Part shown: positions 1 through 64,000 of the stretch, in pieces
Position numbering within the stretch: position 1 is the stretch's first letter
Layout: each line of letters starts with the position of its first letter
NCBI GenBank assembly: GCA_000697355.1
Contig: JNEN01001259.1
Span: 1 to 64,000, forward strand
DNA from: Syncephalastrum monosporum B8922
Lineage: Eukaryota; Mucoromycota; Mucoromycetes; Mucorales; Syncephalastraceae
Direction: 5' to 3'
Length of the DNA: 64,000 nt
Program-made: the position numbers and the translations under genes
Notes under the pieces: generated by a model
The model's database searches: none
What the model saw: the letters and a program-made list of their open reading frames with translations, nothing else
What the model was told of the DNA's origin: nothing

Positions 1-361
1 CAGTTCCTTTTTTTTTTTTTTTTTTTTGCCCTGTAATCTGTCATTGCTTTTGTTAAGGCTGCCCAGTTCAGCTGCTGTGTCCAGGAACAATCTTTTACAG
101 AAGCTACTTCTTGTTCTATTGGACACATGAATAGCAGTAGATGGACTATTGATGTATGTACAGTGGTTTTTTTTTTTTAAACTCTATAACCGTGATGCGA
201 GCTGATCCCTACTGATCTGACCAGCAAGAGAGCTTTCGATAGCAAAAAATAATGTATAACATGTACTGTTTGGTATGCACTTTCTCTTTTTGAAAGAAGT
301 ACGTTACAATCGCTCTTGTCAGGCTCTTTCTCTTCCGGTGAATAGCGCGACCCGTGATTGG

Positions 362-710
362 TCAAGCGGTTTCCTCGGTCGCCATTAAGTAAGCAGCGCT
401 AGCTCTTATCTTCTCGTCTTCCATATGTAAAGTTATCAGCTGATTCACTTTTGCAAAATGATTACAATACATTCGCTCTGGCCGCGTTGAGCTACAGAGT
501 TAATGGCCAAAACCTTATCAAGGCGACCAAGTCACCTTCTAAATTCAAAATCAAGCGGTGTCTCGCTACAAGACAGTATGATGAGCCGTTGTGTAGAAGG
601 GGTAAAGAAGCGGAAGGGATTCGAGGAAGCAGCCCGTACCAGTCCACCGCGACGGCTTCCGATAGCCGCGCCCGCTCGCCCATGCCGGTGTCCTTTGCCT
701 TGTCTGCCAT
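362..710 (-). CDS. candidate small gene, unknown 76-aa protein
   Basis: Not recognised. A three-exon model on the minus strand closes in frame: 710..640, 565..536 and 491..362 (71+30+130 nt = 77 codons with TGA). The introns are GT..AG, and the second has a good branch-like TTAAC before its acceptor. The product starts MADKAKDTGMGERARL and ends YLMATEETA; it is hydrophilic with no visible domain. The last exon stays open for 43 codons. The alternative is that only the first exon, read through as a 72-codon ORF, or nothing at all, is coding. The call rests on splice geometry only. Confidence 0.3.
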
Positions 711-1332
711 GATCGTCTGTGGCTAGGGAAGGGAGGGCTCACCAAGCCGCTCATGGAATCGCTGTCCCGCCCGTCTTGAAGCAGAAGCCGCGCCTCAGCC
801 GCTGCCTGCAGAAATCACCACAGCCACTCAGCACGCGCCGCCGTCATCATAAGCAGGACAGAACTACACTTGTGTATATTTGTTCTCCTGTTCTTTTTTA
901 TTGAACGCCCGGAAGCGCACCATCATTCCAATATTTTATTTGAGACAAATCATTTGGATATCTATACTATTCTCTAAACTATGAGAGTAAAACAGAAATG
1001 CTTTGAGGTTGGTAATTACGAGAAAAAGAGGGGAGGCAACCGAAGAAGAGTTTCGTTTCTTTTTTTTTCCTCCTTGCCTTTAGGGCAAACATGCTCATTT
1101 CTGGTTTCATTGAGCTCGATACACAGGAAGGTTCCAAAAATGAGACATACATGCTTATGGACAGCGGCTGATTTCCACATCTCGGTTACGTTGACGCATA
1201 ATTCAAGATCGCTGCGGTAAGGACAGGAGAAAGGCCGTGTATGGCAGGGGCAGACCGAGTATATTCGCCGTCTCAGTAAGGTAAGATTTTTTGCCAGAGT
1301 GCATGCTTGTCTTTGCCTCGAAGATACTTCGT

Positions 1333-1472
1333 CTACAGGTAGGATAGCTGTTCGAAGCCGAAAAGCTTATTGTAATCGTCGCTCTCGTCCTCCATGGGGA
1401 TAACAACGTTCAGATTATCGGGCTTGCCGTTTTTTCTGTTAAACTTGCTCAAGTGAAGATGGCACGGGACAC
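1333..1472 (-). CDS. candidate C-terminal exon of an unrecognised gene (partial)
   Basis: On the minus strand a CTGCAG acceptor is followed by 46 open codons ending in TAG at 1335..1333. The predicted end has a basic stretch (KFNRKNGKP) and then an acidic-aromatic tail (EDESDDYNKLFGFEQLSYL), which looks like protein rather than noise. I could not assemble upstream exons between 1500 and 2450 with confidence, so strand and extent are tentative. No family is recognised. Confidence 0.22.
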
Positions 1473-2196
1473 CTGCAGACTTAGCATAGGGTATGTATTC
1501 ATGGAGGTCTAGACAAAAGAGTTATCGGAACTGGGAGTCCAAGATGCAAGAAGCCTTGTGTCACCATCCAGAAGACCTATGTCGCATGCAGCCAGGCCCA
1601 CTTGCAAACTTCACGCGGCAGTTTCACAAGCTCCAGGCTTCCTCCCTACCGCTGGCTTCGGGGAAGCTAGGTACCGCTCAAGACAAGAGAACGGAAGGAT
1701 TTGGTGCCACTGCTGTCATCAGAGGTAATTTTTTTTTTTTTTCAATGATCATTGAGTACTTACCTAAAGCGGTGCCCTATACGAACCGGTATCGAAGGTG
1801 AAAAGTGGCCAAGGAAAAATGAAACGAGAATACAGCGCACTCTCTCTGCTTTGTATTATCTCTGTAATGTGTTATATGCGATAAGGGCGTGTCATGTTAA
1901 TGTTTGGAAGGCAAGCATTTGAGACAGTTCTTTTTTTTTTTTTTCTTGAATGTGGTGTTAAAGTGCGGAAGTAATCTAAGCGTGTAGCACAGACAGACTC
2001 GGTTAAGATATTGAGCGCTGCTGATTAATGTATGATAAAGCGGTAGTAATACGTCTGCGTAGGAAAAGGGGATCCAGTTTTCATTACAACTTTCTACCGA
2101 AGATTTCTAATGGCAGACGTTTTTTGTCACACGCTTCTTTCTTTCTCACAGACATCGAATGCTAAGCGCGCATCTGGAATCTCTATTTTGCCTTTT

Positions 2197-2227
2197 GTCT
2201 TCCTGTCTTCCTGTCTTCCTGTCTTCC
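2197..2227. repeat. 8-bp tandem repeat, about 4 copies
   Basis: The unit GTCTTCCT is repeated almost perfectly four times. It is a simple pyrimidine-rich microsatellite in non-coding sequence. Confidence 0.8.
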
Positions 2228-2894
2228 CATCTTTGTTATACTGCTGAGACAAGAGATATTCTATGGTAGCGTTGAAACGGTATATGAACCATGGGCACCT
2301 TTTTCCATTTGAGTCTTCTTTTTTGAATGGGGTGGCTACTGTAAATTTTTTATATGTAGGCGGGGAGACCTTAAGCATGAATCTCACAGGGCGATGTGCT
2401 GACTTTGAACCACCGGGGATCATAAAGCCCAAGGCATATGCACTCAGAATACAAGTTTGTGAAGGAGAATCACGATCATAGAAGGTGTGCTCGGATTAAC
2501 GATCACCGAGTGAATATAAGATGACGATTCGGGGGACAAATGTACAAAGCCCAAGTGAATCCACTGCTGCAGTGTTCAAAACATCGGAAAACAGGGCGAA
2601 GGACTTTGTGGTTATACATGAGAACCAATGTTACCACTGAAAATAGGTGAATTAGCAACAGATAGAATAGGTATTATAAAGAAGTGGTAAACGAGATGGC
2701 CATCATTTATCGTTGTGCGTTCCCACGCAGTCAATCACAGATGGGCCGTTGACATGCCAGTGGGAAAAACCGGCGGCTAAACATTTATAATCACATCATC
2801 GCCCTGGAAGGACAAAAATGTTTATCTCCAGTATTACCTAACGGCTCGGCTATCTGACCGTACCCCACAATTTTTTTTTAATTCTCGTCCAAGC

Positions 2895-2903
2895 TATAAA
2901 AAA
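2895..2903 (+). promoter_or_regulatory. TATA box of the acyl-CoA ligase gene
   Basis: TATAAAAAA lies 47 nt before the chosen ATG at 2950. The same spacing (about 45-70 nt) recurs for other genes in this window. An in-frame upstream ATG at 2914 would leave almost no leader, so 2950 is preferred. Confidence 0.6.
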
Positions 2904-2949
2904 CTCACCCGCATTGCATATTGAACTCTTCTTTCCCCTTCATTCAAAA

Positions 2950-5029
2950 ATGGTCTTTCATCCCAGCTACGCGCCCGTCCAGGAGCCAGAATGCAACGTG
3001 GTCGATTTTCTCTTTCAAAACCGACTCAACATACCCGACGACCGTCCTCTCCTCATCGATGTCGTCACTCGCCAACAGTTGACTTTTGGTGAGATCAAAG
3101 ATGGTATTCTGCGCTTTGCAGCCGGTCTGCAAGACAAATGTGGCTTCCAAAGAGGCGATAGCGTCCTTCTGTTTGCGCCCAACCAGGTACATAAATTCAG
3201 GTCCAAATGCATGCAGAATGATGCTCATATTCATGCACCACGAGCCAGTATGATTACAGCGTCGCGTTGTTGGCTGCTCCCGCCGTGGGTGGTGCGTCCT
3301 CGCCCGCAAATCCAACTTACACGGTGCGTGAGCTCGTCCACCAGCTCGAGCAGACGAAGGCAAAGGTCATGATCGCGCATCCCGAGAACATTGACCGTGC
3401 CCTGCAAGCCGCTGCTCAGGTCAACCTTCCCAAGCAGAATATTTTTATCTTTGGTGATAAACCTGTCAAGGGTCTTCAGCCATTCAAAACAGCATTGATG
3501 GGCACCCGTCGAGCCGAAATCTGCCACCTGTCTCCCGCTGAATCCAAGGACGTAACCGCATACCTCTGCTTCTCTTCAGGCACGACAGGCCCGAGCAAAG
3601 GTGTCATGACGACGTAAGTATCGCGTATAAAGAAATTGAGGGAAACTTGGCTTACATGGAATGAAAAGGCACAACAATATTGCTGTGAACATCCTTCAGT
3701 ACCTTGCTATTGACGGCAAATTCCTTACGGCCAATGATCGTACACTGCTCACGCTCCCCATGTTCCATATCTTCGCCCTGACCAACATCCTGCATGTCTC
3801 GCTGTACACGGGTACCCCGGTGTATGTCATGCAGCGCTTCGACCTTGCACTTTATTGCAAATGTATCCAAGAGTTCAAAATCACGTTTGTCTACATGGTG
3901 CCTCCGATCCTTTTGGCTATTGCCAAGGACCCGATCGCCCTTAAATACGACCTTTCGTCCCTCGTTTGGATCTTGTGTGCAGCCGCCCCGCTAGGTCTCG
4001 ATCTCCTCAAAGTGGCCAAGCAGCGCGTCCCTGGTTCGGTCATTAAGCAGGTAATTGAACCCAGGAAAGCAATGTGCAGCGGTCTGATCTTTTGTACGCA
4101 GGGCTACGGTCTGACGGAATGCTCTCCAGTCGTCATCATTGAGCCGAGTGATGATGCCCATCCTGGTACATAAGCATTTATTGGTGAGAGACGATCAGCT
4201 AAAGATTGTGTACAGGATCAGTTGGCTACTTGGGACCCAATATGACTGTGAGACTTGTTGATGAGAACGGCAAAGGTAAAGTCCTTCAACTGGTCATGGG
4301 TGCAAGAACTAATGTATGTATACACACTACCTGCAGACGTTGGCCTCAACGAGCGTGGTGAGCTCTGGGTCAAGGGCCCAAATGTGATGAAGGTTTGTTC
4401 AATAATTCGCAGCAAACATATGAACTCATTCTGGCTCCAGGGATATATCAACAATCCCAAGGCGACGGCTGAAACCATTGACAAAGATGGTTGGCTTCAC
4501 ACAGGCGATATTCTCACTCGGGATGAACAAGGCCGCTACTACATTGTAGACCGCCTGAAGGAGCTGATTAAGTACAAGGGTTTCCAGGTATGTCATTGAG
4601 GTCCCGTTTCGAGGAACTAGGCGTACTAATACAACATCCATCAAAAGGTCGCACCTGCTGAGCTTGAGTCACTTCTGGTAATAAGAAACAGTTCGTGTCT
4701 GCAGAATCAGAAAACGCTGACAGGCCTGGTTATGATAGCTGCAATCACCTGACGTCGCCGACTGCGCGGTCATTGGCCATTATGAGGAAGAAGAAGCCAC
4801 CGAGGTGCCGATAGCGTATGTCACACTTATGCCGAATGTGCCGCGCAACGAGGAAACAGCGGCTCGTCTGAAGAAGCACGTGGCTAGCCAAGTCGTCAAC
4901 TACAAGCAGGTCCGCAAGGTCAACTTTATCGACGCTATTCCCAAGAACCCATCAGGCAAAATATTGAGACGCGTCTTGCGTGAACTGGCTGCTCAAGAAA
5001 AGTCGAAACCCGCACGCGCTATGCTTTAA
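2950..5029 (+). CDS. acyl-CoA synthetase, 4-coumarate-CoA ligase-like
   Basis: ANL-superfamily enzyme that adenylates a carboxylic acid and transfers it to CoA; the true substrate cannot be read from sequence. Nine exons close in frame to 543 aa: 2950..3186, 3249..3613, 3669..4050, 4102..4165, 4216..4275, 4337..4392, 4441..4587, 4648..4677 and 4739..5029. Length is typical of 4CL-like fungal ligases. Visible motifs are the AMP-binding loop [11 protein letters not shown], the GYGLTECSP box, WLHTGDI, the hinge [15 protein letters not shown] and the catalytic C-terminal Lys in NPSGKILRR. The C-terminus is RAML, not a canonical SKL-type peroxisomal signal, although many fungal relatives are peroxisomal. 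Introns are 48-62 nt. The family is certain; coumarate as substrate is not implied. Confidence 0.92.
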
Positions 5030-5129
5030 ACACGCTTATAACCCCCACTATACAGATTAACTTGTAACATACATTATTTTCCCACAAACGGATGTCACGA
5101 TCTTGTACGATTCCAATAGACACGACACA

Positions 5130-5545
5130 GTAGACACGCCAAATTAAGGGTGTTGTATAAAACTTTTGAAAAGTATTTGTGCCAGCGAATCGATAAAAAT
5201 GGCGTAGAGCATAGGGCTAAGGATGGATCCTTGAAGGACCCCTCGTCGAAGACGTACCCATCGCGAGTAAAGATTCTGCAATTTTCAAAAAAGGGGCGAT
5301 ACAACCAACGAAACAGGGCATCCCAGATCACCGTGCGGTCCACCGAGTCATAAGCCGATTTTACGTCCAGGAAGTCGGGGTCCATGACTAGCGTCAACGG
5401 ACCGTGAAGAGCTTGGACGCCCTTCTCCTATTAGTATTCTTTGGTGTCGTGTGGAGGCAACGCTCAACGTAAATCGCGCTCTTCTTGATGATGATGGCAG
5501 CTGCTTGAGCGAACGCGTTGCCTGATGGGCATGACTAATTGTAGC
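5130..5545 (-). mobile_element. decayed non-LTR retrotransposon fragment (reverse transcriptase)
   Basis: The minus strand encodes the two best-known RT blocks of LINE-type elements in different frames. FLDVKSAYDSVDR (motif A, about 5350-5390) lies in the open frame 5397..5095, and GVLQGSILSPMLYAIFIDSL (motif B, about 5165-5235) lies one frame over. A frameshift therefore separates them near 5240-5260. A further frame change upstream (about 5400-5540) carries more RT-like sequence before it ends. Both ends of the element, the endonuclease and the YADD box are absent, so it is a dead internal fragment. It sits directly downstream of the ligase gene, on the opposite strand. Confidence 0.75.
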
Positions 5546-6702
5546 ACCGCTCTATTGTGCCTAAATTAACCTTTTGAATTGCTACGCGTCGTGTATATGT
5601 TTGTATGCCGACAAACAAAATGTGAAGTGATAAGGGGAAAAGGCAGCCTAAAGATGCTGTTTTGTAGTAGGTTCTGGTACTGGGTTGCATACAACAGCTT
5701 CAGTTGCATCATGGTGCTTTCCATATACATGTAAAAACATTGTAATACGGTATGTGGTCTGTGCTTCGCACTAAATACAGTCTGGAATAGGTCTAACGCT
5801 CCAATGAAAGAGGTCACCCACGTTACCATAGAAGACCCGTGTTTCATTCATTAGGGTGATGTCAAATATGGATGCCCTCATACTCGTAATATAACAAATG
5901 AAAAACGGCACCATGCTGAAGTTTTGGCAAGTAGTTAACTTGTAACTGCAGTGCAGCAAACGCCATATCTTTTTAACTTGCTGTAAATTTCTCTATATGC
6001 ATTAGAACGTTTATGTCAAGTGGTATAATAGCTGATTGTTGTTAATCAAATGAGTCGCCTTTAATAAGCATTACCAGCTGCCCCTTGCAGAAACGAGCTT
6101 TAAAAGGTCATACGAAGAGGAAGCAACTGTCTGCCGTTATTCTTCCTATTGTCAGTCTGTAAGCAGCAACGAAGCTCACCACTTCAGTAAGACGCTCATC
6201 GCTGACGCTACACGAAGTTACTTTAATGGATGAAGCCAACACCGTTTCCGTAACATAGGTTTTTTTTCTTCCCTTTACTTCCTGTCAGCAAAGACTTCGC
6301 CGTCACATCCCTTTATCCGGCCCAAGTCATCTATGCGGCAGTTATCCCATCGACGTGCTTTCTGACTCTGAAAGCCAGAACCCACAAAAGACCTCCCTAG
6401 AGTCTGTCTATGACGAGTGGACCTTCTAAACCAGGAGGCACATGGTAGAGCCCGTACCCGTTGACGAGGAGAGTAACCGAGAATTCGACAGCCGTATGCA
6501 GACAGAGCAAGGCGCGGGTATGGCACGTACTAAAGCCATATACGATGTGTACCCAGATTACTTTGTCTTTGAGACACTCCGCTTGCCCCATTCGAATGCG
6601 ACGCGACGCGTTTTCCTGCTGCACGCGAAAAAAGAACGAAGAGAAATTTTTACCAGAGCACGCTGCCCCCCTTTCTTTGCTGCCATTTTGTCGACACACG
6701 CA
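5546..6702. other. intergenic, upstream of ELG1
   Basis: No gene is supported. An open frame runs into the ELG1 coding exon from 6442, but its first 87 codons have no similarity to the family and precede a start with a textbook PIP box. The interval probably holds the retroelement flank and the ELG1 promoter. Confidence 0.5.
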
Positions 6703-9586
6703 ATGCCGGTGAAGGCAAGACAGGGCGCTCTTCATGCTTTCTTTGCTCCCAGGAAGCAAGTCGAGTCTAAGCCACGCACACCGCCTGCTCCTCCGCCTCC
6801 TGCTTCTTCTTCTTCTAAACCCCCTCCATCCTCCCCATGCTCTTCATCCTCGCCACCACGGCCTCAGCAACAACAACAGCACCAGCAGCACCAAGAACAA
6901 CGACCTGCTGGCCCGTTGCCTGCTCCATTCGCGCGTTATTCCGACGCAGAATGCTCCAATGCAGAAGCAAAACGCTTCGCCCGCTTCCAGAAAATGAGGG
7001 CAGCGGCTATCGAGCAAGAGCAGCGCGCCACCGCCGTCGAGCCGGGATTGCCGCTGCCGCCCTTCGAGGACGCACGTCGCGCTTTTTATGGCACCACCGA
7101 AGGCTGGGTGGAAACCAAACCTCCAGAGAAGGAGCCCAAGCGCCGACCGGTACAACCTCAGGAAGCCATGCTGCCTGACAAAGACCTCTTTGAGGGTGGT
7201 CATATTTCACAAACTGCCGAGCCAGGAACGACCGCACACGAAGACCAGGCCATGCGCGACGTCTGCCCAGTGCCACCGCGTCCCCATCCCACCGATGTCT
7301 CCAGCCTCTCCATGGATCAGATGGCGCCAAAGCGACCCCAGCAGGGCGCCACGCGGGCGCAACGCAAAGACAGCACAAAGCACGTCCTCAAAAAGTGGGC
7401 TCAGTCCGATCTGCGACGCGTCATGGACACGCTCCACCCTCAGTGGGATTCTGACCCTGCCTGCGCCTACCTTTTCCAGCAGTCGAAACCCACCGTGGCT
7501 GAACACAAGAACCATCAACAATGGACCGAGCGATACCGTCCGCGGGCTGTCGAGGGCTTGCTCGGCAACCACGAAAATTACACTTACCTGGCACGCTGGC
7601 TCGAAACCCTTCTCGTCGCGTCTCCCCCCTCTCCACAAGAACCCACTAAGAAAACAAAAAAGAAGAAAAGCAAAAGCAAGTCCCCTGGTATCGATCTGAA
7701 GAACCTCAAGATCGGCGACAGCAAGAACAGGAACGAGGTCCACTCCTTGGATGAAGACTCGGAGATGGAAGACCCAGAAGAATACGAAAACAATGACGAC
7801 GACGACGACGACGCGGACTTTGCACCCGAGGCGATAGCCACGCGCAAAAAGCCAAAGAAGCAGCGCGTGCGATCCAACCTGATCCTCATATTTGGAAAGC
7901 ACGGTATTGGCAAGACGGCCGCCGTCTACACCGCCGCCGAAGAAGCCGGCTACAGTGTGTTTGAGCTAAACAGCAACACACGGCGTGGTGGCAAGGATAT
8001 CACGGCAGCCGTCGGCGAAATGACGGAGAGTCATCAAGTGAGCTTCCACGCAGGCAAGAAACGGGGTCTGCCCATTGCCTCGACGGTGCAGCCTGCCAAA
8101 AAAATTCAAAATACCGGTCTCTTCAACCATTTCAAGCGCATTGAGCCGGAAAAGAAGGAGAAAACACCCCCGCCTCCTCCCGAGCCCGAGTCTGAATCAG
8201 AACCGGATGAACCGCAAGTCAAAGGCAAGCCGAAGCAGAGCCTTGTCCTGCTCGAGGAGGTCGATGTTCTTTACGAAGATGACAAGGGCTTCTGGTCTGC
8301 TGTGACAGAGCTTGCGGAGAAGAGCAAGCGTCCCATTATCATGACGTGCAATGGTATGTGTACGTGATCTGACCTACTTTATAACTCATCCTGTGTGTCT
8401 AGATGTCGATGTGATCCCGGTGGACACGTTGCCTCTCGAATCTGTTCTGGAGATCCAACCTCTCGTTATCCAAGAACTGGTGCCCTATCTCCAACTGGTG
8501 ACTTTAATCGAAGGATACCTCATTGACCCGCGCATCCTTCTCGCACTCGCGATTGAAAACGGGATGGACTTGCGGCGCTGCCTGCAAACGCTCCAACTGC
8601 AATGCGGGTGTGCGCCCAAACCCAGCGCCGGCTTTGCTCTCGCGTGTCAAGACTACTTTTCTGGCCTGAGTGACTTTACTTTCTGCAACGGCGTGGATTT
8701 GTCTGCCATCGTTCGGCCCAAGGACGCGAATGTGAAGGAGGGTATGCGAGGCTTCGGAAATCTTCAGGAAGCATTCAGCACGCCGAGTCTGCAAAACATT
8801 GCGCAGGTGCTGGATCGCGCTGCATTTGCCGACGCATACTTGATGCCCTACGATACCAAAGCTCACACACAGGTATGAACAGAGAAAGAAAAAAAATGAC
8901 TGCATCGAAATAGGCGCCTCACCAGAGAACGTAGCTTTTGTCGAGCACGGGCGACAACATCGTGGGCGTGGCTGGCCATTTGCATCATGAGGCGGTGGAC
9001 CTTCCTGTGGATGATTTTCACAATGCTCTGCGCGGGTACGAGGCCTATGTCAGTCGTTTGAACGCCAACGAGTTCAAGGCGCAGAAATGGCAGCAGAGGA
9101 TGCACAGTATCACGACCCTCAATTCGATGCTCTACTCGATCCGGTAAGTGAGACCCGAAACAAGCGTGCCCACTCCATCCATATTCATGGAATAAATAGG
9201 TTCCAAACATATCAAATCTGTGCCGACTCCATTGACCGACTTCTGCCCACCCGGATGCAATACATGCCTGATCGGAGAACGCTTATGGAATACTACGTGC
9301 CGTACGTGAGAGACATGTGTATGCACGAGAACAAGGCGTCCACTTTACACCGCAAACGCGGTCGTTTGGGTCGACGGACCGTCTCGAAACGCCACTTTGG
9401 AACGCGCTTGACAGATGAAGATGAAGAAGATTTGGTAGCAGCCTTTGAAAAATTCGATTTGGAAAAGCAGGTAAGACATCCCAAAAGTGATAAGTTACCA
9501 TGATACTCATCATTGCCTAGCTACAACGCTCGTCCAAGCGGGGAGACATATACACAAAAAGATACCAGTCCCTGTTTCATAGCTAA
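6703..9586 (+). CDS. ELG1: Elg1/ATAD5-type RFC-like AAA+ ATPase
   Basis: Large subunit of the alternative clamp-loader complex that unloads PCNA from chromatin after replication. Exons 6703..8353, 8403..8872, 8935..9143, 9200..9470 and 9521..9586 give 888 aa. The start is chosen because residues 7-14 (QGALHAFF) are a perfect PCNA-interacting PIP box. A long low-complexity region (polyP, polyS, polyQ) follows. Then come the RFC-like segment WTERYRPRAVEGLLGN, an acidic patch, Walker A GKHGIGKT (about 398-405), a Lys-rich insert, and the degenerate Walker B LVLLEEVDVLYEDD (about 514) with the EEVD typical of Elg1 rather than DEAD. TCND sensor-1 spans the first intron. The C-terminal clamp-loader collar follows and the end is short. 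RFC1, Rad24 and Ctf18 are excluded by the EEVD box and the N-terminal PIP box. Confidence 0.9.
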
Positions 9587-9788
9587 AGAAGAAATAATAT
9601 ATACTGCTCGAAGGAGGAAGAGGAGAAAAAAAGATACAAGGTTTATACGTACATTCACATGCTACTTACAGAAGAGAGAAAGGGCCTCTAAAAATACAAG
9701 AAAGAAAGAAAGAGAGGAAGAAGAAAAAGAGCCGGGGAGAGGGAAGAGACTTTGCATACTTTTTTAAGGGGGATACATGTATGTGTTC

Positions 9789-10119
9789 TCAACGTTTGCC
9801 GGGTATCCAAGACCTTCGGTTATTGCGCTTCGTGGTAGCCGTCGCAAAATCATCTCCATGGCTACGCATGGCGGGTATGGCACTTTTGGGAGGTATCGGC
9901 AATCCAGTATCATCATACGAACTAGGCAAGACGACGGCCGATTGGGTACTCAGGCTCGGTCTGACCTTTGTCATGTGGGTATAAGTGCGAAGGAAATCTT
10001 TGGTGGACGTGGCCTCAGCGCCCTGGTGACACAAGGATTGGGTCAGCTTTGTATCTTGCAGCAGCGGCACGATTTCTGCGGGTATCTGATTCAGGATGTC
10101 AGTAAAATAATAATACTGA

Positions 10120-10165
<46 letters not shown>

Positions 10166-13100
10166 AAGGAATACGCCTTGTTCTCTCTTATTTTATCCAT
10201 TACCTTGCAAAATTCGGCCTGATACCGGATGAGCAGCGTAATGACCTGGATCTCGTCCTGGGCCGAGGATTGCTGCTGCGCCCTTGCTGTGGGCAGGTCT
10301 TTGGAGGGAGGTGCGTAGAGGATCGTGGGCGTGAAAATGAGAGCGAGGTTCTGGATGTCCATCTTGTTCTTGTCCTTAAAGGATGCGACCCACTTGAGGA
10401 ACAGACAGAGAAGATGCATGACGTCACGGTTCGGTTTGGGAAGCATGCAGCACGCCAAGTGAAGGACCCGTTTGGTCTTTGCCTCTGTTTCCATGCCTAC
10501 AGATATACATACACCCGTCATGATATAATGAGATATGTGCCACTTCTCCCGCTCCATATTCACTGGAACATACCGATCGACGTCAGGAATAACTTGTAAA
10601 GTTTGAAGGTCAGAAGGGGCTCGGGCAGATCACGGAGGTACCGCTTCAAGAGCGCAGCGAGCTGGATGGGCGATTCCTTCTTGAGCGATTCGAAATAAGC
10701 TTCCTGTTGGTCGATACCCTCGAGTCTGTTGACGGCCTCGCACATTTCCCGTAGCTCCCGAATATTTCCATTTTTGCGAAAGATGCCTTCGACAGACACA
10801 TCTTAAATCGCCAAGATTGAGTTTCCTTTTTTTTTTCGTTCTTTCGATCGATCGATCCAATCCACTTACCCGATTGGAGTAACGCGAGGATGCAATTTTG
10901 GACAAACGAGGGTACGAGAGCGTTCTTGGAAAAACTGGACATCATGTCAGGTTGCTGGGCAGATACGGAGGCGAGCGCAACTGCACGCGCAGCCGGCGGT
11001 GTCACGGGCGTGTTTCTGAGACGCTCGGCTCGCTCGCGTGTAGCTAGGGCTGTCAAGGGCATGCCAAATGTCTTTTGCGAGGTGTGGTCCGAGCCGTCGT
11101 CGTCTGAGGAAGAGGAAGCATGGTAAGGCGATGAAGTATGAAGGTGTGAATGGGGTGGCGAAGGTGATTTGAATCCACCCCCTCGAATATGGACTTTGAG
11201 TTTGCCCCAAAGTGATGCCTTCTTGTTTTCGACAAGCGCTATTAAATCCTCGAGCTCAAAGTGAGGCTTGACATACGCCTCCAGCTCGAGCACCGCGATA
11301 TGGCGCACCACGAAATCCTGGGTGGGTGTCAACTCGGGGAGTGTCGTCGAGCTGGCGACCACCTGCGCACGCTGCAATGGTGACTGCTCTTGCGAGCGTC
11401 GTTCAGGCTGGATCTTTCCACCCGCCGCATGCTCGCTGCCCGTCGGGGCCGATTGCCGGTGGTTGTTGGGTGCGATATGGGCGGAACTGCCGCCAAAAAT
11501 GTTCGTCAGCGACGTCTTATCCCGACGTCGGCTGGCGCTGAAAGCCCGGCGGATGGTACTAATCTTGCTGCCACGCTGCTCCAAGGGCGTGCTGTGATGG
11601 GCATTCTCGTTGTTGGCCATGTTGATATCAGCCGCGTGCAGGGTAATCGCCCGCCGAATGTTGGCCGGCGACGTAGGAAGGTCGGCCTTGTCGAGTTGCG
11701 AAGACCGCGTGCGTTTAACATTACGAAGGAGCTCCGAGGTTGTATCAGAAACGGTAGTCGTCATCCGGTTGCGTTGCGTGGGAGAAGGTTGTTGTGGCCT
11801 GGTGATGGTCTCCTTATTTATGGTGTCGATTTTATGCGGCACACGAGTTTCGCCGGCCAGTTTCCTATTATCTGCTGTTGAGACTGATTCGTCAGTATGG
11901 CGTTTGATGCTTTGTGAAAAAGGGCTCGCTTGTTTGTCCTTTGCACGTTGACTTACCGTACTTGTACCCCTGCTGTCGTTGATGCATTTGCGTACGCGCG
12001 AGTGCGACGTGCAAGAGATGGAGACATTGCTCAAGCTGTGTGACGTACACCAGGGGAGTTTGCTGCTGCATCGAATAGCTGCGCCGCTTCTTATGATTGA
12101 CGAAGCACCGATCACAGAAGAGAATCACGGGATCTTTTGCTTCTTCGACCATCGTGTTTGCCTGTTGTGCACGAGGAGCCAAAGTCGTATCCGACGAGAG
12201 TAAGAGCTGACCGAGTCGTGCGTTCTTCGGCTCGACCTTCATTTTGCATGTGTCGCAATGCAGGCAGTCAATGTGCCACCGGCTCTGTCCGTGCTGATAG
12301 CATGCATGCTGAATCAATTTGTGGCAACGGCGGCAAGTGTCTGCATCAGGAGCGGGCATGGAGGGTGGGAAAGGGGCTTCCTTGAACCAGTAACGCTTGG
12401 AGATGCACACCCTGCTCTCTTTGACCTGAAGGAATACGTCCAGAAAGGTAAAAATAGCGTCCTTGACTCCATGTTGTTCCTATTAAAATAGAATAAAAAA
12501 AATAGAAGAAATATGTCAGGCTTGGTATGCATGCATGAGGCAAAAGAGAATAAAATTGACTACTTACGAGGCGGAGTGATTCGCTTAAACCCACACGCAA
12601 GAGCGACTTCAAGCTATAGGCGAGATGGGTAACAAAGGCAAGCACCTCTTTTGAGAAGCCAGCCTCCCGCTTGAGGGGATATTTTGGATCGAGAAACTCA
12701 AAGAATTGTATGACATGGTCACAGATCGTGCGAGACAAAGCATCACATTCGGCAGCTAAGATATTATGTGAGACAAGAAAAAAAACATTTTCCTTTGTTT
12801 ATGTATACTTACTACTTTCGTTGCGTAGGCTGTAGATGTCGTGGATCGACTTGTGCGCTTGAAAGAGAACCTTGAGGTGCCAAGCAAATTGACCTGCCAT
12901 CTGCACGCCGTCTTGGTAGGCGCTGGCGCTGATATGAAGCGCCATATCGGATATGCAGGTGGCCAGTGAATCCTCAAAGACGCCCATTTCAGCCCACACT
13001 TGCTTTCGCTTGCGCTCCATGGCTTCTTGCACTTGATACAGTTGATCTGGGCTCATGAGACTGAAATCTTGCAAACAGAACTCGTCAGACTTTACATGAT

Positions 13101-14585
13101 TGGACGCAGACTGCGAAATGCTCAGGTCCGTTTGTATTATATACACTTACCATGTTGTTCCTGGTCCTGCGTGGCGAGACGGACATTCCAGTACTTTGTC
13201 ATGGCGGAAGACAGATGCATGAGGATATATGAACAGACAAAGGGAAAGGAACGCACTCATGTAAAGCCGTCCTCTTATTTTTACCTTCTGTATCATGTAG
13301 CACTCGTGATGCCATCGTTTCCCGTCTTGTTGTATATCGTCGATGGGCTGTAACATGATTGCCTGATTACAACCAGCGCACTCTGTCCCACGTAATAGAG
13401 AGTAGTGGTAGCGACAATACGACCGGCCATCATGATGGACCCAGCTGGTCGTGCTCTCGCTGTCTTTTTTGCTGTTGATGAGATCAGTGGCAGAAGGCGT
13501 CGTGGTGTTGGCAATGCTTGAATGCGTATTGTGACGGCGGTGGTACGAATGATGGTGGTGATGCTGGGACTGCGAGAGCGGTGATGGGGGTGCATGCAGG
13601 GCAAGCAGACATCCAGGGCACTTTATGCATTGCTCGTGATATTTGAAGCGTCCAACTGTCTCGGCAGGCGCACCGGCACGCAAGGGTTTCTCGCATTGCT
13701 TACACAGGAGTCCGCGACGCACGTAATAATGAATCTCACAGACGATGATTCGATCGTCGCCCATTTCGTCTGGATCGGCCGCATAAAATTTGTCGGTGAC
13801 AGGCTGATGGCAATCCTGCATAATGGAAAAGTGAAAGGGGGAAAAATAAGTGAAAAAGTTAGAACGAAAGCAAGAAGGAAGGATAGGATCTCGTTGTGAT
13901 TTGCATGGATCTTCCAAGTGTCCATTGATTGTGCTGTGTACGTCCCCAAAACGAAGCATCAGCCCCTTTCTCTCCATTTGCAGCCCACGAAAAAGGTTGC
14001 TAAGAATAAAGAGGAGAGTAAATATGAAAAAAGAAAAAAAATCGCCACGCGATGCGCGTGTAATGCGTGTGGTTGGTGTGCGCTTGCTGGCAAAGCGGGA
14101 ACCGTCTCGGCATGGTTTCTTTTTTCTTGTCCCTTTTTTTTTTCTTTCTTCGCGAGGGCAGGATATATAATGAAAATAAGAATAGAAAAAGGAAGGGAGA
14201 AAGGAAGAGCAAACAAAGAATAGAGGAAGGAGCCATAAGGCGTTGGGCGTACACAGCAAAAACAATAACTGAAGTCATTGTATAATGGCGTCCTTTTTTC
14301 TTTTCTCAAGGGGTAAAAGGTACTTGCCTCGCAGACAAAGCATCGGTAGTGGTATATACGGTCGAGTGCCTGTATCAGGGATCGGTCGGTCCGAACACAG
14401 GATTTGTCGCAACGGTAACAGTGGTGCTGAACGGTGGCTGTGTCTGTTTCTGTGCTAGCTTGTCGTCGTGAGGTGGGCCCAGTCGCGTTTGACTGGCGCG
14501 AGTAATGGTGCGCTGCTAGATGGTCAGAACGGTGAATCTCACGAGATGAAGTGCTGTCAGCTAATGTTGAAAGTGGAGCTGTCAT
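9789..14585 (-). CDS. LRG1: LIM-domain Rho GTPase-activating protein, Lrg1 type
   Basis: Predicted GAP for Rho1-type GTPases, which control glucan synthesis and polarity. Ten exons close to 1219 aa: 14585..14328, 13815..13285, 13193..13151, 13067..12813, 12755..12568, 12479..11957, about 11883..10870, 10801..10574, 10496..10204 and 10115..9789. LIM1 starts at Cys56 (CYRC...HYRCFVCEDC) and LIM2 near Cys124. LIM3 is half-formed and ends HHECYMIQKYWNV, as in Lrg1 proteins. A helical region follows, then LIM4 from Cys474. After a Ser/Thr-rich linker comes RhoGAP (about 900-1105) with arginine finger GIFRKNGN. Intron 1 (14327..13816) has a GC donor. The acceptor of exon 7 could instead be 11874, and that of exon 10 could be at about 10088; both alternatives keep frame. 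Divergent from the chitin synthase gene. Confidence 0.9.
10121..10164. repeat. 44-nt A/T homopolymer in the last RhoGAP intron
   Basis: Uninterrupted A44 on the plus strand, hence T44 in the transcript of the RhoGAP gene. It lies immediately 5' of GTCAG, a frame-compatible 3' splice site, so it would serve as an extreme polypyrimidine tract. Its length is probably unstable. Confidence 0.85.
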
Positions 14586-15935
14586 ATTATATATTTATAG
14601 GCGGGTTGAGGGCAATAAGCATGACCACCTGGGAGGGTCGGCGAGGAATAGAGGAGTGTAAGGGTGAGGGGAAAGAAGAAATAGAAGAAAAAGGGAAAGA
14701 AGAAAAGAATAAAAATAAAGACACAAAGAGAAAGAAGTGGGGGGGGGGGGCGTGTCTATGTGTATGAGTGGTGTGTGTGTGTGTGCAAGTGTAATGTCTG
14801 TTATGGTGTGGTGTGGTATTGTGTACACTTTTATGTGAATGCGCGTACGCAGCCCATCTGCTTTGCTGTGTGCGACGACTCTTGTCCTTTTCTTTTCTGT
14901 AAGTTGGGAGCCGATACTTTTTTTTTTATCTGAAGCAGAAAAAAAAAAGAGGTGGGGCGCCTTACAAAGGTGCAGAGTATTTTTAGCATTACCTTCATTC
15001 ATCAGTTGCAGCAGGCAGCAGCTCAGCTGGGGGTGTGAGTGTAAATGTGTGTTGTATGTGGTGCAGTCCCCCATCATCGCACAAACCAGGCCCAGGTGCG
15101 TTCATTTGGTCGGTTATTCACCCACTCCATCTGCTGTGCCTGTCTGTCTCAGCCGCAAGAAGATAATTATAACGAATAGGCCGAAAAAGAGTCAAACGAG
15201 TCCCGCCCGCGTTTGTTGCACCCGCATGACTCGTCACCTTTTGGTCCGCAGCATGTTGCACCATCCACGCTTGCATTCCATGGACCGACCGTCAGTTGGT
15301 GCCACCATCCGTCCATTTTAGGATCATCTTTAATCAGCCAATGACAGGACGTCCCTTAACTTTGCAGGCACTCTTACACAAATACGCAAGCAAACAAGCA
15401 CGCCCGGGCCCTTTTGTTTTCTTTTACTAAAAGGCCACACCAGCATGGCTATTTGATAGATTGGAAAGGAAATATAATTTGACAAAGTCTTTAGCAACAG
15501 AAAGGGGGTAAAATATATAGATAATAACACAGAAAAAGTCAGTCCTATATGAAAAAGAAAGTAGACACGCGTTTTGATCCGCCGTAAAGGAGGTTCGTAA
15601 AAAAAAAAGTCAAGGAGTTGGGTCGGGGTAAGAGTACTCAAGGAAGGGGGTTCAAGTCAACTAGACTATGGCAGGCTGTAGGTAGTATTTGTATCTTCCC
15701 TTCTCTCCCTTACTCTTCTGTTCCTTCTTCTTTTCTCATTTTTATTTCTCGTCAACTCGTTCAATCATTCATTCATTCTCTCAATTGCCAGTTGTAACAT
15801 TATCTATCACACTCGCACGGCCTGTGTACCGAGTCTATTTTATCTAAAAAATATCTGGCTTATTATACAACTACTACCTCACCCCAGACCTACCACCTCC
15901 ATTCTAATTCTTTTACAACACCTCGCATATCGTCG
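14586..15935. other. divergent promoter region, RhoGAP and chitin synthase
   Basis: This 1.35-kb stretch separates two outward-facing start codons. It holds a G12 run (14739-14750), a GT repeat (14770-14785) and long purine or pyrimidine tracts. Open frames here are low-complexity shadows. Shared regulation of two wall-related genes is possible but not shown. Confidence 0.55.
14739..14785. repeat. G12 tract and (GT)n microsatellite
   Basis: Twelve G residues at 14739-14750, then a GT dinucleotide repeat at about 14770-14785. Both lie in the divergent promoter region. Confidence 0.8.
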
Positions 15936-18900
15936 ATGTCGTTCCGCCCCTCACCTAGCCAACAGCACTGTCACTCACAGGGCATCAGCGACCTCACCGA
16001 CATTAACAACTTGACCGAAGAGGCGCTCGTCTCGACCGTCCGCGATCGCTTCCTGCAGGACAAAATATACACGTGCATACGCAACTCCACTCTTGTCGCC
16101 GTCAACCCCTACAAAGATATATTTGCCTCGGACGATCTCAGTGAAAGATATCTTGCCGAGTACAAAGAGACGGACCATAGCCAGCCTTTACTCGAGCCGC
16201 ATATATTTCAGCATGTCAATCAGGCTTATTTCCACCTGCGGAGGACAGGCTACGATCAGGCCATCATTTTTCGGTACGTACGCATGCATCAACGTATTGT
16301 AAAAATCCCTCGTTCTCCACACAATGTCTCTCCTTCCTGCTTACCCCTTCTAACAAAAATAACTGTTCTTTTGTTATTACTAGGGGCCAGAGCGGTAGCG
16401 GCAAGACCGAGGCACGGCGAGCCGCTTTGAAGCATTTAATTACACTCAGTGGAAACAACAATGCAAGCAAAACCAAAGTACACGACCTGGTCTCTAAAGC
16501 TTTCCGGATCACTGAGGCCTTTGGTCACTGCAAAACTCTCACCAACAGCAATGCTTCCCGGTTTGGAAGTTATGTCGAGATTCAGTTTAACGAGCGTGGC
16601 CGCATGATGGGTGCCAAATTTCTGGACTACATGCTTGAGAGCGTGCGGGTCACCGACATCCCCGCCGACGAAACCAACTTTCATGTGCTTTACTACCTTA
16701 CAAGCGACAAGTCGCTTCGCCTACACGATGGTTCCTTCCGCTATCTGCAGGATGCCAGCGGCATGACCCGCCTTGGCGGTAGTATGGACGAAAATGATGG
16801 ATTAGCCGAGCTCAGAGCGGATATGAAGGCCCTCGGCATCACCAAACAAACCTGGCAAGATCTCATCCATATTTTGGCGGGTATCATCCACCTTGGCAAC
16901 ATCCAGTTTGTCCAAGACAGCCGGCAACAAGATGTCATTACTGTGCGCAACCCGGTCGCGCTCGAGACGGCAGCCCAATTTCTCGGCATCGATCCCAAGG
17001 CACTCGAGAACATATTCTCCTATCAGACAAAGATGATCAAGCGTGATATGGCCACTGTCTTTCTAAATGCTGACCAAGCTGCCAAGCAACGCGACCAGCT
17101 TTCTCAAGCCCTGTATTCGCTTTTGTTTACCTGGGTGATTGAAATGATCAACAAGAAGCTATGCAAATCCACCTTCCAAAACTTTATTGGTCTTGTCGAC
17201 TTCCCTGGCCAGGATACACGCAATACCGGTATCCAGAACTTTGATCAGTTTTGTGTCCAGCTCGTCAACGAAAAGTGGCAACATTTTATGCTCCAGCATG
17301 TCTTTGACAACAACGTCCAGGTTTACAGCGAGAAACCTATTGACCGTGATCCGGTCGAGTGCCCCACCATTGTCACCACTGCGGCTTGCTTGGACCTGAT
17401 GACCCACCCAACCCAGGGTTTTGCGGCTGTCACGGACGCAGCGGCCATGGACAGCTTGCTGAAGAAGCAAAACGAATATCTAAGCATCAAGCGCACAGGC
17501 ACCTTTACAGTGACCCATTATGGCGGGCCCGTCACCTACAGCCGCGCCGAGTTTGCCGCTCGCGCGACGGATCCCACCCTGAATGCTGACTTCGTGGCCC
17601 TCTTCCGCGGCGAGGACACCACGAATGAGCTGGTCAAACAGATCTTCAACCAAAAAACGATCCAGACCCAGATGCACCCCAAAGCTAACAAAACCATCGT
17701 ATCTGCAGAACAGTCGTCGAAGCCACGCCGATCACCATCTACACGCAGAAAGAAGCAGGCTCAAGAAGGAGATGGAGCTGCACCAGAGTCGGCAACGACA
17801 ACAACAAAGATCAGCCAGTTGAACAGCGCACTCTCTCAGCTGCAGTCTTCCATCGCCGAGAACGCGCAGATCTGGTGGGTCCTCTGTCTACGGCCCAACG
17901 ACCTTCATTTACCGAGCTCGGGCGATAAGGCCAAATTGACCAGCCAGCTACAAGCCTTCAGCATACTCGAATTGGCGCTACGAGCACGCCACGAGTATAT
18001 AATGGGCCTCGAGATGGCCGAGTTTTGTGAGCGCTACGATAGCCTGATCCAAGCGACAGCCAGTATGGCTGATGTGGATGAGGCTGATGAACGTGAAAAG
18101 TGCTATGCTATCCTGGGTGCCTACAACTGGAATGAAAAGATGATGGTCGTAGGTGCCAATAAGGTAACGTTAAGCAACTGCTTGAGAAATATCGTATTGA
18201 TTTATACTGTGCATGTTTATTTAGGTCTATCTTCAAGGCACAGCCTGGATCATCCTCGAAAACAAATTGCGCGCCATGGAGAAGAAAGAACAAAAACGTG
18301 CTCGATATGCAGCCAAAGGGATCCCGTATGGTAAGCTACGTTTTTTTGATGCCGATTAAATTCACTACTTACTCGAGTCCGCATAGACGAAGACGATCAA
18401 GATCTTGCCTACCCACAGGTGTGCGACTACGCGACAGAAGGTTCCCTCTATTCGGGCATCCATTGCCATAGCACATCTCACTGCTACACCGACACCAACT
18501 CCATTTGTACGACCTCGCAGCTGGGTGACACCGCAAGCGAGCTGACAAAGACCCCGACGGGCGAATCCAAAAACGACGCGGACGAGAAGAAACAAAAGAC
18601 CAAGACGCCTTTACCCAGCAAGGCACGCATGCTCTGGGTGTCGATGACCTGGATTACAACGTGGTGGATCCCTGGTCCCTTGCTGGGCAGCTTGGGCGGT
18701 ATGCGACGACAAGATATTCGTATGGCATGGCGCGAAAAGGTGACTCTGTGCGCCCTGATCTTTATCCTGTGTGGTGCCATGATCTGGTTTATCGTCTTTT
18801 TTGGCCAGCTTCTTTGTCCCCGACAGGATCTGTACACACAGAGCGAGCTTCAGTCCAAAAACAACAAGGACAATGCTTTCGTCGCGATCCGTGGCGAGGT

Positions 18901-21399
18901 ATTTGACCTGACCTCGTTTGCGCCGCGCCATTGGGCATCCGAAGTGATCCCGGCCAACGCACTTTTCCAATACGCAGGCCAAGACGCGAGCGATTTGTTT
19001 CCTGTCCAGGTCTCTGCTCTTTGTGACGGTAACAATGCACCTGTGCCCAAAGAAGTAACGCTCGCCACGCGCATCAACATCACCGACTCAAATGCGGCTT
19101 ACCACGACTTTCGCTACTCGCGTGGCGATGACTACCGTCCTGACTGGTACTTTGAAAAAATGGTGTACCTCCGCAAGAACTATCGCCTGGGGTTTATGGG
19201 CTATGATGTCGATGATATTCACAATCAAGCACATAACCCTGTTCAAATCGGTGGCATCCGAACGCAGCGTCGCTGGGCCATCCTCCACAACACGCTGTAC
19301 GATTTGACTTCCTACATGGAGGGCGGTGTTTCCTTACGGTCCCCTGGATTACCCGAAGTCCCCACAGATACGAATATGACAGGTGTCGCAGGAGCCGACT
19401 TCATTGACAACTCGATCGTGGAACTTTTCCGGCAGCTCCCCGGTACGGACATTACGAGCCACTTTGATGCGCTGCCGCTCGACGAAGACAAACGGAGCCG
19501 CCAGATGACATGCATGCGCAATTTGTTCATGGTTGGCAAAGTCGATACGCGCAACTCGCCCAAGTGCTTGTTCTCCGAATACTTTTTGCTTCTCATCACC
19601 GCCTTCCTTTGCTCGGTCATCCTATTCAAATTCCTTGCCGCCTTGTGCCTCACTAAGAGTGAACGTGCCATGGAAGAGTACGATAAATTCATAATCTGTC
19701 AGGTGCCGTGCTATACCGAAGGCGAGGAGTCGCTCCGAAAGACGATTGACTCAGTGGCAGCACTCAAATACGATGATAAACGCAAGCTATTGTTCCTTAT
19801 TGCAGACGGCATGATCGTCGGCAGCGGCAACGACCGCTCCACGCCTCGCATCGTGCTGGACCTCCTCGGCGTCGATCCTAACGTGGATCCCGAGCCTGTC
19901 TCCTTCCTGTCACTTGGCCAGGGCCAAAAGCAGCACAACATGGCCAAGGTGTACTCTGGTTTGTATGAGCATGCGGGCCACGTGGTGCCCTACATTGTGG
20001 TTGTCAAAGTCGGCACGCCGCTCGAACGTGCCAAATCGGGAAATCGCGGCAAGCGCGACTCGCAGATGGTCTTGATGAACTTTTTGAACAAGGTGCATTA
20101 CGATATACCGATGACGCCGCTCGAGCTCGAAATATACCATGAGCTCAAGAACGTGATTGGTGTCCAGCCCAGTTTCTACGAGTTTGTGCTCATGATCGAC
20201 GCCGATACGGAGGTGATGCCAGACTCGCTGAACCGTATGGTGCGCCACTTTGTCCGGGACCCCAAGATTGTCGGCCTCTGTGGTGAGACGATGCTGTCCA
20301 ACGAGAAGGACACTTGGGTTACCATGATCCAGGTGTACGAGTACTACATTTCGCATTACCTGTCCAAGGCGTTTGAATCTCTCTTTGGGTCGGTGACCTG
20401 TCTACCGGGCTGTTTTTGTATGTATCGCATCCGGTCTACGTCCAACAAGCCCTTACTCGTGTCCAACGCTGTCATCCGCGACTACGCCGAAAACAACGTG
20501 GACACGTTGCACAAAAAGAACCTGTTGCATCTGGGTGAAGACCGTTATCTGACCACGCTGATCCTTAAGCACTTCCCCAACTACAAGACCAAATTTACAC
20601 CCGATGCAGCTTGCATGACCAACGCACCCGACCGCTGGCCGGTCTTGCTCTCGCAGCGTCGTCGTTGGATCAACTCGACTGTGCACAACCTCGGTGAACT
20701 CATGTTTTTACCGCAGCTGTGCGGTTTCTGCTGCTTCTCAATGCGCTTCGTCGTGATGCTCGATTTGCTCAGCACCCTGGTCATGCCTGCCGTTGTCTGT
20801 TACCTTGGCTATCTCATCTACCAGCTTTGCACAAGCACAAGTCAAGTGCCATTGATTTCGATTATTACGCTTGCTGGTGTCTATGGTCTGCAGGCCATCA
20901 TCTTTATTCTGCGGCGAAAGGCAAGTTGGTTCATTTTAATGGTAGAGCATGGTCAGCTAACATAATTTGTTTCTTTTTTCTTTCTCACCAGTGGGAGCAC
21001 ATTGGATGGATGATTGTCTATATCCTAGCCATTCCAGTATTTTCGTTCCTCGTACCCATCTACGCCTTCTGGCATTTTGACGACTTTTCCTGGGGTAACA
21101 CACGTATTGTACTCGGCGACAAAGGTCAAAAGAAAGCTGTGGGTCCTGAAGAAGGCGCTTTTGATCCGGCTTCCATTCCTACCAAGCGCTGGGCCGACCA
21201 TGAACATGACTTGCTGTTCCGTGATGACCGATGGGAGAAAAGCACGACCACAGGCTCGTACTACAATGGCTCAGTCGCCGGCGACGGTCTTCCTCCTCCC
21301 AGTCCTATGCGCCATAATCTCTCGAGTCTCAGCTACCAACAATCCCCCTCCTCCCGGCCCATGTCGCCCGCCACACGATTCTCCAAAAGGCCCTTGTAA
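15936..21399 (+). CDS. class V/VII chitin synthase with myosin motor-like domain
   Basis: Membrane enzyme that polymerises UDP-GlcNAc into chitin at growing tips and septa. Exons 15936..16273, 16384..18163, 18225..18330, 18387..20920 and 20992..21399 give 1721 aa. A myosin motor-like domain (about 20-640) carries the P-loop GQSGSGKTE at 114-122. A transmembrane helix (about 859-882) precedes cytochrome-b5-like segments (about 895-960), and another helix lies near 1140-1165. The GT2 chitin synthase core shows CMYRIR, EDRYL (about 1459) and QRRRW (about 1498), with membrane helices after it. Intron 4 (20921..20991) has a GCAAGT donor; only that splice continues the family sequence RRKWEHIGW. 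The tail ends in a Ser/Pro-rich stretch without a visible DEK_C domain, which many class V enzymes have. Family confidence is high; V versus VII is not settled by eye. Confidence 0.93.
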
Positions 21400-21564
21400 A
21401 ACTTTTCTTCCCCCCTTTTCCTTCCACTTCTCCCTTGTATCTACATACATAGTTCGTTGATGCCGCTCATTTCCCCCTTCTTTTGGATACCTTTTTTTTG
21501 CGCAGAGATAAACAAACATTGTACAAGAGAGAGCGAATCTTTATGGTTCTGTGTAACGAAGTAT

Positions 21565-22408
21565 TTACGAAAAGGTGTGAGCGAAGCTGTCACGCTTTTG
21601 GACACGCTCGTAAAACGCCTTGAGTTTAGGTCTGCCTTCAAAGACTTCCTCTGGCTTTTTCACAAGCAGCATGCGGAACATGTACGATGTCAGGTGAACG
21701 TCAGCGAGCGAGTACTCGCCAAACAGCCACTCGCCCGAGCTGCGGCCCAGAATCTGCTCGGTCTTGTCCATGAAGGCTTGACCGGCCGCCCAACATTGGT
21801 GGTTGGTTTCATACATTCTTTTTGGATCAGTTTTGCCCGTGTAGGCGTCGATCATAGCCTGCGTAGCCTCGATATTCTCGTCGTACAGCTTTCGGTGCTG
21901 GGTCTCCTGCTGTTTGTATTTCTTCCAGCCCTCCACGCGGCCTTCGAGGAAGGGCACGATAGTTCCCTTCTTGCTTGCCAGCTCGTTGTCGTCCTTGGCA
22001 GTAAAGAAGAGCGGGTTGCCCACGTCGGCCTTGCCGTGCATCTCGTTGAGATACGCGTCAATGTCCGCTCTTTTGTCGCTCCTGTACAGGCGCGGCTCGC
22101 CGCTCACTTGGTCAAGATAATCGCAAACCTCGATGGAGTCGTCCAAATAGGTTTTTCTGCCATTCTTATCCGTGATCTCGAGGGTGGGTACGGTGTGGTT
22201 TGGGTTGATCCTTTACAGAGTGGGTGAAACAGGAAAAAAAGAATTTATCACACACAACTTACTCGAGATACGAGGGAGAGAAATTCTCGGCCTTGGACAA
22301 GTCGATCGTGACGTACTCGACGTCTTTAATGCCTTTTTCAGCAATCAAGAGACGCGGCACGGAAGCCCAAAGCGAAGGAGGGAAGGTGTAGAGTTTTAGG
22401 TTGGACAT
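21565..22408 (-). CDS. glutathione S-transferase-like protein
   Basis: Likely cytosolic glutathione-dependent transferase or binding protein. Two exons, 22408..22263 and 22210..21565, give 263 aa. The N-terminal thioredoxin-like fold is suggested by MSNLKLYTFPPSLWA and the NPNHTVPTLEI strand with the cis-Pro, followed by DDSIEVCDYLD, which fits the glutathione-contacting end of that domain. The all-alpha C-terminal domain ends WLFGEYSLADVHLTSYMFRML. The active-site residue is not obvious; Ser or Tyr near the N-terminus are candidates. A TATA box (22474..22468) lies about 60 nt upstream. Subclass (Ure2-like, EF1Bgamma-like or other) is not resolved. Confidence 0.8.
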
Positions 22409-22467
22409 CGTATTATGACAATTGGAAAGAGAAGACAAGTGCCCGGTTTCATGGGAATCAAGCAGGG

Positions 22468-22474
22468 TTTTATA
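22468..22474 (-). promoter_or_regulatory. TATA box of the GST-like gene
   Basis: TATAAAA on the minus strand, about 60 nt 5' of the start codon at 22408. Spacing matches other genes here. Confidence 0.55.
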
Positions 22475-22484
22475 CCCTGGTGTC

Positions 22485-22874
22485 TTACGTCAGATCACCT
22501 TCCAGCAATGTGGTCGTCGATCAGCATTGATTTATCATCCGTCTAATTCTATATGCATTAATCAGCTTCATTATAAATGTCAAATCCCTGCTCGTGCAGC
22601 AGGACGCGTGCATGCTCTTTTTAGGAAAGACTTTTATTATTTTGGGCGGCTTTCAATGCAATATGGCGGGGATTGTTAAAGCAAAGTCGCCGGGACATTA
22701 TATTTACCGAGCTGAGCAGCGCAACGCCCTTACAGCGCAACGCCCTTACGCGCTTATTTACATCAATTTACGTTTCACAGAAAATTCCATTGAGATGCGG
22801 CGCATAGTTATATTGTATTGTGAGCTATTTACAAAACTGAGCTAAAGATTGTATAGAGATATAATCAAGTCAAT
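22485..22874. other. intergenic with a 16-bp tandem duplication
   Basis: AT-rich, with no gene seen. Two exact tandem copies of a 16-bp unit (AGCGCAACGCCCTTAC) occupy 22718-22749. The stretch lies between the GST promoter and the 3' end of the phosphatase-like gene. Confidence 0.5.
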
Positions 22875-24263
22875 TCAATCACCCAGTCCCTCTAATGCCA
22901 ATGCTTCGAGGGTGCGGCTGATGGGTTCAATTTCCACGTCCTCATCCTCAAGTGAGGCTCCGTCGCCGACGTCTTCATAGTTTCTTCGTCCGTTGCGACC
23001 AAACTCGTCGCTTCCTAACCGATTGTAGTACTCGACCTTGGCAAGTCCATCCATCATGACGCCGTCGACATCGACGTCCACATCGACAAGGTATCGGTCC
23101 TTGCCCGAAGCCAACGTGTCCTTGCTTTCGCGTCGGTTCACAACACCCGGTCGATGGAGAACATAGTCATCGCGCATTGTGCTTGGACTGTTCCTGCCTT
23201 CTGCATCCATCATGGCCGGACTGTCTGGCGCAGTTGCCTTGTCAGGCGAAGGCATAGCAGTATTGTTCTCCGCATCTTGCTGCGACCTCGAGCCGACGCT
23301 GGCATTGGAACCAGAATAATGGGACGATGATCGATGACGCGCGTGTGATGTGCCCGATGTGTCCAAAAGGTTATCCAATAGATCTAAGATAGTTTTTTTT
23401 TTTTTTTTTGAGTTTCTAAATGGTAACATATACATTCCTCCCTTCCTTACCATTTTTCCGTCGCTTGTAGAAGTCTTCTTTTTCCTTCTCCATTTTCTCT
23501 TTCCGGTCACGTATCTCGCGTTCTTCTTCAGTCATCATGTCTGGGTTCAAGAACTTAAGTCGAAGGCAGGAATGCTTTCGGAAGGTCGGTGCGCCGCCCC
23601 AGAGCCAGCCAGGAATGATGATAGGGATAGTCACGTCAAAGTTCTTAAAGTTCTCGACGAACTCAAACTCTTCGGGTGCAATGACATTGCTGTGTAGATA
23701 CCTATACATCAAAAGAAGTCAGCTCAGTGCCAGGACTGAAAATTGCATGAAAGCGATGTACCGAGAAAACTCGCTCATAGCGCTGGAAGTACTCCACATT
23801 TGTAGCTTGCGCAGACAGGCAATGACAAGACCTGTGACATCGGCACCATCCAGGCAATGGATATACAGAGGATGGTTCGCTGGGTCAATGATGATCTAAC
23901 AAGGACCATGAATATCTCGTTGCGCGTCTGCTTATTGAGGCCATACTTGCAAAGCCATGAGGGTTTTGTTGTAGCTCAGAGGAATGTTATCTTCCTTCAT
24001 TTTGTCCACTTTGATATGTAGTATGTTGATGTGGTGTTGGTGGCAGAAGTCTTGGGCTTCGGGAATCAGTGCATCGGGAATCAAGGACAAAATGGTCTTC
24101 AGACGCAATCTAGCCGAATGTAAGCCAAGATAAGAGAACAATAAGAAGTGTACCTTTTCATGAAGCGCAGATTACGGGCTTTGGGATATCCACCACGGAA
24201 CAAGCCTTCTTCGACGGTTGCATATCGAAATGGTGGAATGAGGTTGGGGAGCAGTTTAGACAT
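22875..24263 (-). CDS. Siw14/Oca-family tyrosine phosphatase-like protein, probably inactive
   Basis: Fungal family with atypical dual-specificity phosphatase folds (Siw14 acts on inositol pyrophosphates). Exons 24263..24154, 24109..23947, 23895..23762, 23701..23451 and 23383..22875 give 388 aa. The N-terminus PPFRYATVEEGLFRGGYP and KTILSLIPD are hallmarks of the family. The P-loop reads HCLDGADVTG where an active enzyme has HCxxGxxRTG, so the Cys is kept but the phosphate-binding Arg is Val. The C-terminal 170 residues are an acidic, Ser-rich tail with a short alternating Asp/Val run (about 23070-23095). The Arg loss points to the pseudo-enzyme members (Oca4/Oca6-like), which I infer rather than prove. 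The first intron and all phases are unambiguous. Confidence 0.85.
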
Positions 24264-24664
24264 GACCCGCTGGCAGTGGATTTTTCCAGCCGGTCCACCG
24301 TATTTGGATTTGACGGACTTGAATTAGGTAGGACACCACCGCGATCCAAGCTGGACGATACAACTGCAGAGGCGTAGGTGCAGGTGCGGGCTTCTTCTCG
24401 GATATGTGCATGGGACGCATCATTCCTAGTCCACACGCTGGATTCCGTCTTTCATTTTATTGCCTTCCCAAGTTTCCAGGAGAGGGGAGTGCCCACAAAT
24501 GTTATAATTTATTGCAAGAGAAGAAGGCAAGATCATTTTACACCCCTGAGCCTGGTATGTGCGCACTAAGGAAACCAAAAGGAGAGCAGAGCGACCATAA
24601 CTGATTTAATTTCTGTCATTTGTACGGGTTTCCTTTGTTCCTCGTTCATATCCATCATTTCATC
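24264..24664. other. intergenic between divergent phosphatase-like and thaumatin genes
   Basis: 400-bp divergent promoter region, with no gene or repeat seen. Possible open frames depend on non-ATG starts. Confidence 0.5.
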
Positions 24665-25336
24665 ATGCTTCCCATCTTGCTGGCTATGGTCGCTGTTGCC
24701 GTCAGCGGCAAGCACGTCCTAATTATAAACAAATGTGATTTTGATCTACAACCTGCATACCAGACCAACGGCAAAGCACGGGGGAAGATGCTGTCGACGA
24801 TATCAGCGAACGGCAACTACAGCCTCTCCGTCGGCGATTCATGGGCGGGCCGCGTATGGGCTCGACGCGGATGCGACATCCATGACTGCGAGCTGGCCGG
24901 TGCAGCCAATCCAGCTTCGCTGGCCGAGTTTAAAATGTCCGGTGCCAACGACATCGACTACTACGACGTATCCTTTGTCGATGGGTACAACCTGCCTATG
25001 CGCATCGAACCTTTTCACCGGTCAGGCAAGAGAAAAGCAGACGATCCGCGCCATTGCTCGCCTACCTTTTGCCGCGACATACCCAAATGCCCCAAAGATC
25101 TACAGCATAAGGATAAGGGTGACTCGTTCATTGCCTGTCAAAGCGCATGCTCACGGTATCAGAAAGATCAGTATTGCTGTACAGGCAAGCACAACAAACC
25201 AGAAACGTGCACCTCAAACCACTTTGCACGGGCTGTCAAGAAAATCTGCCCCGACGTCTATACATACCCATACGACGATGCGACTAGTGTTTATGGCTGT
25301 CAGGCACACACTTATACCGTTACTTTTTGTCCATAA
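24665..25336 (+). CDS. thaumatin-like secreted protein
   Basis: Single-exon gene of 223 aa. The first 15 residues (MLPILLAMVAVAVSG) form a signal peptide, so the product is likely secreted or wall-bound. The body shows the thaumatin-family layout: INKCDFDLQPAY near the start, many paired cysteines (CDIHDC, CRDIPKC, CQSACS, QYCCTG) and the end CQAHTYTVTFCP, which closes the disulfide-rich fold. Length matches the family. Fungal members can bind or cut beta-glucan; the acidic cleft residues are not verified here. ATG 24665 is chosen because the longer open frame begins at a non-ATG codon and would bury the signal peptide. Confidence 0.85.
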   Translation: MLPILLAMVAVAVSGKHVLIINKCDFDLQPAYQTNGKARGKMLSTISANGNYSLSVGDSWAGRVWARRGCDIHDCELAGAANPASLAEFKMSGANDIDYYDVSFVDGYNLPMRIEPFHRSGKRKADDPRHCSPTFCRDIPKCPKDLQHKDKGDSFIACQSACSRYQKDQYCCTGKHNKPETCTSNHFARAVKKICPDVYTYPYDDATSVYGCQAHTYTVTFCP

Positions 25337-25845
25337 ATCTTGGTTATATAAATATAATACTCTGGCGTTAATTTTGTACGAATACCCTACATGTAGGCTG
25401 AGGAACGAAGACTAGTACGAGCAAGGTTGGGAAACGGCAGATATACAATGTCATCAATTAATATTATACTGCGTAGCTAGCGCCAGCAGCTGAGGCAACA
25501 GAGCTAATATAATTAACGTGTTTTACGTAGCACTCAATTCACATCATGCGCCACAGAATATTAAACTTTGTTGCCTGGAAGCTGCGTCGTAATGTACATA
25601 TTGGAAAGATTTTGCTTAATTCAAATCTATAAATGACTTTAAGAAACTCAATTGGTTGAATACAAGCAATCTTGACATGTGCAGATGACATGTCTTCATC
25701 TGTGATCCAGATATCGACTTGCATAATCCGTCCTGCTAGGCTTGCTCGCTAATATTTAATTACCCAACGGTCTGCTGTCAAGAACGTGCTTCCGTAGTAT
25801 GCAGACTTCTCTGCAAAGTCTAGACACCGGATATGGTCTGCTCAG
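25337..25845. other. intergenic, AT-rich
   Basis: No gene is supported. Sequence becomes noticeably AT-richer and stays so through the polymerase paralogue and the following 2 kb. The upstream edge of the next gene is uncertain. Confidence 0.45.
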
Positions 25846-28800
25846 ATGAGAGCCAAACGCTGTGAAAGGAGGCTGTGCGAAGAAAGAGCGGAAGCGCGCG
25901 TACCTGAAGACGTCCAGCAAAAATTCGGACAAGAAATTCGGCTCACAATCATTACAATTCGGGATCAATGCAGTGCAGATTACTTTGTGCTTTATTTGAA
26001 CCCGTCTGTGCCAGACTTGCGTGGCAACAAAATCAACATTGGGAAGGACGACGAGATCAAAGAGTAGAGAGCTGCTCAAGGCTGGCGGCCAACCCAATCT
26101 GTCGCCTGCTCCTTATGCCCCCAACTTATTGTTAAGAAAACGCCAACACACTGCTGCGCACATTGTCAAGGAATCGAAACTCTTGGATGCCGAATTGAAG
26201 TCTCTCGCAGAAAAGAATGCTACAGAAGAAACAAAAGGTGTGTTTTGCGTAATGGTCGCCTTGGAGTGAATCTGACTTATCTATTGATCAGTCAAGGATA
26301 ATACGGAAACGTCCTGGCTTCGTCCAAGCGTCGTTTTAGACCCAACGAAAGATTCTCTAAGTAGGTGTCACGAAGTACAAAAGTGGATCCAGATAACGCT
26401 CATTGACTTTTTTCCGCCAGTTTTTCAACTCATTGACATCGATACACATCTGGATCCAGCGACACAAAAGGCCTCAGTACGGTTGTATGGCACCACACCC
26501 GAAGGCAACAGTGTTATATGCCACGCGAATGGCTTCTATTCCTATTTTTATATTCCTATTCATGTTGATATGGGCCAAGCCCATCTTGACGAGATGCGAG
26601 AGATCATCTGCGTAGGTCTTCCTCTTCCATTCTGTCGAGCAAGAAAGTCTCTAACCTTCAAATAGACACACCTGAAAATACCGGATGCTATCCACGATAT
26701 GGAGATCGTAGAGCGCGACAATCTATGCACATACAGTGGAGATAGCAAGTCACGTTACGTCCGGATATCTTCATCATCCCCCAAACACCTCCATCGCCTA
26801 CGCAACAAAGTTCAGAATGGGGTTCGTTTGCGGGATCGCTTTTTTAAAGCGGTGACGACCTTCGAAAGTAACTTTGCGCATGAAATCAAGTTTATGGTCG
26901 AGTGCAAGGTAGGCGCCCTGATCAAGTTCACGATCGCAGCTTACAAGTTATATCTCGAGTAGATAAAAGGGCACAGTTGGATCGAACTACCTGCATCAAA
27001 TTATCATATTTCTAAGGAAATTACCGGCCATGCACAGATCGAAGTTAACTCGACGTAAGTCTCGCATGAATAGAGTGGATAATGGCTAATGCTTCCCCTT
27101 ACAAGGTACACGGATCTCATTGGACATGCTCCTGAGGAAAATTCCTGGATGCATGTGGCTCCTGTCAGAATTCTAAGCTTTGACATAGAGTGCATGGTCC
27201 GAGATAACCAAATGTGTGATCCCGAAGTAGACTCTGTCCTCCAGATTGCCACTGTTGTCAAGATACACGGTAAGCGCATATACAGTAATATAACGTGCCC
27301 TCTAAGTCGTGCCTTTAGGAGAGAAAACATCTTTTATACGGAATGTCTTCACTTTAAACTCCTGTGCGGCTGTTTCAAATGCCCAAGTATTCTCTTTCTA
27401 CAGCGAGAGAGACATGCTACAAGCATGGAAGGATTTTTTCATGCAGGTAAAGCACATGCACGCCCTGTTTCGAAAGCGCACGTTCTTAATCTTGAACTTA
27501 GGTGGACCCAGATATTGTGACTGGCTACAACGTTTTACATTTCGACTTCCCGTACCTGATTCGAAGAGCAAAGAAGCTTGGGATGGAAAGATTTCCATAT
27601 TTCAGTCGTATTAAAGGTATGGAAATTCATTTTCTATCTTAAATCGCTTTCGCTGAGTCAATTCTCCAGATAAGGAGACAGTGATTACAAAAGCAGATGA
27701 TGTCGTTTCTTCTACGGGCCGAGTGTACAGCCAAGATACTGTAACCATGTCGGGTCGCGTGGAAATGGACGTGATACGCATCCTTCGGCGGGAAATTAAA
27801 ATGAATCGCTATTCCCTGAACGAAGCATCCAAAGTCATTCTTGGTAAGCTGTATAATTCCGTTATTCTGGTATATGCTCATCACCAGTTAGGGAAAACCA
27901 AGGATGATGTGCATTATAGCGAGATCAGTAAACTCCAAAACGGAAACGCTGATAGCAGGCGCCGGCTGGCCCAATATTGCTTAAAAGTAAGTGACAGGAG
28001 GGGGGGGGCACGAGCATGGAAGACAGGATGTTCTGATTGTATCTTCAAGGACGCAACCTTGCCACTTGAGATTATGGAGAAGCTCACAATGGTCTCCAAC
28101 TATACCCAAACGTCTCGTGTAACTGGTGTGCCCATACGTCACCTTCTCACGTCTGGGCAGCGATTGAAAGTTGCCGCGCAACTCCAGTCCTATGCGACAG
28201 ATCAAGGTTTCATAATTCCTATGATCGAGAATCAAGGTGAATTGAGAGTTCTGCAGTTCGAAGGAACTTCGCTGTTGTCGTAGTCATAGATGCTTATTCT
28301 TTCTACTCTACATATATTTAAATATATAGATTATACAGATTTACACAGAGCGCCACCTGAAATCATCAGTCCTGCAAGGGGCCTATATGATAGACCAGTT
28401 GTTCAACTCGATATCAAGTCGCTATATCCATGCATTATTCAGATCTACAATTTGTGTTACAGCACAGTGATCCGGGACAAGGACGTGAGACAATTCAATC
28501 TGCAGCAAAACGAGGATTACATTGTCATCGCAAACGGAGGTAAGGAGATCGAAGCAATAAACCGACGAAACGAGTCATATGTCTCGTTGATATGATTCTG
28601 TGGTTGAATGTGATCCTTCCTACAGTAAAGGTTCTCACTCCAAAGAAACGGAGAGGCGTCCTGCCCCGATTGCTTTCAGATTTGCTTGCTGAAGAAAATC
28701 GTATGAAGGAGGAGCACGAAAAAGAAAGCGATCTATTTCGAAAAGAAACTCTCAAAAGTAGAGAAATGGCTTTGAAGGTATTAGAAAGGTTAATCTCTTC

Positions 28801-30400
28801 TGAAGACATTCAACTAATGCCGGTATATATGCTACTTAGACTAGCGCTAATACAGTCTATGGATTTTTGAGCGCATCGAGATTTGGAGTTGTCTCGCAAG
28901 ATATCTTATCATACATTGATTGTCTAGGACGTGACATTCTATTACGCGCGCGCCAGGTCACTGTTTAGATGTGGAGAGAGACATGGGTTTGCGTCGACTA
29001 ATATTTTCATACAGGCAATCGAAGCACGTTTTCGAAATAGCAGAGTGATTTATGGTGATGCAAATTCGATTATGGTTCTATTCGGTGTCGAGGGCGTGAA
29101 TGAAGCCATCAATTTGGGTAAATATGGACCAGAATGGAAAGTGGCAAGACCTAGTTACTTACACACACCTAGGTCGTGAGGCTGCCAAACTGATCACAGA
29201 TCAACACGATATGCCCATCCGTCTCGAAGTTGGCAAGATATATAGCCCATTCTTATTAACGGATAGGAAAAGTTATGCAGGCGTGCCCTGGAGACGCCCA
29301 GATGAACATGGTGAACTAGAAATTCAAGGCTATGAGGTATTGATTTACATGACCGTAGTGCGATTATCTTACCTATATGTATCGGTAGGATTTTAGGCAG
29401 GACCACTGCAAATTGAGATACATCGTTACCAGAGAATGTATTGAGAAGATTCTTGTCGGTCGGGATGTGGAAGGAGCGAAAGCGTAAGTAGTAGCAGCAA
29501 CAGCAGTAGCATAATAGTTAAAAGTATAGCACTGCTCACATCCTGTCAGCTACGTTATTACGACCGTCAACGACCTGCTGAATAACAGGGTGGACCCTTC
29601 ATGGCTTGTTCTCTCAAAGGCACTTGACAAAACTGATCAGAAGCGCCGTGGCGAATATACGGAGCTACTCTTCCATATACGTCAACGCAATCCAAGAGCG
29701 ATATCGTACTTTGGTGAGCCGATATCCTACGTCATGGTACAGACATCCAAGTTCAAATCGTACGCGGAAGAGCCACTATTTGCGGCCGAAAATGATATAC
29801 CAGTGGACAAATCTTACTATATTGGAAACCAACTCCGGAAGGCAGTCGAACGATTACTTGAGCCAATAATAGGATCAAATATATCGAAGCTGTGTAAGTC
29901 ATGCATCCGTCGTACTCTCTGAGCTGTAGGGGGGCTGAAATTGAACCTTCTTTACTGTAGTCGACGGAGATCACATACGCTCCATTACTGTCACCACGCC
30001 CGCTACTGGGCCCCTTAAAAAATTTACAGTAAAATCGCTTAGATGCCTAGGCTGCAAGGCGAACCTGAGTCCCACGAGCGAACATGACGACCCGGTTCTA
30101 TGCCAACATTGCCAACCCAGCATTGTTGATATCATAATGAAAGAGGTGCGACGGGCTCGGTTGTACATCACATGTTCTAACCAATTTGACATCACACAGA
30201 ACGACAAGCTAAATGACGCTGAAATTCGCTTCTCTCGTTTATGGACTCAATGCCAACAATGCCAGAGCCGCCTCCACCAACAGATTGAATGCGGTAATAC
30301 GGACTGCGACATATACTATATGCGCTTCCAAGCGCGCAAAGATTTGGAGGACGCTTCTGCTCGTAACGATAGGTTCGCCAAGCTAAATCTAGATTGGTAA
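25846..30400 (+). CDS. DNA polymerase delta catalytic-subunit paralogue with altered motif C
   Basis: Family B polymerase closest by eye to Pol3/POLD1, complete at about 1112 aa (yeast Pol3 is about 1100). Exons: 25846..25899 (tentative), 26015..26237, 26292..26360, 26421..26611, 26666..26908, 26963..27054, 27106..27269, 27319..27446, 27502..27616, 27670..27843, 27892..27986, 28050..28236, 28339..28539, 28626..28777, 28840..28956, 29015..29117, 29173..29336, 29401..29483, 29550..29893 and 29961..30400. Exonuclease motifs are intact: Exo I FDIEC (27179-27193), Exo II GYNVLHFD (27523-27546) and Exo III YCLKD (27975-28052). Motif A is DIKSLYP (28410) and motif B K..SANTVYG. Motif C at 29051-29068 is YGDANS, so the second catalytic Asp is Asn. 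Both C-terminal Cys modules are complete. There is no stop or frameshift. The first exon is weakly supported, as exon 2 has no ATG. Confidence 0.85.
29051..29068 (+). other. motif C of the polymerase paralogue, YGDANS
   Basis: Codons TAT GGT GAT GCA AAT TCG. Family B polymerases have YGDTDS here; the second Asp (yeast Pol3 Asp764, RB69 Asp623) ligands the catalytic metals. It is Asn in this gene, while the first Asp is kept. Confidence 0.9.
30044..30307 (+). other. CysA and CysB modules of the polymerase paralogue
   Basis: CysA is C-x2-C (30044, 30053) with C-x2-C (30101, 30110). CysB is C-x2-C-x9-C-x4-C (30251, 30260, 30290, 30305). In Pol delta, CysA binds zinc and supports PCNA contact, and CysB holds a 4Fe-4S cluster and docks the B-subunit. 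All eight cysteines are present. Confidence 0.85.
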
Positions 30401-32402
30401 ACAGACAACTCCAGGTTGATTGTATATTTTATTCCAAGCGTTATACAGTGCTTAAGTCATGTAAATACAAAGAACGTCATAAATTACTTTTGTTCGACAC
30501 GGTGGGAGACTATTCCATTTTGCCTATGCTTGCGCACGAAGACGTCCAATTACGCGTCTTAAATAATGGGCTGTCTACAATATTGGAAATCTTATCGTTT
30601 TGAAACATGTAGAACAAAGTATTGGTGTTATATTACAGTGATGATATTTTTAGCATGTAAGGACGGCATATCATATAAAGGCACATCTACGCGAGCCTTG
30701 CCTTGTGAAAGACCAGAGATTCCTACATTGACTAGAGCAATTCGATGCAGAAAATTTGTGAGGAGCTCGACAGTTATAAACAAGACAATATTGGCTCTTC
30801 AGGTAAGCGGATTGTCTGGAGATATATCTATCGGTATGTTTTCAGCGGCAAGTGGCATTAAAACACTACTCCTGTTATTTATTGACATCGGGTGAAATCA
30901 ACTAGGTATGCATACAAAATCACTTGCATGCAGGAGTAACGCTGTTGTACGATATAAGTGCCTGGATTTAAACATGTGAATGGGTTTTTGTGTCTTCAGC
31001 TATGCAGTGCTGCCACAGGTTCTTGCTTCTCTATCCCTCTCTCAATAGACCGCCGTTTACTAAACGCAGCGACGCGTGCAGTCATTCAATTGTATATATG
31101 CGGACCAGGTACCAATAATCACCGGGTTTGTGGTGTTTTTGCTAAAGAGAAGCAGTGACCTGGATTTATGCTATCCGCGTGCCAGGGTGAACATAATTTT
31201 ATAGATTTATATGGATCACGCCTAATTTCCGGTTCGACTTTTTGCTGAATCTGAAAGCTACACAGCAACTGATATGGATGTAACAGCATTCAGGGTACTG
31301 CAGTCAATGTAAGCAAAGGAGGTATGCCTTATGCACATTGCAATGTGTTTGACCCATAGCTCAAAATAGCGCAAAATAATGCAAATCAGGAACACACACA
31401 GTACTATCACCAGGTAGGCTTGGGGGGCAAAAGTGGCAAATAAAACCTTTTGATAGTTATTGGCGGCGCTGTTTTATGTATTGTTGGGAAGCTACAAATA
31501 TCCGATAATGTTATTTCCAATATGCGTCGCACAGCAGGAGAAACATCACAGCCATTCATTTATGAGGCCTTGTGCGCAGGCGGCCCAAATACAGGCGCAT
31601 GTTAATTACCATATATGGCTATATGATGATGGCGAGGGCAGGCTATCGACCGAAATAGTGTAGTGTAACATCAGCAGACATGATGAGCTGAGGACCCTGT
31701 GTATCGCAAAAGCATCAACCGTTGAAGCCCTCCGCGGGAGCGACGATCTATCACATCACACATGTACTTCCGTGACTCATCAATTAATAATGCTAAGACG
31801 GATGAAAAATACCCATGTCTGTGCTCAAGTGTTAACATACAATCAGGCAATAGACAATCATATCGATGAACGTACAGCAGAAAGTCCTTTTATCCGAATT
31901 AAGGGCTTGTGTGGGAATGAATCGACGATTGTCATGGAACATGAACGGCTATCTTGAACCGCCGTAAATGAATTCCCCAGGATATTAGCTCGTTTCTAAA
32001 AGCGGTGTTCACGATTGAGTAAGCCTAAACGGGTATCATGAGCAGGAAGTTGCTCTGGAGCCAGACAAACCCCTCGGGGCGGCTCCATTGCCGCATTCTA
32101 GACATGGAGAAGGCACCTATACATCTGAAGCATATATGCTGATAGAGTAAATGGCGAAGAGGCTGCAATAACGTGCTCCATTTCGAAACGCACGTTAATG
32201 TGCTGGCTATATTTTATTTTATTTTATTTTTTTTTTGCTGCGGACTTTTTGATGGGCCCCCGTGAAGAAAGATGATGTGCCGGACGGCAGAATTTTTGCC
32301 TGTCAACGCTCTCTCTCTCTCTTTTTTCCTCTCTTTTAACCATTGATTGCGACGCCGTTTTCCTGCGGAATTCGTCTATCGCAAGCTCAACCTTTCGGCT
32401 CA
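30401..32402. other. 2-kb gene-free stretch
   Basis: AT-rich. Open frames on either strand are short, lack recognisable motifs and do not join through plausible splice sites. An ATTTT repeat lies near 32213-32236. This is the longest stretch in the window without any gene I can see. It may hold the 3' UTR of the polymerase paralogue and the promoter of the next gene. Confidence 0.5.
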
Positions 32403-34321
32403 ATGCGCTCTCGGGGACTGAGAATCACGTCCCTCATTGTCGTCTTCCCGGTTGCTTTGATTCTCGTTTCTCTTGTCACGATTTTCTGTCTGGCAGTGTC
32501 GTCTCAAATCAAGATTGTCCTTCGTTTCCTTCTTCCACCCGGATCGTCCGCTGTAACCGTCTCGAAGAGCATTGCCTCAGCAACCGCAGGCCAACATTCC
32601 TTTTTGTCTCTCGCACTACGTCTTTTTGCTTGGCCGGTGCTACTGACAGCACTGGCCGCTGTGTTCCTAATTATCTTTGCCAGCCGCAAGGTAATTAATA
32701 TCGAGGATTTCTGCTTTTGTACACTTTTAGCATTCAGCGGATAATACTGATACTTCCTTCAATGCTGTCATAGTTACGAACCCGTCATGCAGCGCTTGAC
32801 AATTGTCTGGAGGCGTTGGCAGAGTACGGGTTTTCAGGGACCAAGTACCTGGATGCTCGTCAGCTCCTGCGATGGCCTTCGACCTTGTTCCATGCCCTAT
32901 CAACACCTCCTTCACCGCCGCCAGCAGCGTCGCCCGCCCTCTACTCTCCTCATACCGAACCTGACTCGTCTCTCCCTCCGTCTTCTGCAGAAGATAGCTC
33001 AGGGGTGACTTCTTCAGCTGCCACTCCCAAATCTCATCCTGCTCGGCTTCACACCTCGTCCTCTATCGCCTCATCTGCTACCACCGCCTCTACCTCCGCC
33101 TCTTCCACATCCGCCACCGCCCCAACCACTGTTCATTACTCATCGCATCTGTATATACCTCAATCTCAGCTTCATGATCATAGTCAGCACATCTCGCGAG
33201 ATGTGCCGAAACAACAACACCTTCCCGTTCTGGATAAGCCTGTTCCTGCTTCCTCGGCGGTAGCATCTCATCAGCAGTCCCGTATCGATGAGAAAGCTAA
33301 TAAGCCTCTTGAGCACGAAAAGAAGGAGCCGAGCAAGCGCAGCAAGCGAAAGAAACAGCAAAAGGCAAACAAAGCACCTACGTCCTCTACGCAAACGCCT
33401 ATTCAGACGGCCAAAGATGTCGTCGTTATCCCTGCTCCAAAGACAGACATAACAAAGAAAAGCTCTGTTCCACAGACGCCGATCCTGCCTGTGCCACATA
33501 GCAAGCCTGCTGAGCCGGTCGTGGAAAAACAGGCCCCTGCACACAAGTCGCCACGACAACAGTTTACACCGCCTCCGCCATCGCAGCAACAGCAACAGCA
33601 GCGGCATCACTCACAGAAACGCCAACAGCGGCAGCAGTCGCCATCACGTCGTCAAGTACCGTTTGCGGTCCCACCATCACAGCCATCTCAACAACGACAG
33701 CAACAGCGACAGCAAGAACAGCAACGACAGGAACGACAGGAACGAGAGCCACAATCACGGTTGTCGCCCCGGGTGGAGCAGCGTACTGCTGAAGCACCAG
33801 CAGCAGCACCGACCGACATAAGCAAACTTATATTAGCCAAGGATCGGACCATCAGCTGTCCGGCTGATCGAAATGGTGCTACTCGGTCTGGCCAACAGAG
33901 TTGGTACTCGCCCTTTTCCACTGGGCTCGAAATCGACCTGCTGGGCCTTGCGCCTGGCCCATCACCACCTGCACAGTCCTTTCCTCGACAACAACAGCCA
34001 TCGTACGGTAACTATCAGCTTTTTGGGAACTATGCCGCCCCCATTTTTGAACCACTTCATGGTCGCTCCCCGCCACTGGATGAACGCTATGTATCGACGT
34101 CATCTGGTAAACCTCCGCAGACAACATCGTCGCTTTTCACGCCACCACCTTCACCTCAGGGCGCGTCATCTGCAGCCGCACCCTTCTGGTCTAATTTAAA
34201 CGACCGACATTCGTGGACAGTCAAGGACGACCGCCAATTGCAGCGGAAGCGCCGTACCAGTCCGCCTGTTGACCCTTCCTTTTCTTTATTTTCTGGTAAT
34301 GACCGGACCTTTTTTGCCTGA
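32403..34321 (+). CDS. unknown membrane protein with polyQ, low-complexity tail
   Basis: Not recognised. Two exons, 32403..32690 and 32774..34321, give 611 aa. Two hydrophobic helices near the N-terminus (about residues 8-33 and 62-92) are followed by a short conserved-looking segment (LRTRHAALDNCLEALAEYGF). About 480 residues of low complexity then follow: Ser/Thr/Pro-rich, a KRSKRKKQQK basic patch, and QQQQQQR-type stretches rich in Gln and Arg (about 33580-33750). The tail ends in Ser/Pro clusters and FSLFSGNDRTFFA. The most likely form is a hairpin or two-pass membrane anchor with a long cytosolic disordered tail. No enzymatic domain is visible. The longer open frame upstream of 32403 begins at a non-ATG codon. 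Confidence 0.7.
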
Positions 34322-35121
34322 AAACAAGGCCCCTTGTCCCCCATAATCTGTTGATAATTTAAAACTTTTTCTACACCCCCTCGCGCAATGTATGTCCATT
34401 GACCAGGGGAACTTGTAAAAAGAAGAATAATGAATCCCCTTCTCAAATTGAACGGTTGTACAAACCATTTTGCTTTTTTTCTCTCTATACATGCTTTTGT
34501 ACCTTGTAAAAGTACTATGTGATGGTGATGTCGCGTATGTGTGACGGGAATTGGGAAACTGTCAGTAATGCGGGAAAACGTCCTGGATTGGAAGCGTCCA
34601 ATAGGACCACGTCATCGAAGACTTTGTTGCCAAGCCAAACAGCGGCAAAAAGGCGCACCGTGACCCTCCCTTCACCCCTCCCCCCATATGCCTCTCCGCA
34701 CGAGCACAGCAGCGGCGCCGTCGGGCTCGTATCCAAACAGGTAACGTTACGCATGGAAACAATCCCTCGTTTCTCGCTCTGAATGTCTCGGAGTACGACG
34801 GACGAATTTCCGAGCGTACAGTGTTCTTTGTCTGGATCGTCCTATTATCTCGCTGGATAGGTCAGTGAAACTGCTGCTATCAAAAACTCCAGCTATGATC
34901 AATTTACATGCGCGTGCAATTACAAAAACGTGATGTTGTAAAACGTACTCGTTTCGTTGTCTATATGCCGCACGTTTTTCTGTTTCAAGGACCAGACCTG
35001 GGGAAACTCAGCTACTCACTGACTTCAACGTAAATTTTGTGCAACCTGCAAACGAAAGTTATAAAAAGCGTTGCAGATAGTAATGGGTCGATAAACATCT
35101 TTTCTTTCTAAATCATACATC
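34322..35121. other. intergenic, upstream of the MIR-domain gene
   Basis: No gene is supported; the open frame at 34519-34782 shows no motif. A TATA box for the MIR gene is at 35060. Confidence 0.5.
35060..35067 (+). promoter_or_regulatory. TATA box of the MIR-domain gene
   Basis: TATAAAAA, 62 nt before the start codon at 35122. Confidence 0.55.
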
Positions 35122-36071
35122 ATGAGTAAGCGGTGATCATAAAGGGTGTGTTATACAGCTCTCACGCGTCGAAACTATGCTTTTAGGTGACGAAGAGTAC
35201 TACGAAGAACAGGAGGAGCAGCAGGAGGAGCAAGAGGAGCAGGAGTTCCAGATGGGTGGCCGTCCTGAGAACGGTGTTATCCGCTACGGGTAAGCATAAC
35301 AAGCTGTATTGAGAAGCAAAGGGTTGATCCTTGTTGTCGATTTCCATCAGTAATGTCATCTCCCTCAAACACGAGGCTACCGGCCGCTTCTTGACCGCCA
35401 ATGGCACCTCATATGATCATGAGGGCAGCAGTGGTCAGCAACGCGTAAGCAAAATTTCCGCAACAATGATATCATGAGAAATTATAACGCGTTATATCTA
35501 TAGATCTTCGGTGGTGACTGGCTCGACGGAGAGGAGATTGTTTGGCTCGTCCTTCCTGTCCCGGGCTCAGATGAGAAAATGGGCTACGAGGTCGGCTTTG
35601 ATGACGAGGTGCGCCTGCGTCACGTTCCCTCGGGTGGTCATTTGCATAGCCACCCAGAGATTCCCAGTCCCGTTACTGGCCAGCAAGGTAAACTTTACTA
35701 ATTCGAAACACGCTGGTTTGATATATACGTTGACACAATAATGTATCTATCTACAGAGGTCACTTGCTTCGGCGGTGAGCTTGAGACGGATGAGAATGAT
35801 ATCTGGAAGGTTGAGCTCTCCCCCGATGAGGATTATGAAGGCGACTATGTAAGTATTTCTCAGGCTGAGACACGTCATTGTAGTCATTTGCTTATTTTTA
35901 TATCCTTGTTAGCTGTGGCATACTGAGTTCCCTGTTGTCCTGAGACACGTTTCTACTGAGTGTACTTTGCACAGCCACAATGAAATGTTGGATGAGGGGG
36001 TCAACGAAGTCACCGGCTTTGATGGTCAGCCCGATGAGAACAGCAGATGGTGCGTCGTTTTCGAGGACTAG
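35122..36071 (+). CDS. MIR-domain protein without signal peptide
   Basis: Exons 35122..35125, 35187..35289, 35351..35444, 35504..35687, 35757..35848 and 35913..36071 give 211 aa. The first coding exon is only ATGA; it splices to GTGACGAAG to give MSDEEYYEEQ. An acidic Glu/Gln-rich start is followed by MIR-type repeats: VIRYGNVISLKHEATGRFL, VRLRHVPSGGHLHSH and VVLRHVSTECTLHSH. The last two show the LRH...LHSH signature of beta-trefoil MIR motifs found in protein O-mannosyltransferases, SDF2 and IP3 receptors. Unlike those secretory proteins, no signal peptide or membrane helix is seen, so a cytosolic or nuclear role is inferred. Ligand and function are unknown. Confidence 0.82.
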
Positions 36072-37492
36072 ATATGCTTTTCCGTTTTTGCGCAATATTT
36101 TACTTGCATGTTGTATAAAGTTTGGTCCCAAGTTGGACAAAAAACCGTTTGACCCCTACTGTATCCGTATGCTGTCAAATGAGACAAACAGACGCAGTAT
36201 GCATTAAATCTCATTTTATATCGGCGACCGGCTCGAGCTTCTATCTATTCTTCGTAGACCATGTAAACTGCATATTAGTTCCATAACCGTCTACCTTGAG
36301 CTATAATCTATCAGGGGTGATTTCTTAGCATGCCTAGTAAAACCGTGCGCTTTAGCCATTTAACTCATGCCGTGCCAAGACCATTACATACTTGAACTCT
36401 TCGCCGAAGCGGGAATTAAAAACAATTTCTCAGGTGAAAAGCTGATTTCATACTGGCTTTACCCACCACTTCCAAGATCTTTTATGCTATCTATTGAAGG
36501 ACGACGGAAAACTTACATTGTGGAGCATATAACAACTTTATCTTTGTTAATGACCTGGCCATGAAGAATGAATTTAGTCACAGCCACAAATACTTCTACC
36601 CAATGGTGTACAGAAAGTGACTACCAGGCCCGCTAGAGTACACTGGAATCGTATGTTGCGAGAGTTGAGCCGACATATGCACTTGACTCTTCAAACGCCA
36701 GCAAAAATTTGTGAGCTTCAAGGACTTATTGCTTTAGCTTTTTAGACAAAAATACTTGCTGGTCATCCTTTTACCAGTTCTTAGAGACTTCTTTCCCAAG
36801 AGTCTTTCTTAGCCCGCTTGTCAATTCCAACTGCTCGGTACGCTATAACTTAGTCATTCTTTTACCAACTTTTTCTCTGACCCGAGGATTTGTGACAACT
36901 GCTAAAACTTTGATCTATCCTCATAATCTGCTCCAACATGGATAAAGACATCTTCTTTTTGGAAAAAGCTGTAGCCAGTCGATATATTGCGTACCTGTAA
37001 ATTATATTATCGCCAAGGTCCGTCACCCCCGTATCGTATGAGCGTATAGTAGGAGTACATGGTTACTCGTGAAGTGTGTATTACAATCGGACTTGATCAG
37101 ATATATGCAGACGCAGCATATCAATGATCTCGTTTGCGTGTAGCAACCGTTTGCGTGTAGCAACTAAGCGCTACTGGTCTTCCTCTTAAAGCTACGTCTA
37201 TTTCTCTTTCGTTCGTTGGTAACTAACTACACACATAGGCATGTAAATGCCTAATGTACCAAGGTGATGATATTGAGTCGCTGTGGGTGGCTCTGTATGT
37301 GCGACGTGTATTTCATCATTAGCAGTACATCACGAGCAACGCATTTCCAATTCACGGATATAGTGCGGCTCGGTATGTGGGTGAACAGAAGAATTGCATT
37401 TTGTTTGTTCGCGTATGTATGTACATTCAAGGTGTGTATAGGAGAGTCGGGGAGAGTGCGTGGTTGTAAGATTACATACTTTTTATCTACAC
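36072..37492. other. intergenic, 1.4 kb
   Basis: No gene is supported on either strand. It contains an exact 17-bp tandem duplication (37131-37147 and 37148-37164, unit CGTTTGCGTGTAGCAAC). The stretch lies between two converging genes and should carry their 3' UTRs. Confidence 0.5.
37131..37164. repeat. 17-bp exact tandem duplication
   Basis: Two adjacent identical copies in intergenic sequence, with no coding context. Confidence 0.85.
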
Positions 37493-38941
37493 TTAGTTGG
37501 CGAAAGCGGGAATACCGGTGATAGCCTTGCCAAGAATAAGAGCATGGACGTCGTGGGTACCTTCGTAGGTGTTGACCGCCTCAAGGTTGGCGGCGTGACG
37601 AATGATGTGATATTCGTCAGAGATACCGTTACCACCGAGCATATCGCGGCACTCGCGTGCGATGGCAAGAGCCTTACCGCACGAGTTGCGCTTGATCATG
37701 GAAATCATTTCGGGAGCAAGCTCGTTGGAGTCCTTCAAGCGACCGACCTGAATACAGGCCTGGAGACCGATGGCAATCTCGGTGTGAGCGTCAGCAAGCT
37801 TTTTCTGAATCAACTGGTTGGCAGCCAGAGGACGGCCGAACTGCTTTCGCTCCAAGGTGTCTAGCAAAGGAAGAAAGTGTAAGTACTCAGTTTTATGTAA
37901 TACGAATCCTTTGACTTACAATCACGAGCCTGGTTAACGCAGAACTCGGCAGCACCAAGAGCACCCCAGGCAATACCATAGCGAGCGTTGTTAAGACAGC
38001 CGAAGGGACCCTTGAGGCCCTTGACACCCTCAAGCATGTTCTCGGCAGGTACTTCGACGTTGTCCATCATGATCATACCGGTGATCGAGGCACGGAGCGA
38101 GAACTTGCCCTTGATAGCGGGAGCCTCCAGACCAGCCATGCCCTTCTCAAGGACGAAACCACGGATGGCACCGCCCTCGTCCAGGTTCTTGGCCCAAACA
38201 ACAAAGACATCAGCCACAGGTGAGTTGGTGATCCAGGTCTTGCTGCCGTTCAGAACGTAGTGGCCATTGACCTTCTTGGCGGTGGTCTCCATGCCAGCAG
38301 GGTCGGAACCGTGGTTGGGTTCGGTCAAACCAAAGCAGCCGATGAGCTCACCCTTGGCCAGCTTGGGCAGCCACTTTTGCTTTTGAGCCTCGTTACCGTA
38401 GGCGTTGATGGGGTGCATCACCAGCGAGGACTGGACTGACATGGCCGAACGATAGCCAGAGTCAACACTGAATAACCACACGTGTAAGAAGTTCAGATAC
38501 TAAATATCCCCCTTTCCCAATCCTTACTATTCGACTTCACGAGCCGTCAGGCCATAGGCAACAGAAGACACACCGGCACAGTCGTAGCCTTGAATAGTGG
38601 AGCCGAGGAAACCAAGCTCACCCATCTCGCTCATGATTTCACGATCGAACTCTGCCGGGGACAATGAGCGACTCCGTTCTAGTACCCGCAGGTGATAGTG
38701 TATATTATGACTTACTCTCATTGCGGTAGGCCTCAAGGACGCGGGGCTGAAGCTGGCCCTGGCAGTAGTCGTGGGCAGCGTCGCGGACCATGCGTTCCTC
38801 GTCAGTCAAGAGCTTGTCGAGGTTCAGGGGGTCTTGCCAGTTGTACTTGACAAAGCTGCTGCCGTAGCGGGCGGCCAGCGTCCGGCGGGCAGCCAGAGTA
38901 ACAAAGGAAGAAGTGGGGCGAGCAAACTGACGAGCAAACAT
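37493..38941 (-). CDS. GCDH: glutaryl-CoA dehydrogenase, mitochondrial
   Basis: FAD enzyme that converts glutaryl-CoA to crotonyl-CoA in lysine and tryptophan breakdown. Exons 38941..38716, 38651..38528, 38467..37920 and 37860..37493 give 421 aa. The first 30 residues ([13 protein letters not shown]...) are Arg/Ser-rich without acids, a mitochondrial presequence. Acyl-CoA dehydrogenase landmarks are [33 protein letters not shown] and [12 protein letters not shown]. The catalytic Glu lies in [15 protein letters not shown]. This region and [16 protein letters not shown] match glutaryl-CoA rather than short- or medium-chain enzymes. The longer open frame upstream starts at a non-ATG codon. A TATA box lies at 39017..39011. 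Confidence 0.95.
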
Positions 38942-40083
38942 GGCGTAGCAGAAGAAGGGTTGGAGAAGGGAAGGACAAGTAATGCGTTTTGACAAGCGTG
39001 AGCAAACTGGTTTTATATGGCAGGACCGGCATTTTTCGGGGATCCTTCGCCAGCCTTTGTTCCCACCCTCCCGTGCTTACTTCTCCAGCTCCCAAATACA
39101 GAACACGCAAACATGTGTCATGTGATTGGACCACGTCTGATATCCCATCTGTTGGTGATGGCTGTGCCCAGCCCAGCCGATACTCTTGGTGTACGTATTC
39201 AACTGTGGGGTAATAAATTTGCCGCGAAAAAGGTTATCCGCTTACCAATTTAATAACAAAGTTCAGACATTCGCCTCTATGATTGGCCGAACGGGGTTCT
39301 TGTCTCTCCACATCTTACGTTGTCTCTGGATCATACCGGCAGATTTTGGCCTGGGAAAAGTTGTTTCCGTCCGTCCCATCTGTATAGCATTCCATTCCTT
39401 GATCTAGCGCTCACTTAACCCTCATATCCGATATATCGCTACCGAAAAAAATTGTGTTTCCTTTTTCCAAGATGTCCATCGTCCCGCGTTCCCCGATATG
39501 ACATGGAAAAGTATTTTCGCGCCGGATAGGATCCATCTTCTTTTCCAGAACATAGCTCGTAAACTTACTCCTTTTGGAGTTCAGAGCAAATAAGCCTCGT
39601 TTTCTTGTTCTCGTGCGACAGATGGTGCCATTGTCATATGTTTGCATGATAATTTCTATTTTGCACCGGAAGACATAGTGAAATTAAAGTCATAAGTGGA
39701 TCCACTACCACACTCATTTCATCGGTCGCGTTTTACTGCTGTACATTGCTGTGTACAGCCTACTAAGTTTATAATGTAACTGGCCTTTTACTGAAAATTT
39801 ATATACATACATCGGTATCAGTACGCTATGTATGCTATGCTGGCTATGCGTAAATCCGGCTTCTCAGCTTTGCTATTATCTGTCCTCCATTTTATAAAAA
39901 TACGTCATATGTATGTGCCTGAGGCATCAATCAGTTTGTAAGAACATACCGTTTCGTCGGCGGTTACCTACTAGGAAGAGGCATACAGATAGGAACCAGA
40001 TTATAGGGGAAAGAAAAGGAAGTATTTCTACACGTGGCTGCGAACTGATAAAATCAAAGGAAACAAACAAGATGCATATTCAA
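38942..40083. other. intergenic with the GCDH promoter
   Basis: TATAAAA on the minus strand at 39017..39011 serves GCDH. Beyond it I see no gene. The stretch up to 40083 is the tail of the kinase gene and spacer. Confidence 0.5.
39011..39017 (-). promoter_or_regulatory. TATA box of GCDH
   Basis: TATAAAA about 70 nt upstream of the start codon on the minus strand. Confidence 0.5.
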
Positions 40084-41984
40084 TTATGCTCTGCCTCCGC
40101 GACCTCTGCCTCGCCTCTGACCATGCCGGGACGACTGAGTTGTTTTCTTGCCTCCTTTAAGGACCCAGCCATCACCATCCCCTTTGGTAACCCAACCCGC
40201 ACTTGCATCTGCAGTAGTGGCGGCGGTCGTGGTGCTACCGGCAGGAGTTGAAGTAGGAGGATTGGCATCGGCGGGCCTTCGCCAATTTTGTGCAAGTTGT
40301 TGCTGTGGTTGCCGTTTGGCTTCACGTGATGCGAACTTTTGCCATGTTGATGATGTCGTGTGTTGGTCCGTCCGAGTATCCTCTTGCGGTACCTGATGGT
40401 GGGTATCTTGAGACCATGGTTCATTTGCGGTTGTCCATCCTTCATCGTTGGGGACACCCCAACCATGCTCGCTTCCGTCTTTTTTTCCCCAGCCTGCATC
40501 TGGGAGATTGTCGCCCCAGGAGAGTCTGGCATCGGCGGGGGGGTCAATATGGTTCCAATCGGTTTCTGGCTCCCACGGAGCCTGCTCCCGCTTGTAGGTA
40601 TACCAACCTACTTTCTTCTCTTTCGAGCGCGTCTGCCACCGAAGATGGTGAGAAGCGACCGCCGAGTCTTGACTTGACTCTGTGTGCGTGAGGGTATCTT
40701 GGCTTTTGGTCGTCCCGCCAAAAGGTGAGCGGGCTGGCTGCGAATAAGCGCCACCGGGCAGAGATCCCTGCAGCATGCGTCGCATGTGCTCATAATCTGG
40801 GTTCTGTGTAAAGCGCAGGGATCGTGTGTATTCAACGAAATCAACGATCCCCTGGGGTCTTCCTGCACACAGGTCGCTTATAAACGTTTCCTCCTTGATG
40901 GTGCGCATGCGGTCCCAGCCGGCCTTGGAACTCCGTGCCTGAATCCCGGCCCATGGCAGTGTACCGAGGATCATGTCCAGTAAGAGGTATGCAAGCCCCT
41001 CCAGGTCGTCACGGGGCGCATGCGTGCGGCCACGATGAACATTCAGCGAAGCATAGCGTGCTGTACCGATCTTGTTCTTTATGCGGCGCTTGCCTTCCTC
41101 ATAAGGCTCGCCTGTCTCGGGATCGCGCCAATGCGTCGTGAGGCCAAAGTCGACCACAGACAGACGTGGCTCACATTGCAGCTCTCGCCACTGATTAAAG
41201 AGGGCTTGGCAGGTGGGAGCGCTATACTTGAAGTGTGTCATGCCTCCTTCTTCGGCCAACGCTTCTACCTCGGGAAGCAGGCATGCTGCAGGAAACAAAA
41301 AGTTGTCTGGTTTCATATCACGGAAGACGAGGCCTTTTCTATGGATGTGCTCCAGAATATCCAGCATCTGACAGCCGAGGTCGATGGCAATCTCGAGAGA
41401 CATGCCGGACGTGCACTGTCTCAGCTCTTTCAGACTAGGGCCCAGCAGATCCATCACAAGTATGTGGAAATCCTCATGTGTACCGTACCACTGCGTTTGA
41501 GGTATCCCAGCTATAAAGGTTGCCATGTCATCTATAAGTTACATAGCGAAAGAGCATGTTGTGTTCACTTACGCCCACCGGCCAAAATATCATACATGGC
41601 CTTCTCGTGCTCCAGTCGAGGGTGGCGTATGCTGACCGACTCACGCTTGATAGCGTAGAGGTCGCGGGTGACCACATCCTGGGCTAATATAAGAAGGAAG
41701 GCGTGTGGACTTCAATAAGGATAGGCTCGATCTTTGTTTTTCCCCCTGCGCACACAAATAAACGAACCCTCGAAAACTTCTCCAAAGGAGCCTTCCCCGA
41801 TCTTTGCATTGACGAGCCATCGATCTGCGAGAGTGACGTGTCGACTGTCTTCACTTAGGTCGGATCGCGTGGAGCTGACAGAGGTCGCCAGCTGAGAGGA
41901 AGCACCGGTTTGCTGGGGTGGATGTGGAAGTGGAATCGGCCTTGCCATGGGCTGCGGTGAACCCAAATGAGTCTTTGAGACCAT
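40084..41984 (-). CDS. casein kinase 1-family protein kinase with long C-terminal tail
   Basis: Ser/Thr kinase of the CK1 group. Exons 41984..41768, 41683..41573 and 41510..40084 give 584 aa. Glycine loop is IGEGSFGEVFE, the ATP-binding Lys is in YAIKRE, and MDLLGPSLKEL is diagnostic for CK1. The catalytic loop reads FRDMKPDNFL, so the usual His is Phe, and the metal-binding loop is VDFGL. KNKIGTARYAS replaces the APE motif, as in CK1. The catalytic domain ends near residue 380. A tail of about 200 residues follows, rich in Trp, Gly, Gln and Thr, with WGV/WT/WS spaced repeats and a terminal GRGRGG stretch that resembles RNA-binding RGG boxes. Start 41984 gives a Pro-rich lead; Met at 41946 is a possible alternative. 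Confidence 0.9.
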
Positions 41985-42776
41985 AAACGGGAGTGAGATA
42001 TTAACCAAAGTATTACTTGATAATTTCGTGGTGGTTTCAAATTGATGCGGCCCCAGCGAATGGAGCAGGCAGAGGAGACTGAAAGGGGAAGCGGAGGGCA
42101 CGTCGACTCTTTTGGTTACTACAAAGGTGCTCTTGCTTCTACCCCTCAGAATAAGTGTCTTCCATGTCTCTCTCGCTCTCGCTCTCTCTCATTAGTATCA
42201 ATTATACCGTGTAACTTCTTTTTTCTTTTTTGCTTTTCTCTCGCTTTTGTATGATGATCTTTTCTTGGTTTCGCTCTGAAACCCCTCGAAATAAAGCGCC
42301 CCTTAAGAAAATATGTCCCATGAGCGCATCAAAATTTTTTTGAAGAGTGATATGTATGATAAAATGATGCTACTGTATGCGTGTACATACATTATATATA
42401 TATATACCCAAGACTTTAAATTGACACACTTCAATCATAATGACAACAAACAGAGCTGTTTGGCTGGTTTTGTCTGACGACAGCCTAAGAGACTGACACA
42501 GAACGAGCCAATCATAGATCCGCAATCCTTTAGCTTTAAATAAAAGCATTGAGCGGGTCTTCGAGTGTTCCTTTTCAAGGGCTCCTAGTAAGCGCCCCTT
42601 AGTTCAAAGTACAGATTCAGGTATAGACGAATGTAAACCCTTTATTTGCAAGTTCCTCTCTTTCCGTCTTAGTTTTACTTCTCTTTACTCTCTTTCTTCT
42701 CTTCTTTCCTTCTTTCACTCTTTTGGCCCTACGCTCTTTACTCTTACTTTCATTCGAGTTCTAATCCTCAATCATC
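41985..42776. other. divergent intergenic region, kinase and coiled-coil genes
   Basis: No gene is seen. A TA repeat (about 42393-42406) and long CT-rich tracts just before 42777 are typical of a fungal core promoter. Confidence 0.5.
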
Positions 42777-43751
42777 ATGCTCCACGTCCAGGAAACTTCT
42801 CATAGCGCATTGCTGCTTGGCGGACCCATGTTGCCAACACCCGCCATTCATCCCACACCGTCAAGCTCGTCTTCTTCAAGATCGACCCGGGTAGTTGAGC
42901 AGTTACAAGATACACTCGAAACACTGCAGAAAGAGCTTGTTTCGACACGGGCACAGGTAAAGCATGAAAAATGTGGAACAAGCTCCGAAATGGGAATAAC
43001 TTACAAAAGGGGACCTCCTATTCCCATATTACATTCCCCATGTACGCACGTACAGCTCCAGGCAGCCCGACAGACAAAATCACAGTGCGAAAGAGAGGCG
43101 CATGACTATGTCGAGTCCAACAAACAGTTCCGGAAAGATATCCAGGGCCTGATGACCCTTCTCGAATCAAAGCAAAAGCTTCTTGACGATACCAAAAAAT
43201 CATCCATGGCCATGGAAGCCAAAGTGAAACAACTCAAGAACGAAGCCCTAGGCTCCCGCCAAAAATTAGAGGCCCTGCGACGACGGGAACAGGTCCTTGA
43301 GCTAGACCGCGATGCGGCCGTCGCTCAAAAATGCCAGACAGAGCGACAACAGATCGTTCTGCGGAGCTCAATCAAGACACTAGAGCATCGCCTTGAACAA
43401 GAAGTTACCAGTCTCCGACATGACCTCCACCATATCCGGGATCAAGCAGCCACCGTGTCCGACGGTAGTCGCCGGGTCGCACAAGAGACAGAAGCAAAGG
43501 TCAAAACTTGCACGGCAGCTCGCAATCAGTTACTTCAGCGTGCCCTGGTCCTGCGTAAAGAGCAGGAAGATAACTTTTCAAAGTTTGTGAATGAAATTCA
43601 AGCAAAACTCCAAGAACTCCTCCAGGCTGTTGATCGGTCCAAGGCAGATACCCAGTCCGTTGATTATGCCGCTCACAAATGTCGTGGCGAGGTCAATGGT
43701 CTCGTTGCCCGCATCCGCGCCTATACTGCTCAGGGCACTGCCGAGCTCTAA
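42777..43751 (+). CDS. coiled-coil protein of unknown function
   Basis: Not recognised. Two exons, 42777..42956 and 43056..43751, give 291 aa. After a Ser-rich start, almost the whole protein from about residue 40 is predicted coiled coil: VVEQLQDTLETLQKEL, then Glu/Lys/Gln-rich heptads through LEALRRREQVLELDRDAA and VNEIQAKLQELLQAVDRSK. No globular domain is visible. The 99-nt intron (42957..43055) has good GT..AG ends but is a multiple of three with no stop, so an unspliced form would add 33 residues (mostly basic, Pro-rich, breaking the coil). Spliced is preferred because the heptads continue directly across the junction. Confidence 0.7.
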   Translation: MLHVQETSHSALLLGGPMLPTPAIHPTPSSSSSSRSTRVVEQLQDTLETLQKELVSTRAQVKHEKCGTSSEMGITYKRGPPIPILHSPCTHVQLQAARQTKSQCEREAHDYVESNKQFRKDIQGLMTLLESKQKLLDDTKKSSMAMEAKVKQLKNEALGSRQKLEALRRREQVLELDRDAAVAQKCQTERQQIVLRSSIKTLEHRLEQEVTSLRHDLHHIRDQAATVSDGSRRVAQETEAKVKTCTAARNQLLQRALVLRKEQEDNFSKFVNEIQAKLQELLQAVDRSKADTQSVDYAAHKCRGEVNGLVARIRAYTAQGTAEL

Positions 43752-44307
43752 TATATATAACATATCAATAGTAGTAGTAGTAGTAGTAGCACCTTTTTAA
43801 TCTTCGCATAGTAACAATAGTACGATTGTAATCACCTGGCAAGCTCCCTTTCTTTTCCTACCCCTCCACGTAGCCGCACGCACCCTTGACGATCGCTTGG
43901 ATAAATTTTCTACCGTTACACAACGGGAGCCCTTTCTTCGGTTTCTGTGGCAGGTTATCTGATGTAGATGATATCCGTCATATACAAAGTTATATTTCGT
44001 TATACTCAACTCGTTTGAAGAACAGATAACATGCCTGTTAGTTCTTTCCATAGGCGATATCTCTGCAATATAGATGGTTCTCACTTTCTCGCCAGCCATC
44101 GATCCGCGGGGTGGTTGGGGGGGGGGAAGGTAGACAATAAAATGAAAAAGAGAGAAGACCCGCTCGTCATGCTCCGATCGTGTGCAATAACGATCAGATA
44201 GACCACCAAAAACCATTCAAAATTTTTTTCCATGTTGGTTCTGGTTACCATTTCTTCTCTTTTCCAACTCTTTTTTCCAACTATCATCTACTTTCACATA
44301 CGTACTG
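43752..44307. other. intergenic with (AGT)n microsatellite
   Basis: An AGT trinucleotide repeat of about 7 units at 43768-43789 lies just after the coiled-coil stop codon. Nothing else is seen up to the permease start. Confidence 0.5.
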
Positions 44308-45698
44308 ATGGGACTCGACCAGACATCTGCACAAGTAGAGCTTGACTGGTGGAATGTAGCAGAGTCATCCGTCTTTGTGTTTATTGCGGGTATGCTAAAC
44401 AATGGCGCATCTACCTTGCATGGCATGTTTACTGATCCACACAACATAGCTGGCATTAGCTTCGTATTTGGCACCAAGCTCGAGATATCCTTGATCATCT
44501 CAGGTATTCGCTGCGTCACGCAGCTCACCATGATGGTATAAGAGATCTGAAAAGTGAAAGTAAAAGCCTTTCACTAACACGTAATTCACATGTATTAGGG
44601 ATACGTTCTAGACGATGTTTTGGCCGCCAATAATCCATGGCTCGTCATGGGCTTGACATGCAAGTTTATAACTTCAGAAAACGCAGTTTCATCCTGGCTC
44701 ACACAGTCGTTGTCTACAGTTGTCCTCATTTTGCTCGGAGCCTACGAAACAGTGTTCAATCGGACTAAAAAGACGATTCGCGGTCTGGTACGCACATGTG
44801 CTCGTTTCGGGACACCGGCAAAAGATGACTGACCATGTATAAAAAAAATAGTTTCCAATGATGCTGCTGATTCTCACCGTCAGCAACGTATTCATCAGCT
44901 ATCTCGGGACAGCCTTTGCCCTAAAAGAAACGCCCTTTTGGTCACCGCCCAAATTCATCCCTATTGTCGGTATGTTATTAGGCAATTCCATGAGCAGCGT
45001 TGCCATGGCAACGGAAGAATGTCTCGATAAAGTCAGGTAAAGCAACACAAAGACTAGCAGGTGCTTGGGTTCATCTGAACTTTATTTACTAAAAAAATTT
45101 GTGTGGACGACCCATTAGTGTGAATGCGCCGGTCTTGGAGACACGGTTGGCGTTTGGTGCGACTCGATTTGAGGCGGCGCGCCCACTGGCCGTTGAAGCG
45201 ATCCGGGTCGGCATGTTGCCTGTGATCACCCAGCTCGGCGTGATGGGTCTCATCAATATTCCTGGTATGATGACGGGCCAGTTGATGGCGGGAATGCCCA
45301 TGAAGGATGCAGTAATTTATCAACAATGCATCATGTTTATGATCGCTGCCAGTAGCGCAATTGGCGTAATCATGGCCGTTGTGGTACGTTGGCATATGCA
45401 CACCGATGTAAAAACAAAAACCCATTTTGGCTGACTCGCTTTTTATTTTACCCGTCAGATGTGTCTACTGGTCTTGATTGACAAACACCATGCTCTACGC
45501 AACGACCGAATCCTTGACAACAAATCCATATTCCGCAAAAAGACAATCCGAAAGGTCGGTAGCGCGCTCCATCGCTACAGCTGCATTTGTCTAGCGGGCG
45601 AACGACGTTTAGACCACAAACATAAAGATTACGAGGTCCTGGAAATGAACGAACCGCCCTCGCCAGCTCGACAGTCGCCTCGCCATGAACGCGTGTAA
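44308..45698 (+). CDS. UPF0014/FetB-type membrane permease
   Basis: Multi-pass membrane protein of the family that includes bacterial FetB (iron export) and plant ALS3/STAR2 (metal and aluminium tolerance). Exons 44308..44535, 44599..44787, 44852..45036, 45119..45383 and 45459..45698 give 368 aa. Landmarks are GYVLDDVL, the helix VVLILLGAYET, FIPIVGMLLGNSMS, ECLDKVR, FGATRFEAARPLAVEAIRVG and the core LINIPGMMTGQLMAG. The last is nearly diagnostic for the family. The C-terminal 60 residues are a charged cytosolic tail. Codons around 44635-44697 add about 20 residues not expected in the family. A weak in-frame GT..AG pair spans exactly 63 nt there, so an extra intron is possible. The ABC ATPase partner (FetA-like) is not in the window. 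Confidence 0.88.
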
Positions 45699-46235
45699 AT
45701 CATTCCTGCAGAATTATTCCAGACCACCCTGTGCATACCATACAAGGACCTCATATCGAGTGTTTATACATAAGTCTTCTATACTCTTCTCGTCGCATCC
45801 ACCGCCTTTTACCTACCTTTATTTCAACTCCCTCTACAACGCCCCACTAATCCCTGTGTATATCCTATCTTAGACCGCAGCATTCGACTGCATCTGTACA
45901 TTACACCCCCTTCCCTTCTTTCATTCACACTTGTTATATTCTTTCTTTGTTGTCTTGTAATTCCAAGACTAAAAATTGCCTTTAAAGAACCTTCCACACA
46001 GACTGCAGCATTGTATATGCTGGTACGCCTTGGCGATTTTGCACCTTATCTCTCTTATTTTAGAACTCCATTACGTTTTGTTGATTACTGGCAAGACGCA
46101 CTGGGCCGAACCACCGGCTTACTTCTGAGTGACCACAGAAACTTTAAATTAATCCACGTTTCCTTAAAAGCGTAGAGAAGGAAAAAACGACCTCTTTAAT
46201 TTCCTTATCCACTTGGAATATCCCCCCCCCCTGAA
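45699..46235. other. intergenic
   Basis: No gene is seen. CT-rich stretches occur near 45900-45960, and a C9 run precedes the next start codon. Confidence 0.5.
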
Positions 46236-49006
46236 ATGCCGGGCGACTACGAAAGTGTCCCCACCGATGAAGGAGCTGGTAGCAGCAGCCATCAGTCACC
46301 AAACCGTCAACCAGGCAACTGGCTCGAGAGAACACAGCAATGGATCGCTCAAAAGGCTGGTTCGACCAAAGGCGAACGTGCACCCCTGATCGACAGAAGC
46401 AAGGGTACCCTCGAGTTACCTCGTCAGACCGGTCGCAAGATCGTTGTTACCGTCGTCACGATCATCCTCGTGATCGTTGTCGTGGGTGTCGCAGTGGCCA
46501 TACTTACAAACAGTAACCCGGATGATCGTATGTGAAATCGAACCTGGATATGGAATTATTTGACTAATGTGTTCAGATACACTTTTTTATTCACACACGT
46601 ATCGCGCTTACACGACATAGATCCCGCCCCACCCGCTCCGCTCGATCCTCGCAAGGAAGTCATCCAGATTCCATCTGCTGAATCCGTGCGCGGTTTTTTG
46701 CAAAAGTATACCTCCGAGCCTCACCTGGCAGGTACAGAGGCCGATCGGCGCCAGGCAGAGTGGACACGTGACAAGTGGCTCGAGTTCGGCATTGAGGACG
46801 TCGAGATCGAGACGTATTACCCGCTGCTTAACTACCCCCTCGAGCAGCGCCTGGCTTTGGTGTCTGGACCGAAAGAACTCCGGTTCGAGGCCTCGCTCAA
46901 GGAGGATGTCGTCGATGAGGATGAAACGAGCAAGGACCCCGAAGCTGTTCCGACGTTTCACGGCAAGTATGACGCGTGTGTTGTCTGATCTTTAGCTAAT
47001 CAATAAGATGCTTCAGGCTACTCGAAAAGCGGTAAAGCACGTGGCCCTGTCGTCTATGCCAACTATGGTCGCCTTGAAGACTTTGAGTATCTGCGCTCTC
47101 AGGGTATCCAGCTCAACGGTACCATTGCCCTGATGCGCTATGGAGGGTCCTTCCGTGGCCTCAAGGTCCGTGCGGCAGAAACTTATGGTTGTATCGGCGC
47201 GCTTGTCTATTCCGACCCCATTGATGATGGTCCTTTGGACAAAGAAGGTCCTCCCCATGTGAACCCCGCCAAGTCTTATCCCGAAGGACCATGGTAAGTA
47301 ATGACGAAGAAGTACATTTTCATTGTGTGCTGACGCGTTCCTTTAGGCGCTCACCCAGCTCGGCACAGCGCGGCTCGGTTCAGTTCCTCTCTCTTCTGGC
47401 GGGTGACCCCCTCACGCCTGGTTACGCTGCTACCGAAGATGCCGAACGCATCAACCGTGATGACGCAGTGGGTCTCGCCAAGATCCCATCACTGCCTTTG
47501 GCTTACCGCGACGCACTGCCTCTCCTTAAAGCGACACAAGGTCGTGGTGTCATTGGACAGGTAGATTGGGCTGGTGGACTGGCAGACGTCGATTACTACA
47601 GTGGTCCCACCGAGGGCAGCGTGGAACTCGTCAATCTCATGGATGATAAAATCACACCCATTTGGAACGTTGTGGGTCGCATCGAGGGCAACGAGGAGCC
47701 AGAGCACGCCATTATCCTCGGTATGGCTCTAAAAAACGCCAGTGTGTAAGGAGCAGATTTATTGATTTCACTGCTGCTTTAGGTAACCATCGTGACGCGT
47801 GGGTATACGGTGCAGTCGACCCCTCATCCGGCTCTGCAGCTATGGTAAGCTACCAGGATGCATGAGCACAGAAAAATAACAGGGTTTGCCGTATTTTTCT
47901 AGCTCGAGGTTGTACGCTCTTTAGGTCAACTGCTCTCCAAGGGTTGGCGGCCGCGTCGCACCATCATTTTAGCGTCGTGGGATGCAGAAGAGTTTGGTTT
48001 AGTTGGATCGACCGAGTGGGTGGAAGACCACCGCGACTGGTTAAGCGAACATGCTGCTGTGTATGTGAATGTGGACATGGGCGTGGGTGGCCCGCTCTTC
48101 ATGGCCAAGGCGTCTCCATCGCTTTCGCAAGTGCTGTACGATGTGACGCGCGAAGTCACTGATCCGCGCAGTGGGAACTCAGTTTATCAGGCATGGGCTG
48201 AGCGTACCCCCGAAAAGGGTGACGTCCCTGTGGTTGGCCAGCTCGGCTCAGGCTCGGATTTCGTTGGTTTCCTGAACCATATTGGCATCGCGAGTGTCGA
48301 TTTGGCGTTTGAGGGCGATTATGGCGTCTATCACAGCAATTACGACAGGTGAAATGAGACGCAAGGATTATCGACGTTTCTTTAGTCTAACAGGACTATG
48401 TACAGCTTCCACTGGATGGAAAAATTTGGTGACCCCACGTTCGAATACCACGAAGCCATCGCCAAGATCTGGTCGCTGCTCGCGGTCCGCCTCGCTGATG
48501 ATCGTATCCTTCCTCTGTACCCGGGCGATTATGCGAGCGAGCTAGCCAAGTATGTCGAGACGTTGACAGGCTATGCTAACAGCGCAGCAGAGAATAGTCA
48601 AGTAAACACTACTTCTGAATTTTCAGCGCTGAGCAAATCAGTCCATAAACTCGCCAAGAAGACTCGCCGCTTTGAGCGCCGACGAGGACGCTTGGAAGAA
48701 CGTCTCAAGGAGTTTGTCGGTCAAAGCGATGATGAGCTTCCTTCCGTAGTAGTGAAGCGACTGAACAAGGCCAACAAGCGTTTAACGTTCTTCGAGCGTG
48801 GCTTTGCGTCACCCGATGGTATTCCGAGCCGTCCGTGGTTTAAGCACGTCGTCTATGCCCCTGGTCTGTGGACCGGCTACTCATCCGAAGTCTTCCCCGC
48901 TATTGTCGAAGGCATCGACGCCCACAACGAAGAGCAGACGCGTGAGGCAGAGAACCAAGCTGCCGCCAGTATCTATCGTGCAGCTGAATGGCTCAAGGTC
49001 GATTGA
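46236..49006 (+). CDS. M28 metallopeptidase, glutamate carboxypeptidase II-like
   Basis: Type II membrane zinc peptidase of the GCPII/transferrin-receptor group; fungal relatives are vacuolar or cell-surface. Exons 46236..46527, 46621..46962, 47017..47293, 47347..47720, 47783..47844, 47903..48348 and 48406..49006 give 797 aa. A cytosolic N-tail is followed by one helix (about 68-92), the protease-associated region (YANYGRLEDFEYL) and the peptidase domain. Metal ligands are all visible: NHRDAW (His), GAVDPSSGS (bridging Asp), WDAEEFGLVGS (catalytic Glu plus ligand), VNVDMG (Asp) and YHSNYD (His). The C-terminal dimerisation domain ends AAEWLKVD. Intron 2 (46963..47016) uses a GC donor; the alternative GT splice would bring a stop. 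Likely active. Substrate is unknown. Confidence 0.92.
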
Positions 49007-49274
49007 ACCTTTTAGAAACAAACTCTACTCCTCTCTTTTCCCTTTAATATTAGTTCAGTCATTAAATTTACAAGTTCCATTTTTCGATTCTCCAGCTCCT
49101 TTGTTAAAGTGTAGTACATTGTGATGAGATATAGCTTGGTGGTTTGCAGCTCATATACAGATAATGGTATATGGGCATAAGTACTTGGTTCATTTGGTTA
49201 GAACAATAATAGTGATATGAGATAAATATAAGAGAGGTCCGTATTATGGATTGCATCTTTGTGAGCCATCTGTG

Positions 49275-50563
49275 TCACTCCAGTTTCATTTGGTCGACCA
49301 CTGACTTTCCCGTGAGCCAGTCTTCTAGTATCCTATTGCATTGATCAGGCTTCTCCCACAGAAGCCAGTGCCCTGTGCCTTTAACGTTGTGGACCTCCAG
49401 CTGAGGTATGTATTTGCCCATACAAATCGTCGTTTCAGGCGGGAAGATCCAATCGCATTCGGCGGTAACCATCAGAGCCGAGGTCGGATACATGTCTTCT
49501 AAAACTGATGTGGAGGTATCAGAATCGGTCAAGTGTGAAAACTGCAGCCTTTCGATAAAATACCTTTGCATCGCTCATAGTTTCTCTCGGTCTGTTTGTA
49601 CCAGTTCAACGACCTTCCGAAACCAACAGATTGGAAATGTTTCACGTAGTAATCCAAGACCTACGAGATCAAATAATATAGGTCTCTCCCTCAATGTATT
49701 GCCAGTGCTCGACGGCGCGATGTACCTTTGGTGGAAGCGCGTCGCTTCTCGCCACATCAGGCCGGCCTTCTACGAATCGCATGGTATCAGGATCGATGGC
49801 ATGATCGGATGTCATCTCGCCTACAGGGCAGAAGACCCGTTTGAAGAAACTTTCGGGCTTGATAAAAAGGAGTCGATTTAACTGTCCAGTTTTTGATCCC
49901 AGTTCACAAGGTGCTACCTACATTGCTACCAAAATCTTTCTCTGCTTCTGGGGTGATCAGATATCTCTGATAGACGCACGAGGGGAATATTTCCATGAGC
50001 TCTTCAAATGTTTTCGGAGAAGTGGACGGCGCCAGATAAGGGGTACCAAAAGACGCGACTGCCTTCACTCGGTTAGGGTAGAATTGGGCAAAACGCCATC
50101 CAAACATGCCGCCCCAATCGTGACCCACGACCACCACAGGATTTTCGATATCCAAATGGTCCAACAGACTGTTCAAGTCATTCGATATTATATCAATGCT
50201 GTAGTCTTTTTGATCATGCGGATCCTACTATCATGTTCAGCATATCATTGGCCTGGTCGTGTTTAGCTACGTATACCTTTTCTCCCATGCCGCGAAGCGA
50301 CGGGGCAATGACTCGAAAACCCTGCTTTGCAAGGAATGGTATCTGGTGGCGCCAGCCTATGAGAAAGTATACCGGTTCATCGATCAGAGAGCACGGAAGA
50401 GCTATGTGTCGTTTATAAGCATACCCAACCAAAGATCGGGCCAGCCATGAATCAGCAGTACGGTCTGATTTCCCTCTTCGTTTTCATAAACGTATTCCAT
50501 GCGTATGCTGTTTATTTGAGCATGTTTGATACGGAATGAGTGAGGGTCCTCTGGTATGGGCAT
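49275..50563 (-). CDS. soluble epoxide hydrolase, tandem copy B
   Basis: Alpha/beta-hydrolase that opens epoxides to diols through an Asp-ester intermediate. Six exons, 50563..50425, 50356..50277, 50224..49922, 49881..49726, 49660..49564 and 49504..49275, give 334 aa. The oxyanion segment is LLIHGWPD, the nucleophile Asp lies in VGHDWGG, cap tyrosines are in VYQRYL and NWYKQ, and the catalytic His is in GTGHWLLW. A paralogue with the same layout lies immediately upstream on the same strand. This copy has one additional intron (49725..49661) that the other lacks. A TATA box is at 50627..50621. Confidence 0.9.
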
Positions 50564-51061
50564 TGAAAAATAAAGAGCAGAGAAGAAACGCGTGCGTGAA
50601 AGGAGAGGGTTGGTGAGCAAATTTATAGACGTGCAGTAATAGACAGGTGCGGCAATCGTAACCCGTTATTATGTATGCAGGGGTAGAACTTATTACGCCA
50701 ATCAGGGCTGACACCTGTCAAGGCACTGTTTCGACATTTGCTCTCTGCTTGCTAATGAGAGCTCCAACTACCCAGACAAGCGCATAATAGAAAACATGTC
50801 GTGGGTTTGATTCCATGACTCATCGTCGTTGGAAAAGAAAAAGGAGCCGGTCTACTTTTTGGGGTACATCGATACATAAGTGGGCGTGTCTGACCTCACA
50901 ATACGTATAATACGTTCAATATGCAATACAGTTGTTATGGTATGCAACACGGGAAAGATCATGCTGGTTATGGTGGTGTAAAGTACCACATACGTATATT
51001 TACTTAGAAAACATATTGTGTATCTATGATACAAGTAGTTCTATCAAAGTGTCTTGTCCAT
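50564..51061. other. spacer between the tandem epoxide hydrolases
   Basis: Holds the promoter of copy B and the 3' end of copy A. No further gene is seen. Confidence 0.5.
50621..50627 (-). promoter_or_regulatory. TATA box of epoxide hydrolase B
   Basis: TATAAAT on the minus strand about 60 nt before the start codon. Confidence 0.5.
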
Positions 51062-52251
51062 TTACAATCGAGAGCCAGAGTCCACCTTCGCAAGCCATCC
51101 CTTGAGGTAAGCATTGCACTCATTTGGCTTCTCCCACAACACCCAGTGTCCAGCATCCTTGATGTTGTGCATCTCAAGGTCGGGAATATAGTCAGGCATC
51201 TTGCTGGCCATACTAGGAGGCAATGCCCTGTCGCCCTCGGCTGTCACCATCATGGCAGGCTTATCGATGGTTTTGCCAAGGTCTACATGTAATGTGAGAA
51301 AACTGCACTTCATTCCTATAGAGTGACTTACGCTTGCACTGCTCAAAGTTATTCTTGGTCTGCTTGTACCAGTTAAGTCCACCGCGAGCGCCACGGGCCT
51401 CGTAGGTCTTGACGTAGAAATCCAAGACCTTCTGGGGAAGCTTCTCGCTTCTCTCGACGTCGGGACGGCCCTCAGCCAATTTTCCGGTTTCCCGGTCAAT
51501 CAGCGCGCCTTGGGCGTCGCTAATAGGTCGATAGATACGCTTGAAGAATTTCTCAAACTGGGCGCATACACGCGTTATCACTAAAATCGCAAGTTCAAAG
51601 CTCCTGTCTACTTACGTTCCCATTGAGATCTTTTTCGGCCTCGGGTGTTACGAGGTACAGCTGGTAGCTGAAGTTAGGGAGGGCCTTGACGATGTCTTCG
51701 AGAGGAACGTAGACGGGGGAAGGCGGGGCGTAGGGAGTGCAGAAAGACGCGACAGCCTTGACGCGATCGGGATAGAACTGAGTGAAGCGCCAGGCGACGA
51801 AACCTCCCCAGTCGTGGCCAACAACGATAATCGGCATCTTCACCTTCAAGTGGTCCAGAAGGGCAGCCAGATCTTTAGACACGTTGGCGTACCCGTACTC
51901 GTTGGGGTCTTCAGGCGCATCCTGATAAGTATGTTTAGAAAGGTGTGCTCCATTACGTGTCATAGCATCGACTTACGGTGTTGCCAAAGCCACGCAGCGA
52001 GGGCACAATAACGCGATAGCCGAGGTTCACGAGGAAGGGGATTTGTTCACGCCAGCCTTTCAAAAGAATATCAGATAAGAAAGACAAGTGGAACAGAAGG
52101 GAACCTTACCGAGCCAGAGATCAGGCCAGCCGTGAATGAGCAAGATGATGTTGTCGCTCTGCTCATTCTCGTCGACGTATTCAATGTGGATGCCGTTTGC
52201 GGTGCAAGACTTCCGCGTGAAGGATTCAGGGTCACTCGGGTTGGGAACCAT
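51062..52251 (-). CDS. soluble epoxide hydrolase, tandem copy A
   Basis: Five exons, 52251..52110, 52056..51977, 51921..51616, 51557..51332 and 51282..51062, give 324 aa. The motif set matches its neighbour: LLIHGWPD, VGHDWGGF with the nucleophile Asp, cap tyrosines in SYQLYL and NWYKQ, and DAGHWVLW with the catalytic His. Strongest agreement between the copies is around the nucleophile (GHDWGG...FYP.RVKAVASF.TPY) and in the lid (EGRPDV.RS..LP.KVLD.YVK). There is no signal peptide, so it is cytosolic. The two genes are head-to-tail with 500 bp between them. Confidence 0.92.
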
Positions 52252-52649
52252 AGTGGATAAAGAAGAGAGGTGCGGCGCACGGTCGTCGCGGATGCGTCTT
52301 TTTAATGCATGGACAGCGGGCCCAATTTCTCCGTTCTTTAATTCCCACAACTCAGCCCTTTCCATGGACCCACTCAACCGCGAGTTGAGAGGCCGAGAGC
52401 AACGGCCTTGCCTTACAAGGTATACCGGGCTTAGATAATCGCTCGCTCTATTATGCAACCTTAACACAACGTATCTTCAGGGCCTCACTCCCCGTCCACG
52501 CTTGTCGACTCAAAGCCAGACGGCATTTCATTTTTGCCGCGAATTCAAACAACGGCGCTTAATAATATAGAAAGGTCAATTTACATAAGCGTAATTTGTC
52601 CATCCGATTTTCTCATTTCGATTTCCGAGGTGGGCCTCTTCTGTGGCGC
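52252..52649. other. intergenic
   Basis: Promoter of epoxide hydrolase A, with a TATA-like CATTAAAAAG on the minus strand near 52298-52306. No gene is seen. Confidence 0.45.
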
Positions 52650-54569
52650 TCAGGCAAACTCGCCCCAGCCATCACCAAAGTGAGGACACTCTCGTTTTCT
52701 GCACCACTGGTCTCGCAGAATCTTGACCGCATTCTTGCTCGCCAGAGTCTCGGTCTCCATGGTCTAGCACAATGATCAACGGGGCTGAAGAAAAAAGCGG
52801 AACACAAAAAGCTGTGTGACATACCGAAATACAGCTTTCAAAAGCATTGATATAGATCACACCATTGCTCTGGTCGCAGCTTTCAGAACCAAAGCCATGC
52901 AGAACCACCGGAGGCCATTCCGAGCTGCCCTTGATAGGGTATAGCCGCGGAAATGCCTCCCAGGATTTACGGTAAGTCCAGCTGTGGTTGTAAAACAACT
53001 GGTCGAGATACGCGTCCTCTAGAACTTGATCTGAGAAAAGCTTAAACACGCTTTCGCCGTTCTCCAAGTATCGATGAACCGAGAACGTGGTGAAGGGCTG
53101 CTTCCCGTCTGAGAAGTTATCCGCTGTACCGTATCCAAGTATGAGTAACACACACACACATTGGGACACTTATTCCGCTGACTTACTCAGTGGTTTGCCA
53201 GTAGATACAATAAACGAAGGCACGTTTTCAGCAGTGCGTTGAAAGTAAGTCGGATCAGGCACACCTGCAACAAGAGTGACGTGGACGGTGTGGTACTCTC
53301 TGGAAGCCAGCTCAAGCGGCGCGAAGGGCATATCGATATCTGCTGAATGCTATCAACGGTCATATGAGCATTAGTTCTAGCTGGTAATTATACGCTTTTA
53401 TACGCTACACATACCAAGGGCGCAGCTATTAAGACCGCATCATAGGCCTGCTCGTCTCCGTCCGCAGACGTGACAATGTACATGGGCTGAAGATTACCAT
53501 TGTCATCGATCTCTGTCGTGTTACGGATCGACACCACCGGCGTATTAAGGCGCACAGTGGCCCCAGAATTTTTCAGAAAGGCTTCAAAGACCTGATAATT
53601 ACCTCCCTCCGTGGCCCATGCCCCGTTCGCTGCCATGGATACCTGAAAAAGAATAAGATAAGAAAATAAAAGATGCGAAACATATAACCTAGTACCAAGG
53701 CACCAAAGGCATGCAGAATATCCACGTCTTGGCCGTAGTTACCGCGTGTTGCCGTTTGAATGATTTCACGGACGAATTTCTCACCAAAGAGCGTATCCAA
53801 GTACTCTGCAGCAGTGGCGTTGACGAGCGTCTCCAGCCCCATCTGCTTGAGGCCCTCAGGCACAGAATAAAAGGCAGGAGCATCAGGATCGTATGCACGC
53901 TGAGCAAAATGGTCGATGATACCACGAAGATGGTTTCTGAACTGTCATGGGATATAAGTACTCCTGATACTTGCCATATTGGACGGTATCTCACCTTAAT
54001 GGGAGACAAACCATAGCGCCAGATTATCTTGATGGCATCCCAATAGTCATTGCCGCTTTCTTCAAACAGAAAGTCGCTGCCATCCCAAATGCCCAAACCA
54101 TTATCGGTGCTTTCGCCGTCGACCTGTCGAAGACGTTCCAATTCAAGGCCAAAACGCTTCGTGGCGTTCACCATGTTGTAGTTGACCTCGACAAAGATGG
54201 ATGCACCGAGCTCGATAAGGCCGAGGGAGGGGTCTCCTTTAATAGGCACCACCGTGCTACGACCACCAATATAGTCACTCGCCTCGTACACTGTGGTCTC
54301 CACTTCTGGAAGAGCATTCTTGAGCCAAAATGCAGCCGAAGAGCCGGCCGCTCCACCACCTGCTCATATAGGTAGAGTTAACACTGCGATGGCAGAAGCA
54401 TAAGCGAGCAACTGGAAATGAATGGCTCACCGACAATGGCAACTCGTTTGTCTTCGAATTTGGGAGTAACGCGCAGAACGGTTTGTTGGGTGCTGTCATC
54501 GGCCAAGCCGTGTGCTGCCAGCACCCAGCCGGCTACGGTAGCCGCACTAAGCCAGTGAATGACTTGCAT
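52650..54569 (-). CDS. prenylcysteine oxidase/lyase-like flavoprotein
   Basis: FAD thioether oxidase that frees cysteine from farnesyl- or geranylgeranyl-cysteine left after turnover of prenylated proteins. Seven exons, 54569..54431, 54359..53995, 53941..53696, 53642..53415, 53349..53187, 53123..52825 and 52763..52650, give 517 aa. A signal peptide (MQVIHWLSAATVAGW...) implies vacuole, lysosome or secretion. The Rossmann motif VAIVGGGAAGSSAAFWL and YEASDYIGGRST bind FAD. GNYGQDVDILHAFGAL, SMAANGAWATEGGNYQVF and the C-terminal LYPIKGSSEWPPVVL are typical of the Pcyox family. All phases agree. Confidence 0.9.
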
Positions 54570-54862
54570 GGGATTGTGTGTATGCTTATCGCTTGGTGCT
54601 GCGTGTGCAAAGACAAGAAACAAGTCTGTGCCAGGAAAAAAGGAGGCTCCACTCCCACCAGGTGCATGATTTTTGTCGGAGCTCCCTTTCGGTTGGGTGA
54701 TCAAAACACGATCTGTACTGCACATACACATGCAGGCCCTGCGCTTTCACGTACAATGTAGTTCCACATTCAAATGAATAGGTTCTATCGCATGCAGTCA
54801 TTCTCTCGTGATACGTGTATTGAAGTGACATGGAAGTGCATCGCATACATCGAAACGGAATC

Positions 54863-55799
54863 TCAGTTCACCAGATAGACATCAGCCATATTCTCTAGCT
54901 CCAAATTCCTTCGTGGCATACGCTCAGCAAAGAACGCGTGAATCGTCTGCCATTCCTGTTTGCTTGCGGGCATGGTGTGATCCTTGCCGGGTATGAACAC
55001 ATGTGAGGTGATAGCTGTACTGGAGCACATCTTTTGAACGGCCTTGAATCTGTCCTCGGCTGTACGCTTGTTTCCAATGGTGGCATCCCTGTCGCCCTGG
55101 GTAATGAGAATGTACCCGCCATAACCATTACCGACCGGCTTCTGGGACGCTTGCTGTTCCTCCAAAAGATAGCCACTAATACTGACAACACCACCGAGAT
55201 TTCGGATATCCCCAAACAGAGCCTGATCCAGAGCCACCGTGCCACCTTGTGAGAATCCAAACAGGAATATACGCGACGCATTGAACCCGCAATCTTGGAT
55301 GAGATGCTGAATAAGTTCGGTCACCAAGGCACGGGTACGCAAGAGACCCTTCATACGCAGCGGGCTACCCGGACCCAACACTGGTGAAGTATTAAACACG
55401 ACAGAAAAAGATAAGAAGAAAGCACTGCAACTTACGACCGCCTGTCATCATGTCAATGGCAGGATACCAGGAATGGCAACCGTCCATAAACGGTATTTCC
55501 TCGGGAGCCTCAATCGACAGCGTGGCTGTCTGTGGCAGCTCTAGTTTTTTGCCTAGGTTTGTGAACGGTGTCTTGGAATCGCCTGATCAAGAACAGAAGG
55601 CATAAAAAGTCAATCATGGGAATGATCGTTGTGCACGCGCGTATCCTTCTTTACCGAGACCGTGGAAGAGGATCAAGAGATTAAAGTCAATGCCATCTTT
55701 GCTGGGAGAGTAATCGAAACGCAGCTTTGATTTCGTCTTGTCGGGTGGCGTTGCTTTTCCTCTTTGACTGGAGGGCGATCTGACGTCGAGATTTTGCAT
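54863..55799 (-). CDS. acyl-protein thioesterase-like serine hydrolase
   Basis: Alpha/beta-hydrolase of the phospholipase/carboxylesterase family. Three exons, 55799..55655, 55582..55436 and 55380..54863, give 269 aa. LLILFHGLGDSKTPF carries the oxyanion region. The nucleophile Ser sits in GFSQGGTVAL, the acid in ITQGDRDATI and the His in GKDHTMP. HSWYPAIDMM resembles the lid of acyl-protein thioesterases, but PMID-type family residues vary, so a general carboxylesterase is possible. No signal peptide, so cytosolic. Same strand and 293 bp upstream of the prenylcysteine oxidase. Confidence 0.85.
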
Positions 55800-57296
55800 T
55801 GTGTTGTATGATAATAGTTAATATTGTGTTATGACCACATTCTGCGTGAAGCAACAATTGTGTCAAGCGCAGTAAGCCCCGCTCAACTCTTTCAGATCGC
55901 GACACTCTGCGTCGTTATTGTGTATGACAATCAATGCCACGGTCAGCTATTCGTCTACAATGCTGTGATATCTCATGGTGTATATGAGGCTCTGACGCAA
56001 GGTACCGAACAACGAAATTTAGACTTCTGCGAAGATCCGAGCTTTCGACCGAGGATGCATGCACAGTCCTGCACCCCTTCTAGTCCCTTCTGCTTTTTAT
56101 CCTACTAAAGTTGGAATTCTTCCAGTCGCCCCATTCACGGTCTTTCCGTGCGTACATATCAGAAAAGGTAGTAGCAGAATGGGGTGAAGTTTTCTCATAG
56201 TAAAGCCGCAGTTCACGTTATTTAAGCGAATGTCAAATCAGGAAAATACATTATTACAAAAACCAGATCTGACTCATACCGTTTTATGGGGCGGACTAAT
56301 ACCGGCTACTATGGCAAACCAAATGCCTTCACTAGCTTTTGAGTAGATAATTTAACTTGGAGCTGTATATTGCCATCGGTTTCAGATTCCAAAACTTACA
56401 CAGTACGACCACTTGCTGCTATTCTTGCTGTGTGGCAGCAGGTGCATCGAACCTATACTGTAATGCCATCAACCAATACCTTCGTATCAACCGAATTTAG
56501 AAAAGACGTCGTACAGAAAGAATGATCGCGGGAATTGCGACCGAAATATAATGGCAAAGTGCTTTGACCCACGTTTCGGTGCACCGGAGGTAGCCATTCA
56601 GAAATACAGGGTACGAGCAGGATAAACGTAAAGGAACGACGTGCTTTGATTTGAGTCTTAAAAAAATTGCTCGGTTTCTGATCGTCCCGATTGGTTTGAC
56701 ACTCGAAATGGACCCCTGAGCGGTAACGAAGACATGCCACGCGCCCAATATGCTCACGACCGCAAAGTAGATAGGATGTCCTTGTTTTATGTTCTATCTG
56801 AAAAAAATATAGACGATTCTCACGTGGAGATGGTTTATTCCCATGGTACTGCGTTTAGTATGTTGAGCGGACTGGATGCAAAGAAATAACAAAACTTCTC
56901 AGCCATATTTATTCCTCAGCATATTCCGATATCAGCAAAGAAGAAAGCAACCGCGAGCCTGTTTCGTGGCGCATAGAAGCAGAGAGACAGGCATCAGACT
57001 GGAGCCTATTCGCCTACCTGCGAAGAACGAATGAAGAGATGTGAGTGGAGGAAGACGTTCACATGGTTACGCAGGGGAAGAGCAGTTTCGGGTAATGACA
57101 AAGCAAAGATGAGAAAATCATCTATTGGCCCGGTCGGATTCGGCCCTTTGAGATTTCGTTGACGGACGGAATTTGAAAAAATGTGAAAAAAATTGACCCC
57201 CGGCGCCTTTTTGTTTTGCCTCTTTTGGTTGTCTTTCTTCCTTCTCCCCAACCTCACCTCCCCCAACTCTTCACTTTTCTACTCTTTCTTTGCACC
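55800..57296. other. intergenic, 1.5 kb, upstream of HEM1
   Basis: Divergent region between the thioesterase-like gene and HEM1. Open frames at 55824-56108 (+) and 56453-56740 (-) have no motif or splice support. A CT-rich tract immediately before 57297 looks like a core promoter. Confidence 0.5.
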
Positions 57297-59180
57297 ATGG
57301 AATTCGCCCTCTCGCAGGCAAAGAAGACCTGCCCCTTCTTGCATGTCACCTCTGCATCCTCCCTCAGGCGCCTGTCGTCGATGCCTGCCGGTGCATCCAC
57401 CAAGCAGTCGAGCATTCTGCTGAACAAGGCCAAGCAATGTCCGGTCATGGGCCAAGCCATGGCTGTGCAGAAGCGCGGCGTTGCCACCTCCCGCCCTGCT
57501 GCCCAGAAGCCCACTCCTTCTGTCAAGGCCACTGCTGTTGAGGCTACTCCCCAGACCTGTAAGCATCTACACCCCCACACTTTCTATTGATAATATTATG
57601 GTCAGAGATGGGATGCTAATGATTGCATTTTTTTGATTTTGCTCTTTTTATCAGTAGCACCCAAGCCATTTGTTCCTGCTGCTGCTGCTGAGAAGCCCGC
57701 CTCCTTCACCTCCAAGTCAAAGCACTTTGACTATGAGAGCTTCTACCAGCACGAGCTGGAGAAGAAGCACAAGGACAAGAGCTACCGTTACTTCAACAAC
57801 ATCAACCGTCTTGCCCAAAAGTTCCCTCGTGCTCATACCGCGCGTGTCGAAGACGAAGTGACGGTCTGGTGCGCCAACGATTACCTCGGCATGGGTCGCA
57901 GCCCTGTTTTGACCGAGACCATGAAGTAAGCATTTCATACTTCATCTGCCATCTTCCATCCGTCGATACTAACCTTTTTTTGCCTCAGACGTACGCTGGA
58001 TCGTTATGGCGCTGGTGCCGGTGGTACCCGCAACATTGCTGGCAACGCCGACCTCCATCTCCGGCTCGAATCTGAGCTCGCGGACCTGCACCACAAAGAA
58101 GGCGCGCTCGTCTTTTCTTCCTGCTACGTCGCGAACGACGCGACCCTCGCCACCCTCGCCAGCAAGCTCCCTGGCTGCGTCATCTTCTCGGATGCGCTGA
58201 ACCACGCCTCCATGATCCAAGGCATCCGCCATTCCAACGCGCAAAAGAAGATTTTCCGCCATAACGACATGGCCCATCTTGAGGAGCTTCTGCAGTCCGT
58301 TGACCCGGCTACGCCCAAGATCATTGCCTTTGAGTCCGTTTACTCCATGTGCGGCTCCATCGGCCCGATTCGCGAGATTGTCGACCTCGCCAAAAAGTAC
58401 GGTGCCATCACCTTCTTGGACGAAGTCCACGCCGTCGGTATGTACGGTCCGCGCGGCGCTGGTGTCGCGGAGCACCTCGATTTTGACCTGAACGCGGCCC
58501 ACCCCTCCCTGGGCAACGGTTCCATCATGGACGAGATCGACATTGTGACAGGCACCCTCGGCAAGGCCTATGGTGTCGTCGGCGGCTACATTGCCGCCTC
58601 GGCTTCGCTCGTGGACATGATCCGCTCCTATGCGCCTGGATTCATCTTTACGACGTCGCTGCCTCCTGCCGTTGTGTCGGGCGCGATGCAGTCCGTCAAA
58701 TACCTCAAGGTGTCCAACATGGAGCGCCAGATGCAGCAGATCAACGCCCGCGTCGTCAAGTCCCGCCTGGCTGAGCTCGGTATTCCTGTTGTCCCCAACC
58801 CCTCGCACATTGTGCCTGTCTTGCTGGGCGACGCTCCCTCGGCGAAGCTTGCCTCGGACGAACTCCTTTCCGAGCATGGCATCTACGTCCAGAGCATCAA
58901 CTACCCCACCGTCCCCGTCGGCGAGGAGCGTCTTCGTATCACGCCCACCCCCGGCCACAACCAGGACATGATCGATCACCTTGTCCACTCCCTCGAGACG
59001 ATCTGGAACCGCTACGGTTTCAAGCGTGTCGCCGACTGGACCGCGGAAGGCGGTCGCGCTGGTGTTGGCATGGCCTCTTCGGCCAAGGTCACTCCCCTCT
59101 GGACTGACAGCCAGCTTGGTCTTGACAATGCCCTGGAGCAAGAGAAGAAAGTCGCCCACAGATCCTCCAATGTGCTCTAA
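57297..59180 (+). CDS. HEM1: 5-aminolevulinate synthase, mitochondrial
   Basis: PLP enzyme that condenses glycine and succinyl-CoA in the first step of heme synthesis. Exons 57297..57558, 57655..57925 and 57989..59180 give 574 aa. The presequence contains CPFLH (residues 12-16) and CPVMG, the Cys-Pro heme-regulatory type motifs known from this family. The core shows [42 protein letters not shown], the PLP-Asp in [12 protein letters not shown], and the Schiff-base Lys in [14 protein letters not shown]. The C-terminal [20 protein letters not shown] is typical of ALAS rather than KBL or AONS. The large third exon also carries a long antisense open frame that is a composition shadow. Confidence 0.97.
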
Positions 59181-59983
59181 GCATATTGGCCAATAAAATT
59201 TTGGTTTTATACATCTGTTTTACATCACTACAACGCGTTGCATCTTTCACATATTCGTTATATCTCATGTCGAGAGGCCCATCATAGTTATGGGGTCTGT
59301 GGTTGTTTCGCACCTGAGACATCGTTGGTCATGTCAGTTCGTTTGATTTTGGATGAATTTAGCTTTCATAGATGAATTTCCCATGCGCGGCAAGTCAAGT
59401 ATAATAACCCTCTTCACGTGGGTTTCCACTGTGAAAGTCCCAATCAAATGTTACCCCACATTTTTCATCTGCCTCGTTACTGTCTACAACGCGTCCTTTG
59501 ACAGCTAGAGTACACAATGTCCGCGATACTGAATGTGATAGTATTACTTAGGCATACACTGTAGGGAAAAAGGACAGATGGAGAACAGTCCACACATATA
59601 AGCCATACGGACGGGTGCGACTGAAGATGAAATGGTCCTTACTTGCCCTCTGGATACACCGTGTATTTTCTTCGTGCTAGCGTACCACCCTCAAACATGA
59701 GCATGATATTCGGACGAATCAATATACAGTACTGTAGAGTTAACCTTATTGTGTGCAGTGTGTACTAAAGTGTACATTGTAGGGCGTATGCATGCGACAC
59801 AGGAAAGGGAGACGAAAAACAAGAAGCAGGTATCTGTAGCTGTATTACGTAGCAAAAAGAAGGCGTCCAATTGATCTTGCGGGCTTCCCCTGACCTGCTC
59901 GCTGCGCGTTAAACCTGTCGAATACGGTTTATTTTAAAATCGTATAAATACACCTTGCCCTAGCAGGTTATAGAAGTCATCCA
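59181..59983. other. intergenic
   Basis: No gene is seen. It ends with a TATA box (59943) that points to the polyQ open frame downstream. Confidence 0.5.
59943..59950 (+). promoter_or_regulatory. TATA box before the polyQ open frame
   Basis: TATAAATA, 41 nt before ATG 59984. It would give a very short 5' leader. Confidence 0.45.
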
Positions 59984-60026
59984 ATGGAGAACGTAACTGA
60001 GAGCGTGAATGCTCTCCGCATAGCTG

Positions 60027-60066
<40 letters not shown>

Positions 60067-60445
60067 ACACCAAGAGCGGCCCAGGCGGCGCCGACGCCGT
60101 GGTCGCTGTGGAGGCCGTGCTGCTCGTTTTGCTCGCGTGGTCCCTCGTTCCCGTCCTGGCGCTCCTGGACCCCGTCTGCCCACTGCCGTCCGCCCACCAC
60201 GGACCATTTCCTTCCCTTGGCGCCACCCTGGCCTCCGTCCGCTCGCCGCCGGCCACCCACACCAAGATCTCTTCCCCGGCCGTCGCCGTCCTGGCGCTCC
60301 TGACTTCCGTCCGCCTGCTCCTGCCCCCCCGCCCCGGACCTACCCCTTCCCTGGTCGCTACCCTGTCGCTTCTGGCCGTGCGCCCCCTTCGGGCAATTCT
60401 CCCTCTGGACGAGGGAGAACCATAATAAACATTTTTTTAAACTGA
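59984..60445 (+). CDS. candidate polyQ/proline-arginine-rich orphan protein
   Basis: Not recognised; single open frame of 153 aa. It begins MENVTESVNALRIAEE, then about 12 Gln encoded by a CAG repeat, then an Arg-rich stretch and a Pro/Arg/Gly region. The latter contains two imperfect copies of a 45-residue unit starting RPGAP at 60150 and 60285. The period is 135 nt, and PPRT..FP.R.P is conserved in both copies in this frame. A TATA box precedes it, and an AATAAA at 60424 overlaps its last codons. Supporting a gene are the promoter and the frame-preserving repeat. Against it are the lack of a known domain, high GC, and an equally open antisense frame. Confidence 0.4.
60032..60062 (+). repeat. 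(CAG)n trinucleotide repeat
   Basis: About ten CAG units followed by CAA/CAC, encoding Gln in the candidate orphan. Confidence 0.85.
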
Positions 60446-61074
60446 ACATATGAGCGATAATTTTTTTGGTCGTCTATAAGGGGGAACACCATTATTGTTG
60501 AAAAGGTTTAATCTCGCCATAATTAACTGATACGTTATAGCTATTTGAGACACCTCATAGAAATGAAGGTGCTGGGCTTGCCGAAGAGGGCTTCGCCCGG
60601 ATGGTTCTGAGTGCTAAGGACCTAGGCTCGCCCAAAAGATATGGCTACCAAATGCAGCGACGAATATCGAATGGAATTCGATGATTATGGAAGGCCCATG
60701 TTCTAACAGTTCAATAGAATAGAAGATTTCACAGTGTTTTAATTCTATATGAACCGATACGGTGTGTTTCAAAAGGTGCGTGTGTTTTAGGGAAAAAGGG
60801 TTAAGTGTTTGTCTCGGAGCATTGACGGCCAATGCATTTGAGGGCATTTGAGCATTTGGAACTCCGGAGTTTAAAAAGAGGAACCCGCAGCGCACTTGTT
60901 CATCGCTGCAACCCATAGGCTCATACATCGACCGAGTCCCCTTTCTTTTTCGGTTTCCCTGCGCTTCTTATTTTTTCTGCTCTTAGCTTTCTTTGCTTCC
61001 ACCCTCACCTCTTTTCGTATCGTCTCTCTCACTCGCTCTCTCTCTCCTTGTCTGTCCCGTTCATTCTTGATACT
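60446..61074. other. intergenic, upstream of PacC
   Basis: No gene is seen. CT-rich tracts from 60937 to 61070 form the likely core promoter and leader of PacC. Confidence 0.5.
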
Positions 61075-63240
61075 ATGGAAGACGTGCTGCATTGCCGCTG
61101 GCAGGGCTGCACCCAGACCTTTTTTGACCCTGAGATCATGTACAGTCATCTCACGAACGACCACGTCGGCCGAAAATCAACTGGCAACTTATGCCTGACC
61201 TGTCATTGGGAAACCTGCGACGTTACTGTTGTCAAGCGAGACCACATCACGAGCCATCTGCGTGTTCACGTCCCCCTCAAACCTCACCTCTGCCAGGTAT
61301 TAAAAACATAAGAAAGCAAAATAAGGATTTTGCTTGCTTTCCCACCTATCAGCTGACAACAAGGTCAACACCTTTTTTCTTTTCGTATTTTCGTATTATT
61401 TTAGTTTTGCAACAAGACTTTCAAACGGCCGCAGGATCTTAAAAAGCATGAAAAGATTCACAGTGAAGAACACATCACGTCGTTGAGGAGCCACCACCGC
61501 CTTTCGCAGCAAAACTACTCGCAACCCTTAACACCGCCCCGTCTGCAGAACTCTGCGGACTCACCCGTGTCGTCCACGGATCTTTTCCACCGCCACGCCT
61601 CGCCCACCCCTCCGCGCGCTCCTGTTTCTCCTCCGCAAAGCACTTACTCTGAAGGTACAGCTCCAGTCACAGTCCGTGAAGATGACATGCATGTTTGTTC
61701 GAAAACTGACGGGTTGCTGTTATTCTTGTAATCTACCAGATAGCTGGATGCACTCGAATCATTCGAGCAATCTTTCACCCATCACAGACGCATGCGACCA
61801 ATTTGCTGCGCCGCCTGACTTGAAACAGGCACAAGGCGATTTCGGAAACACCCAACAACTGATATCGGGGCTCATCTTCCCCGAGGATGTGAATGCCGGT
61901 TATAACGCAGGTACATATCTACCTTTATCGACAAAAGTTGTCATTCAACCCCGATTTCACCACTCACTCATATCTCATCTTTGCCATTAGACGTCGCCAA
62001 CCGTCTCAACATGCTGGAAAACATGGTCAGCACAGGCGCGATCAGCCCGCAAGATCTCAGCCTCGGGATCAACAGCGAGCAGCAGTTGGCCGACATTAAT
62101 GCATGGCTCGCGCGTCTCTCGGGCAGTATTCCCCCCAGCGGATTTGAAGACGCAAAACCAGATATGTTGTACAGCCAGCCCAATTACATGCCTGCTACTA
62201 CTGCGGGTGTCGATCCATCGATGGCGAATAACGGCTCATACACAGACGTGATGCTCCAGTCTTACGGCAACGAGACGGCTTCGATGGGCTACCCCGCGAT
62301 GCCCGAGCAGGATCTGTATGTCCATTCACAACCCATGATGAACAACGGCTATCCTCCGCAACCCAACTTGTATGCGAATGTCCAGCCCGACTTTGGCGCG
62401 ATCAACAACACCATGGCTCAGTATGATTACGGTGTGCAGCAAGCACCGCAACAGCCTGTACCACAACAAGCCCAGCAAACCTTTATGCAGCCGATGGACA
62501 TGGGCACCACCGGGCTGCGCCACCACTACACACCCGTGCCTGACGTCGCTTCAGGCTACTTCCAACCCGACTTGCGCACGGCCATGAACTACACAAGCAG
62601 CAACAGCAAGGGCCAGCGCCGTTCGGCCGCTTACCCGTCCGAGGGTGCACAGACAGCGACGCAGACCGCCGACTCCGTCACGCCGACCAAGGCATCTGCC
62701 GCGACGCATGAGTCCAAGAAGGAAATGGCTACCTTGGCGAACGTGTTTGCCAGTAGCGGCACCACCGCAGAGGAGTCTCAGTCGGTCAAGGCCAGCAAGC
62801 CAACTACCGACAATGACAACCACAGCAGCAACAGCAGCAACAGCAGCAACAGCAGCAACAGCAGTCCGGAGGATGCGAGTGCGAAACAAGAAGACAAGCG
62901 GTCCAAAGAGCGACCCACCTCCAAGAGCGTGAACAAAGACGTCATGGATCTCCTCGTGAGCGACCTGTCGGACCTGACACTGCAACGGCAAAAGCAGCCG
63001 GATGACTGCAAAGCATCGACCCAATCGCTCTACCCTGATTCAGCAGCGCCTGCCCGGAACAAGCAAGCGAAGCAGCCCAGGAAGGCGGACACCGTCTCGC
63101 AGTCATCCGTGAATGTGACCGAACGCCATCGGCAATTGCTTCAGCAGCTGGGCAAGTGGGTGAACGAAAGTTATGCCCGGAATCAGCAAGGGCAAAAGTA
63201 TACCAGCGCGACACCCCCATCGTCGGTGCCCGTGCAGTGA
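61075..63240 (+). CDS. pacC: PacC/Rim101 pH-response zinc-finger transcription factor
   Basis: Regulator of ambient-pH response, normally activated by C-terminal proteolysis. Exons 61075..61296, 61405..61654, 61740..61910 and 61991..63240 give 630 aa. Three C2H2 fingers fill residues 7-95. Finger 1 is CRWQGC...HLTNDH. The linker [18 protein letters not shown] and [19 protein letters not shown] are near-diagnostic for PacC. Finger 3 is [20 protein letters not shown] Ser/Pro-rich stretch ([11 protein letters not shown]) follows, then a long Gln/Asn/Ser-rich tail with an Asn-Ser-Ser repeat near 62821-62862 and a C-terminal helix [18 protein letters not shown]. Processing and Pal-signalling sites cannot be read by eye. 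Confidence 0.93.
62821..62862 (+). repeat. AAC-AGC-AGC coding repeat in PacC
   Basis: Nine-base unit repeated about four times, encoding Asn-Ser-Ser in the disordered tail. Confidence 0.8.
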
Positions 63241-63659
63241 ACGTTAGACGAACACGTCTATTCAGGAGCGTCGCGTCTAGTTTAGGTAGAGAAGAAGATT
63301 GTTTTTTGTGACGTTGAATACGTTGGAAGAGTCCTTTTCCTTTCTTTGCTTCTTACACAAGTGTCAGCCATGACTGCCCAATTTGGAAGATATCATTTGC
63401 GTAAACTAGCGTGATGGGATGGGCTGTGGAAAAAAAGGGTGTGTGCCGTTGGTAATGCTTTCCACCCATTTGCGTCTTCTGCTTGTCGGGACAGCCAATC
63501 AGCACCCCTTTTTGCTCTCCCCCGCTCTCCCCCGCCCCCCGTTTCCATCGTTACTTCATGTGAATCCATTTTTTTTTATTTTATGGATTTGCACCCCAAC
63601 TATTTAAAGCTGCCAATTCCAAACTTGCGCACTTCTTTTCTCAGTTTTACACACTTACC
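63241..63659. other. intergenic, upstream of the last gene
   Basis: No gene is seen. A TATA-like TATTTAAA at 63601-63608 lies about 52 nt before the ATG at 63660. Confidence 0.5.
63601..63608 (+). promoter_or_regulatory. TATA-like box of the last gene
   Basis: TATTTAAA, 52 nt before the start codon. Confidence 0.4.
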
Positions 63660-64000
63660 ATGGATCCAGGTATACTATTCCCTTGAGCCCCGCGTTTTCC
63701 GTCTTGCGCTCGAAACTCACCTCGGTTGCGATAGATTCACTCTTGACCGTCGCCTCGGCTGGCCTGGGTGGCCTCCTCGGCAGCATGTACCTTGACTCGC
63801 GCCTTCTCTTGAGCCGAGATCTACGTCAATTGCGTGCGGGTGCTGCCGCGCAGATTTAGTACGTCCATCATTGCTGCAGTTACTTTTCCTTCTATCCTTC
63901 TCGTGACCTTCGGCTCGTCTGACACCTTCCTTTGCCTTTCTTTAGCCATCGTTTGTGGACCTGGCAAGACAAGCTGCACATCTACCACCGTTTCAAGGCA
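63660..64000 (+). CDS. start of a FAT1-like very-long-chain acyl-CoA synthetase/fatty acid transporter (partial)
   Basis: Truncated by the window end. Exons 63660..63669, 63735..63858 and 63946..>64000 join in frame. The first coding exon is only 10 nt (ATGGATCCAG). The visible 60 or so residues contain a short hydrophobic Ala/Gly/Leu stretch, then LDSRLLLSRDLRQLRAG and LHIYHRF. A membrane-embedded lead with an SRDLRQLR helix, followed by a DKL.IY.RFE-type segment before the AMP-binding domain, is what FATP/Fat1 proteins show. The diagnostic AMP-binding motifs lie beyond the window, so the call is tentative. Confidence 0.42.

Follow-up and report, generated by a model that had tools for sequence, protein, structure and literature searches.

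A constrained, fast-evolving duplicate of the DNA polymerase delta catalytic subunit in Syncephalastrum monosporum that may have given up DNA synthesis

The window, a stretch of 64,000 nucleotides (64 kb) from Syncephalastrum monosporum B8922, carries a gene that, as read from its sequence, is a DNA polymerase delta (Pol delta) catalytic subunit by descent (Table 1). We modelled the gene by spliced alignment with the S. racemosum orthologue as guide, which gave 20 exons from 26021 to 30397 followed by a stop codon at 30398-30400, with no stop or frameshift in 1081 codons and with 19 introns of 48-93 bp, every one of them GT-AG. A model made earlier by hand, when the orthologue was not yet known, had 19 exons and was also open throughout; it differed at two junctions and missed the last intron. 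The preliminary description had put 20 exons in frame over about 1112 codons, from 25846 onwards. The exon number and the open frame were borne out, but the length counted from 26021 is shorter, and the ATG at 25846 proved to be one possible start that requires an unproven intron; the exon given in Table 1 for this ATG is not among the 20 counted here. At 26021, where the S. racemosum protein has its Met1, S. monosporum has a GTG codon.

Upstream of the gene lies an ORF of the thaumatin family (PF00314, 24605-25333), and at 16181-20962 Pfam finds a myosin-head ORF and then an ORF with chitin synthase and cytochrome b5 domains; the two apparently belong to a single gene for a myosin-linked chitin synthase. 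The ORFs at 6430-9503, about 16 kb from the paralogue, presumably resemble the PCNA unloader ELG1/ATAD5, the first of them having no Pfam hit; their presence near the paralogue is probably a coincidence.

Table 1. Positions in the window of the paralogue and its motifs (residue numbers are those of yeast Pol3)
Feature	Position	Strand	Remarks
Pol delta catalytic-subunit paralogue	26021..30400	+	20 exons, GTG (S. racemosum Met1 position) to TAA
Candidate first exon with ATG	25846..25899	+	Unproven; intron 25900-26014; one of two combinations of ATG, donor and acceptor that pass a simple filter
Exo I motif, Asp and Glu (D321, E323)	27182..27190	+	Kept
Exo II Asp (D407)	27544..27546	+	Kept
Exo III Tyr and Asp (Y516, D520), flanking an intron	27975..28052	+	Kept
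Motif A DIKSLYPC	28410..28433	+	D608 kept, F609I, S615C
Glu at dNTP-binding Arg position (R674)	28694..28696	+	Glu in both orthologues, Arg in 285/285 others
Motif B region across intron	28775..28866	+	K701, N705 kept
Motif C YGDANS	29051..29068	+	D762 kept, T763A, D764N
Third-metal region E-V-G	29226..29234	+	E800 kept, E802 to Gly
KKRY motif, here RKSY	29265..29276	+	Changed
CysA zinc module	30044..30112	+	Four Cys kept
CysB (Fe-S, B-subunit contact) module	30251..30307	+	Four Cys kept

The Pfam domains PF03104, PF00136 and PF14260 scored above cut-off in both the S. monosporum paralogue and its S. racemosum orthologue, and their order in the former (exonuclease, family B polymerase, C4 zinc finger) is that of Pol delta. 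A chance open frame is ruled out by 71-74% identity, over the full length, to a database protein. This best match is an S. racemosum entry of 1080 residues named 'delta DNA polymerase, partial' (P0001), identical at 74% of 1080 sites, so that the search for orthologues in related fungi called for in the preliminary description did return one. No further orthologue appeared among the best 120 of 1477 hits (P0001 at 2452 bits, the next at 1068) in a database search that scored the 7995 candidates sharing most words, and an orthologue outside these two species is likely to be absent; the family is known from the S. monosporum and S. racemosum sequences.

A canonical POL3 was also found in the same genome. 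Family B polymerase domains occur at five loci in the 27.5 Mb assembly, the paralogue on contig C180, of which the window is bases 1-64000, being the fifth. The others carry DFNSLYPSI and YGDTDS (C172), DFTSLYPSI and YGDTDS (C179), DFQSLYPSV and YGDTDS (C63), and a frame of 1648 residues with a family B polymerase domain (C177), and we read them from their motifs as putative Pol alpha, Pol delta (POL3), Pol zeta and Pol epsilon, respectively. Spliced alignment of the POL3 on C179 gave 19 exons and 1013 aligned codons with no stop or frameshift and with an intact YGDTDS. This gene (L009 1949-6044) apparently begins at MMEIDS, as annotated in the S. racemosum POL3 (P0142); it is without the N-terminal extension and basic patch of other Mucorales, and the paralogue retains a similar extension. 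The B-subunit domain was detected at three loci, taken collectively to be the Pol alpha, delta and epsilon subunits, and the PCNA domain at one, and in these domain searches of the genome we saw no extra partner subunit accompanying the paralogue.

The paralogue is about 41% identical to the POL3 of its own genome and shares with it the position and phase of 14 of its 19 introns, which indicates that it arose by DNA copying and not by retroposition; a retrocopy was rejected because introns are present. We hold a viral or horizontal origin to be unlikely, given these coinciding introns and a tree that places the pair among fungal Pol delta sequences. In that tree of 41 sequences the two paralogues formed a pair (support 100); their stem measured 1.74 substitutions per site and their tips 0.197 and 0.166, while the tips of the POL3 pair were 0.025 and 0.007, so that the paralogue changes about tenfold faster than POL3. 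The pair fell in Mucorales Pol delta, where the surrounding nodes had support of just 18-58. With 25 sequences, neither a duplication confined to Syncephalastrum (AU p 0.40) nor an origin outside the canonical Mucorales sequences (AU p 0.69) was rejected. The tree searches of this test were fast ones, and each of the two constrained trees outscored the unconstrained one; the 5000 replicates fall short of the number that the program recommends.

The preliminary description had read motif C as YGDANS, and the codons (TAT GGT GAT GCA AAT TCG, the Asn codon at 29063-29065) do encode this; motif A (DIKSLYP) and motif B (K..SANTVYG) were likewise found as described. The Asn, residue 735 of the paralogue, aligns with yeast Pol3 D764, which is Asp in every one of the 286 other sequences that have no gap at this site (three do), the comparison set being the genome's own POL3 and 288 database proteins that are the top matches of three homology searches and not a random sample. 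Passages of PMC7720213 and PMC5718519 have D608 and D764 holding the catalytic metals in Pol delta structures, in agreement with the role that had been proposed for the second Asp; of this metal-binding pair the paralogue retains D608 and has lost D764. According to sections of PMC5718519, R674 contacts the dNTP and E802 is a ligand of the third metal. The dNTP-binding set R674, K701 and N705 is broken by R674E, and E802, which is Glu in 285/285 others, is Gly in S. monosporum and Asp in S. racemosum. Common to both orthologues are also F609I, K813R, R840Q and H903Y, at positions where the usual residue is found in 289/289, 283/283, 284/284 and 283/284 of the other sequences. T763A and S615C occur in the S. 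monosporum protein only, and P614S and E800A in the S. racemosum protein only; E800 itself varies among the other sequences (Glu in 246/285).

Conservation of the Asn across orthologues was not observed, since S. racemosum retains YGDTDS; the loss of D764 is therefore specific to one lineage. The loss or severe reduction of synthesis through motif C that had been inferred is thus not the common state of the two proteins, and the damage present in both species lies elsewhere, at R674, E802 and other sites. The motif A of P0001 reads SLYSS, with Ser in place of a Pro found in 289/289 others, and P614S together with E802D indicates that in P0001, too, conserved residues of the polymerase site are being lost, with YGDTDS intact. 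Among sites conserved in at least 99% of the 289 other sequences, in the palm and fingers 32/86 were lost in S. monosporum and 25/86 in S. racemosum, 23 of them shared, and in the thumb 5/17 in each, three shared, of which one is Y897, whose state depends on the alignment (Gln in one, a gap in another) and which we left out of the argument. Given that the second metal-holding Asp and other active-site residues are gone, the S. monosporum protein is likely to be without DNA synthesis.

D764N could stem from one wrong base in the sequencing or assembly of motif C. However, the adjacent codon (T763A) and E802 are also changed, and POL3 and the paralogue each run for more than 3 kb with no error of frame, so that we consider such an error exceedingly improbable. 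A specialised polymerase that tolerates the Asn and is still active, perhaps as an extender during translesion synthesis, has a precedent in archaeal PolB2 (Dpo2), a B-family paralogue beside the main replicase that was once called inactivated for its changes in motif C and is active, as parts of PMC8764526 report. The retention of D608, K701, N705 and Y613, and of D764 in S. racemosum, is also in keeping with activity. On the other hand, PolB2 misses the first Asp and has degenerate exonuclease motifs, as set out in sections of PMC8764526 and PMC7544198, whereas in S. monosporum it is the second Asp, a metal ligand, that is gone, with the exonuclease residues kept, and R674E and E802G accompany D764N. 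We regard an active polymerase as very unlikely.

The exonuclease site presented a different picture. Y516 and D520, which we take to be further catalytic residues of the Pol3 exonuclease, would make up with D321, E323 and D407 what is presumably a proofreading 3'-5' exonuclease of the DEDDy type, and all five are kept in both orthologues, a point that the preliminary description had passed over. The residues D321, E323 and D407 are the ones named in passages of PMC7720213. The CysA and CysB cysteines (8/8) are kept in both proteins as well. Sites conserved at the 99% level or above were lost in the exonuclease domain at 7/45 (S. monosporum) and 6/45 (S. racemosum), six of them shared, in the C-terminal domain (CTD) at 0/7 in both, and in the N-terminal domain (NTD) at 0/4; the contrast between exonuclease and palm gave p 0.015 in S. 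monosporum and a borderline p 0.052 in S. racemosum. A Pol delta fold is predicted for the S. racemosum orthologue P0001 only, with a mean pLDDT of 76.2, a pTM of 0.66, and human and yeast Pol delta as the best matches. The PCNA-contact peptide, GGLMSFI in yeast according to part of PMC7720213, is GPLKKFT in the S. monosporum paralogue and GPLGKFT in the S. racemosum orthologue; the peptide is also variable among other species, and the PCNA contact of the paralogue may be weaker.

We examined the differences between the two paralogues for signs of constraint. They differ at 278/1080 sites, and for the 220 replacements that lie one base step from the S. monosporum codon the mean BLOSUM62 score was 0.41, against -0.39 (sd 0.11) under neutrality, a mean reached in 0/20000 simulations of random one-step replacements. 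Sites invariant among canonical sequences differed less often (50/276, 18.1%) than variable ones (131/430, 30.5%). Neutral evolution would be expected to leave about 14.8 stops in the two lineages combined, roughly half of them in S. monosporum, and this half alone is the fair count, as an annotated protein never shows stops. Thus neither the stops, frameshifts or broken splice sites nor the neutral pattern of replacement of a pseudogene was seen; the paralogue is constrained, though loosely, and the suggestion that it is no plain decaying duplicate was upheld by the strongly conservative replacements.

A decay that began late in S. monosporum, in a gene under constraint until recently whose start codon and catalytic residues are now being lost, would account for the GTG at the orthologue's Met1 position, for D764N, T763A and E802G, and for the roughly tenfold rate relative to POL3, and derived changes were slightly more numerous in S. 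monosporum (61, against 45 in S. racemosum, with 172 ambiguous; p 0.14). Against it, 3.2 kb have been maintained with neither stop nor frameshift and with all splice borders in place where several neutral stops were expected, the tips of the two species have similar rates, and an upstream ATG exon is possible. Late decay, though a serious alternative, appears to us unlikely.

The constraint was unevenly distributed. The pair differed at 40/228 sites in the exonuclease domain, which had the fewest raw differences, and at 94/303 in the palm and fingers (Fisher p 4e-4), a ratio of 1.77 and the reverse of what POL3 shows; among 231 canonical pairs, drawn from 22 canonical Mucoromycotina sequences, the median ratio was 0.79, one pair of any divergence reached at least 1.77, and the maximum was 1.22 among the 183 pairs with 20-35% overall difference. 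Relative to canonical tips, the tip lengths were 0.384 for palm and fingers, 0.344 for the thumb, 0.145 for the exonuclease, 0.142 for the CTD and 0.06 for the NTD. As the NTD is slower than the exonuclease and the CTD equal to it, the contrast is one between the synthesis parts and the rest, not a feature of the exonuclease alone, and the pattern also fits a scaffold or regulator free of catalysis that holds, or competes for, Pol31-type subunits or DNA ends, with neither catalytic site of importance. Such a protein would be in keeping with the intact cysteine modules and highly conserved CTD sites, and it has a precedent in Pol epsilon, whose C-terminal half is inactive (described in part of PMC2669801). 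It would not, however, be expected to keep all five exonuclease residues in two species, nor to have its fewest differences in an unused exonuclease domain, and we think it rather improbable as the whole explanation.

Taken together, the sequence evidence leads us to favour, with not quite even confidence, a retained and fast-evolving Pol delta duplicate that no longer makes DNA and whose role is either that of an exonuclease or that of a scaffold. A duplicate of the catalytic subunit would have moved away from DNA synthesis in the Syncephalastrum lineage; the protein would no longer polymerise, would still fold and join a Pol31-type B subunit through CysB, would perhaps be loosely held to PCNA, and, in the least certain step, would be a 3'-5' exonuclease working on 3' ends, either a proofreader in trans or a trimmer of ends. 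Proofreading in trans is reported for yeast Pol delta (PMC4351087), so that a version free of polymerase has a plausible job. The narrower proposal, a free-standing exonuclease derived from Pol delta, its synthesis site disarmed, that works in trans on ends which other polymerases have left, so that a eukaryote would have separated proofreading from synthesis, is possible, though on balance we doubt it; six highly conserved sites of the exonuclease domain are lost in both orthologues, and its activity is therefore not assured.

The duplicate resembles Pol delta (POL3/POLD1) in the order of its domains, in its exonuclease residues, in both cysteine modules and in intron positions, and is unlike it in D764N, R674E, E802G and the altered PCNA-contact peptide, and in being extra beside an intact POL3. 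The C-terminal module of Pol epsilon would be similar in that a B-family fold outlives its polymerase residues and has cysteine modules for a B subunit (parts of PMC2669801 and PMC7544198), but there the module is part of a fusion with an active polymerase, has an ancient origin and occurs almost universally, and its exonuclease is inactive as well. According to passages of PMC2669801, eukaryotes have four paralogues of family B (Pol alpha, delta, epsilon and zeta), and we found no report of the present one among the open-licence papers listed, by title and abstract opening, in the literature searches. It would be a fifth eukaryotic member, so far from one genus, with its exonuclease residues kept and its polymerase site broken down, and would allow trans-proofreading to be studied apart from synthesis. 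P0001 has in common with it R674E and the four other shared replacements, and differs in its YGDTDS and its own P614S, E800A and E802D. S. racemosum also has its canonical POL3 (P0142), 97.2% identical over 1010 sites to that of S. monosporum, which makes the two hosts closely related; R674E and a changed E802 being common to both and D764N confined to one, they would be two near relatives that have gone unequally far in losing the polymerase.
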